This document shows, piece by piece, positions 1 to 39,864 of a stretch of 39,864 nucleotides of DNA. The stretch's first letter is position 1, and every line of letters starts with the position of its first letter. A model generated the notes under the pieces. That model did not search any database. It was not told the origin of the DNA and saw nothing but the letters and a program-made list of their open reading frames with translations. The DNA lies in contig NZ_HE978511.1 in the NCBI RefSeq assembly GCF_000311725.1, positions 756,121 to 795,984 of the forward strand. The letters run 5' to 3'. Made by a program: the position numbers and the translations under genes. The DNA is from Robertmurraya massiliosenegalensis JC6 (GTDB taxonomy: Bacteria; Bacillota; Bacilli; Bacillales; Cytobacillaceae).

Positions 1-18
1 AACTTTTGACACTACCAT
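1..18 (-). CDS. possible start of a second peptide permease (partial)
   Basis: An ATG at 18-16 lies directly after the TAG stop (21-19) of the DppB-like permease and opens a frame that runs off the left edge after six codons. Peptide ABC operons usually place the second permease (DppC/OppC type) right after the first, so this is the expected position. Six codons cannot identify a protein and the upstream ribosome binding site is weak, so the call rests on context only. Confidence 0.3.
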
Positions 19-966
19 CTAGACATTTTTAACTCGTGGATCGATACGTGAATAAATAAGGTCCACAAACAGATTACAAAGTACAACAACAATGGTAATA
101 ACTACTGTGACTCCCATTACTAGAGGGTAGTCTCTGCCTCTCGCTGCTTCCAAAATAAGAGTTCCAATTCCCGTCCATCCAAAAATTGCTTCCGTGATAA
201 CAGCTCCACTTAAGAGACGTGGGATAAGTACTCCAATGATCGTAACAACTGGTATAAGTGCATTTCGTAGCGCATGTACATATAATACGATCGATTCCTT
301 CGCACCTTTTGCACGAGCTGTACGAATATAATTTTGGGATACCACTTCTAGCATGGAAGATCGAGTAAAGCGAACAATATTGGGAAGTACCGTAGTAGTT
401 AGAATTAAGACAGGCATGATTAAATGAGAAATCCAACCCCATGCATTAAAATCTGCTCCACGAGCGCCAACTCCTGAAGATGGTAGCCATCCAAGATTAA
501 TCGAGAATAAAAGAATAAGCATGAGCCCTAACCAAAATGCTGGAACCGATAAACCTAAGACACTAAAGAAATTGATCACATGATCCTGCGCTTTCCCCCG
601 CTTTATCGCTGATATGACACCAAATAAAATCCCAATCGTAATGGACAGAATAATCGTAAATACAGTTAATTCAATCGTGTATGGAAGGCGATCAGCAATC
701 CGCTGAATGACCGGCTCACTAGATGTAAAGGATACGCCGAGATCTCCCTTTAGAGCATTTGTTATCCACTCAATATAGCGGATGTGTATTGGCTGGTCTA
801 GCCCTAATTTTTCCACCATTGCTTGCCGTTCTTCTGGAGATGCATCCATTCTCATCGTGCTTGCTGGTCCACCAGGAGCTAGATTGATTAGAAAGAAAGT
901 GATGATTGTAACAATCAATAGTAAAATCGCACTTTGTCCTAATCGGTTTAATAAAAATCTCAGCAC
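19..966 (-). CDS. peptide ABC transporter permease, DppB/OppB type
   Basis: Inner-membrane permease of a di/oligopeptide ABC importer; with a second permease it forms the channel energised by the two ATPases encoded upstream. The 315-residue length is normal for the family. Residues 9-30 form the first membrane helix, followed by the family hallmark NLAPGGPA and an extracytoplasmic loop. At least five further hydrophobic segments follow. The cytoplasmic coupling (EAA-type) loop is visible around NYIRTARAKGAKE, and the C-terminus ends in the usual DLIYSRIDPRVK. It is the last complete gene of the operon and is separated from the binding-protein gene by 74 bases containing a stem-loop. Specificity cannot be read from the permease. 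Confidence 0.93.
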   Translation of the reverse strand: MLRFLLNRLGQSAILLLIVTIITFFLINLAPGGPASTMRMDASPEERQAMVEKLGLDQPIHIRYIEWITNALKGDLGVSFTSSEPVIQRIADRLPYTIELTVFTIILSITIGILFGVISAIKRGKAQDHVINFFSVLGLSVPAFWLGLMLILLFSINLGWLPSSGVGARGADFNAWGWISHLIMPVLILTTTVLPNIVRFTRSSMLEVVSQNYIRTARAKGAKESIVLYVHALRNALIPVVTIIGVLIPRLLSGAVITEAIFGWTGIGTLILEAARGRDYPLVMGVTVVITIVVVLCNLFVDLIYSRIDPRVKNV

Positions 967-1000
967 TTCATCTCCCCCTGATTATTTCTTATTTGAATAG

Positions 1001-1022
1001 AAGTGTGCGTTAAGCACACCTC
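1001..1022 (-). other. intercistronic stem-loop after the binding-protein gene
   Basis: On the minus strand GTGTGC-TTAA-GCACAC forms a 6-bp perfect stem in the gap between the substrate-binding protein and the permease. It has no U-tract, so it is not a full intrinsic terminator. Such hairpins often stabilise the upstream mRNA or attenuate transcription so that binding protein exceeds permease; that role is inferred here. Confidence 0.45.
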
Positions 1023-1040
1023 CATTCATTAAATATTTGA

Positions 1041-2678
1041 TTATTCCTCAATATACCATTCATGAATATAATGAAGTGCATCTCCGAATGCTAAATCTGG
1101 CACACCTTTAAGCTTATCAACTCGAACTTGCGCTTCTTGTGGGTACCAAAGGAAGATATATGGTAACTCTTCCGCCATTAATTTCTGCGCTTCGATATAT
1201 ATCTTTTTCCTCTCTTCCACATCGCTTGTTTGAGCTCCTTGATCTAAAAGTTTATCTAATTCAGGATTTTGATAATGTGGAATATTGTTACCTTTCACAT
1301 TTGCCGAATGCATATACGCCGATAAATCAGGGTCTGCAGGATATCTCCACCAATTTAAACTCATTTCATAATTACGATTGACGACAACATCCTGAATCAT
1401 TGCATTCCATTCCATTGCATTTAGTTTGACATCAAGACCAGCTTTTACGAGATATTGCTGTACCATTTGTGAAACAGCTTCTAAATCACCTTGAATACCA
1501 ATTTTGAAATCAATTGAAAATGGTTCGCCATCTTTATCGACGATTCCATCTCCATCTGTATCCGTCCAACCTGCCTCTGCAAGAAGCTCCTTGGCCTTTT
1601 CTGGATCATAATCGTAACGTTGTACATCATCTGTATAGTATTCTTCAAGAGCTGGAGCAATTCCGGCATCTGCTATCGTTCCATACCCTTTAAGTACCGT
1701 ATCGATAATATTTTGACGGTCAATGGCATGTAGAATTGCTTGTTTCACACGTTTATCCTGATATTTTTCGTCTTCATGATTCACAATGATCCAAAAGAAT
1801 CGAGGGGTTTCTCTACCAAATACGCTTACCCCATCTGCTTGCTCAATTCTATCGAGTGAGGCTAAATCATCAAGAGCAAAAATAGATAGTTCACCACTCA
1901 AAATTTGTGCAACATGTGTGTTCACATCTGGTAATACTTTATATTCAACCTCATCTAACAAACCAATTTCTCCATAAAAGTCATCATTTCTTTCTAATAC
2001 TACACTTTGGCCTGAATTATAACTCTTAAGTTTATATGCACCTGTTCCAACCGGATTCTCTTTATTAAAGGATGTTAATTCCCATGGATCCTGTCCTTCA
2101 AAAATATGTTTCGGCACAATCTCCGTGTTAAAACTTAAATAAGCTGGTAACGCTGCTACTGGGCTCTCCATGATAAACTTAACTTCATAATCACTAACAA
2201 CTTGAACTTCTTTCACTTTTTGGAAATAAGATGAATTATTAGCACCTAATTCATCATTTAAGACAATTTCATTAAACGTGTAAGCGACGTCCTCAGCTGT
2301 AAATGGTTCGCCATCATGCCATAAAACATCATCTCGTAAATAGAATGTCCATTCTAGCTCATCCTCAGATGTTTCCCACTTCGTTGCCAAATCTGGAGAA
2401 GGTGCCAAGTCTTTACCAGGCTGTGTTAATCCAGAGAACAGAACTCGGTTAACAACATTGGATTCAGCATAGGCATTTGGATGCCACGGGTTAAAAGTTG
2501 GATCAGCTACTATAGGAATGGAAACTCTTCCGCCTTTTTTAGGGTCGCTAGTTCCGCTTCCTTCCCCACTTGATTGTTCACCACCACTATTTGAACTATT
2601 TCCCCCATAAGAACATCCTGAAAGTAGGAGGAAAAACACCAACATGATACTAAAAAATCTCCATTTTCCTGTTTTCAT
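1041..2678 (-). CDS. peptide-binding lipoprotein of ABC importer (SBP family 5)
   Basis: Extracellular lipid-anchored receptor that captures peptides or related solutes for the permease encoded next. The N-terminus is a lipoprotein signal: a positive start (KTGKWR), a hydrophobic core and the lipobox LLSGC, predicting lipidation at Cys22. A Ser/Gly-rich tether runs to about residue 48. The mature part has features of the DppA/OppA family, for example WEWTFYLRDDV-like sequence (here LEWTFYLRDDVLWHDG), FTAEDVAYTFN, and PVGTGAYKL near residue 210. The 545-residue length is typical. The ribosome binding site GAGGGGA lies 9 bases before the ATG. The neighbouring M19 dipeptidase suggests the imported ligand is a dipeptide or a dipeptide-like amide, but the ligand is not determined. 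Confidence 0.93.
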   Translation of the reverse strand: MKTGKWRFFSIMLVFFLLLSGCSYGGNSSNSGGEQSSGEGSGTSDPKKGGRVSIPIVADPTFNPWHPNAYAESNVVNRVLFSGLTQPGKDLAPSPDLATKWETSEDELEWTFYLRDDVLWHDGEPFTAEDVAYTFNEIVLNDELGANNSSYFQKVKEVQVVSDYEVKFIMESPVAALPAYLSFNTEIVPKHIFEGQDPWELTSFNKENPVGTGAYKLKSYNSGQSVVLERNDDFYGEIGLLDEVEYKVLPDVNTHVAQILSGELSIFALDDLASLDRIEQADGVSVFGRETPRFFWIIVNHEDEKYQDKRVKQAILHAIDRQNIIDTVLKGYGTIADAGIAPALEEYYTDDVQRYDYDPEKAKELLAEAGWTDTDGDGIVDKDGEPFSIDFKIGIQGDLEAVSQMVQQYLVKAGLDVKLNAMEWNAMIQDVVVNRNYEMSLNWWRYPADPDLSAYMHSANVKGNNIPHYQNPELDKLLDQGAQTSDVEERKKIYIEAQKLMAEELPYIFLWYPQEAQVRVDKLKGVPDLAFGDALHYIHEWYIEE

Positions 2679-2702
2679 TTCTATCTATCCCCTCGAATTA
2701 AA

Positions 2703-3926
2703 TTATTTAGCCCAAGTAGCTTCAAGCACTCTTAAAATATTTGCTCCTGCTACTTTTCGAATATCTTCGCGACTGTACCCCTTTTTCACTAACCAACGAA
2801 TAATGTTAGGGAAACATTCAGCCGGATTCTCAAGTCCTTTTACATACTCTACTTTTGGATAGCTATTTGTTCCGTGAGAGCTCTTAATTGATAGTTGTCC
2901 AGATAATAGGTCATGGATGCCGACATGGTCACCAAAAAGAGTGTCTGGACCAAAAGCAACATGCTCAATTCCTACTAAGTTCGCAACATACTCAAAATGC
3001 TCCATATAAGATTCAATACTATGAGCAAGATTATTCTGGGTAATGGTTGTGTGCGGGGCTGCTTCTATCGCTATAACTCCACCTTTTTCCGCGCAGGCCT
3101 TAATCACATCATCCGGCTTTAATCGTTTCGTATCCCACAATGCTCTTGCCCCAGCATGATTAATCGTAACTGGCTTCTCACTCGCTTCAATTGTATCTAA
3201 CGATGTTTTATCACCTGCATGTGAAACATCGATGGTGATCCCTAATTGATTCATACGTCTAACTGCCTGTTTACCAAAAACCGTTAATCCTCCATCATTC
3301 GGTTCTCTTAAACCTGCACCTAATTGATTGGCTTCAGAATATACAACACCCATTGTTCTAATTCCAAAACCATGCAAGATATCTAGTCTATCAAGTTCAT
3401 TTTCAATCATGGTGCAAGATTCTAGTGCCCCAACAAAAGCAATTTTCCTTTCTTTTTTGGCACGATATAGATCGGAGATCCGCTCCGCTTTAATAACCAT
3501 ATCTTGATGGGCTATATCACTAAAACGAATACCAATATCATGAATAACATCTGACCATTTCCAACCAGCTTTAGACGTAATCATAGCTGTTCCATCCATA
3601 AAATTCTCAAAAATAACATCTAAGCCTGATTGACTCAAAGCCTCAAAACCAGTCCAATCTCTTCCATGATGTCTAAATTCATAAAACTCTTCTAGTTTCT
3701 CTGGCATTACAAATGTATGCTCATGCATGGAAACGATGTAATCTTCTTCTAGTATTTGTTGAACGGTCTCCTCCTGATCTTCTGAAACAGGGTATGTATA
3801 AGGTTCTACACGATCATTTTCTTTTGATAATGTAAACTCCTTATAGTCCACTCCTGGTTCTAAATATTGAAACGATTTATAACCATCGTATACTTTTTGA
3901 TTTCCTTGCTTAATTGTCTTTGACAT
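2703..3926 (-). CDS. M19-family (membrane/renal dipeptidase-like) hydrolase
   Basis: Predicted zinc dipeptidase of the M19 family, 407 residues, no signal peptide or membrane helix, so probably cytoplasmic and acting on peptides brought in by the adjacent transporter. Recognisable family blocks are GALES (bridging Glu, near residue 170), GLTVFGKQAVRRMNQLGI, the hallmark IDVSHAGD (metal His), NHAGARALWDTKR, and FGPDTLFGD. The first metal-binding block is HEH (MHEHTF, about residue 67) where textbook members have a DGHND-type HxD, and about 55 residues precede it. This points to a divergent M19 subfamily. It sits between oppF and the binding protein, same strand, with an AAAGGGG ribosome binding site. 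The substrate could be dipeptides including D-residues; this is not resolved. Confidence 0.85.
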   Translation of the reverse strand: MSKTIKQGNQKVYDGYKSFQYLEPGVDYKEFTLSKENDRVEPYTYPVSEDQEETVQQILEEDYIVSMHEHTFVMPEKLEEFYEFRHHGRDWTGFEALSQSGLDVIFENFMDGTAMITSKAGWKWSDVIHDIGIRFSDIAHQDMVIKAERISDLYRAKKERKIAFVGALESCTMIENELDRLDILHGFGIRTMGVVYSEANQLGAGLREPNDGGLTVFGKQAVRRMNQLGITIDVSHAGDKTSLDTIEASEKPVTINHAGARALWDTKRLKPDDVIKACAEKGGVIAIEAAPHTTITQNNLAHSIESYMEHFEYVANLVGIEHVAFGPDTLFGDHVGIHDLLSGQLSIKSSHGTNSYPKVEYVKGLENPAECFPNIIRWLVKKGYSREDIRKVAGANILRVLEATWAK

Positions 3927-3980
3927 GTAAAAAACCCCTTTACTTTTTTATAAATCCGAAGATTCAATTAATTTAATTTG

Positions 3981-5039
3981 CTATTTTTCTTTTTCCTTAT
4001 TAAACATTTCTAATGCTTCTTTCAAGGATTGACCCTTTTCTAGCGGAAAATGACAGGCAACAAAATGGTCCTCACGAATCTCTTTTAAAGCTGGAGCTTC
4101 ATTTATACATTGTTCTGTTGCTAGTGGACACCTCGTTCTAAAGCGACAACCAGATGGTGGATTAGCTGGGGACGGTACCTCCCCTTTTAAAATGATCCTT
4201 TCTTTTCTTAAACGTGGATCTGCTTCTGGAACAGTAGATAGTAAGGCTGCTGTGTATGGATGTGCTGGACTATCGAAAATATTGTCTGTCTCTGATATTT
4301 CTACAAGCTTCCCTAAATACATCACTCCCACTCGATCTGATATATGCCTGACCACATTAAGTCCATGTGCGATAAAAAGCATTGTCAAACCAAGTTCTTT
4401 CTTTAGCTTCATTAGCAAATTAATAACTTGTGATTGCACAGACACATCTAACGCAGATACAGGTTCATCAGCCACAACAAATTCTGGATTTAAAGCAAGA
4501 GCACGAGCAATCCCAACCCGTTGTCTCTGTCCGCCTGAAAACTCATGGGGATAACTGTGGTATCTACTCGGATCAAGACCAACAAGTTCGAGCATTTCCT
4601 TAACTTTTGCCTCTTTTTCTGAACCACTTGCGATTCCATGAATTTCATACATTTCACCAATAATTTGACCGATTGTAAATCTAGGATTTAGAGAACCGAA
4701 AGGATCTTGATAAATAATCTGAATTTCTTTTCGTAGTTTTCGTAGTTCACGACTATTTTGCTCTAATATATTCATATTTTTATAGAATACTTTTCCCTCA
4801 GTCGGCTCTTGTAAGCGTAAAATATTTCTTCCTAATGTAGACTTCCCACACCCCGATTCTCCAACAAGTCCTAATGTTTCTCCCTTGTAAATATGAAAGG
4901 AAACATCATCAACAGCTTTTACAATTTTCCGTTTGCTTTTAAACATTCCACCTCCTTTAATTGAAAAGTATTTTTTCAAATTTTCTATTTTGAGAAGTGG
5001 TTCTTTGTCTGCAACTGTATCCCGTCGACTATGATTCAA
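3981..5039 (-). CDS. peptide ABC transporter ATPase, OppF/DppF type
   Basis: One of two ATPases powering the peptide importer. Walker A is GESGCGKST, signature LSGGQ appears as [15 protein letters not shown], and Walker B is EFVVADEP followed by the SALDVS D-loop. The C-terminal oligopeptide extension has the Cys pattern [14 protein letters not shown] of the Opp/Dpp ATPase tail, which binds an Fe-S cluster in some relatives. I chose the TTG at 5039 because AGGAGG lies exactly 8 bases upstream. The longer frame from the ATG at 5066 has no ribosome binding site. This gives 352 residues and an 11-base overlap with the oppD-like gene, implying translational coupling. Confidence 0.93.
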
Positions 5040-6054
5040 TGGAAATTCCTCCTTCCTCTTCCACATCAAGAAGATTGTGTTTCAGAAGATAATCGACATG
5101 CCAACACGCCACTTGTCTATCTCCTCTTGCCTCCATTTCAGGAGCTTCTTGATGACATTTTTCAGTCGCAAAGGGGCATCTTGGTGAAAATCGGCAACCA
5201 TCAGGTATTTCATTAAGACTTGGAATGGAGCCGCTAATTGATTTCAATGGAACACCTCTTTGACCATCCATCTTAGGTACTGATTCTAGTAATCCCTTCG
5301 TATAAGGATGTAAAGGTTGTTCAAATATATCAACTGTGTTCGCAATTTCCATTATCTTTCCTGCATACATAATGATAATCCGATTCGCCATCTCCGCTGC
5401 TACTCCAATGTCATGAGTGATGAGCATAATCGACATATTTTTTTCTTTTCTTAAATTCCGTAGTAATTCCAAAATTTGCGCTTCAATAGTCACATCAAGT
5501 GCAGTTGTAGGTTCATCGGCGATTAATAGTTCCGGTTCAGACGCTAACGCCATAGCAATCATGACCCTTTGCCTCATTCCACCGGACAACTCATGAGGAT
5601 ATTGTTTTAACCTCCCTTGAGGATCTGAAATTCCAACTAGCCGCACAAGCTTTTCTGCCTCTTTCCATGCTTCTTCCTTACTTATTTTGTGATGAAAAAG
5701 AATTGCTTCCGAGATTTGTCTACCAATGGTAAATACAGGATTAAGGGCAGTTAATGGTTCTTGGAATATCATTGATATTTTCGAACCCCTAATTTTTCTC
5801 ATTTGATCAGCTTTTTTAGTCGTTATACTCTCACCGTTAAATGAAATATCTCCAGCAAGAATTTTTCCATTTTCAAACTCAACTAGCCGCATAATACTCA
5901 TAGATGTAACACTCTTACCACTTCCAGACTCACCCACAATACACACAGTTTCTCCTTTCTCTATTTCAAAGGAGACACCATCGACTGCTCTTACAAATCC
6001 ATTTTTTCCTTTATATCCAACAACAAGATCTTTCACTTCTAGAATCTTGTCCAT
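5029..6054 (-). CDS. peptide ABC transporter ATPase, OppD/DppD type
   Basis: First ATPase of the peptide importer, 341 residues. Walker A is GESGSGKSV, the Q-loop is [11 protein letters not shown], the signature is [16 protein letters not shown], Walker B is [15 protein letters not shown], and the switch His is in LITHDIG. The C-terminal oligopeptide domain carries the Cys cluster [14 protein letters not shown]. The ATG at 6054 follows GGAGG 8 bases upstream. It starts 18 bases after the iclR-type gene, so both are almost certainly co-transcribed, placing the transporter under that regulator. Confidence 0.94.
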
Positions 6055-6072
6055 AAAATTTCCTCCTTCCTC

Positions 6073-6861
6073 TTAAGATAGATGATTCATTAAAAACTTT
6101 CTTCTCGATGGAAAAAAAGATTTTCTTAAAACAGTGCTCAATGATTGATAATTTTCCTGTAAGCTTATTAACATTTTATCTGTCTGTTCGATCGTTACTC
6201 TATACTTAGGTCCTGCAACTGAAATTGAACCGAGAATATTTTTTTTATGATCGAATAAAGGAATTGATATAGCTGCAACATCGTTAAATGTCTCTCCTGA
6301 TGTATAGTACCATCCTTGATGTTTTATTTTTTCTAGTACATTAAGAAATAGCTCCTTTGATTCTATTTGTTTTGCATGATTCTTCAATCCATCTTCAATT
6401 ATTTGATTTTGAATTTCCTCAGGTAAGTAGGCTAAAATCACTTTATGTGAAGCCCCAATATATAATGGACTTCTCTTACCAACTGATTCTGCGAACCTCA
6501 CTTGCTGCTCGCTCTCTACAATTTTCAAAAAAACTCCCTCTTCATTATCAAGGATCGTAAACACGACACTTTCTCCCGTTACTACTGCGATTTTTTTCAT
6601 GATCGGTTCTATTAATTCTGTAAACTTTAGATGTTCTTCTACTACATTACTAAGTTCAATCAACTTAATACCAAGTTCATATTTTTGTGTATCTGGATTA
6701 TGAAAAACATAACCTTCTTCCTCTAAAGTACTGAGCAAGCGATAGACAACTGTGTGATTCATATCTAAATGCCTTGAGAGTTCCCGTAACCCCCATGATG
6801 GATTCTCAAATGTAAAGGAGTTGAGTACATATAAAGCTTTACTAACTGTTTTTGAGGTCAT
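6073..6861 (-). CDS. IclR-family transcriptional regulator
   Basis: Probable local repressor/activator of the peptide-uptake operon. The N-terminal 60 residues form a winged helix-turn-helix (SKALYVLNSF, LRELSRHLDMNHTVVYRLLSTLEEEGYV), and the rest is the IclR effector domain, with GKRSPLYIGASHKVILAYL and the late motifs AAISIPLFD and GSISVAGP. The 262-residue length fits. The gene is first in the operon and precedes the oppD-like gene by 18 bases. A perfect inverted repeat 18-36 bases before its start is a likely operator, which implies autoregulation. The ribosome binding site is poor (GTGAG), consistent with low regulator levels. The effector is unknown. Confidence 0.9.
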   Translation of the reverse strand: MTSKTVSKALYVLNSFTFENPSWGLRELSRHLDMNHTVVYRLLSTLEEEGYVFHNPDTQKYELGIKLIELSNVVEEHLKFTELIEPIMKKIAVVTGESVVFTILDNEEGVFLKIVESEQQVRFAESVGKRSPLYIGASHKVILAYLPEEIQNQIIEDGLKNHAKQIESKELFLNVLEKIKHQGWYYTSGETFNDVAAISIPLFDHKKNILGSISVAGPKYRVTIEQTDKMLISLQENYQSLSTVLRKSFFPSRRKFLMNHLS

Positions 6862-6878
6862 TAGTTCTCACTACTTTC

Positions 6879-6897
6879 TGGTTCTATAATCGAACCA
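6879..6897. promoter_or_regulatory. candidate IclR operator (TGGTTC-N7-GAACCA)
   Basis: A perfect 6-bp inverted repeat separated by 7 bases lies between the predicted iclR promoter (-10 at 6925-6930) and its ATG at 6861. IclR proteins usually bind short palindromes near their own promoters. Placement just downstream of the start site would allow repression. Seen directly: the palindrome. Inferred: the protein that binds it. Confidence 0.5.
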
Positions 6898-6924
6898 CTG
6901 TTACGTTTTTTGTAATTTGTTATA

Positions 6925-6952
6925 ATAATACCACTTTTTGAATTAATATCAA
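6925..6952 (-). promoter_or_regulatory. candidate sigma-A promoter of the iclR-opp operon
   Basis: Minus strand: TTGATA (6952-6947), a 16-base spacer and TATTAT (6930-6925), in a very AT-rich stretch. The transcript would start near 6917, about 55 bases before the regulator start and just ahead of the palindrome at 6879-6897. Confidence 0.45.
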
Positions 6953-7042
6953 TATTAATTATTAGAATTTTTTATATTTTTTAAAAAACTTTGTCAGAAA
7001 CTTTGACAACAAACGCTTACATTTCTATTTAGATACTTAAAT

Positions 7043-7083
7043 GCAAAAAAAAAAGATTACATCTCAGCTTTTGATGTAATCTT
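7043..7083 (-). terminator. intrinsic terminator overlapping the end of the BenE-like gene
   Basis: A perfect 11-bp stem (7073-7083 pairing with 7053-7063, 9-base loop) is followed on the minus strand by a run of U residues. The stem starts inside the last codons of the transporter gene and includes its TAA stop, so the final residues (KITSKAEM) are encoded by the hairpin itself. Confidence 0.85.
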
Positions 7084-8295
7084 TGCCTTATTCAATTCAA
7101 CAAACCTCGCTATAAATGCCCCTACAAGAAGTGATATAACCGGTGCACTGATACTCATAATTGAAATATTAGAAAATGCGATGATAAAAGCAAAAGCTGT
7201 ACTCGTTTTCATAGATTCCTTTGAGAAGCTTTGATATAAACTATTTCCAAATACACCAATTAAGGAAAAACCGACAATGATCGCAATAAATTCTTTTGGG
7301 AGCGCTTGGATAAAAGGAATCAGTTTCCAAGAACAAAGTCCGAAAATAAACAAGAGCACTCCAGCCACAACTGCTCCCATATACCTTTTCTCTTTCGGTC
7401 CAGCTTCTTCCCCTGAACAAATGACCGTAGCCATTCCAGCTGTATTAGCTGACTGACCACCAAAGAAACTGGTGATGACTGTGAAGATCCCGCTTAAAGA
7501 AATGAGTTTATTGATCGGAGTTTGGTAGTTTTTTTCTTGTAGACCACCAATGGCAACAGCTGCATCATTACTTAATATAAGTAATGCAAGCGGAATCGAG
7601 ACGGAAAGAAAACTAACCACGTTGAATTCAGGAATTTGGATTTGAGGGACTAAAAATCCGATTGAGCTATCAACTATTTTCATTGGATAAAATACGAGCA
7701 TGATGATGAATCCCACAACGATTGCTGCTATAACAGGCGGAATCCTAGTTTTCCATTTGCTAAAAATAAAAAAAGTGATCAATGATAGACTGCCGATCAA
7801 CCACAATTGATTGGTAGAGATAATAAAATTCACCATATATTTCATAATCATCCCCGCAAGCATAGCGGAAATGATCTCTTTTGGAACTAACTGGATAAAC
7901 TTAGAGAACACACCTAAAGCTCCAATTAAAAACATCAATACTCCTGAAATTAAGTAAGCCCCTATTAGCTGGTGGAAAGTAAACTGTGGTGTCACCGTTA
8001 CAAGAAAAGCAACTCCTGTAAGACTATGTCCACCAACAATCGGTATCTTATAATGTAGTGGAAGGAAAATCCCGAATAGACCTCCAAAAACATATACAGA
8101 AAACATCCATAATGATGTTTGAAAATCTGTAAATCCTCCATTAGCTGCTGCTTCCAATATTAATATGGATGGTCCAGTAATGATAAAAATCCCAGCAATC
8201 ATGCCACTTGCCATATTTTGTGGATTTAGATCATTGATAGGAAACCACGATTTCGAAAGTGTATCGTTCACATCTATTAATCTCCTTTTCATCAT
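7057..8295 (-). CDS. BenE-like (benzoate/H+ symporter family) transporter
   Basis: Polytopic membrane protein, 412 residues with about 11-12 hydrophobic segments, resembling the BenE/YdcO branch of the nucleobase-ascorbate-type fold. Family-like features are a polar N-terminus ending in the first helix (SGMIAGIFIITGPSILILEAA), GGLFGIFLPLHYKIPIVGGHS, the motif LALLILSNDAAVAIGGLQ, and GGQSANTAGMATVICSGEEAG. BenE itself imports benzoate, but this branch is poorly characterised and no aromatic-degradation gene is adjacent, so the substrate is open. Its ATG overlaps the stop of the 63-aa membrane protein gene (ATGA), so both are translationally coupled. The terminator hairpin lies in its last codons. 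Confidence 0.8.
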   Translation of the reverse strand: MMKRRLIDVNDTLSKSWFPINDLNPQNMASGMIAGIFIITGPSILILEAAANGGFTDFQTSLWMFSVYVFGGLFGIFLPLHYKIPIVGGHSLTGVAFLVTVTPQFTFHQLIGAYLISGVLMFLIGALGVFSKFIQLVPKEIISAMLAGMIMKYMVNFIISTNQLWLIGSLSLITFFIFSKWKTRIPPVIAAIVVGFIIMLVFYPMKIVDSSIGFLVPQIQIPEFNVVSFLSVSIPLALLILSNDAAVAIGGLQEKNYQTPINKLISLSGIFTVITSFFGGQSANTAGMATVICSGEEAGPKEKRYMGAVVAGVLLFIFGLCSWKLIPFIQALPKEFIAIIVGFSLIGVFGNSLYQSFSKESMKTSTAFAFIIAFSNISIMSISAPVISLLVGAFIARFVELNKAKITSKAEM

Positions 8296-8483
8296 TGCCA
8301 GTTTGGGGATTTAGATAACTCTACTAAAGCCATCATCACATTGAGCATAAAGATAGCCAGAACAATTGGCACCGCAAGTAAGACATTTCTTCCTAATTTC
8401 ATTCTTATAACAGCTGCGTAATAGCCACAGACAAATAAAACGATGCCCGAAACAAGCAGCATAAACAATAAAATGATAAACAT
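8292..8483 (-). CDS. small two-helix membrane protein, unknown function
   Basis: 63 residues if translation begins at the ATG at 8483, which has AGGAG 7 bases upstream; the in-frame ATG at 8510 has no ribosome binding site. Two strongly hydrophobic segments (about residues 2-24 and 33-53) are joined by a short basic loop (RMKLGRN), and the tail ends SKSPNWQ. Not a family I recognise. Its stop overlaps the BenE-like start (ATGA), a tight coupling that suggests it is an accessory subunit or a stability partner of the transporter; that is inference. Confidence 0.7.
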   Translation of the reverse strand: MFIILLFMLLVSGIVLFVCGYYAAVIRMKLGRNVLLAVPIVLAIFMLNVMMALVELSKSPNWQ

Positions 8484-8540
8484 CGGCTCACTCCTATATT
8501 TATGAATCATCGTAATCTATTTAGCTCTCAATCTTGCCAT

Positions 8541-9131
8541 TTAGTCCTCCCAATAAAAAATAGCATCCATAATGATATAATCTCCCGGTTCCTTGTATAT
8601 GGTTGGAATTTTTGCTTGAAATGGCAATGGTGCGCAAATCTGGTCAAATTCAAGAAGAGCGTATTTATACTCTTCTAATGCTCGTTTTAATTGTCTTCCG
8701 AGATCATGAAATTCTTCTCTTAAATACAATTGATTTGAAGCACTAATGATCGACCCGTATCCACCGCTTAATACTTCATTTGATTCGATCCGTATCGTTT
8801 TTGAACGATCATCTTCTCCCATGATCGCAACAGGCGCTAACCGACAGATATCAATGATAATTCCTTCTGTCTTTTCCTTTCGAATTCCGTATTTTTCACT
8901 CTCGACTGTTACATTATTTTTCGTATAGCAAAAAAATTCAACAAAAGAAGCGTATCCACTTCCAAAATGATTCCATTCTGCTTCACAGATGATATGAGGA
9001 AGTTGATTAATTCGATGGAATAACCTCCTGATATGCGCTTCGATTTCTTGCTCATTGCCAGTATCATAAGGAAATTTATCCCCAATCGCTTTCCCTGCAA
9101 TTAAATCTTGCAATTGCTCATTCGTAAACAT
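8541..9131 (-). CDS. conserved-looking 196-aa protein, unknown function
   Basis: Soluble acidic protein without signal peptide or membrane helix, and I cannot place it in a named family. Visible parts are an N-terminal region around LQDLIAGKAIGDKFPYDTG, a central predicted beta-rich section (GYASFVEFFCYTK, TEGIIIDICRLAPVAIMGE), a helical section with REEFHDLGRQLKRALEEY, and a C-terminus ending YIIMDAIFYWED. GGAGGTG lies about 11 bases before the ATG. It is 39 bases downstream of the MocR-type gene and 57 bases upstream of the 63-aa membrane protein gene. The set looks like one transcription unit, and the protein may serve the BenE-like transporter or its substrate. Confidence 0.7.
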   Translation of the reverse strand: MFTNEQLQDLIAGKAIGDKFPYDTGNEQEIEAHIRRLFHRINQLPHIICEAEWNHFGSGYASFVEFFCYTKNNVTVESEKYGIRKEKTEGIIIDICRLAPVAIMGEDDRSKTIRIESNEVLSGGYGSIISASNQLYLREEFHDLGRQLKRALEEYKYALLEFDQICAPLPFQAKIPTIYKEPGDYIIMDAIFYWED

Positions 9132-9170
9132 TTGATTATATTCACCTCCATTTTAATTTCCCTACTACTT

Positions 9171-10607
9171 TCACTTTTTTAAAGATGTAAGAGCTTCTGC
9201 AAATCTCCTAACACCTTCCTTAATCTCCTCTTCCCTCGCTCTCGCATATGTAAAGCGGACATAACCATTTCCCGATCCCATTACAGAACCTGGGACGTAA
9301 ATGACTCCTCTTTTAATGGCATTCTCTAGTAATTTCATTTCGTCTACATCTTTTTTAACTTTGCACCATAAATGTATTCCACCATGAGGGATAGTAAATT
9401 CCACTTCATCATGTACATAATTATTCAAGCTCGTGACCAACTGGTCACAGCGACTTTCTAACTTTTTCTGCAACTCATGTATATGAGTTTGAAAATACCC
9501 ATAATCCAAAAACTCATTAGCTAGCCATTGCGAATAGCTAGCATGTCCAAAATCAACTTGTTGCTTCGCATCAGCTAATCTCTCAATCACTGCTTTCGGA
9601 CCAATGATCCAACCTATTCTTAATCCGGATGCAACAACTTTAGACAATGAGCTAATATAGAGAACGGTTCCATTAATGTCATCTGACTTTAAAGATTGAA
9701 CTTGCTGCCCTTGAAAGGAAGTTAAGCTATACGGATCGTCCTCAATAATCGGAATTCCTTGTTCTGACGATAGCTCTAATAATCCTTTGCGATTTCTTGA
9801 ATGAAGTGACGTTCCCGTTGGATTTTGAAAAACTGGATTTAAAAAAATCATTTTAATCCGATGTTTCTTATGTAAAAGCAAGAGTTCATCTAAATTAATC
9901 CCATCATGATGAACAGGTAATGAATACGTTTTGACCCCTGCAGATTGAAAAATAGGCAGATTATAATGATACGAAGGATCTTCAATAACCACTGCATCCC
10001 CAGGTTTTAGCAAGCATTGCACAACTAAATGCAGCGCCTGTTGCGCACCTGAAGTGATAAGTATACATGAGGGATCTGTATGTATATTGCGATAATCCAA
10101 CACATGCTTTGTAATGGTAGAACGTAAGATCGTATTTCCCTGTGGATGATCATAACCAAGTCTTCCAACAAAGGAACGAGACGAAGTAATTTCATTTAAT
10201 TGATTTCTAGGAAAAAGATCTTCCGATAATTCACCACTTGCAAAATTAATTAAATGCTGTTCTTCCATCTCCTTACGTATTCTTTGAGTGATAGGTAAAT
10301 TAGGCAAAAATGGACCTGATTCAATATATCGATTCCAGCTAGGAATTCGTTTCTTTGTGATTCCCCAAATATCTTTGCTTATCATCGTTCCACTTCCATG
10401 AATCCGTTGAACCAATCCAACTGATTGAAGTTCATCGTATGCTGCAACGACCGTACTTCTGTTCACTTTCAATTCTTTTGCCAAGGCTCTCTCTGATGGG
10501 AGAGCTTTATCGGAAGGAAAAACCCCATTTGCAATGCTATTTTCAATATAATCAGCAATTTGTTTATAAATTGGTTTCTTAGAGGTTCGATCCAGTTCCC
10601 ACTCCAT
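9171..10607 (-). CDS. MocR-family (GntR HTH-aminotransferase) regulator
   Basis: Two-domain PLP-dependent transcription factor, 478 residues. Residues 1-80 are a GntR-type winged helix (PIYKQIADYIENSI, LPSERALAKELKVNRSTVVAAYDEL, GSGT). Residues about 110-478 are a fold-type I aminotransferase domain with GAQQALHLV, the PLP-binding NPVFQNPTGTS, EDDPY, and the Schiff-base lysine in SSLSKVVASGLRIGW. MocR regulators control neighbouring vitamin B6, amino-acid or transport genes in response to PLP and amino compounds; here the likely targets are the downstream 196-aa, 63-aa and BenE-like genes. PdxR is a relative, but no pdxST genes are present, so I do not assign that symbol. An AAGGA ribosome binding site precedes the ATG. 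Confidence 0.88.
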   Translation of the reverse strand: MEWELDRTSKKPIYKQIADYIENSIANGVFPSDKALPSERALAKELKVNRSTVVAAYDELQSVGLVQRIHGSGTMISKDIWGITKKRIPSWNRYIESGPFLPNLPITQRIRKEMEEQHLINFASGELSEDLFPRNQLNEITSSRSFVGRLGYDHPQGNTILRSTITKHVLDYRNIHTDPSCILITSGAQQALHLVVQCLLKPGDAVVIEDPSYHYNLPIFQSAGVKTYSLPVHHDGINLDELLLLHKKHRIKMIFLNPVFQNPTGTSLHSRNRKGLLELSSEQGIPIIEDDPYSLTSFQGQQVQSLKSDDINGTVLYISSLSKVVASGLRIGWIIGPKAVIERLADAKQQVDFGHASYSQWLANEFLDYGYFQTHIHELQKKLESRCDQLVTSLNNYVHDEVEFTIPHGGIHLWCKVKKDVDEMKLLENAIKRGVIYVPGSVMGSGNGYVRFTYARAREEEIKEGVRRFAEALTSLKK

Positions 10608-10641
10608 ATAACGTCATTCCTTTTTGCAGTGACTTGTTTTC

Positions 10642-10647
10642 ATTATA
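10642..10647 (-). promoter_or_regulatory. possible -10 element of the MocR gene
   Basis: A consensus TATAAT on the minus strand lies 35-40 bases before the MocR-type start, in the 59-base gap after the 64-aa gene. No good -35 hexamer stands 16-18 bases upstream, as expected for a promoter that needs an activator such as MocR itself. Weak evidence on its own. Confidence 0.3.
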
Positions 10648-10666
10648 ACCCTACCTGATAGAGAAT

Positions 10667-10861
10667 TTATGAAGAAAGACTTATATACACTCCAAGTGCA
10701 ATAAGTGAAAGCAGAATCACCACTCCATATATTAAGGTTAAGTTTTTCGTATTTTTCTTGGTTGCTCCCCGATAATCTTCATCACTCTTTTTCGTTAGCG
10801 ACAACGTCCCTACGAGAGCAATCACTAATATTAATAGAACAACAGCCATCCATATATTCAT
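10667..10861 (-). CDS. small two-helix membrane protein, unknown function
   Basis: 64 residues: a hydrophobic N-terminal helix (about residues 4-22), a polar charged loop (LTKKSDEDYRGATKKNTKN) and a second helix (about 42-62). The ATG at 10861 has a strong GGAGG six bases upstream, which makes this a credible gene in spite of its size. I do not recognise the family. It lies between the terminator of the cobalamin operon and the MocR-type gene, on the same strand as both, and could be co-transcribed with mocR. Confidence 0.65.
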   Translation of the reverse strand: MNIWMAVVLLILVIALVGTLSLTKKSDEDYRGATKKNTKNLTLIYGVVILLSLIALGVYISLSS

Positions 10862-11044
10862 ATTCTACCTCCATACGAACGATCTTCTTTTTTGATCCGT
10901 TCAAATATTCAGTATAAATGAGAAGAGTCAACTTTTCACCATCCATTTCCTGTTGAATTAAGCCATCCACTTGTGGGTATTGCGATGATAATGAAGAAAA
11001 GGTGCCTCAATCTATGGGAATGAAAATGGAGAGTGCCATAATCA
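10862..11044 (-). other. gap with a coding-like but apparently broken minus frame
   Basis: Between the cobalamin-operon terminator and the 64-aa gene, a minus frame open from about 11014 has protein-like content (for example SSQYPQVDGLIQQEMDGEK followed by LTLLIYTEYLNGSKKKIVRM). It has no ATG with a ribosome binding site; a GTG at 10970 is the first in-frame start of any kind. It runs on out of frame into the 64-aa gene. It may be a decayed gene end or chance; no confident call. Confidence 0.25.
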
Positions 11045-11070
11045 AAACCACCAGTTCACACTGGTGGTTT
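11045..11070 (-). terminator. intrinsic terminator at the end of the cobalamin operon
   Basis: Perfect 11-bp stem (11060-11070 with 11045-11055) and a 4-base loop, 15 bases after the stop of the cbiX fusion. It is followed on the minus strand by TTTTGATT, a short U-rich tail. It marks the 3' end of the 16-kb operon. Confidence 0.75.
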
Positions 11071-11085
11071 GTAAAGACGATTAGA

Positions 11086-12291
11086 TTACACATGTTCATG
11101 GTGATGATGATGTTCGTAACCATGTTCTTTCGCATATTGACGGAAATTTTCTAAATCATCCATTCCTGATGAAGTACCGTCTAACGCTTGATTCATTCGT
11201 TCTAGCAATACCGTTTTTAACTTTGGATGGTAACCAAAATACTCCGCAATCTCAATCGTCACTTCTGGAAATGTCACTCGGTACTGTTGCGCCATTTTAT
11301 TCATTCTTTCCATTAATATTCCCGTAAACAAGAAATATGGCAGCATGATGATCTTTTTCGCACCTAATTTAACACAGCGGTTGATTCCTTCATCTACACT
11401 TGGAGTTGTTACACCCATAAAGGCACTCTCTACGATCGGCACATTTAATTGTTCCCATAAAAGCCGACTGATTTTATAAAAATCCCCATTTGCATATGGA
11501 TCACTTCCGCCTCGACCAATTAATAGAATCGCCGTATCCTCATGCTTCTCCTTCACATCTAGTCCAACTTCCTCGAGTCTTGATTTTAAAATCTCAAACA
11601 CTTCCTCATGAACTCCTATAGTTTGTCCGTAAGTAAACTGTATATCTGGAAAGTGTTCCTTTGCATGTTCAATTTCTGCAGGAATATGAAGTTTCGAGTG
11701 ACCTGCATGTAAGAGGATAATCGGAATAACATGTATCTCATCTGCGCCTTTTTCGACACATTTTTGGATCCCTTCTTCAATATTTGGTGAAGCAAATTCT
11801 AAAAAACACGTTTCTATAAGAAGAGTTGGATCAATATCAGCTCTCATCATTTCAACAAATTGCAGAACCTCTTCATTCCCTGCCTGTAATCTACTTCCAT
11901 GCCCAACAAATAAGACTGCTTTTTTCATAGAACTGTTTCCCTTCTTATATTTATTAATTCCTTTAATCCGATTTTCGCCGCGCTTTCGTTCACCATTCTC
12001 CATTGAGTAAATAACGGCATCTCTGTTTGCAGATTCATGAACGACAGCACGTGCAACATCCTCATCCTGGACTGAATACCACGTCCCTTTCGGATAATCA
12101 ATGACTACACATTTATCCTTACAGCGACCGTTACAGCGTGTTCGTGAAGTATGTATTTTCTCATCTAAACGATGGATGCGAATTTCGTCACGAATTTGTC
12201 CAGTGACATCTTCTGCACCTGCTCTCATACAAGTAGCTCCATTACAAATCATGATATGACGTTCCATTTGACTCAAATTCCAAGTGGTCAT
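11086..12291 (-). CDS. cbiX: ferredoxin (CbiW-like)-sirohydrochlorin cobaltochelatase CbiX fusion
   Basis: Inserts Co2+ into sirohydrochlorin, the entry step of the anaerobic cobalamin route. Residues 1-90 form a thioredoxin-like [2Fe-2S] ferredoxin domain (CNGATCM at about 16-22, then TRCNGRCKDKC at about 52-62), like the separate CbiW of B. megaterium. A basic linker (about 91-122) leads to CbiX with two related halves: KKAVLFVGHGSR with the metal His, and later TAILLIGRGGSDP. The C-terminus is a His-rich tail, YEHHHHHEHV, typical of Bacillus CbiX and thought to hold metal. I see no MxCxxC cluster motif near the tail as described for B. megaterium CbiX. The start at 12291 has GGAGGG 6 bases upstream. 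An internal ATG at 11928, preceded by AAGGG, could also yield CbiX alone. Confidence 0.9.
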   Translation of the reverse strand: MTTWNLSQMERHIMICNGATCMRAGAEDVTGQIRDEIRIHRLDEKIHTSRTRCNGRCKDKCVVIDYPKGTWYSVQDEDVARAVVHESANRDAVIYSMENGERKRGENRIKGINKYKKGNSSMKKAVLFVGHGSRLQAGNEEVLQFVEMMRADIDPTLLIETCFLEFASPNIEEGIQKCVEKGADEIHVIPIILLHAGHSKLHIPAEIEHAKEHFPDIQFTYGQTIGVHEEVFEILKSRLEEVGLDVKEKHEDTAILLIGRGGSDPYANGDFYKISRLLWEQLNVPIVESAFMGVTTPSVDEGINRCVKLGAKKIIMLPYFLFTGILMERMNKMAQQYRVTFPEVTIEIAEYFGYHPKLKTVLLERMNQALDGTSSGMDDLENFRQYAKEHGYEHHHHHEHV

Positions 12292-12326
12292 TCGATCCCT
12301 CCATTAAGTACATATTTTTGATCTTC

Positions 12327-13298
12327 CTATTCAAATACCTCTGGATAAAATCCTTTTGCCAAAATGTCCAATGCCTCGGCAACACGAACCCCCTCTGATG
12401 CTGCTGATAATGGCAATATGACAAAGTGCTCGTTTTGAACAGCAGGAGTTTGGCTCAATGCTGGATCATTCTTTAAGAATTCTATTTTTTGCTCAGCAGT
12501 AGTTGTTCCATAATCAATCACTACGATCACATCTGGCTGACGCTCAACAGCATCTTCTTTTGATACCGTTGCCCAGTTGCCCTCTATATCAGCAAAGACA
12601 TTATTTCCACCTGCCATCTCCACAAGCGTATTCATGAAATTTTGGGTCGCTGTAAATACGTCAGTCTCTCCGCTATCGAAAACTAAAACATCCAGTGGCT
12701 CCGTTACTTCCGGTAGTTGTGAGGTAATCTGTTCAATCTCTTCATTCATTTGATTGATCAGCGCTTCACCACGCTCTTCGATTCGAAATATCTTCGCAAT
12801 ATTGCGAATATCACTATAAATATCTTCCAACGTGGGACCAACTTGAACAGATGATGATTGGAGATAGCTATTAATCCCTAATTTCTTTAATTCTTCACGT
12901 GTTGCAATGTTTTTTTCATTAAATGCACTCGCCCAGCCACCATATAAAAAGTCTGCTTCAACGGCAACAATTTCCTCTTTTGATGGATATTGCTCAGACA
13001 GAACTGGAACTTTAAGATACGCTTCTTTCAAGGGTTCATAAATCTCATTATCTAAATATGCCGTTCCGACCATTGAGTCTTCTAACCCTAAGGCCAACAT
13101 AATTTCTGTTACGTGTTGATTTAAAGAAACGGCCTGTTTCGGAATCTGATCATACTCGATCACAAAACCTTCATTATTTATGACGACTGGTTCTAATTTC
13201 TCATTAACTGCTTCTGTATCCACTTCTTCACTTGAACACGCAACCAACATCATTACTACTGTACAAATAAGTAATACGCAAAATCTAGTAACCTTCAT
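12327..13298 (-). CDS. btuF: corrinoid-binding lipoprotein of ABC importer, BtuF-like
   Basis: Extracellular binding protein of the type II (FecCD/BtuCD) importer encoded just upstream. The lipobox LVAC follows a short hydrophobic signal, so it is a lipoprotein; a linker leads into a class III periplasmic-binding fold (PKQAVSLNQHVTEIMLALGL and VGTAYLDNE are typical). The ATG at 13298 is preferred because AGGA sits 8 bases upstream; the in-frame ATG five codons earlier lacks one. It starts 16 bases after the ATPase stop. Vitamin B12 specificity is inferred from its place inside the cobalamin operon; such proteins for siderophores look similar. Confidence 0.8.
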   Translation of the reverse strand: MKVTRFCVLLICTVVMMLVACSSEEVDTEAVNEKLEPVVINNEGFVIEYDQIPKQAVSLNQHVTEIMLALGLEDSMVGTAYLDNEIYEPLKEAYLKVPVLSEQYPSKEEIVAVEADFLYGGWASAFNEKNIATREELKKLGINSYLQSSSVQVGPTLEDIYSDIRNIAKIFRIEERGEALINQMNEEIEQITSQLPEVTEPLDVLVFDSGETDVFTATQNFMNTLVEMAGGNNVFADIEGNWATVSKEDAVERQPDVIVVIDYGTTTAEQKIEFLKNDPALSQTPAVQNEHFVILPLSAASEGVRVAEALDILAKGFYPEVFE

Positions 13299-13314
13299 TT
13301 CTGTTATCCTCATT

Positions 13315-14085
13315 TCAATTTACGATTTTCGTATAGAAAAACAAATGCAGTTTCTCTGTAAACGGATTTTTAGAAATTAATGCATGAACATGAAAAACTT
13401 CCTCTAATAACTCTTTCGTCAGCACTTTCTCAGGTGTTCCTGATTTGAAAAGTTCGCCATTTTTCATCACTAACAACTCATCACAATAACCAGCAGCCAA
13501 ATTTATATCGTGCAGAGCTGCTATGATCGTGATTGGCAAATCTCTTACTAAATCCATCAATTGGTATTGATGTTCGATATCTAAATGATTGGTTGGCTCA
13601 TCTAAAATTAATATATTTGCTCGCTGGGCTAGTGCTCGCGCCAGCATAACCCGCTTCTTTTCCCCACCAGATAAGTGGCTAAATGAACGATTTTCTAGAT
13701 GGATAATATTAGCTAACTGCATACTTTCCTTGACAATTGAGGAATCCTCATCATTATCACGAGAAAGCCATTTTTTATAAGGGGTTCTCCCCATCATCAC
13801 TAAATCTTTTACAGTAAAGTCAAAGAGCATGGGCGTTTCTTGACTAACAACTGCAATATTTCTTGCAAGTTCTTTCTTGGCCAATTGGACAATGTCTTTT
13901 TCAAAGAGAATCACATCTCCGCTTGTTTGCTTTAAATGGCGATAAATGATCTTCAACATCGTCGACTTGCCACTTCCATTTGGACCAATGATGCCAATAA
14001 ATTTCCCTTGAGCAATTGAAAAAGAAATATCGTCCAATATTTGCTTGTCCGAAATTGAATAAGAGATATTTTGTACTTGAAGCAT
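13315..14085 (-). CDS. btuD: ABC transporter ATPase, BtuD-like
   Basis: ATPase of the corrinoid importer, 256 residues. Walker A is GPNGSGKST, signature LSGGEKKRVMLARAL, Walker B NILILDEPTNHLD, and switch His in AALHDINLAAGYCD. These are hallmark sequences of the FepC/BtuD/FhuC group. It lies 2 bases after the permease stop, so the pair is coupled. Siderophore import is the alternative, but the operon context favours cobalamin or a precursor. Confidence 0.85.
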   Translation of the reverse strand: MLQVQNISYSISDKQILDDISFSIAQGKFIGIIGPNGSGKSTMLKIIYRHLKQTSGDVILFEKDIVQLAKKELARNIAVVSQETPMLFDFTVKDLVMMGRTPYKKWLSRDNDEDSSIVKESMQLANIIHLENRSFSHLSGGEKKRVMLARALAQRANILILDEPTNHLDIEHQYQLMDLVRDLPITIIAALHDINLAAGYCDELLVMKNGELFKSGTPEKVLTKELLEEVFHVHALISKNPFTEKLHLFFYTKIVN

Positions 14086-14087
14086 GA

Positions 14088-15128
14088 TTATTCACCGTCC
14101 CCGAAAGAATACTGTTTGCGCCTTAGCATCCAAATAAAAAAGGGACCACCACAAACCGCCGTAATAATTCCGATCGGCATTTCTTCAGGTGCTATCACAA
14201 TTCGAGCCACCATGTCTGCCCAAACTAAAAAAATAGAACCCACGAATGCGCTAATCGGAAGAACCCATTTATAATTGGAACCGACTAACATTCGAACTAA
14301 ATGAGGAACAATTAAACCGACAAAACCGATGCTTCCACTTACCGCAACTACAACACCTGTTAGCAATGATACAAAGACAATGATAAAAATTCGAAAACGA
14401 TCAATATTAATGCCAAGTGTTCCAGCTGCTTCTTCTCCTAAAAGCAATGCGTTAAGCTGTCGATAATTCATCAATAGGAGTACAAAAACCACGATTAATG
14501 TAACAAAAGGAATCCCGATATTTGACCATTTCGCTCCTGCCAAACTACCAAGCATCCAATGCATAACCGCTTGAATACCGCCTTGCTGCTTTGACATCAT
14601 CAGCATAAAATTAGTGATCGCAGAAAAAACCATTGAAATCGCAATACCTGCCAAAAGAAGTCGAATCACAGAGGTTCTTCCATTCACTCGTGCCAATAGA
14701 AACACAATGATAACAGCGAAGATTGCCCCTATAAATGCCGCAAAAGAAAGGGCATAAATCCCAAGCGCACTAAATGCACCTAGTAATATAACCGCTGTTG
14801 CTCCTACAGATGCCCCTGAGGAAACTCCTAAAATATAGGGATCTGCAATTGAATTTTTCACTAATGCTTGAATCGCTGCACCACAAATAGCGAGAGAAGC
14901 CCCCACAAGTGCCGCTAATAATACCCGTGGCAAGCGGATTTCCCATATAATGATCGCCTGTGCATTTGAAGCGGATGTCTCGATTGGAATCCCTAATTTC
15001 ACAAAAAGAATTTCCCATACAACTTGAGGTGTGATCCCGACAGAACCTAGCATCACCGCAAACGTAATAGAAATAAGCAGGACTCCTACCAATATCCATA
15101 GTAGTAATGTAAAACGAATTTTTGTCAT
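14088..15128 (-). CDS. btuC: FecCD-type permease of corrinoid importer, BtuC-like
   Basis: Membrane subunit of a type II ABC importer, 346 residues with about ten hydrophobic helices. Characteristic blocks are IRLPRVLLAALVGASLAICGAA near residue 65, NSIADPYILGVSSGASVGA, the coupling segment LLLGEEAAGTLGI, and GSIGFVGLIVPHLVRMLVG near residue 270, all standard for BtuC/FecCD. It is separated from btuR by a 208-base gap that holds a dispersed repeat, and I see no second B12 riboswitch there. It may therefore be read through from the long operon or have a promoter in the repeat. Confidence 0.87.
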   Translation of the reverse strand: MTKIRFTLLLWILVGVLLISITFAVMLGSVGITPQVVWEILFVKLGIPIETSASNAQAIIIWEIRLPRVLLAALVGASLAICGAAIQALVKNSIADPYILGVSSGASVGATAVILLGAFSALGIYALSFAAFIGAIFAVIIVFLLARVNGRTSVIRLLLAGIAISMVFSAITNFMLMMSKQQGGIQAVMHWMLGSLAGAKWSNIGIPFVTLIVVFVLLLMNYRQLNALLLGEEAAGTLGINIDRFRIFIIVFVSLLTGVVVAVSGSIGFVGLIVPHLVRMLVGSNYKWVLPISAFVGSIFLVWADMVARIVIAPEEMPIGIITAVCGGPFFIWMLRRKQYSFGDGE

Positions 15129-15153
15129 CTAGGAACAGAGCGCCTCCTTATTC

Positions 15154-15326
15154 TTTGCTGTTTTCGTACGGATTGACGTTTTGGATTGACTCTCGTGCCA
15201 GTCATTCCGTCCATACTGGGCGTTCAGTACGCATAAAGTCAGGAGCTCTTTTCCAGTTTTTCAATAGAATATTGTGTCTATATCCTATTGTCCAAAAGCA
15301 ACTATGTTTCGAGAAAAGAGTCATCC
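15154..15326. repeat. dispersed intergenic repeat, copy A
   Basis: Fills most of the btuR-btuC gap. It matches 32756-32945 in the same orientation over nearly its whole length, with shared blocks such as GTTTTGGATT, a 17-base identical core CAGTACGCATAAAGTCA, AGCTCTTTT, CAATNGAATATT, TATTGTCC and AAAGCAAC. Copy B has about 17 extra bases near its end. A small TACTG/CAGTA inverted repeat flanks the core. No open frame is shared. It may be an old mobile element remnant, a noncoding RNA or a regulatory repeat; the class is not identified. Confidence 0.75.
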
Positions 15327-15336
15327 TTTTGCTTTT

Positions 15337-15873
15337 TCAAAACTCAAGACCTTTTAGAGCATTGATGTTTTGGTCAGTATAATAATGCTTAGTCGCATCA
15401 ATTGTTGACACTAGATCGGCTAAAGCAAGTATCGAAGGATGAGCATTGCGACCTGTAATCACAAGATGCATGTTTTTCGGACGCTCCTGAATAGCCGTTA
15501 ATACATCTTGCAGTGGCAATACATCATCAATTGGAAACCGGGTAATCGACAACGCATTATTCAACTCATCTAACACTACTAAGTCCGTGTTTTTGTTTTG
15601 AAGCTCAGCTTTCACCGTTTGCCATGCTTTAAATAGGGCAGTGCGATGCTCCTCAGGTGTTTTCGTCCATGTAAAGCCAACTCCTAATTGCACCGGTTCA
15701 ACTCCTAATTTTCTTAAAGCAATTTGCTCTCCATATGTACGTTCTGGTGATTTAATAAATTGATAGTACTTCACCTTCATTCCGCGACCAATGGCACGTA
15801 ATGTAACCCCAAGTGAAGCAGTTGTTTTTCCTTTTCCATCACCGGTGTAAACCAGTACCATTCCTTGTCCCAC
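15337..15873 (-). CDS. btuR: cob(I)yrinic acid a,c-diamide adenosyltransferase, CobO/BtuR type
   Basis: Transfers the adenosyl group of ATP to Co(I) of the corrinoid, making the upper ligand of coenzyme B12. 178 residues; the ATP-binding P-loop TGDGKGKTTAS is at about residues 10-20 and is diagnostic of the CobA/CobO/BtuR family, followed by YQFIKSPERTYGE, DLVVLDELNNAL and HLVITGRNAHP. The frame begins at GTG 15873 with AAGGAGG 10 bases upstream; a second possible start, ATG at 15861, has poor spacing. It follows cbiY by 15 bases. Confidence 0.93.
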   Translation of the reverse strand: MGQGMVLVYTGDGKGKTTASLGVTLRAIGRGMKVKYYQFIKSPERTYGEQIALRKLGVEPVQLGVGFTWTKTPEEHRTALFKAWQTVKAELQNKNTDLVVLDELNNALSITRFPIDDVLPLQDVLTAIQERPKNMHLVITGRNAHPSILALADLVSTIDATKHYYTDQNINALKGLEF

Positions 15874-15888
15874 CTAATAAATTCCTCC

Positions 15889-16443
15889 TTAAAGCCACGT
15901 TGTTTTTTCGGTAAAAGGGGTACGTTTTTTGGGGGTGGTTATATCTTTGGCGGGATAACCAATGCATAAAGTTCCTACTAATTGCTCTTCTTTTGTCGCA
16001 CCTATAAAAGAGTGCAATTCTGTATCATGAACTAAACCAACCCCACGAGTACGCCAAACCATTCCTAATCCTACATGTTCAGCCATTAACCACATTGACA
16101 TAATGGCACTACTTACAGCAAACGAATTATCTTTTGTCGCTCCTTCATCTCCAGCCACAACTGCGGAAGTTACGACAATAATTAACGGCGTATTTGTTAT
16201 CGTTGCCATTGAACTCTCCACTAAATGCGGTTTTGTTGGGAACCGATTTTGAAGATATTTTAATGCCACTTTTTGATAATCTTTTAAACTAGCACCTTGT
16301 AAAATATAAAAATGCCAAGGTTCCCGCATTCGATCATTTGGGGCATAGGTTGCTGCTTCAAGTAGCATGTCAATTTTGGAACGTTCCACTTCTCGGCTTT
16401 CGAATTGACGAATGGCACGTCGTTTTTTTAATACGTCTAACAT
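15889..16443 (-). CDS. cbiY: nitroreductase-family flavoprotein, CbiY
   Basis: FMN-dependent nitroreductase-like protein, 184 residues, in the position of cbiY in the B. megaterium cob operon, where its role is not established. Family features are LKKRRAIRQFESREV at the N-terminus, LLEAATYAPNDRMREPWHFYIL, and a C-terminal LVGTLCIGYPA. A role in corrin reduction or in lower-ligand chemistry (BluB is a distant nitroreductase relative) is possible but not shown. The ATG at 16443 has GGAG 7 bases upstream; the longer frame from 16470 has none. It overlaps the cobA end by 7 bases. Confidence 0.82.
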   Translation of the reverse strand: MLDVLKKRRAIRQFESREVERSKIDMLLEAATYAPNDRMREPWHFYILQGASLKDYQKVALKYLQNRFPTKPHLVESSMATITNTPLIIVVTSAVVAGDEGATKDNSFAVSSAIMSMWLMAEHVGLGMVWRTRGVGLVHDTELHSFIGATKEEQLVGTLCIGYPAKDITTPKKRTPFTEKTTWL

Positions 16444-17198
16444 AATTCCTGCTCCTTTTCTGTAAACCAAGCAATTTGCTCCCTTACACGGACAACATCA
16501 CCAACTAAAATCATCGATGGATTTGAGATTCTATGTTGCTGTATATCTTCAGCAATTGTGGAAAGTGTCCCAGTAATGGTCCGTTGCTTTTCTGTAGTAC
16601 CCCATTCAATCACAGCAACCGGAGTTGTGCCACTTTTCCCAAACTCCGTTAAGCTTTTTGTAATATGGGCAATATTGCCAATGCTCATATAGAAGGCAAT
16701 TGTATCTATTTGCGCAAGTGCGGACCAGTTAAGAAAATCTTCTCCCTTTTCTGCGCGTCCATGACCTGTTACAATGGCGTAGCTTGCACCATAATCACGA
16801 TGTGTAACAGGAATTCCTGCATAGGCCGGGGCAGCAATTCCAGCGGTTATTCCAGGGACGATTTCAAAAGGAATATTCGCTTCTCTTAAAATGGCCGCTT
16901 CTTCAGCTCCACGTCCAAATACAAAAGGGTCTCCACCTTTTAGGCGCACTACTTTCCTCCCTAGATTGGCTTGTTCAATGAGAATACGGTGAATTTCTTC
17001 TTGAATCAGCTTATGCTTGCCCGGTTCTTTCCCACAATAAATAAATTCAGTGTTCTCCTTCGCATGTGCCAATAACTCTTTATTCACTAAACGATCATAT
17101 AAAATCACATCTGCTAATTGAATACACTCTAATCCTCGGATCGTTAATAATTTCGGGTCTCCAGGACCTGCACCTACAATATAGACATATCCGCTCAC
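16437..17198 (-). CDS. cobA: uroporphyrinogen-III C-methyltransferase (SUMT)
   Basis: Methylates uroporphyrinogen III at C2 and C7 to give precorrin-2, the branch point to cobalamin and siroheme. The N-terminal SAM-binding block VYIVGAGPGDPKLLTIRG, the LADVILYDRLV motif, VRLKGGDPFVFGRGAEE and VVPGITAGIAAPAYAGIPVTHR are diagnostic. I place the start at GTG 17198: AGGAGAG lies upstream at good spacing and the GTGA overlaps the stop of the preceding gene. This gives 253 residues, normal for monofunctional SUMT. The 13-codon longer frame has no ribosome binding site. Confidence 0.94.
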   Translation of the reverse strand: MSGYVYIVGAGPGDPKLLTIRGLECIQLADVILYDRLVNKELLAHAKENTEFIYCGKEPGKHKLIQEEIHRILIEQANLGRKVVRLKGGDPFVFGRGAEEAAILREANIPFEIVPGITAGIAAPAYAGIPVTHRDYGASYAIVTGHGRAEKGEDFLNWSALAQIDTIAFYMSIGNIAHITKSLTEFGKSGTTPVAVIEWGTTEKQRTITGTLSTIAEDIQQHRISNPSMILVGDVVRVREQIAWFTEKEQELC

Positions 17199-17824
17199 TG
17201 TCGCTCTCCTATCTTTTGTTGTAGCCAGGCCACACATTTTTCCTTCTCTCCTTGCTCAATCCACTCCAATAGTTGTGGCTCAAGCAGTTCCCCTAACATT
17301 TGTTTCTTTGTATCACCTGAAAACAAGGACAGTATTTCCTTGCGGGCATCCTTAAGAAAGGCAACATACTCTGCATAATGTTGACCAAATTGTTCCTCTA
17401 AGTCCGCCTTTATTTTACGTGTTAAGCCTGGACTAGCTCCAGATGTTGAAACAGTGACAACAAAATCGCCTCTTCGCACAACAGCTGGATTGATGAAATC
17501 TACACGACCTTTTGCATCGGCACGGCTCAGAAGCTGCCAATGCTGGGTCGCTTCTTCAACCGCATTATTAACCTCCTCATTATCTGTAACGGCAAAAATG
17601 AGTGATGCATCATCTAAGTCCGCTCGTTCAAATGCTTTCTCTTTCCAAATCACAAGCCCTTCTGTAACGTAGCGTTGAAGGGTCTCTGTTAGCTTCGGAC
17701 TGATCACTGTTATATTTGCTTTTGTAGGAAGTAGTGCTTCTACCTTTTGGCGTGCAACATGTCCACCACCAATAATGACCACTTTTTTAAAGTCAATATT
17801 CATGAGCAAAGGGAAATAGTTCAT
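17195..17824 (-). CDS. precorrin-2 dehydrogenase (CysG N-terminal/Met8-like)
   Basis: NAD-dependent oxidation of precorrin-2 to sirohydrochlorin, the CbiX substrate. 209 residues. The N-terminal Rossmann fold reads YFPLLMNIDFKKVVIIGGGHVARQK, followed by NITVISPKL, SLIFAVTDNEEVN and the active-site-type region VVRRGDFVVTVSTSGASPGLTRKIK, all typical of SirC/YlnF/CysG-N. Some members also have ferrochelatase activity. It is directly upstream of cobA (GTGA overlap), and the pair equals a split CysG. The B. megaterium symbol would be sirC; I leave it blank because YlnF-like paralogues look the same. Confidence 0.88.
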   Translation of the reverse strand: MNYFPLLMNIDFKKVVIIGGGHVARQKVEALLPTKANITVISPKLTETLQRYVTEGLVIWKEKAFERADLDDASLIFAVTDNEEVNNAVEEATQHWQLLSRADAKGRVDFINPAVVRRGDFVVTVSTSGASPGLTRKIKADLEEQFGQHYAEYVAFLKDARKEILSLFSGDTKKQMLGELLEPQLLEWIEQGEKEKCVAWLQQKIGERQ

Positions 17825-17867
17825 CTATCTCACTCCCAAACTTATCTATTTGATTCATTTCTTTCTC

Positions 17868-19226
17868 TTACTCCACTATAGAAAGGGCCGTATTTAGCCA
17901 ATTCTCAACTAACTCTGGATTTGAAGCAAAATGGAAATGGGTGTATCCAGCGACTAGATTTTTATGCAAATAGCCTTCATGTTGAGTACGAAAACGACTT
18001 TTATTAACATATGCAGGTGAACGGTATTCTCCTTCAAATTGGGAATAATGAAATTCATGTCCTTTTGCCCTGTCCCCTTTTCCTATTAAAAAATTTCCGT
18101 CTACACCTGAGATTTCTCGATATCCAAGTGCTGCTAACTTCTCTTGCATCCGCACACGTCCACGTATCATCCCTACCATCGGATACGTTTTTCCACTACG
18201 GTCGATTATCTCCTCTGTTAAATACATGAAACCACCGCATTCCGCTAATGTCGGCAATCCTGATTCTATAGCCGAGCGAATGGACTGTTTTGACACTTCG
18301 TTCTCTGCTAAGCTCGCGGCAAATTCTTCTGGAAATCCGCCACCAATGTACAATCCTTGCGCTATTTTCGGAACCTCTTCATTTTTTAATGGGGAAAAGA
18401 AATGCAAGATTGCCCCATAAGCACGCAGTAATTCAAAATTTTCCTCATAATAAAAATTAAAGGCTGAATCCTTCGCTACTGCAATATGGACGCCTTTCCT
18501 TTCTTGTTGGACATCAAAAATCGAAGTAGACATATCAATTGAGTTCGCATCCGTGATTTTTAGTAAAAGTTCGATATCAACGGTCTCTTCAATTGCTTCT
18601 GCAAGACGCTCAAAATAGGAATCTAAATCCCCCCGTTCAACTGCAGGAATTAACCCTAGATGACGGCTTGGCATTGGAGCAACTGCTCCTTTTTGCAAAT
18701 AACCAATAACGGGAATCCCGCATTCCTTTTCGATCGCGGTCTTAACAATTTCAAAGTGACTTTTACTGCCTAATTGGTTACAGAGAACACCTACAATATT
18801 ACAATTATCATCTAACATTTGAAATCCCTTGACAACGGCAGCAACACTTCTTGCCATACTTGCGCCATTAACGATTAAAATCACTGGACTCTCAGTTATT
18901 TCACTGATATGTGCTGCTGAGCCTTCATTTGATAAAGGAGATTTCCCATCATATAACCCCATAACGCCCTCAATTATAGCTACATCCGCTTTGTGACTAG
19001 CTCTTGCAACAATGGAGCGAACAATTTCGTTGGACATCATGAAACTATCAATATTTCGGGAAGGTCGCTTTGTGACAGCTGTATGAAAGGTAGGATCAAT
19101 ATAATCAGGACCACATTTGAATCCTTGTACAGTTAAACCTCGCTTCATCAAGGCACGCATAATTCCGATCGTATAGGTTGTTTTCCCTACACCGCTCCCT
19201 GTACCAGCCAATACAAACCGATTCAT
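17868..19226 (-). CDS. cbiA: cobyrinate a,c-diamide synthase CbiA
   Basis: ATP- and glutamine-dependent amidation of the a and c side chains of cobyrinic acid. 452 residues. The N-terminal dethiobiotin-synthetase-like P-loop reads LAGTGSGVGKTT, followed by GFKCGPDYIDPTFH. The C-terminal class I glutamine amidotransferase-like domain has LYIGGGFPEEFA, the nucleophile Cys in LAECGGFMYL (about residue 330) and the His in YTHFHFASNP near the end. The ATG has GAGGAGG 7 bases upstream and overlaps the cbiG stop (ATGA). Confidence 0.96.
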   Translation of the reverse strand: MNRFVLAGTGSGVGKTTYTIGIMRALMKRGLTVQGFKCGPDYIDPTFHTAVTKRPSRNIDSFMMSNEIVRSIVARASHKADVAIIEGVMGLYDGKSPLSNEGSAAHISEITESPVILIVNGASMARSVAAVVKGFQMLDDNCNIVGVLCNQLGSKSHFEIVKTAIEKECGIPVIGYLQKGAVAPMPSRHLGLIPAVERGDLDSYFERLAEAIEETVDIELLLKITDANSIDMSTSIFDVQQERKGVHIAVAKDSAFNFYYEENFELLRAYGAILHFFSPLKNEEVPKIAQGLYIGGGFPEEFAASLAENEVSKQSIRSAIESGLPTLAECGGFMYLTEEIIDRSGKTYPMVGMIRGRVRMQEKLAALGYREISGVDGNFLIGKGDRAKGHEFHYSQFEGEYRSPAYVNKSRFRTQHEGYLHKNLVAGYTHFHFASNPELVENWLNTALSIVE

Positions 19227-20359
19227 GTGCAGTCCTCCTCAAAATTTATCCGCGCAACTGATATTGTTACATTTCCACTTTTCTTTTTTTCTAATAATAA
19301 CGACTTCGCACGTGCATAGCGCATTGCTGCAGGTTCACTAACTCCATACGCACCTGTGTATGTAAACACCGTTTCAGATGGGTTGTGCATCGGAATTTCA
19401 TTGAGCTCAGTAGGGGTATACGTAATAAATGACCAATTATATTTTGTTGCTAACTCCAGCAACCCTTTTTCATCCTTCTTTAAGTCAATCGAAGCAATAG
19501 CCTTCACACTTTTTTTGCTGACCTTTAATTCAGCTAACGTTTCATCAATCACTTGTTCGAATTCCTCAAGGGTTGTCCCTCGATTGCAACCAATGCCTAA
19601 AACGAGCGATTTCGGTCGATACAAGACGCCATTTTCAAGCAAGCTCTTTTCATGGGGCTCAATTAGACGATCGGTAATAAGTAGAGTTGCCTCAGGCTTC
19701 GCCTGAATCGCTTTCGTAGTTGACGGATAGACTTTTAGATGAGATGGCATCGGATAATCGTACGTCCACCAGTTTTTTTCACCTGTCTCTTGAACAATTG
19801 CGACATGTTCTTCATTGACAACTGATGCACTTACAGGGGTTAATTTCTCATCGCTCTCCCATTCCCAACCAAACTGAGCTCCGAACAAATCAACTGGGAT
19901 TGTTTTTTGAACATCTGAAGCAGTTGTAATAACAGGGGTTGCACCAATTGCATAAGCAAATTCGTAAGTTAAGGCATTGGCACCACCAATATGCCCCGAT
20001 AATACGCTTATCACATACTGTCCTTTATCATCTACAACAACTACTGCTGGATCTTTCTTTTTATCGATCAAAATGGGAGCAATCATTCTTACTACTGCCC
20101 CGAGTGAAATGATGCAGATAATCCCTTGATATTGTTGAAACAACGCTGGTAATAATAATCGAACTGTACCGTCAAACAGTTGAATTCGTCGTTCTTCTTC
20201 ATCCCCATAAGCAAATTTCTTCATATAATAGAGGTCTGCGTAAGGGAATATTTCTATATACTTTCTCGCATGTTCTACGCCATGTTTCGTAATAGCAACG
20301 AGAGCATATGGTTTTCGCTTTTCAACGCTAGGGTTCTCTCCTTCACGCAAATTAATCAT
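19223..20359 (-). CDS. cbiG: cobalt-precorrin-5A hydrolase CbiG
   Basis: Opens the delta-lactone of cobalt-precorrin-5A with loss of acetaldehyde, the ring-contraction follow-up of the anaerobic route. 378 residues from ATG 20359, chosen because AAGGTG lies upstream and the start overlaps the cbiF end by 8 bases; a frame extending to 20431 would overlap cbiF further without a site. Recognisable regions are PYALVAITKHGVEHARK at the N-terminus, the central CIISLGAVVRMIAP and VVVVDDKGQYVISVLSGHIGGAN, and the C-terminal domain with LVLGIGCNRGT. Confidence 0.93.
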   Translation of the reverse strand: MINLREGENPSVEKRKPYALVAITKHGVEHARKYIEIFPYADLYYMKKFAYGDEEERRIQLFDGTVRLLLPALFQQYQGIICIISLGAVVRMIAPILIDKKKDPAVVVVDDKGQYVISVLSGHIGGANALTYEFAYAIGATPVITTASDVQKTIPVDLFGAQFGWEWESDEKLTPVSASVVNEEHVAIVQETGEKNWWTYDYPMPSHLKVYPSTTKAIQAKPEATLLITDRLIEPHEKSLLENGVLYRPKSLVLGIGCNRGTTLEEFEQVIDETLAELKVSKKSVKAIASIDLKKDEKGLLELATKYNWSFITYTPTELNEIPMHNPSETVFTYTGAYGVSEPAAMRYARAKSLLLEKKKSGNVTISVARINFEEDCT

Positions 20360-21134
20360 TGCTCTGCACACCTTTGCGAAAACCATGTGTAAAGGTTTTA
20401 TCATACAGTCTTGAACGAAAATCCTTTTCATGAATATTCGGATCTAACGCCCAGCCTGCTAATATCATCGCATGTTTCCGAATTCCATTTACACGCATCG
20501 CTTCATCTAATTCGCTTAAGGTCGTACGAACGATTTTTTGATCAGGCCATGAGGCACGTTGTACGACAGCAATGGGTGTATCGTCTGCCCAGCCAGCTTG
20601 TTGCAATTCCTTCGTTATTTTTTTCGTTAAAGTAGCACTTAAAAACATCGCAATCGTGCAATGATGTGTTGCTAGTTCTTGCAGCTTTTCCCGTTCTGGT
20701 ACAGGAGTACGCCCCTCCGCTCTTGTTAAAATAAGGGTTTGGGTTAAATCAGGAATCGTCAGTTCAGTCCCCACTGCAGCTGCAGCAGCAAATACGGAAC
20801 TGACACCTGGTACAACTTCATATGTAATCCCGTGTTGCTTAAGTAAAGCGATTTGTTCCATTGTTGCTCCATACATGGCTGGATCACCTGTATGGAGACG
20901 AACAACCATCTTTCCTGCTTGTACACGCTCGACGATACAATCGATCATTTCTTCAAGATGCATTCCGGCTGTGCGAATAATTTCTGCTGAAGCTTTTGCT
21001 TCTTGTACTAATTTTTCACTCACAAGCGAGTCTGTGTACATCACAACATCCGCTTCTTGAATGAGTTTGAACCCTTTTACTGTGATTAAATCCGGATCTC
21101 CTGGACCTGCTCCGATAATCCAAATTTTCTTCAT
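20352..21134 (-). CDS. cbiF: cobalt-precorrin-4 C11-methyltransferase CbiF
   Basis: SAM-dependent methylation at C11. 260 residues from ATG 21134; the ATG shares one base with the TAA of cbiL (TAATG), a restart arrangement. SAM-methyltransferase blocks are WIIGAGPGDPDLITVKG, ADVVMYTDSLV, VRLHTGDPAMYGA and VVPGVSSVFAAAAAVGTELTIP, the last typical of CbiF/CobM. The GGxGGxG-free P-loop-like first motif and the length match the family. A longer frame from 21155 has no ribosome binding site. Confidence 0.95.
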   Translation of the reverse strand: MKKIWIIGAGPGDPDLITVKGFKLIQEADVVMYTDSLVSEKLVQEAKASAEIIRTAGMHLEEMIDCIVERVQAGKMVVRLHTGDPAMYGATMEQIALLKQHGITYEVVPGVSSVFAAAAAVGTELTIPDLTQTLILTRAEGRTPVPEREKLQELATHHCTIAMFLSATLTKKITKELQQAGWADDTPIAVVQRASWPDQKIVRTTLSELDEAMRVNGIRKHAMILAGWALDPNIHEKDFRSRLYDKTFTHGFRKGVQSND

Positions 21135-21841
21135 TATTTCCGCACCACCATACATGATAAGTAATTTAATTCCGCACCTCGAAGTTCATTGATATTCCAA
21201 ATAACCTCTTCTTCAGAAGTAACTTTTGTAACGACATGAGTCCTATTTAATAGATTCATTTCCTCTAATAGATTCAACATATCATCGATGACTTTGGCTA
21301 CTTTAATAAAGACAATAGAATCATGTGTTTCAATGACTCTTCTCATCTCCTCCATATCCTCTGTTGCAGGGATCATCGCAACATATTCATCGCCATCCGC
21401 TAATGGAATTCCTAAACGATTGGCTGTTCCATTGAACGAAGAAATGCCTGCGACGGTTTCAATCGCAACTTCCGGATATTTGGATTTCATTAAATTCATA
21501 ATATGAATAAATGTACTGAATAACATCGGATCTCCTTCTGTTACGAAGGCAACATCTTTTCCTTGAACTAAATAACGATAAATGGCATCTACTGCCTTTG
21601 CCCATTCGACCCTTAAAGTTTCTTCATCTTTTGTCATCGGAAATACTAACCCAAGCATCTCCTTTTCATTTGGGTTAATATATACTTCCACGATACGATG
21701 GGCGTATGATTTACTTCCTTTTAATTTTTTCGGGTAGGCAATGACTGGACTTTCCAGTAATTTACGAAATGCTTTAACCGTAATTAATTCTGGGTCTCCT
21801 GGACCTACTCCTAAGCCATATAAAGTTCCTATCGACATCAT
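21134..21841 (-). CDS. cbiL: cobalt-factor II C20-methyltransferase CbiL
   Basis: SAM-dependent methylation at C20 of cobalt-factor II/cobalt-precorrin-2. 235 residues. Diagnostic segments are [18 protein letters not shown], the [20 protein letters not shown] region specific to CbiL/Cob[16 protein letters not shown] and [19 protein letters not shown]. It starts at ATG 21841 or the immediately following ATG 21838; the first overlaps the cbiET stop (ATGA), which indicates coupling. Confidence 0.94.
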
Positions 21842-23043
21842 TCTGTTCCTTTCCTTGCACTCACAATAAAAATCGGATTTAGCGGTTCAAAGCGAGTCAA
21901 ATTTAATATTGGTTTACTCCTCGAAATTTGCACCTGTGTAACTGACACTTCACAGCCTAAAGCTTTCAAATGATGCATTGCTTCTGCCAGATTCTCGATT
22001 GTGGCAATGTTCATGACAAGACGACCATTAGGCCGTAGTCGGGAAATGCATATCGCCAGTAGTTCTTCCAGCTTCCCACCATTTCCCCCAATGAAAATGG
22101 CATTTGGATCAGGAAACTCATTTAAACGGTCAGGTGCTTTCCCTAATACTGCTACAAAATCAGTTCGGTGTTTCAACTGATTGTCCAAGCAGTTTTTTAA
22201 ATCATGTTCATTTTTTTCAATGGCATATACTTCACCTTCACGTGCTATTTTTGCTGCCTCAATGGCAACGGATCCCGTACAAGTTCCGATATCCCAAACA
22301 ATGCTTTTTTCTTTAATCTCTAATTCTTGTAAGCTAAGAATTCTAATTTCTCTTTTGGTGATAAGCCCTTTATCAGGTTTTCGTTGGATAAAGGCATCAT
22401 CAGGAATACCTATGGAAGATCGCTCTACTACGTAATGTTGCTTTAAAATAACGACATTTAAGGTTGAAAAAGTAGTCGTTTCCATCTCATCCAACGTCAT
22501 ATGTCGATAGCGTTCATATTGTCCTTGTAAATTTTCCGCCACGAAAGCATCGTATTCAGTCATCCCGAAACGTTTTAAGTATTTTGCAATCATTTGTGGA
22601 GAATTTATTTCATCTGTTAAAATCGCTATCTTTTTTCTACCGTCAATTCTTTGAGCTAAACCTTTTATAGACCTTCCGTGTAAACTGACGATAAATGCAT
22701 CCTGCCAGCTTTCCTGCATTTTTGAAAAAGCAAGTTGTACGGAGCTTGTATAGGGATAAATTTCGATCGAAAGCTTTTTGGCAAGCACACTTCCCAGCCC
22801 AAAAAACAGCGGATCTCCAGAAGCTAATATGACTACATTTCGCTTTTCCTTCTGAAGCTCAGTTATCAGGGAAGATAATCCTCCCTTGACGACTTTCTTC
22901 TCTTTCTTAAATGATGGAAAAAAATTCAAATGGCGTTCTCCACCGACAAGCACCTCACATTCCTCAATCCATTCTAAATATTGGGGAAGCAATCCAGCAG
23001 CTCCATTATCACCGATACCAATCATTTTCATCCAGTTCGTCAA
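21838..23043 (-). CDS. cbiET: cobalt-precorrin-7 C5-/C15-methyltransferase fusion CbiET
   Basis: Bifunctional methyltransferase: the N-terminal CbiE half (about 1-200) methylates C5, and the C-terminal CbiT half (about 210-401) methylates C15 and decarboxylates C12. CbiE blocks are [23 protein letters not shown] and [15 protein letters not shown]. The CbiT half has [18 protein letters not shown] and the class I methyltransferase motif [16 protein letters not shown]. The fused form is the norm in Bacillus. The start is uncertain: TTG 23043 has GGAAAGG about 9 bases upstream, while in-frame ATGs at 23031 and 23025 have weak sites. It overlaps the cbiD end. Confidence 0.94.
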
Positions 23044-24142
23044 TATTCTCAGCCTTTCCTATGCATTCTCCGTCTAAAGTATATAATGTAGTCGAAACAT
23101 TAATAGTAGTATTAATGTGATTAATTGCATGATAACAACAGTTCTTACAAAGTGCTTCAAAGAATGCGTGATTTTCTTTCAGCAAATCAGCAACCTGAGA
23201 TGCTGTGTTCGCTTGTAGAATTTCTTTTTGAACAGCTTCATTAACCCCAACTTTTTTTGCAACACCAGCTAAAAACTCAAAGCTAACAGGGGCACTTTTT
23301 GAATGGACCATCATAATCCCCTGTGCGATCTTCGAAAATTTCCCGATCATTCCGACTAATGAAACATTAGCAATTTTCTTTTTCGCAATATGTTTTAACG
23401 TAAATCCAACAAAATCCCCCATTTCAATAAAGGCTTCTTCTGGTAGATGGGGATACTGCTTCATCGCATATTTTTCACTTCTTCCACCTGTCGTAATGAC
23501 CACGTGATCACATCCGGCTTCCTTTGCCACACTAATGGCTTGGACAATGCTTGCCATATAAGCAGAACTTGAAAATGGCACAACAATTCCTCTTGTCCCT
23601 AAAATAGAAATGCCACCAATAATTCCTAAACGGCCATTTAATGTTTTCTTTGCAATTTCTACACCATCAGGAACAGATATAATGACTTCAATGCCCGTGT
23701 CTAACTTAAATTCTTTTATGGCTTCATTTACTACTGACCGGATCATTTTACGCGGAACTGGATTGATCGCGGCTTCACCAATTGGTACTGGTAATCCTGC
23801 TTTTGTTACCCTACCTACACCAATTCCTCCATCTAAATGAATTCCTTTTCTTTTCGTAAAGCGAACCGTACTTTGAATTCTTGCTTGATGTGTTGCATCT
23901 GGATCATCTCCAGCATCTTTAATGGTTTCACATAGCACTTCATTTTCTGACACTTCAAATCTCGTCACGTTAAATGATGCGAACTGACCAACTGGTAAAT
24001 AAATCATGACTTCCTTTGGGACTTCTCCTGTAACAAGTGCTTGCAGCGCCGCCTTTGTCATTGCTGTTGCACAGGCTCCAGTCGTGTAGCCATGACGCAT
24101 TTGTGAAGGTTCTTTCTTATTTCGTTTCGTTTGCGCGCTCAT
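23009..24142 (-). CDS. cbiD: cobalt-precorrin-5B C1-methyltransferase CbiD
   Basis: SAM-dependent methylation at C1. The hallmark N-terminal motif [18 protein letters not shown] is followed by [27 protein letters not shown]-type sequence, [16 protein letters not shown] and [13 protein letters not shown]. About 377 residues from ATG 24142, whose product [18 protein letters not shown] resembles other CbiD N-termini. An ATG at 24163 and one at 24100 are alternatives, and none has a strong ribosome binding site, so translation is probably coupled to cbiC, whose end it overlaps. Confidence 0.93.
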
Positions 24143-24791
24143 CAGCCATAATTGAGATGGCATTAAGTGCTGCTACAGTCACTGTGCTGCCACCCTTTCT
24201 TCCTTTGTTTGTAATAAATGGAATTCCTTTTAGAACAGCTAACTCAGCTTTCGATTCTGCTGCTGACACAAATCCAACTGGCATTCCAATAATTAAATCT
24301 GGTTTGGCTTTTCCTTCCTTCACTAATCGAATTAACTCCAACAACGCAGTCGGTGCATTTCCAATAGCATAAATCCCTCCTTCATGTAAACGCACCGCTT
24401 TTTGCATCGAGATAATTGCGCGTGTAGTCCCTTGAGCCTTTGCTTCCTTTGCCACATCTTCATCAGCAATATAACAGTGTAAATCACCACCATGTTTTTG
24501 AAATCGTTTACGTCCTGATCCACTTTCAATCATTTGCACATCTGCCACAACATGACGGCCGGAAAGAATGGATTGAATACCAGCTTCAATCGCATCAGGA
24601 GTGAAAATCATACTCCTTCCTAGCTCAAAATCTGCAGAGGCATGGATCACACGTCTAACGACTAACCACTGCTCATCTGTAAAAGGATGGTCACCCATCT
24701 CTTCCTTAATGATCGCAAAGCTGTGATCATAAATCTTATCTGGATCTACCGTAATGGGGGTAAAGCTTGTATTAAAGTTCATGTTTGCCAT
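24117..24791 (-). CDS. cbiC: cobalt-precorrin-8 methylmutase CbiC
   Basis: Moves the C11 methyl group to C12, giving cobyrinic acid. 224 residues. Family sequence includes VRRVIHASADFELGRSMIF with the conserved catalytic His, GRHVVADVQMIESG, and AIGNAPTALLELIRLV followed by IGMPVGFVSAAESK near the C-terminus. ATG 24791 is chosen since AGGAGG lies 8 bases upstream; the two-codon longer TTG start would be too close to it. It overlaps the cbiJ end by 20 bases. Confidence 0.95.
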   Translation of the reverse strand: MANMNFNTSFTPITVDPDKIYDHSFAIIKEEMGDHPFTDEQWLVVRRVIHASADFELGRSMIFTPDAIEAGIQSILSGRHVVADVQMIESGSGRKRFQKHGGDLHCYIADEDVAKEAKAQGTTRAIISMQKAVRLHEGGIYAIGNAPTALLELIRLVKEGKAKPDLIIGMPVGFVSAAESKAELAVLKGIPFITNKGRKGGSTVTVAALNAISIMADERANETK

Positions 24792-25548
24792 TAACAAAAC
24801 CTCCTAATAAATGAGTAACTTCATCAAAATGAGTACAATAATTTTCATAGTGAATAGATGGACGCTTTATTAAAATGATCGGAATCCCTAATTTTATCGC
24901 CGCTGTCATTTTTTCATCAACAGAACCTACTTTGCCGCTCTCTTTCGTTATCATTAAGGTCACTTCATATTGCTCATAGAGTGATTGATTTAGAGAGTGT
25001 GAAAATGGCCCTTGAATGGCAATGATGTCCTTTTGTTTTATCCCTAATCGGTCACACTTTTCCATATTTTCCTTATTCGGGAGCATTCTACATACAAGAC
25101 GAATATCATCCTTCTTCAAATACTTTGTAAAGATGTCTAACGTTTTGCTCCCAGTCGTTAACATAATCGTTCCTTTATGGTTTTGAGCCAATTTTGCCGC
25201 TTCCTCATAACTGTTCACTTCTGTAATAAGGGCTGAGTGATACTGTTCTTTAGGCCGCTCATAACGTATATAGGGGATACCGCAAGCCTTTGCTGCAGCC
25301 ATCGCTGTTTTTGAAGCTTCCTCTGCATACGGATGAGAAGCATCAAGCACAACATGTAGTTCATGTTTCGCAATAAGTCCCTTCATATCATCCTCAGTTA
25401 AACGTCCCACGTGATAGGAAATATTGTATTCTCTCAAACTATCAGCAGCAGATTCGGTCACAACAGTTGCTAAGAGGGGATACCCTTGATTTCGTAAATG
25501 AATCGCTAAAGCTCTAGCGTCACTTGTACCTGCTAAAAATAAAATCAT
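24772..25548 (-). CDS. cbiJ: cobalt-precorrin-6A reductase CbiJ
   Basis: NADH-dependent reduction of the macrocycle after C1 methylation. 258 residues. The N-terminal block ILFLAGTSDARALAIHL, then LDASHPYAEEASKTAMAAA, IRYERP, ILLTTGSKTLDIF-like sequence (here IMLTTGSKTLDIFTKYL) and IAIQGPFSHSLN are diagnostic of CbiJ/CobK. ATG 25548 has AGGAGG 5 bases upstream and is preferred to the adjacent GTG. It starts 9 bases after the nitrite-reductase-like ORF. Confidence 0.94.
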   Translation of the reverse strand: MILFLAGTSDARALAIHLRNQGYPLLATVVTESAADSLREYNISYHVGRLTEDDMKGLIAKHELHVVLDASHPYAEEASKTAMAAAKACGIPYIRYERPKEQYHSALITEVNSYEEAAKLAQNHKGTIMLTTGSKTLDIFTKYLKKDDIRLVCRMLPNKENMEKCDRLGIKQKDIIAIQGPFSHSLNQSLYEQYEVTLMITKESGKVGSVDEKMTAAIKLGIPIILIKRPSIHYENYCTHFDEVTHLLGGFVNGKHEL

Positions 25549-25557
25549 CACTTCCTC

Positions 25558-26286
25558 CTAATCTCCACATGGTGCCGGTTCGACTTCAATTTTCGAACTC
25601 ATATCTTGATAATGAAAATGCTGAATTTTTTTCACTCGTTTAAAATATTTAAAGAGACGTTCATTTGGGTGAGCATTTTCCTTATACTCATCGATTATTC
25701 TCTTAAGTAGTGGCAATAATTCATCTGGCTCTATCCCTTCTGCAACGGGTTGAGCAGCATGCGCCGTACGTCCCACTGGCTTTGAGCCAATAAATAAATC
25801 AAATTTCTTCTTACGGTAGACGATACCTATATCATCAAATACGGCACGATAGCAAGCCATTCCACACCCGTTGAAGCCTATATGTAATTCCTTTGGAAGT
25901 TTTAAACCACCCAGTTCAGAAGCTATTTCCTCAGCATATGGGATAGATTCCGCTTTTTCACCGTAGCAAAAGTCACATGCCTTTATATTTAAGACATCAC
26001 CTATTGGCATTACGATTAAGCCGCTATGCTCCAGTTGCTCAACGACCGATTTCGGCTCTTCTGTTGGGAGCTTCACGATAAAACGATGATCTGGAGTATA
26101 CTCTAGTGTTCCTTTCTCCCCAATTATTTCTGCCAATAGACGCATTTGCTCAGGAGTGATAAATTTATTTGCGACTCCAGGAGTAACTGCAAATTCAAAA
26201 ATATTTTCAATCGGTTGTTGCACAAATATAGGATTTTCAACCTCTGTTTTGGTCACCATTGATACGGCCATTAAGGCTAAGTTCAA
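25558..26286 (-). CDS. nitrite/sulfite reductase-like Fe-S domain (C-terminal part of CbiH60)
   Basis: 242 residues from a TTG at 26286 (or an ATG at 26271). It has the ferredoxin-like half-domain of nitrite/sulfite reductases (NKFITPEQMRLLAEIIGEKG) and a four-Cys cluster pattern: CDFC near residue 104 and NGCGMAC near residue 141, fit to hold [4Fe-4S]. In B. megaterium the same domain is the C-terminal half of CbiH60, which uses the cluster in the C17-methylation/ring-contraction step. Here no ribosome binding site precedes either start. The TTG overlaps the cbiH TGA, and nine A residues lie a few bases upstream; adding one A fuses it in frame to CbiH. It may therefore never be made as a separate protein. 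Confidence 0.85.
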   Translation of the reverse strand: MNLALMAVSMVTKTEVENPIFVQQPIENIFEFAVTPGVANKFITPEQMRLLAEIIGEKGTLEYTPDHRFIVKLPTEEPKSVVEQLEHSGLIVMPIGDVLNIKACDFCYGEKAESIPYAEEIASELGGLKLPKELHIGFNGCGMACYRAVFDDIGIVYRKKKFDLFIGSKPVGRTAHAAQPVAEGIEPDELLPLLKRIIDEYKENAHPNERLFKYFKRVKKIQHFHYQDMSSKIEVEPAPCGD

Positions 26287-27170
26287 TGAATTCGTTTTTT
26301 TTTGCTTTTTGGCTCAGTAATCTTTGCACTTTCTTTATCTTGCTCTAACGCCCAAGGTTCTGCCTCTTTTTTCAAGCGTTGATGCGGCTTTAAGCTCTGT
26401 TTTTCTTCACCTAATGTATATTTTCGTTGATACCCACGTGGAGTAATGATTTTGTTGTCGTAAAAAAAGGTGGATGAATTCCCAATGATCACCGTTGTCA
26501 GCATCCCAATTTCATGCTCCAGCATTTCAGCTAAATTGGTCAGAACGACATGCTGGCTATCACGATATGCACTTTTTACTAATCCAACTGGTGTATCCGG
26601 CGACCGATATTTCAATAAAATTCGTTGGGCTTCAACGATTTGCCGTGTCCTCCGACCACTTTTCGGATTGTACAAGGCGATGACAAAATCCGCCATTCCA
26701 GCCGCTTCAATTCGCTTTTCGATAATCTGCCAAGGCGTCAAATGATCACTTAAACTAATCGTGCATGCATCATGCATGATGGGGGCGCCTAGTAAACTAG
26801 CACAAGAATTAATCGCCGAGATCCCTGGAACTATTTCTACTCCAATCCCCTTTTCCTCAGTCCACCCCTTTTCAATTAGCACCTCGTATACGAGTCCCGC
26901 CATTCCATAGACGCCAGAATCGCCACTGGAAATCACCGAAACCGTATGTCCAGCTTCTGCTTGCTTTACTGCTTCTTGCGCCCTCGACACTTCTTCAGTC
27001 ATTCCTGTACTTACAATCGATTGTGCCGTTACTAAATGTTCGATTAGGTCAACATACGTTTTATAGCCAATAATGTAATCACTTTGCTGCAGTGCATAAA
27101 TTGCTCGAGTCGTAATATGTTCTTCAGATCCAGGACCAAAGCCAACAACATAAATTTTTCCTAATTCCAT
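26283..27170 (-). CDS. cbiH: cobalt-factor III C17-methyltransferase CbiH (N-terminal part of CbiH60)
   Basis: SAM-dependent C17 methylation that contracts the porphyrin-type ring. Diagnostic blocks are IYVVGFGPGSEEHITTRA, SDYIIGYKTYVDLIE, SVISSGDSGVYGMAGLVYE, EIVPGISAINSCASLLGAPIMH-type sequence and FVIALYNPKSGRRT. The catalytic methyltransferase ends near residue 240; the rest is a Lys/Gln-rich linker that stops at residue 295 in SKKKRIH. The three Lys codons there are the nine-A run. One extra A gives a 537-residue protein with the Fe-S domain, about 60 kDa like CbiH60. It is the first gene of the operon, with GGAGG before ATG 27170, behind the B12 riboswitch terminator. Confidence 0.93.
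   Translation of the reverse strand: MELGKIYVVGFGPGSEEHITTRAIYALQQSDYIIGYKTYVDLIEHLVTAQSIVSTGMTEEVSRAQEAVKQAEAGHTVSVISSGDSGVYGMAGLVYEVLIEKGWTEEKGIGVEIVPGISAINSCASLLGAPIMHDACTISLSDHLTPWQIIEKRIEAAGMADFVIALYNPKSGRRTRQIVEAQRILLKYRSPDTPVGLVKSAYRDSQHVVLTNLAEMLEHEIGMLTTVIIGNSSTFFYDNKIITPRGYQRKYTLGEEKQSLKPHQRLKKEAEPWALEQDKESAKITEPKSKKKRIH
26295..26303 (-). other. A9 homopolymer: candidate slippage or indel site between cbiH and the Fe-S domain
   Basis: On the coding strand nine A residues encode three AAA Lys codons, followed by CGA ATT CAT TGA (stop). With ten A residues the frame reads on through ACG AAT TCA TTG AAC into the nitrite-reductase-like ORF without a stop. Runs of nine A are known sites of transcriptional slippage and are also common sites of sequencing or replication indels. 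The geometry is seen directly; which process applies is not. Confidence 0.6.
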
Positions 27171-27190
27171 TCGTTAACCTCCAATATAAT

Positions 27191-27233
27191 AAAAAAATGC
27201 CTGCACTCCTTTTCAAAGGAATACAGGCATTTT
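27191..27233 (-). terminator. riboswitch-controlled terminator in the cob leader
   Basis: On the minus strand a hairpin with outer stem AAATGCCTG/CAGGCATTT (27225-27233 with 27195-27203) and inner stem TCCTTT/AAAGGA is followed by a U-rich run. It lies between the B12 aptamer and the cbiH ribosome binding site, so it is the probable expression platform: ligand binding favours termination. Confidence 0.85.
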
Positions 27234-27331
27234 AAGATACAATAGATTGCTTATTATAACTTAAACACAAAAACAATAGAATTCTACTGTTCCGCCTATA
27301 CTTCTCCCGCCGAAAAGTAAAGTGTCGTTCA

Positions 27332-27478
27332 AATAAGCAGGTTTCCTGACTTAAGCTTCTTCTTACTCTTACACCTTCCCGATTTCTCAGTGGTCATGTA
27401 ATTTCATCAGCTCTTACAGTAGCGGGGGCTGTACTAGATTTTCACTAGTTTCCCTTTTACCTCACGTTCGTGAGCACT
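27332..27478 (-). promoter_or_regulatory. cobalamin (B12) riboswitch of the cob operon
   Basis: The minus strand contains the canonical B12 box as AAGTCAGGAAACCTGC (27352-27337), preceded by the conserved core features GGGAA..., ACAGCCCCCGCTACTGTAA and GGGAAGGTG. This is the standard cobalamin aptamer layout. It sits 160 bases upstream of cbiH with an intrinsic terminator between, implying repression of the whole operon by adenosylcobalamin-type ligands. Confidence 0.95.
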
Positions 27479-27507
27479 TATTTAAATTGAACTATTAAAT
27501 TGATTTT

Positions 27508-27513
27508 ACTATA
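27508..27513 (-). promoter_or_regulatory. possible extended -10 of the cob operon promoter
   Basis: TATAGT preceded by TGA gives an extended -10 (TGNTATAGT), about 30 bases upstream of the aptamer 5' edge on the minus strand. No convincing -35 stands 17 bases further up, but an extended -10 can compensate. Position fits the leader; otherwise weak. Confidence 0.35.
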
Positions 27514-27652
27514 TCATACAATTTAAACTGTGGGCATTCATTTTTTAAAATATTTATAAAAATTGTGTGAATGACTTCCTTAAACTTTTTGCAATAGAGC
27601 CGTTCTATCAAAATAGGATGATTTGAACGTTTCCTGACAATTCTAATCGTAT

Positions 27653-28153
27653 TTAATTCGCTCCTGATGAAGATGCAGCTGCAGCATGGTCAGCCTTCAC
27701 ACAGTCAATCGCAATAACGAGGGCAATAACTATAGTCTCCGTCTCTTCATCTAGTATTTCAATCTTGTAGCTGTCTCCCCAAGTAAACCATTCCTTACTT
27801 ACTTTTCCAATGAACTCACCATTGCGAATGACTTCAAAATTCATATCCCACCAGTTTCCGATGACCTCAATACCTGCTCCTTCTATCGTATATCGAGCCT
27901 TAAGAAAAGAAAATTCCTTCTTTATTGTTAATACCTCGTTGCCATTGACCTCAACATAAAACTTTGGTAAAAAACTCATTACTTTTTTCGTGATGAGGGC
28001 AACCTCCTCTCTTGAGGATTTCATAATGGAGAAAGTCTTGGGTATCTTCATAAAACTCCCCTCTACGTAATAAACATCTCTTTCCTCCTCATCTTTTACG
28101 GTGAATTTCTCATTTAGACTAAACACCTTCTGCTTGATGTATAACTGTTTCAC
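27653..28153 (-). CDS. LURP-one-related/YxjI-family protein
   Basis: 166 residues if translated from GTG 28153, where AGGGGTGA lies 8 bases upstream and the product MKQLYIKQKVFSLNEKF matches the usual N-terminus of the family. The internal repeats of the tubby-like beta-barrel are visible as KFTVKDEEERDVYYVEGSF, IKKEFSFLKARYTIEG and KVSKEWFTWGDSYKIEI. The C-terminal helix (VIALVIAIDCVKADH) and a short Ala/Ser tail complete it. Function is unknown; membrane or phospholipid binding is suggested for the tubby-like fold. It stands alone between the cob and cbiMNQO leaders and has no visible B12 control. Confidence 0.85.
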   Translation of the reverse strand: MKQLYIKQKVFSLNEKFTVKDEEERDVYYVEGSFMKIPKTFSIMKSSREEVALITKKVMSFLPKFYVEVNGNEVLTIKKEFSFLKARYTIEGAGIEVIGNWWDMNFEVIRNGEFIGKVSKEWFTWGDSYKIEILDEETETIVIALVIAIDCVKADHAAAASSSGAN

Positions 28154-28287
28154 TGTATAAATCACCCCTATTACTCTCTTTTAGTTTTGATCTTATTAGA
28201 TAGATCTTTCTGCTGATAAACTATACGATTCAAAAACATGGAAAGATTCATTATTATCTGAAGTTCATCTTCGCTTAAAATTAAAAA

Positions 28288-28322
28288 GGAAAACAAAAAT
28301 AATTTGCAGATTTTTGTTTTCC
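28288..28322 (-). terminator. intrinsic terminator of the cbiMNQO operon
   Basis: A perfect 13-bp stem (28310-28322 with 28288-28300) and 9-base loop, 48 bases after the cbiO stop, followed on the minus strand by TTTTTAATTTT. The rest of the 216-base gap to the YxjI-type gene shows nothing else I can support. Confidence 0.85.
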
Positions 28323-28369
28323 AAAGCATTGAAATTCATATATCATATGTATGAAATAAATAGTTTTCG

Positions 28370-29218
28370 TTATTCATTCTCCTTAACACCTGCATACTGT
28401 TGCAGGACTTCAAACAATTCTATTTTTGAGCGAGGATAGCTTGGCTCTTTTTTAGCTCCTTTTATTTGTTCAAACACTTCAAGTATCCATGGTAATCGCA
28501 AATGGCTTTTAGCTAATACTTGGGGATCTTGAAACACCTTAATTGGGACATTTTGAGCAATTAAGCGTCCCTCAGACAACACCCAAATTTCATCAGCCCA
28601 TTCGTAAGCGAAATCAACATCATGGGTAGAAACTAAAATCGTACGATTCTCCCTTGCTACTAAATGAAGCATATTTACCATTTCTTTTGAATAATAGGGG
28701 TCCAATCCTGCTGTCGGTTCATCAAATATCATTAGCTCCGGATTCATTGCTAATATCCCAGCAATTGCCACACGTTTTTTTTGACCTACACTTAAAAAAT
28801 GTGGTGGTTTCTCTTGTAAAGGAAAAGTATCAGTCAGCTCCATTGCTTTCTGAACGACTGTTTCAATCTCTTCTTTCGATAATCCCATATTCCGAGGACC
28901 ATATTGAATATCTTCATAAACACTAGAAGAAAAAAGCTGTGTATCAGGATCTTGAAAAACAATTCCAACATCTCCACGGAGCCTATTTTTATCCTTTCGT
29001 TTATATGAAAACTCCTTCCCTTTATAAAAGAGCTGTCCTTTTGTTGGAGTTAAAATCGCATTTAAATGGAGCAAAAGAGTTGATTTTCCTGCTCCATTAT
29101 TTCCTAGTAGCGCAATCTTCTTTCCTTTTTTTATTTGAAGGGAGATATTATTTAATGCCAGCGTTCCATCTGGATATCGATAAGATACATCCTTTAATTG
29201 AAGAAATGACTGTTCCAT
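28370..29218 (-). CDS. cbiO: cobalt ECF/ABC transporter ATPase CbiO
   Basis: ATPase of the cobalt importer CbiMNQO, 282 residues. Walker A is LLGNNGAGKSTLLLHLN, Q-loop VFQDPDTQLFS, signature FLSVGQKKRVAIAGILAM and Walker B ELMIFDEPTAGLDP, with switch His in STHDVDFAYEWAD; the DPDTQLF and SVGQKKRVAIAG forms are typical of CbiO. Start at ATG 29218 with GAGGAG 9 bases upstream; the TTG at 29227 abuts that site and is unlikely. Last gene of the operon. Confidence 0.94.
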   Translation of the reverse strand: MEQSFLQLKDVSYRYPDGTLALNNISLQIKKGKKIALLGNNGAGKSTLLLHLNAILTPTKGQLFYKGKEFSYKRKDKNRLRGDVGIVFQDPDTQLFSSSVYEDIQYGPRNMGLSKEEIETVVQKAMELTDTFPLQEKPPHFLSVGQKKRVAIAGILAMNPELMIFDEPTAGLDPYYSKEMVNMLHLVARENRTILVSTHDVDFAYEWADEIWVLSEGRLIAQNVPIKVFQDPQVLAKSHLRLPWILEVFEQIKGAKKEPSYPRSKIELFEVLQQYAGVKENE

Positions 29219-29263
29219 TTTTTTCAACTCCTCTTATTCCAGAATAACTGGCACATCGAACGA

Positions 29264-30040
29264 TTAGAAAACAAATGTAACGATACTGACGATGATAACG
29301 AAACAACCAATTCCCAACCAATTTCTTTTGTTATAGCTCTGTTGAACTTCAACTTCGTGGAAATCACCATTATTGCCTCGTGAATCAATAGCTCGTTGGA
29401 CATCTTGTGCTGTTTTCAAAGATTTAATAAATATACTTGTAATTAATTGCGCTAACGAAGAAAAGCTACGTTTCATCCCCCGATAACCAAGTCTACTCGT
29501 CTGTGCAATCCGAACTTCATTCATATTGTTCATTAAAACAAAAATGAAACGATATATGATTACAAATAACTCAATAAATAAAGAAGGTAAACGTATTTTT
29601 TGAAGCAACCAAATCATTTGTTGAATCGGAGTCGTTAATATAAAAAAATACATACAACTAATCCCCGCCATTGCCGATAAGAACAGCTCAGAAACTCGTT
29701 CGGCCTTACCTGAACTAATATAAATTCTCCAGTTCCCTATTTCCACTTGAGTAAGCACGTCTAGCACCTTCAAGTCTATCGGAGTAACTGAAAAAAGAAT
29801 CACTAGAATACTTACTAGCAAAAAAAAGAAAGGGAATAGCAGTAATTTCAAATAATAGAATAATGGAATCTTTGCACCTATTAAAAGAACCATACTCATG
29901 AGAGCGAAAACCAAAATCGAACTGGCCGGATTTTTTAATAGCAGTGAAAGGAAGAGAAGGGAAGCAGCAAAACTTCCTTTCTCTAACGGGTGAACATGTC
30001 TAAGTGCATTACAATAAGCCATTTGGTCAATGGGCAACAT
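29264..30040 (-). CDS. cbiQ: cobalt transporter transmembrane subunit CbiQ
   Basis: Energy-coupling membrane protein (T component) of the cobalt importer, 258 residues with about five hydrophobic segments. Typical features are HPLEKG near the N-terminus, the C-terminal coupling segment RLGYRGMKRSFSS and the Ala-Arg-Gly-type signature as QRAIDSRG. It overlaps cbiN by 14 bases and has only a weak ribosome binding site, so its translation is probably coupled. Confidence 0.9.
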   Translation of the reverse strand: MLPIDQMAYCNALRHVHPLEKGSFAASLLFLSLLLKNPASSILVFALMSMVLLIGAKIPLFYYLKLLLFPFFFLLVSILVILFSVTPIDLKVLDVLTQVEIGNWRIYISSGKAERVSELFLSAMAGISCMYFFILTTPIQQMIWLLQKIRLPSLFIELFVIIYRFIFVLMNNMNEVRIAQTSRLGYRGMKRSFSSLAQLITSIFIKSLKTAQDVQRAIDSRGNNGDFHEVEVQQSYNKRNWLGIGCFVIIVSIVTFVF

Positions 30041-30323
30041 CTTTTCTTTTCACATTCGCTTTATATTTCGCTTTCGAATAACCAAAAATATACCCAATAA
30101 TTAACGAACCGATAACCGCTTGCAAGACAAATAATAGACTCTCTGTCTCACCCCCTGGCGGCTCCCATATCGAGCTAAACCAAGGTTCATAGTCTGGGGC
30201 AATCTCACCGATCTGCTCTTCTGCTTCTCCATCAGCTCCACCAAACTCTGAGTCATTCACAAGGTAAAGAGGAAATATTGCTAAAAGAACAACGAGTAGA
30301 AATAGAAATCCGTTCTTCATCAT
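30027..30323 (-). CDS. cbiN: cobalt transporter accessory subunit CbiN
   Basis: 98-residue protein with two membrane helices (about 5-22 and 62-80) enclosing an acidic extracytoplasmic loop (FGGADGEAEEQIGEIAPDYEPW). CbiN works with CbiM to let Co2+ into the substrate-binding component. I chose ATG 30323, which has AGGAGG 7 bases upstream. A TTG at 30326 and an ATG at 30320 are alternatives. The start overlaps the cbiM stop. Confidence 0.9.
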   Translation of the reverse strand: MMKNGFLFLLVVLLAIFPLYLVNDSEFGGADGEAEEQIGEIAPDYEPWFSSIWEPPGGETESLLFVLQAVIGSLIIGYIFGYSKAKYKANVKRKDVAH

Positions 30324-31087
30324 CAATGCACCTCCTTATGTAACACCTTTAAGAGCTTTAATTCTTGGGCATTATATTTTCTAATCATGTTCATGACCAT
30401 AACCGTTAATAATCCTTCACTAATGGCAAGAGGAACTTGAGTAAGGGCAAAGATACTAGCAAATTTATTGAAAGAAGCAACTATTCCACCAACCTCACTT
30501 GGAAAAGCGAGGGCTAACTGTAATGAAGTAATGACATAGGTCCCTAAATCACCAAACATCGCTGCAAAGAAAACGATAAGAGAAAAGGACCATTTCCACT
30601 TTGTACCCAATTTAAAAATAGCATAGGCAATAAGGGGACCAACAACAGCCATCGAAAAAGCATTTGCTCCCAAGGTTGTAAGGCCACCATGAGCGAGTAA
30701 TAAAGCCTGAAAAAGAAGAACGTTTGTTCCGAGTACACTCATAACCAATGGACCAAATAGTATCGTTCCTAAACCGACCCCTGTTGGATGAGAGCTGCTC
30801 CCAGTAACAGATGGAATTTTTAAAGCTGACAAAACAAAGGCAAACGCCCCTGCTAGCCCTAACATCATTTTCACTTCAGGATTCTCTTTCACGATTTTTT
30901 GGATTGACCTCATCCCAAGAACAAGGAATGGAATTGTCACAATCCACCAAAAAACAGCCCATCCCACCGGAAGGAATCCTTCCATAATATGCATCGCATA
31001 GGCTGGACGAGAAGAATTAAGCCAAAAATAACTGACAAAAAATAAAATAACAACTGCAGGTAACAACATTGATTTTTTGCACATCAT
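30323..31087 (-). CDS. cbiM: cobalt transporter substrate-binding subunit CbiM
   Basis: Membrane S component that binds Co2+, about 254 residues. The N-terminus is a cleavable signal-like helix ending in [14 protein letters not shown]; in CbiM/NikM the mature N-terminal Met-His (MHI) chelates the metal. Then come [27 protein letters not shown]-type sequence (here [16 protein letters not shown]) and [20 protein letters not shown], the family signatures. Two tandem ATGs (31087, 31084) follow GAGGAGG; the second has better spacing. Nickel is the alternative metal, but the B12 riboswitch supports cobalt. Confidence 0.95.
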
Positions 31088-31110
31088 ACTTCCTCCTCTT
31101 CAAATTGTAC

Positions 31111-31145
31111 AAAAAAAAGAGCACTCAAACCATAGGTTCGAATGC
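31111..31145 (-). terminator. riboswitch-controlled terminator in the cbiM leader
   Basis: An 11-bp stem with two G-U pairs (31135-31145 with 31121-31131) and a 3-base loop is followed by eight U residues on the minus strand. It lies between the B12 aptamer and the cbiM ribosome binding site, the expected expression platform. Confidence 0.88.
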
Positions 31146-31251
31146 CCAGAATATTTTTTGTGTTACGATCCGTCAAACTTAGAAAACACAAAACATTATG
31201 TATTCTTGCAAACACCTCCCTATTATCCCGTAGGTTTCATTGTGTTCATTG

Positions 31252-31392
31252 ACTAGGCAGGTCTCCTGACTTATCTTCAACACTTCCTGCGCCTTCCCTT
31301 CTCTATTAAAAGAAAGTGGCAACATACAGGTCGCTTCGAATTACAGTGGCGGGTACCGCGTCGGAATCACACCGAACTTCCCTCTTAAATTG
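31252..31392 (-). promoter_or_regulatory. cobalamin (B12) riboswitch of cbiMNQO
   Basis: The minus strand carries the B12 box AAGTCAGGAGACCTGC (31273-31258), the core GCCACTGTAA and GGTGTGATTCCGACGCGGTACCC-type P-stem sequence upstream, plus GAAGGGAAGGCG. Together with the terminator at 31111-31145 it would shut off cobalt uptake when B12 is abundant. Confidence 0.95.
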
Positions 31393-31441
31393 GATAAATA
31401 TACATCCAATACCTATCAATGGAAACTATTAAATTATCTTC

Positions 31442-31470
31442 AGTATAAATTCACTTGAAAACGTTGTCTA
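31442..31470 (-). promoter_or_regulatory. sigma-A promoter of cbiMNQO
   Basis: TAGACA (31470-31465), exactly 17 bases, then TATACT (31447-31442) on the minus strand; transcription would start near 31435, about 40 bases ahead of the aptamer. This is among the best promoter matches in the window. Confidence 0.65.
31456..31469. promoter_or_regulatory. cre-like box overlapping the cbiM -35 region
   Basis: TGAAAACGTTGTCT matches the CcpA consensus TGWNANCGNTNWCA at all but the last fixed position. It overlaps the -35 hexamer, a position where CcpA would repress. The consensus is degenerate, so this may be chance. Confidence 0.35.
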
Positions 31471-31570
31471 GTTCTCTCTGGAATAATTTGTGACGAAAAA
31501 TCAAATTAAATCCTTACTACTAGTCTCTCAAAAATTACCTTCCCATCAAAAAAACCATATACTTATTTGC

Positions 31571-31601
31571 AAAAACCTTCCCCCAGTTGGAAGGAAGGTT
31601 T
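31571..31601 (-). terminator. intrinsic terminator of the amidase gene
   Basis: Perfect 9-bp stem (31593-31601 with 31573-31581), 11-base loop, followed on the minus strand by a short U run. It begins 7 bases after the amidase stop. Confidence 0.75.
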
Positions 31602-31607
31602 CTAATT

Positions 31608-32597
31608 TCATGCAACTAATTTTTCAAACGTATTTGGTCCAGCAATTCCATCTTGGGCTAATCTACGATCCTTCTGAAAGGCAATAACAGCTAATCGAGT
31701 ATTTTCACCAAATATGCCATCGAGACCTTGGGGGCTGTAGCCTAAGCAATAAAGCATCCCTTGTACGATATAGACAATATTTCCTCGATCACCTTTACGA
31801 ACCGAACGGAAAGCTGATTTTGTCCTTGGTCCCCAAATCCCATCTACAGTTAGCTTAGCATTATATTGTTTGTTAAGTTCCGTTTGTGTCGCTCTGATGG
31901 CTGCAGCCTTTGTATTTGGTCCATAGATCCCATCTACAGTCAAACCAGTACGATAATTTTGATTTAACCATTGTTGAAATGTAGCGATTGGATTACTACT
32001 TGTTCCCGTAGGTCTAGGTGCTGGTGCTGGTGCTGGCGTCGGTTTAGGAGCTGATTGCGTCTTTTGTCTTAAATTAAACGCTTTAACCAATCCATTTACA
32101 TGACCTTGTGCTACTTTATCCAAAAATGCATTCGATTTTAACTTATTGGCATCAGCTGTGCTGTCTATAAAGCCATTTTCCGTTAAAATTGCCGGCATAC
32201 TAGACTGTCTTAATACAGCAAAATTGGCCCGTTTTTTCCCCCTGTCCCTCATGTCAACCTGACTTAAAATCGCTGAATGAATCACATTTTGATGAGAAAT
32301 CGAGGCACTGCTTGAATTGCTATGAATAAACGTTTCAAAACCAGTACCTCCACCACTGTTTATGTGGATAGACATAAAATAGTTGGCCCCCCAAGAATTA
32401 GCCATATTGGCTCGTTCAGATAGGGATACAAATATATCTTTATCTCGACTTAATCTTACTTCCGTATTTTCATAATTTAAAAGTAAACTTCTTATCCTTA
32501 AGGCAATCGCTAAATTCAGATCCTTTTCTCTAAGTCCATTTCCAACTGCACCAGAGTCAGATCCACCATGCCCAGGATCAATGAAAAATTTAACCAT
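31608..32597 (-). CDS. N-acetylmuramoyl-L-alanine amidase with two peptidoglycan-binding repeats
   Basis: Cuts the bond between muramic acid and the stem peptide of peptidoglycan. 329 residues. Residues 1-175 are an Amidase_3 domain with the zinc/catalytic set DPGHGG (His), LREKDLNL (Glu), SIHIN (His) and LTENGFID (Glu). A Pro/Ala/Thr linker (about 187-203) leads to two C-terminal peptidoglycan-binding type 1 units, around LTVDGIYGPNTK/LTVDGIWGPRTK and LDGIFGENTR. There is no signal peptide. This resembles CwlC-type mother-cell lysis amidases or a phage endolysin. ATG 32597 has GAGGTGA upstream; an in-frame GTG at 32606 overlaps that site. No other phage genes are adjacent. Confidence 0.92.
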   Translation of the reverse strand: MVKFFIDPGHGGSDSGAVGNGLREKDLNLAIALRIRSLLLNYENTEVRLSRDKDIFVSLSERANMANSWGANYFMSIHINSGGGTGFETFIHSNSSSASISHQNVIHSAILSQVDMRDRGKKRANFAVLRQSSMPAILTENGFIDSTADANKLKSNAFLDKVAQGHVNGLVKAFNLRQKTQSAPKPTPAPAPAPRPTGTSSNPIATFQQWLNQNYRTGLTVDGIYGPNTKAAAIRATQTELNKQYNAKLTVDGIWGPRTKSAFRSVRKGDRGNIVYIVQGMLYCLGYSPQGLDGIFGENTRLAVIAFQKDRRLAQDGIAGPNTFEKLVA

Positions 32598-32755
32598 ATT
32601 AATCACCTCTTATTCCATTGTATGCAGGAAAACGCCTAATGAACGGGCTTGTTATTTTTTACCAATAATTATAAATCTGGTAAAGAGTGCATCTTCTACA
32701 CTTACATATTTATTCATTTATCCAAAATATTTATTCTAAGACTCTAGTTTATTCA

Positions 32756-32945
32756 TTCTTCCCGGTTTTCGAACGGATGGAGGTTTTGGATTAGCTCTAG
32801 TTCCAGCCATTCAGTCTCATACTAGGCGTGCAGTACGCATAAAGTCAGTAGCTCTTTTTTAATGTTTCAATCGAATATTATGTATTTATCCACTTTTTAA
32901 TACTTAAGTATTGTCCTAAAGCAACCTTGTTTGAGAAAAGGACTT
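32756..32945. repeat. dispersed intergenic repeat, copy B
   Basis: Second copy of the repeat at 15154-15326, same orientation. Shared blocks include CGGAT, GTTTTGGATTA, CCAGNCATTC, CATACT, the 17-base core CAGTACGCATAAAGTCA, AGCTCTTTT, TTTCAAT, AATATT, TATTGTCC and AAAGCAAC. It lies in the 465-base gap between the amidase and the plus-strand monooxygenase gene and has no open frame of note. Confidence 0.75.
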
Positions 32946-33016
32946 ATTTCTTTGAACATTTTGTGAAAACGCCCAAATTATTATCTACTTTTAGGACCAG
33001 GCATTATATTTGTCAC

Positions 33017-33043
33017 TATTCAACAGTTCCCAATCATTGAATA
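33017..33043. promoter_or_regulatory. inverted repeat upstream of the monooxygenase gene
   Basis: TATTCAA and TTGAATA form a perfect 7-bp inverted repeat with a 13-base spacer, ending 19 bases before the ATG at 33063. It could be an operator or an mRNA leader hairpin; no regulator is identified. Confidence 0.3.
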
Positions 33044-33062
33044 ATGAGAAAGAAACAAATAC

Positions 33063-34043
33063 ATGAGAAATGGGGTTTTCTTTTTGAATTTTCCACAATT
33101 AAAAATTGGACATATGGTGCCGAAGTTTCCGATCATACAAGGGGGTATGGGTGTAGGCATTTCATTAAGCGGACTTGCTTCTTCAGTTGCGAATGCAGGA
33201 GGAATTGGCATTATATCTGGAACTGGGATTAGTATAGAGGATTTGAGATTTCATATCAGAAAGGCGAGAGAATCAATCAAGAATAAAGGATATATTGGCG
33301 TCAATGTTCTGTTTGCCATGAATGATTTTGCTGAAAAAATGAAAGTTGCCATTGAGGAAAAAGTTGATTTCATTATTTCTGGTGCTGGTATATCAAGAGA
33401 TATGTATGCTTGGGGGAGGGAATCAGGCATACCTGTTATCTCAATTGTCTCGACAGCAAGGCTTGCAAAAATGTCCGAGCGACTCGGCGCATCCGCTGTC
33501 GTTGTAGAGGGGCATGAAGCTGGCGGACATCTTGGAACAGAAAGACCTTTATTCGATATTTTGCCAGAAGTTGTTGCAGCTGTAAAAATCCCTGTCATCG
33601 CTGCTGGTGGAATCATGACAGGAAAAGATATAGCCCATGTGATTCAGTTGGGTGCTTCTGGCGTGCAAATAGGAACACGATTTGTTGCAAGTCATGAATG
33701 TGACGCCCCTTTATCCTTTAAAGAAAAGTATGTTCGTGCAAAACAAGAAGATATCGTTATGGTAAAAACGACTGTTGGGTTGGAAGGACGTGCGATAAAA
33801 AACCATTTCACCTCTCAAATTGCCGAAAATAAAAAGGTCAAAATTAAGAAATGCATTGATTGCTTGAAGAATTGCTCGTATCGATTTTGTACAATGGATT
33901 CCTTAGTCACGTCGATGAACGGGGATTGTGAAAATGGTCTCGTGTTTGCAGGAGCAAAAGTTGCAGAAATCAACGACATTCTTCCTGTGCAAACAATCAT
34001 CAACAACCTTGTTGCTGAGTATGAAAGCTGTCAATTGGCTTAA
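33063..34043 (+). CDS. nitronate monooxygenase-like (2-nitropropane dioxygenase family) FMN protein
   Basis: TIM-barrel flavoprotein of the NMO/FabK-like family, which oxidises alkyl nitronates; some relatives are enoyl-ACP reductases. 326 residues. Family sequence is PIIQGGMGVGISLSGLASSVANAGGIGIIS near the N-terminus, EGHEAGGHLG with the active-site His, IPVIAAGGIMTG, and ASGVQIGTRFVAS for phosphate binding. The C-terminal region has a Cys-containing KCIDCLKNCSYRFC. Starts: ATG 33063 has only a weak GAGAAAG site; an in-frame TTG at 33084 would give the usual N-terminus NFPQLKIG and has GGGG upstream. The only plus-strand gene, apparently monocistronic. Confidence 0.85.
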   Translation: MRNGVFFLNFPQLKIGHMVPKFPIIQGGMGVGISLSGLASSVANAGGIGIISGTGISIEDLRFHIRKARESIKNKGYIGVNVLFAMNDFAEKMKVAIEEKVDFIISGAGISRDMYAWGRESGIPVISIVSTARLAKMSERLGASAVVVEGHEAGGHLGTERPLFDILPEVVAAVKIPVIAAGGIMTGKDIAHVIQLGASGVQIGTRFVASHECDAPLSFKEKYVRAKQEDIVMVKTTVGLEGRAIKNHFTSQIAENKKVKIKKCIDCLKNCSYRFCTMDSLVTSMNGDCENGLVFAGAKVAEINDILPVQTIINNLVAEYESCQLA

Positions 34044-34054
34044 AATTTCTATTT

Positions 34055-34085
34055 GGAAAAGGAGTTACCCTTGAGCCCCTTTTCC
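34055..34085 (+). terminator. possible terminator/stem-loop after the monooxygenase gene
   Basis: A perfect 8-bp stem GGAAAAGG/CCTTTTCC with a 15-base loop lies 11 bases after the stop. No U-tract follows, so termination is doubtful; it may stabilise the 3' end. Confidence 0.35.
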
Positions 34086-34213
34086 AGCCTGCTTTAAAAT
34101 TGCTCATTAGATGATTAAGCTCTACATAGTTGTTATCATTTTGCATGATGTGGTGGGATAACTGAATTAATTTGGGGAAATATAAGACCACTTGATGTAA
34201 TATTCTTGTGAAC

Positions 34214-34242
34214 ACTTATACTGTCATTACAGTAAGTGCTGA
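34214..34242 (-). terminator. stem-loop after the AraC-type gene
   Basis: On the minus strand CACTTA-CTGT ... ACAG-TA-TAAGTG forms a bulged 10-bp stem starting 12 bases after the regulator stop. There is no U-tract, so a terminator role is uncertain. Confidence 0.4.
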
Positions 34243-34253
34243 TACCTTCAATG

Positions 34254-35324
34254 TTATTGTATTCCCTCTATACTTGATAGCTTTTCTAATAGCATCTCCA
34301 GTTCATTCCGAATTTCTTTAATAGTTTGAAAGTCTTCTGTCTTAATTATCTCTTTTTCTTTATGATTTATTTGAAGTTGGTCTACAAATTCAGGTGGTGC
34401 ATTCACTTCTTTCTTTACTTTGATCATTTTCCGATATTCCTCCACACCCAAATATCTCTTTTCAGTTATTAGCTCTTGGGAATTCTTAATTTGCAGTTGT
34501 TTTCTGTATTCTGAAGGCGTTTTACCAAAACTTCCTCTAAATGCTGTATTAAACGATTTCACATCTGAAAACCCATATGATAATGCGATATCAGCAATTT
34601 TTTCGTCCAAGTTAACTAGAGCATAAGTAGCCTCTCTTAATCTTATCCTAGTCAAATACTCATAATAATTAATTCCGAGATTAAGTTTTACTATGTGTGA
34701 GACATAACTTTTATTATATCCTGATACATTCGATAACTCCTCAAGACTAATCTTATTCCTGTAATTTTTATTTATATATTTGATTATTTTATTTACAGCA
34801 TTATTTTTCTTCATATTACTTGCCATTTCTGTTGAAGTAATCTCTTTTGGCGGAAAATAATTAACTAAATTTGATGTAAGCTGGTGAAGAAGACTTTCAA
34901 AGTGTAATGTTTCTGCTGGTGTATTACCTCCGATAAACTCGATCATCTCTGCCACTATTTTTCTTATTTGGATAAATGGTATTTCACTTCTAGTTTGAGT
35001 ACTAGACATACAATCAAATTCAAGCAAATGGTAATCACTATAATAAAAACTGAAGTAAATAGGATGGAGATGAATGACCATGGCGACAGAATTTGATTTT
35101 CTCGCTAGTGTTGCATGCCCTACATTAGAATTGATAACGATTATATCATCTTCTTCTAGTATATAATTCCTACCATTTATACTAACTTCAATTTCTCCCT
35201 TTAACACAATTAACAATTCCATAGCTTCATGCCAATTGTAATGATACGCTCCAATATAGTATACGTACTGCTTGACATCAATGTCTCTCTTGTTATTTTT
35301 CCAGGTATAGTACATTTGCCCCAT
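34254..35324 (-). CDS. AraC-family transcriptional regulator with cupin sensor domain
   Basis: 356 residues. Residues about 15-95 form a cupin sensor (YNWHEAMELLIVLKGEIEVSINGR, then DDIIVINSNVGHAT). Residues about 185-285 are the double helix-turn-helix DNA-binding domain, with ISLEELSNVSGYNKSYVSHIVKLN-like first and IADIALSYGFSDVKSFNTAF second helix, and the family end GKTPSEYRKQ. Unusually, about 75 charged residues follow, ending in a probable coiled coil (IRNELEMLLEKLSSI). The gene is downstream of the dicarboxylate operon but separated by 524 bases with a terminator and repeats, so it has its own promoter. Regulation of that operon is plausible but unproven. Confidence 0.88.
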   Translation of the reverse strand: MGQMYYTWKNNKRDIDVKQYVYYIGAYHYNWHEAMELLIVLKGEIEVSINGRNYILEEDDIIVINSNVGHATLARKSNSVAMVIHLHPIYFSFYYSDYHLLEFDCMSSTQTRSEIPFIQIRKIVAEMIEFIGGNTPAETLHFESLLHQLTSNLVNYFPPKEITSTEMASNMKKNNAVNKIIKYINKNYRNKISLEELSNVSGYNKSYVSHIVKLNLGINYYEYLTRIRLREATYALVNLDEKIADIALSYGFSDVKSFNTAFRGSFGKTPSEYRKQLQIKNSQELITEKRYLGVEEYRKMIKVKKEVNAPPEFVDQLQINHKEKEIIKTEDFQTIKEIRNELEMLLEKLSSIEGIQ

Positions 35325-35363
35325 TCTTAGACCATCTCACTTATGATTAGTTTTATAAATAGA

Positions 35364-35369
35364 ATTATA
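35364..35369 (-). promoter_or_regulatory. extended -10 promoter element of the AraC-type gene
   Basis: TGATATAAT on the minus strand gives a perfect TATAAT with an extended TGN. It lies about 40 bases upstream of the ATG at 35324. No clear -35 element, which an extended -10 does not require. Confidence 0.5.
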
Positions 35370-35522
35370 TCAAACATACATTCAATTCAGAAAAAATCCC
35401 AAGGTGATTAATTGCATTGAAACACAATATATTATAGATATTCCTAAATCAAACAAACAAGGCCCCTACAAAAAATAGGAAGCTTCCGGTTTGTCTAACT
35501 CGATCCAACCAGCTCTCACCCA

Positions 35523-35710
35523 TAAGCGAAATTTTTCCTGTTATATCTGCAACGGCGTCCCTTTAAGGAGAAATAACGGAAGATTTTCCGCTTACGGAGG
35601 GCAAAATCGTTTATTTTGGTATTTTTTGAGGGAATAGCAGGAATTTTTCCTGTTATTTTGGCTCTTTTTCATGATGCTTGCTCATTAAGCGGAATTTTTC
35701 CTGTTAATTT
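35523..35710. repeat. cluster of four short palindromic repeats (TAAGCGGAA...TTCCTGTTA type)
   Basis: Units at about 35523-35544, 35633-35657 and 35685-35706 share the sequence GAATTTTTCCTGTTA (GAAATTTTTCCTGTTA in the first). A fourth unit at 35574-35594, TAACGGAAGATTTTCCGCTTA, is the same motif inverted. Each unit is itself an imperfect palindrome. A weaker partial match is near 35748. They occupy the gap between the AraC-type gene and the FAH-gene terminator. This resembles REP-type intergenic repeats; function unknown. Confidence 0.65.
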
Positions 35711-35770
35711 TTCATACCGATACCCCAACTGTTAATACCACAAGGCGAGGGAATTTTTTAGTTCATGGAC

Positions 35771-35807
35771 AAAAAAAGACGTAATATACAATAATGTATA
35801 CAACGTC
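35771..35807 (-). terminator. intrinsic terminator of the dicarboxylate operon
   Basis: A 30-base hairpin (35778-35807) with 12 pairs, one mismatch and a 4-base loop is followed on the minus strand by seven U residues. It lies 42 bases after the stop of the FAH-family gene. Confidence 0.8.
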
Positions 35808-35848
35808 AATAAAAGAATTCCATAGAAAAAATACCCATTTTACTAAAT

Positions 35849-36643
35849 CTATATGACATCATTACTTAACTTTCCTATTTTCTCCACTTCAACTACTACC
35901 CTATCTCCTGATTGCATAGGGCAACTTCCTGAAGGTGAACCAGTAGCAAGAATGTCACCTGGTTCTAGTGTCATGACCTGAGAAATCCAACTAATTAGGA
36001 AAGGGATTGAAAGGGACATTTCACTTGTACTCCCCTTTTGAACTACTTCTCCATTTAAAGTGGTAACAATTTTTAAGTCGGTTGGATCTAATCCAGTCAC
36101 AATATACGGGCCTAATGGACCAAATGTATCAAAACCTTTACCTCTAGTAAACTGGGGGTCTGATCTAGTAAGGTCTCTTGCTGTTACATCATTAAAAACA
36201 GTACATCCAAAAACATAATCCATCGCTTCTTCAACATTTATATTTTTGCCTTGTTTCCCAATTATAAGGGCTACTTCTCCCTCCATTTCAACCTGTTGAG
36301 TTAGTTCAGAGGATGGAAGAATGATTTCCGCCTGATCGGGAATAATAGAAGAGACAGGTTTTAAAAAGAGAAATGGTTCATTTAAGTTTGCTGTTCCTCC
36401 AGTCTCTTTGGCGTGTTCTGCATATGTCCAACCGAAATTAATTAGCTTTGAAAGAACCACTGGCTCCAAAATTTTAACATCTCTATAATTAATCGTTACA
36501 TCATCATATTTAATTTCATCATTTACAATCTCAGTAAAACTACTGGTCAATTGATGTATTACATCGTTTTCAACAATACCATAATAGATTTTATTATTAT
36601 TTTGATAACGAACAATAATTTGTGTTTTTTGTAATGTCTTCAT
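35849..36643 (-). CDS. fumarylacetoacetate hydrolase (FAH) family protein
   Basis: 264 residues. A short N-terminal domain precedes the FAH barrel. Features are KLINFGWTYAEHAKE, PFLFLKPVSSI, the metal-binding Glu pair in EMEGEVALIIGK, the Asp in GCTVFNDVTARD, RGKGFDTFGPLGP, and the C-terminal ILATGSPSG and GDRVVVEVEKIG. The family acts on oxo-acids: hydrolases, isomerases, decarboxylases and oxaloacetate tautomerases (FAHD group). Since it is last in an operon with a fumarase/tartrate-dehydratase-type enzyme, oxaloacetate tautomerase or decarboxylase activity is my favoured guess. A role in aromatic meta-cleavage is the alternative. GGAGGAG lies 10 bases upstream of ATG. Confidence 0.85.
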   Translation of the reverse strand: MKTLQKTQIIVRYQNNNKIYYGIVENDVIHQLTSSFTEIVNDEIKYDDVTINYRDVKILEPVVLSKLINFGWTYAEHAKETGGTANLNEPFLFLKPVSSIIPDQAEIILPSSELTQQVEMEGEVALIIGKQGKNINVEEAMDYVFGCTVFNDVTARDLTRSDPQFTRGKGFDTFGPLGPYIVTGLDPTDLKIVTTLNGEVVQKGSTSEMSLSIPFLISWISQVMTLEPGDILATGSPSGSCPMQSGDRVVVEVEKIGKLSNDVI

Positions 36644-36662
36644 TTTTCACGAACTCCTCCAC

Positions 36663-37274
36663 TCACTTAATGAATCTTACCTGCTCGCTGATTAGTTCGT
36701 ATTGTTCTTCTTTCTTTCTATTAAAATCAACTTTATTTTCTTCAAAAATATTATTTCCTTCTGCATCAATGGATACAATAAGAGGTCCGAATTCTTTCAC
36801 TTCACAAACCCAGAGAGACTCAGGCATCCCTAAATCTTTCCAATGTACTTCTTTGATTTGTTCTACCTTCTTAACCCCATAAACCGCATTTCCAGCTGGA
36901 AACACAACATGCAAAGCTTTATGAGTCTTACATCCTTCTTCGGTATTTTTCCCCATTCCGCCTTTTCCTACAATTACTTTAACCCCCGTTTCTTGAATAA
37001 ATTCCTTCTCGAACTTTTCCATTCTCATACTCGTTGTAGGTCCAATTGAGACTATTTCATATTCTTCGTTTCCAAGGCTTCTCACGATGGGACCAGCATG
37101 AAAAATTGCATTTCCCTTTAAATCAACAGGTAATGGAATTTTTTCTTCAATTAGCCTTCTGTGTGCTACATCCCTGCAAGTGACTAAAGTTCCTGTTAGG
37201 TATATAATATCCCCAGTATGAATATCTTTTAAATCTTCATCTTTTATCGGTGTGGTTAAGACCTTTTTGTTCAT
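36663..37274 (-). CDS. class I fumarase / L(+)-tartrate dehydratase-type beta subunit
   Basis: C-terminal-domain subunit of an Fe-S hydro-lyase, 203 residues, close to TtdB length. Motifs are [21 protein letters not shown]-type N-terminus, [30 protein letters not shown] and IVGKGGMG, all conserved in fumarase beta domains. The ATG at 37274 overlaps the stop of the alpha-subunit gene (ATGA). Fumarate, tartrate, mesaconate and related acids are handled by homologues, so the substrate is not settled by sequence. Confidence 0.9.
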
Positions 37275-38170
37275 AGTTTTACCCCCTCATGTGTATCAAT
37301 TTCATAATTTAAATTACTGTCGAATGTTATTTTTCCTCTTCTATGAGACCAGCATCCAGTATTAATTGCTACTCCAATTGTAGAAGGGTGTCTTGCTGTA
37401 TTAACTACATTTACACCCATAAGTGATTTTGAACCTTTAAGTCCCTGAGGTCCTAAACCAATAGCATTTATTCCGTCCTCAAGGAGTTGTTCCATCTTAG
37501 CGGCATTTTCATTTGGATTTTTGCTACCCACAGGTCTCATCAAAGCCATTTTTGAATTCATCGCAGCAGTTTCAACGGATGTTCCGATTCCAACTCCGAC
37601 TAAAAGTGGGGGACATGCATTAAGACCATAACTTGTCATTCGATCAAGAACAAACTTTACTACACCTTCATACCCTTCACCAGGCATCAGAACTGTTGCC
37701 ATTCCAGGGAGCGTGCATCCTCCACCTGCCATATAAGTATAGATTTCCACCTTATCACTGTCTTCTTCGATTTCCCAAAAGATACTTGGAGTACCTTTTC
37801 CTATGTTTTCTCCGGTGTTGTATTCGTCAAATGTTTCCACTGAATTGTGCCTTAATGGTGTTTCTTGTGTTGATTTATAAACACTATTTCTTAAAACACT
37901 TTCTAGCTGCCCGATCAGCGGAAAATTCTCACCACACTTAACAAAAAATTGAAGAACTCCAGTATCCTGACATGATGGCCTCTTTAACTCGTAAGCTAAC
38001 TTCTGGTTTTCTTCCATAGTTTCATAGATTATTTTAGCAAGCGGATTTGTTTCTTCTTCTTTTAATTCTTTCAATTTATTTTCAACATCTTTAGGAAGCT
38101 TATAGCTAACAAGAGATATAAACTTCGACATGATATCTGTCAATTTTTCTTTTTCCTGTACTTTAGTCAT
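37271..38170 (-). CDS. class I fumarase / L(+)-tartrate dehydratase-type alpha subunit
   Basis: Catalytic subunit carrying the oxygen-sensitive [4Fe-4S] cluster, 299 residues, close to TtdA length. The three cluster Cys are in [11 protein letters not shown] (about residue 73), [11 protein letters not shown] (about 150) and [11 protein letters not shown] (about 275). Other conserved blocks are TPLRHNSVE and [10 protein letters not shown] start at ATG 38170, with GAGGAGA upstream; the GTG at 38185 lies before that site. It is 29 bases after the transporter gene stop. A split two-gene form is as in TtdAB and archaeal/anaerobe fumarases. Confidence 0.92.
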
Positions 38171-38199
38171 CTTATTTCTCCTCACTCATATTATTTTTA

Positions 38200-39477
38200 T
38201 CAAGGATAGAAAGGGAAGAAAATAGGTAATAAAATCATCCCTACTATTGTTGATATTACAATTAATGGGGCGCCTACTTTTACATAATCTATAAATCTAT
38301 ACCCTCCTATACTGTAAACCATTGTATTTGCTGGCATCCCTATAGGAGTAGCATAAGCGCAAGATCCTCCGATCACCGTTGCCATTAATACTGCTCTTGG
38401 GTCAGCACCCATAACACTTGCAATAGAAAGACTAATGGGTACTAACAAAGCGGTAGTTGCAGTATTGGACATAAAGTTTGTCATTATTGCAGAAAGCATG
38501 AAAATGACAAAAAGTAAAATATATGGTGAGGGATTCTCACCTAAAGCCCCCACTATTGAATTTGCTAATAAGTCTCCTGCACCAGATTTCACCATTGATT
38601 GAGCCAACGCAAGTGAACCTACAAATAGTAAAATTGTGTTCATATCAATTGACTTCATCGCATTCTTTTCAGATATTACTTTTGTTGCTACTAGAACCAT
38701 CGCTCCAATCCAAGCGGATACATATAGTTTAATTCCAATTTGCTTCTCAAATACCATTGCGACAATAGTCAAAATTAATACAATTAATGCAACATATTGT
38801 TTCCACTTTGGCACACTTGAGTAATCCACCTTTTTACTATAAATTGAATCATCGTTAAGAGGATCCTCTTTTCTATCAGGGAGAAGCTTATAACCAATCA
38901 ATCCAAAATATATAATTCCAATAATAAGCATAGGTAAACCAACTTTTGCATATTCGAAAAAACCAAATTCCATCCCTATTTCCTGAAGTGCAGACTGCGC
39001 TATCAAGTTACCTGGGGCACCAATTAAACTTAAGTTTCCACCCATTGCTGATGCTAAAACTAGTGGTAAAAGCAGTCTTGACTTAGAAAAGCCAGATTTT
39101 GCAGCTAATCCAATAACTACTGGTATAAGAACTGCCGCTGTTCCAGTGTTTGAAAGAAAACCGGACATTAAACCAGTAATTATCATCACTGCAATAATTA
39201 ACTTTCTTTCAGTTTTAGCAAATTTAGTAATAGCCCCCCCTACTTTCTGTGCCATTCCAGTATCAAAAAATGCAGCACCTACTATAAACATCGCCATAAA
39301 GAGTAAAACATTACCATCTACAAAACCAGCAAATGCTTCTGTAGGATCAAGAACTCCAGTAACAGTTAAACCTATAGCAACAATCATGGCTGTAATAGAA
39401 AGAGGAATTTTTTCCCATGCAAACATAATAACAGCAAAGACCATGAAGATTAGAGTAATAATTGAAGGACTTATCAC
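38200..39477 (-). CDS. DASS/SLC13-type anion (dicarboxylate) transporter
   Basis: Membrane carrier of 425 residues with about 11-12 hydrophobic segments, of the ArsB/NhaD-DASS superfamily. The two repeated hairpin motifs that bind Na+ and substrate are visible as FLSNTGTAAVLIPVVIGLA (about residue 107) and NFMSNTATTALLVPISLSIA (about 330), each with an SNT core. GGNLSLIGAPGNLIAQ and SCAYATPIGMPANTMVYS follow them. The gene is first in an operon with the hydro-lyase, as TtdT is with TtdAB in E. coli, so a di- or hydroxy-dicarboxylate is the likely cargo. It starts at GTG 39477 after AGGTGGGG. Confidence 0.88.
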   Translation of the reverse strand: MISPSIITLIFMVFAVIMFAWEKIPLSITAMIVAIGLTVTGVLDPTEAFAGFVDGNVLLFMAMFIVGAAFFDTGMAQKVGGAITKFAKTERKLIIAVMIITGLMSGFLSNTGTAAVLIPVVIGLAAKSGFSKSRLLLPLVLASAMGGNLSLIGAPGNLIAQSALQEIGMEFGFFEYAKVGLPMLIIGIIYFGLIGYKLLPDRKEDPLNDDSIYSKKVDYSSVPKWKQYVALIVLILTIVAMVFEKQIGIKLYVSAWIGAMVLVATKVISEKNAMKSIDMNTILLFVGSLALAQSMVKSGAGDLLANSIVGALGENPSPYILLFVIFMLSAIMTNFMSNTATTALLVPISLSIASVMGADPRAVLMATVIGGSCAYATPIGMPANTMVYSIGGYRFIDYVKVGAPLIVISTIVGMILLPIFFPFYP

Positions 39478-39519
39478 ACAACCCCACCTTTCATAATTTT
39501 CTAGAAACCCACCTTATTA

Positions 39520-39533
39520 AGAAAACGCTTTCT
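39520..39533. promoter_or_regulatory. cre-like site 1 upstream of the dicarboxylate operon
   Basis: AGAAAACGCTTTCT is a near-perfect palindrome with the central AACGCTTT typical of CcpA boxes; it departs from TGWNANCGNTNWCA only at the first and last positions. It lies 43 bases upstream of the transporter start. Confidence 0.6.
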
Positions 39534-39552
39534 TTTTAACATACTAATACAT

Positions 39553-39566
39553 TGTAAACGTTTTCT
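39553..39566. promoter_or_regulatory. cre-like site 2 upstream of the dicarboxylate operon
   Basis: TGTAAACGTTTTCT fits the CcpA consensus except for the last base. It is 33 bases (about three helical turns) from site 1, so both sites face the same side of the DNA. Together they imply carbon catabolite control of the operon. Confidence 0.6.
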
Positions 39567-39864
39567 CTATTCGTTTTTTTACTTCTATTTTCGTATTCAT
39601 CACTATTTTCTTCAAATTTTTCTATAGACGTTTGTCAAAAAACTAAATAAAAACCCCATTCTTTAAACCTAAATATATCTTGTGAGCTTAGGTAACTGGG
39701 TTATTCGTTCGTTATTTTGATCCTGATTATTAAGTTTGATAGATAATCATTCTAAAAAAACACCTTAGGAATAATTTTAGAAAAAATATTTTTTCTTTTT
39801 TGATTTTTCTAATATCTAATCTTTTGTTTCTATTTACTCAACTTTCGCACCTTGAAAATCGCCC
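39567..39864. other. AT-rich intergenic stretch with a possible terminator from the right
   Basis: No credible gene. On the minus strand AACCC...ACCTAA pairs with TTAGGT...GGGTT over about 39651-39703 and is followed by TTTATTT. This looks like the intrinsic terminator of a minus-strand gene that lies beyond the right edge. The remaining bases are very AT-rich with no clear feature. Confidence 0.35.

Follow-up and report, generated by a model that had tools for sequence, protein, structure and literature searches.

The cbiH locus of Robertmurraya massiliosenegalensis JC6 reads as two frames but is, very probably, an ordinary CbiH60 gene in which one of ten consecutive A's has gone missing, through a recent replication-slip mutation or through a miscount in sequencing. 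What looked like a plausible case of recoding is most likely a known enzyme with a one-base lesion, or a miscall, in a homopolymer. We refer below to the whole stretch of DNA that was analysed, 39,864 nucleotides, as the window.

A CbiH60-type gene divided at nine A's

On the minus strand, the cbiH frame runs through exactly nine A's and closes with AGC AAA AAA AAA CGA ATT CAT TGA, as the first-pass annotation had read it (Table 1). The second frame lies at -1 relative to the cbiH frame, and its candidate starts are a TTG at 26286, which overlaps the TGA, and an ATG at 26271, five codons further on. The first half is a CbiH according to its profile match (TIGR01466, 333.7 bits against a cut-off of 246.35), and the second is recognised as an NIR_SIR domain (PF01077, 42.4 bits against a cut-off of 27), whose CDFC and CGMAC motifs are present in all 120 fused homologues listed. 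Profile matches thus identify both an N-terminal CbiH domain and a C-terminal Fe-S domain with its cysteines, as in CbiH60. One polypeptide of ~60 kDa is not encoded in this assembly, where there are two frames; it is found in the near-identical protein P0002, described below. The earlier proposal that a CbiH60-type gene is cut at the A9 run is borne out by these two matches and by the fused forms in P0002 and in relatives. The 537 codons given for the rebuilt frame also hold (292 to the run, 3 at the junction and 242 beyond), in agreement with the length of the natural protein P0002.

Table 1. Features of the cbiH locus, in window coordinates
Feature	Position	Strand	Content and basis
cbiH frame, 295 aa	26283-27170	minus	Whole CbiH methyltransferase domain (TIGR01466 positions 1-239 of 239) and N-terminal part of the linker
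A run, n = 9	26295-26303	minus	Site of frame loss (ten A's in R. siralis); sequence reading
TGA stop of the cut cbiH frame	26283-26285	minus	Three sense codons beyond the run
Second frame, 242 aa from TTG	25558-26286	minus	Remaining linker and Fe-S (NIR_SIR) domain with CDFC and CGMAC; without ribosome binding site
Cobalamin riboswitch upstream of cbiH	27319-27496	minus	Rfam RF00174, 115.7 bits, gathering score 31.5 (scan of 24000-29000)

The 21-base junction sequence occurs once in the genome. We considered whether another cbiH might free the cut copy and ruled this out: the genome search returned no second cbiH, and its three further matches are weak, with E-values from 1.1e-11 to 2.5e-6; two of these fall within cbiF and cobA.

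Two observations touch on the domains of this operon. CobG belongs to the aerobic pathway, where it acts immediately ahead of ring contraction. The Fe-S half (25561-26286, minus strand) also matches the CobG profile (TIGR02435), at 21.6 bits and far under the cut-off of 234.8, a possible sign of relatedness between these two Fe-S parts. Separately, a ferredoxin-like part and a second part, which we take to be CbiW and CbiX, form a single 401-aa frame at 11086-12291 on the minus strand; an internal ATG may also serve as a start, and the frame aligns without gaps over 393 residues to R. siralis.

The uncut form in a near-identical protein and in relatives

A protein search with the natural R. 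siralis protein as query returned P0002, a continuous protein of 537 aa that matches 292 of 292 residues of the cut CbiH and 240 of 242 residues of the second frame. Only one of these mismatches is real, a His/Tyr difference at residue 520, whose Tyr form is also found in P0128, a 150-aa fragment; the second arises because the TTG start is read as Met. The P0002 junction, KKK-TNS-LNLALM as read from the protein, is what ten A's would encode, so the DNA behind P0002 probably carries ten A's. The near-identity also suggests that P0002 comes from the same species. P0002 represents a cluster of three sequences, which lie on three contigs. The cut form of 295 aa (P0181) is a single sequence among the best 120 of 6277 matches, on a contig of 1,249,335 bases that we take to be the one holding the window; the 242-aa half of the window is absent among the matches listed in a second protein search.

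In the predicted model of P0002 (mean pLDDT 78.9, pTM 0.49), residues 271-293 fall below a pLDDT of 50, which places the cut in a predicted flexible linker. A Foldseek search gave only methyltransferases among the 50 matches listed, with poor superposition (rmsd 12-15), and a sequence search of solved structures gave matches confined to the CbiH half.

Robertmurraya siralis, the closest named species (loci L003 and L032; 93.5% and 86% identity), carries a ten-A run at this position, and its frame is continuous. The two operons are colinear, and the best alignments are free of gaps except for two gap columns in the binding-protein gene. For a wider comparison we took the genomes with the second domain at E <= 1e-60, which number 58 of 193 in the family and 85 of 397 in a sample of the order; four are common to both sets, for a total of 139. 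In 137 of the 138 other genomes an open frame, at least 443 aa long, spans the junction, so the joining of the two halves is more than chance; in the genome with the 443-aa frame (G098) the DNA shows a later cut, inside the Fe-S domain. The sole exception (G068, the same as locus L238), from another genus of the family, has one cut at a linker run of A7 and a second in the Fe-S domain. All 80 of the 80 named loci, a set that overlaps the genome set in species, likewise read through the junction. L099 is broken earlier, inside CbiH, and L239 within the Fe-S domain; together with L238, these loci probably reflect noisy assemblies. The comparison of the junction in close relatives suggested by the first-pass annotation thus yielded plain fusions in P0002 and R. 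siralis, and no examined relative with the same cut.

Other cut copies do exist in the two protein searches. Among the matches listed, seven pairs of CbiH and Fe-S halves lie on apparently common contigs, judged by eye from equal contig sizes alone: P0182/P0121, P0185/P0126, P0190/P0124, P0195/P0125, P0204/P0166, P0212/P0139 and P0233/P0142. The ends of these other cut copies fall in or near this linker. For P0182, P0185 and P0187 the protein ends suggest a single-base change in A-rich codons of the linker; the others end elsewhere. P0185/P0126 (contigs of 113371), by eye a Peribacillus-like cut CbiH60, has 16 and 18 member sequences in its halves and may represent a more widespread cut form.

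The second frame as a possible gene of its own

Alternatively, the locus could hold two working genes, with the Fe-S half translated alone through stop-start coupling at ATTGA. The TTG does overlap the stop of the cbiH frame, the linker is predicted to be flexible, and cbiD and cbiG, whose ribosome binding sites are weak, likewise overlap their preceding genes, which makes coupled starts possible in this operon. To score the starts, we paired the 20 bases upstream of each with what we presume to be the sequence of the 16S tail, using 2000 random 20-mers from the window as the baseline. Pairing is -0.9 kcal/mol at the TTG and -0.6 kcal/mol at the ATG, and the best value over the first 30 codons is -3.2 kcal/mol, against a median of -3.0 and a 25% quantile of -5.6 kcal/mol for the random 20-mers. 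By this measure, no start within the first 30 codons of the second frame has a ribosome binding site, in keeping with the first-pass annotation. Its companion statement, that many genes in this operon do have such sites, stands for 15 of the 17 other operon genes, whose best starts pair at -7.9 kcal/mol or more strongly over the same stretch, but does not extend to all of them, cbiD (-5.6) and cbiG (-6.4) being weak. In the fused relatives, moreover, these residues belong to a linker in the middle of the protein. The second frame does not have the look of a separate gene, and because it lacks a ribosome binding site we regard an independent second gene as very unlikely.

A-runs in the linker

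The linker consists of variable, lysine-rich residues. From 151 loci we obtained 150 linkers, of which 122 are distinct, and the longest A-run per linker ranges from 2 to 10. Runs of eight or more A's number 12 in the 23,163 nt of the 122 distinct linkers versus 3 in the remaining 182,046 nt of these genes; these are raw counts from mutually related linkers, uncorrected for lysine or A+T content. Nine or ten A's occur in 7 of the 122 linkers, all of them in fused genes, and all three codon phases are represented. Since the run differs in both length and phase, there is no conserved slip site. A shift site that had been kept would hold run, phase and stop together; the linker pattern does not, which favours the reading that the CbiH60 linker resembles a mutational or base-calling hot spot. 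The distances from A-runs to off-frame stops were set aside as evidence, as they are accounted for by the conserved codons after the run. For annotators, the CbiH60 linker is a place where broken frames should be expected.

Mutation or miscall

The first-pass annotation had offered a sequencing or recent mutational indel as one of two options, and the comparison with P0002 and R. siralis favours it. Between its two forms, we slightly favour a real mutation over a base miscall. We lean this way because the other frames of the assembly are intact, and a single miscall is only somewhat less probable. A search of the genome for runs of nine or more A's listed 77 matches, corresponding to 67 distinct runs, of which 66 were examined and one, on contig 13, was left out. 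Twenty-three other such runs lie inside frames of at least 90 aa that read through them, some of which may be chance frames. A simple rule flagged six runs as possible splits; on closer inspection, the cbiH run was the only one seen to separate two frames that homology identifies. On this basis, which covers 66 of the 67 runs, we rejected a generally poor assembly. One run of eleven A's (G000:C4, ~172546; L158) is flanked by a 62-aa and a 110-aa frame that differ in phase.

The second frame contains no stops, nor do 11 other operon genes, and its dN/dS against R. siralis is 0.061, compared with 0.016-0.076 for those genes; these ratios are rough, as dS runs from 0.84 to 2.1 and is near or above saturation for several genes. 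Since the second frame falls within the range of the operon, there is no sign of old decay, and old decay alone is excluded.

Our preferred reading, the loss of one A, would start from an ancestral tract of ten A's. If the nine A's are real, most ribosomes would stop three codons past the run and yield a 295-aa CbiH with its methyltransferase domain whole, and there would be little or no Fe-S half on its own. RNA-polymerase slippage to ten A's, or alternatively a -1 ribosomal slip on A_AAA_AAA, may then supply a minor share of full-length enzyme. Should the lesion be real, this strain would be a natural test of the Fe-S half of CbiH60, with the methyltransferase domain whole and the B12 operon otherwise intact.

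Slippage and frameshifting

One possibility goes a step further: that the nine A's are real and that slippage or a -1 ribosomal slip incidentally rescues enough CbiH60 for B12 synthesis, beside plain CbiH. This is compatible with the loss of one A and adds a claim on expression. A_AAA_AAA stands in the zero frame of the run, and the remaining operon genes examined are intact. Published slippage cases make some rescue credible: an A11 run is reported to rescue Citrobacter rodentium tssM1 at ~20% (PMC4256274), in vivo slippage at nine A's or T's is described as being of "high efficiency" (PMC5009743), and homopolymer frameshifts in Blochmannia are thought to be corrected by slippage (PMC3017870). 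Yet poly(A) constructs transcribed in Escherichia coli by the host polymerase are reported to show almost no rescue by insertion, with 0.39% insertions at A7 (PMC6260861), and our search of open-licence PMC literature found no measurement of slippage in Bacillus. The RNA fold downstream of the run is also weak, with a z of -1.55 (14 of 200 shuffles as good) and of -0.82 for a second stretch; R. siralis gives a z of -1.63, though no shift is needed there. Weighing both sides, we consider such a rescue possible but unlikely. As background, one report regards slippage as unlikely in genomes where >20 genes carry 9A or 9T, provided that such runs are not under-represented (PMC1088944).

A stronger proposal is a programmed, conserved slippage or frameshift device that gives CbiH and CbiH60 in a set ratio. 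As in known cases, a zero-frame stop comes directly after the nine A's here, and in a related pathway a frameshift in chlD is reported to let one gene yield two products (PMC9227772). Against this, the cut is unshared and the seven linkers with nine or ten A's are every one in frame, in all three phases, whereas a conserved frameshift site is taken as a criterion in PMC3711429; among relatives no such conservation was found, as 137 of 138 junctions are open and run length and phase vary. We found no report of slippage in cbiH in open-licence PMC, and "cbiH" is absent from the main text of PMC3711429. As the cut is not common to relatives and the run is not conserved, we reject programmed recoding as extremely improbable. 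The suggestion of the first-pass annotation that the A-run sets the ratio of the two products fails with it, given that P0002 and R. siralis are plain fusions, that the cut is in no examined relative and that run length and phase vary.

Another idea, which we regard as quite improbable, is that the A9/A10 tract acts as a contingency locus: ten-A strains would make the Fe-S enzyme, and nine-A strains plain CbiH plus a minority of CbiH60 set by slippage. If it were true, tract length would tune the amount of cluster-bearing ring-contraction enzyme in each lineage. With regard to such phase variation, the two states observed are the cut window and the uncut, near-identical P0002, which may be of the same species.

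Comparison with known systems

CbiH60 of Bacillus (Priestia) megaterium, attributed to Moore et al. 2013, is reportedly one 60-kDa protein with a bound [4Fe-4S] cluster and ring-contraction activity. Like the window's gene, it has a CbiH domain followed by an NIR_SIR-type Fe-S domain and lies in an anaerobic B12 operon, but it is one protein there, compared with two frames in this assembly.

Four published cases share the homopolymer or the lesion. As in the window, tssM1 of C. rodentium breaks off soon after a poly-A run, and the domain that it lacks is encoded in the next frame; its run, however, is A11, slippage was measured at ~20% and both products are reported to be needed (PMC4256274), whereas the run in the window is A9. 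The dnaX gene of Thermus thermophilus likewise has nine A's within the gene and a C-terminal part that looks dispensable (PMC1088944, PMC5009743). There, the zero frame leads to the long product and slippage is used, while in the window the zero frame leads to the short product. Dehalobacter restrictus PER-K23 also has a strain-specific lesion of cbiH in an otherwise complete corrinoid gene set (PMC4285132). Its lesion is a 101-bp deletion in a strain described as a likely corrinoid auxotroph; that of the window is one base and leaves the methyltransferase domain whole. Finally, Blochmannia shows single indels in poly-A and poly-T tracts of otherwise intact genes (PMC3017870), as here, but these are AT-rich insect symbionts in which some indels are common to species, whereas the window comes from a presumably free-living relative of Bacillus and its indel recurs in none of the relatives examined.
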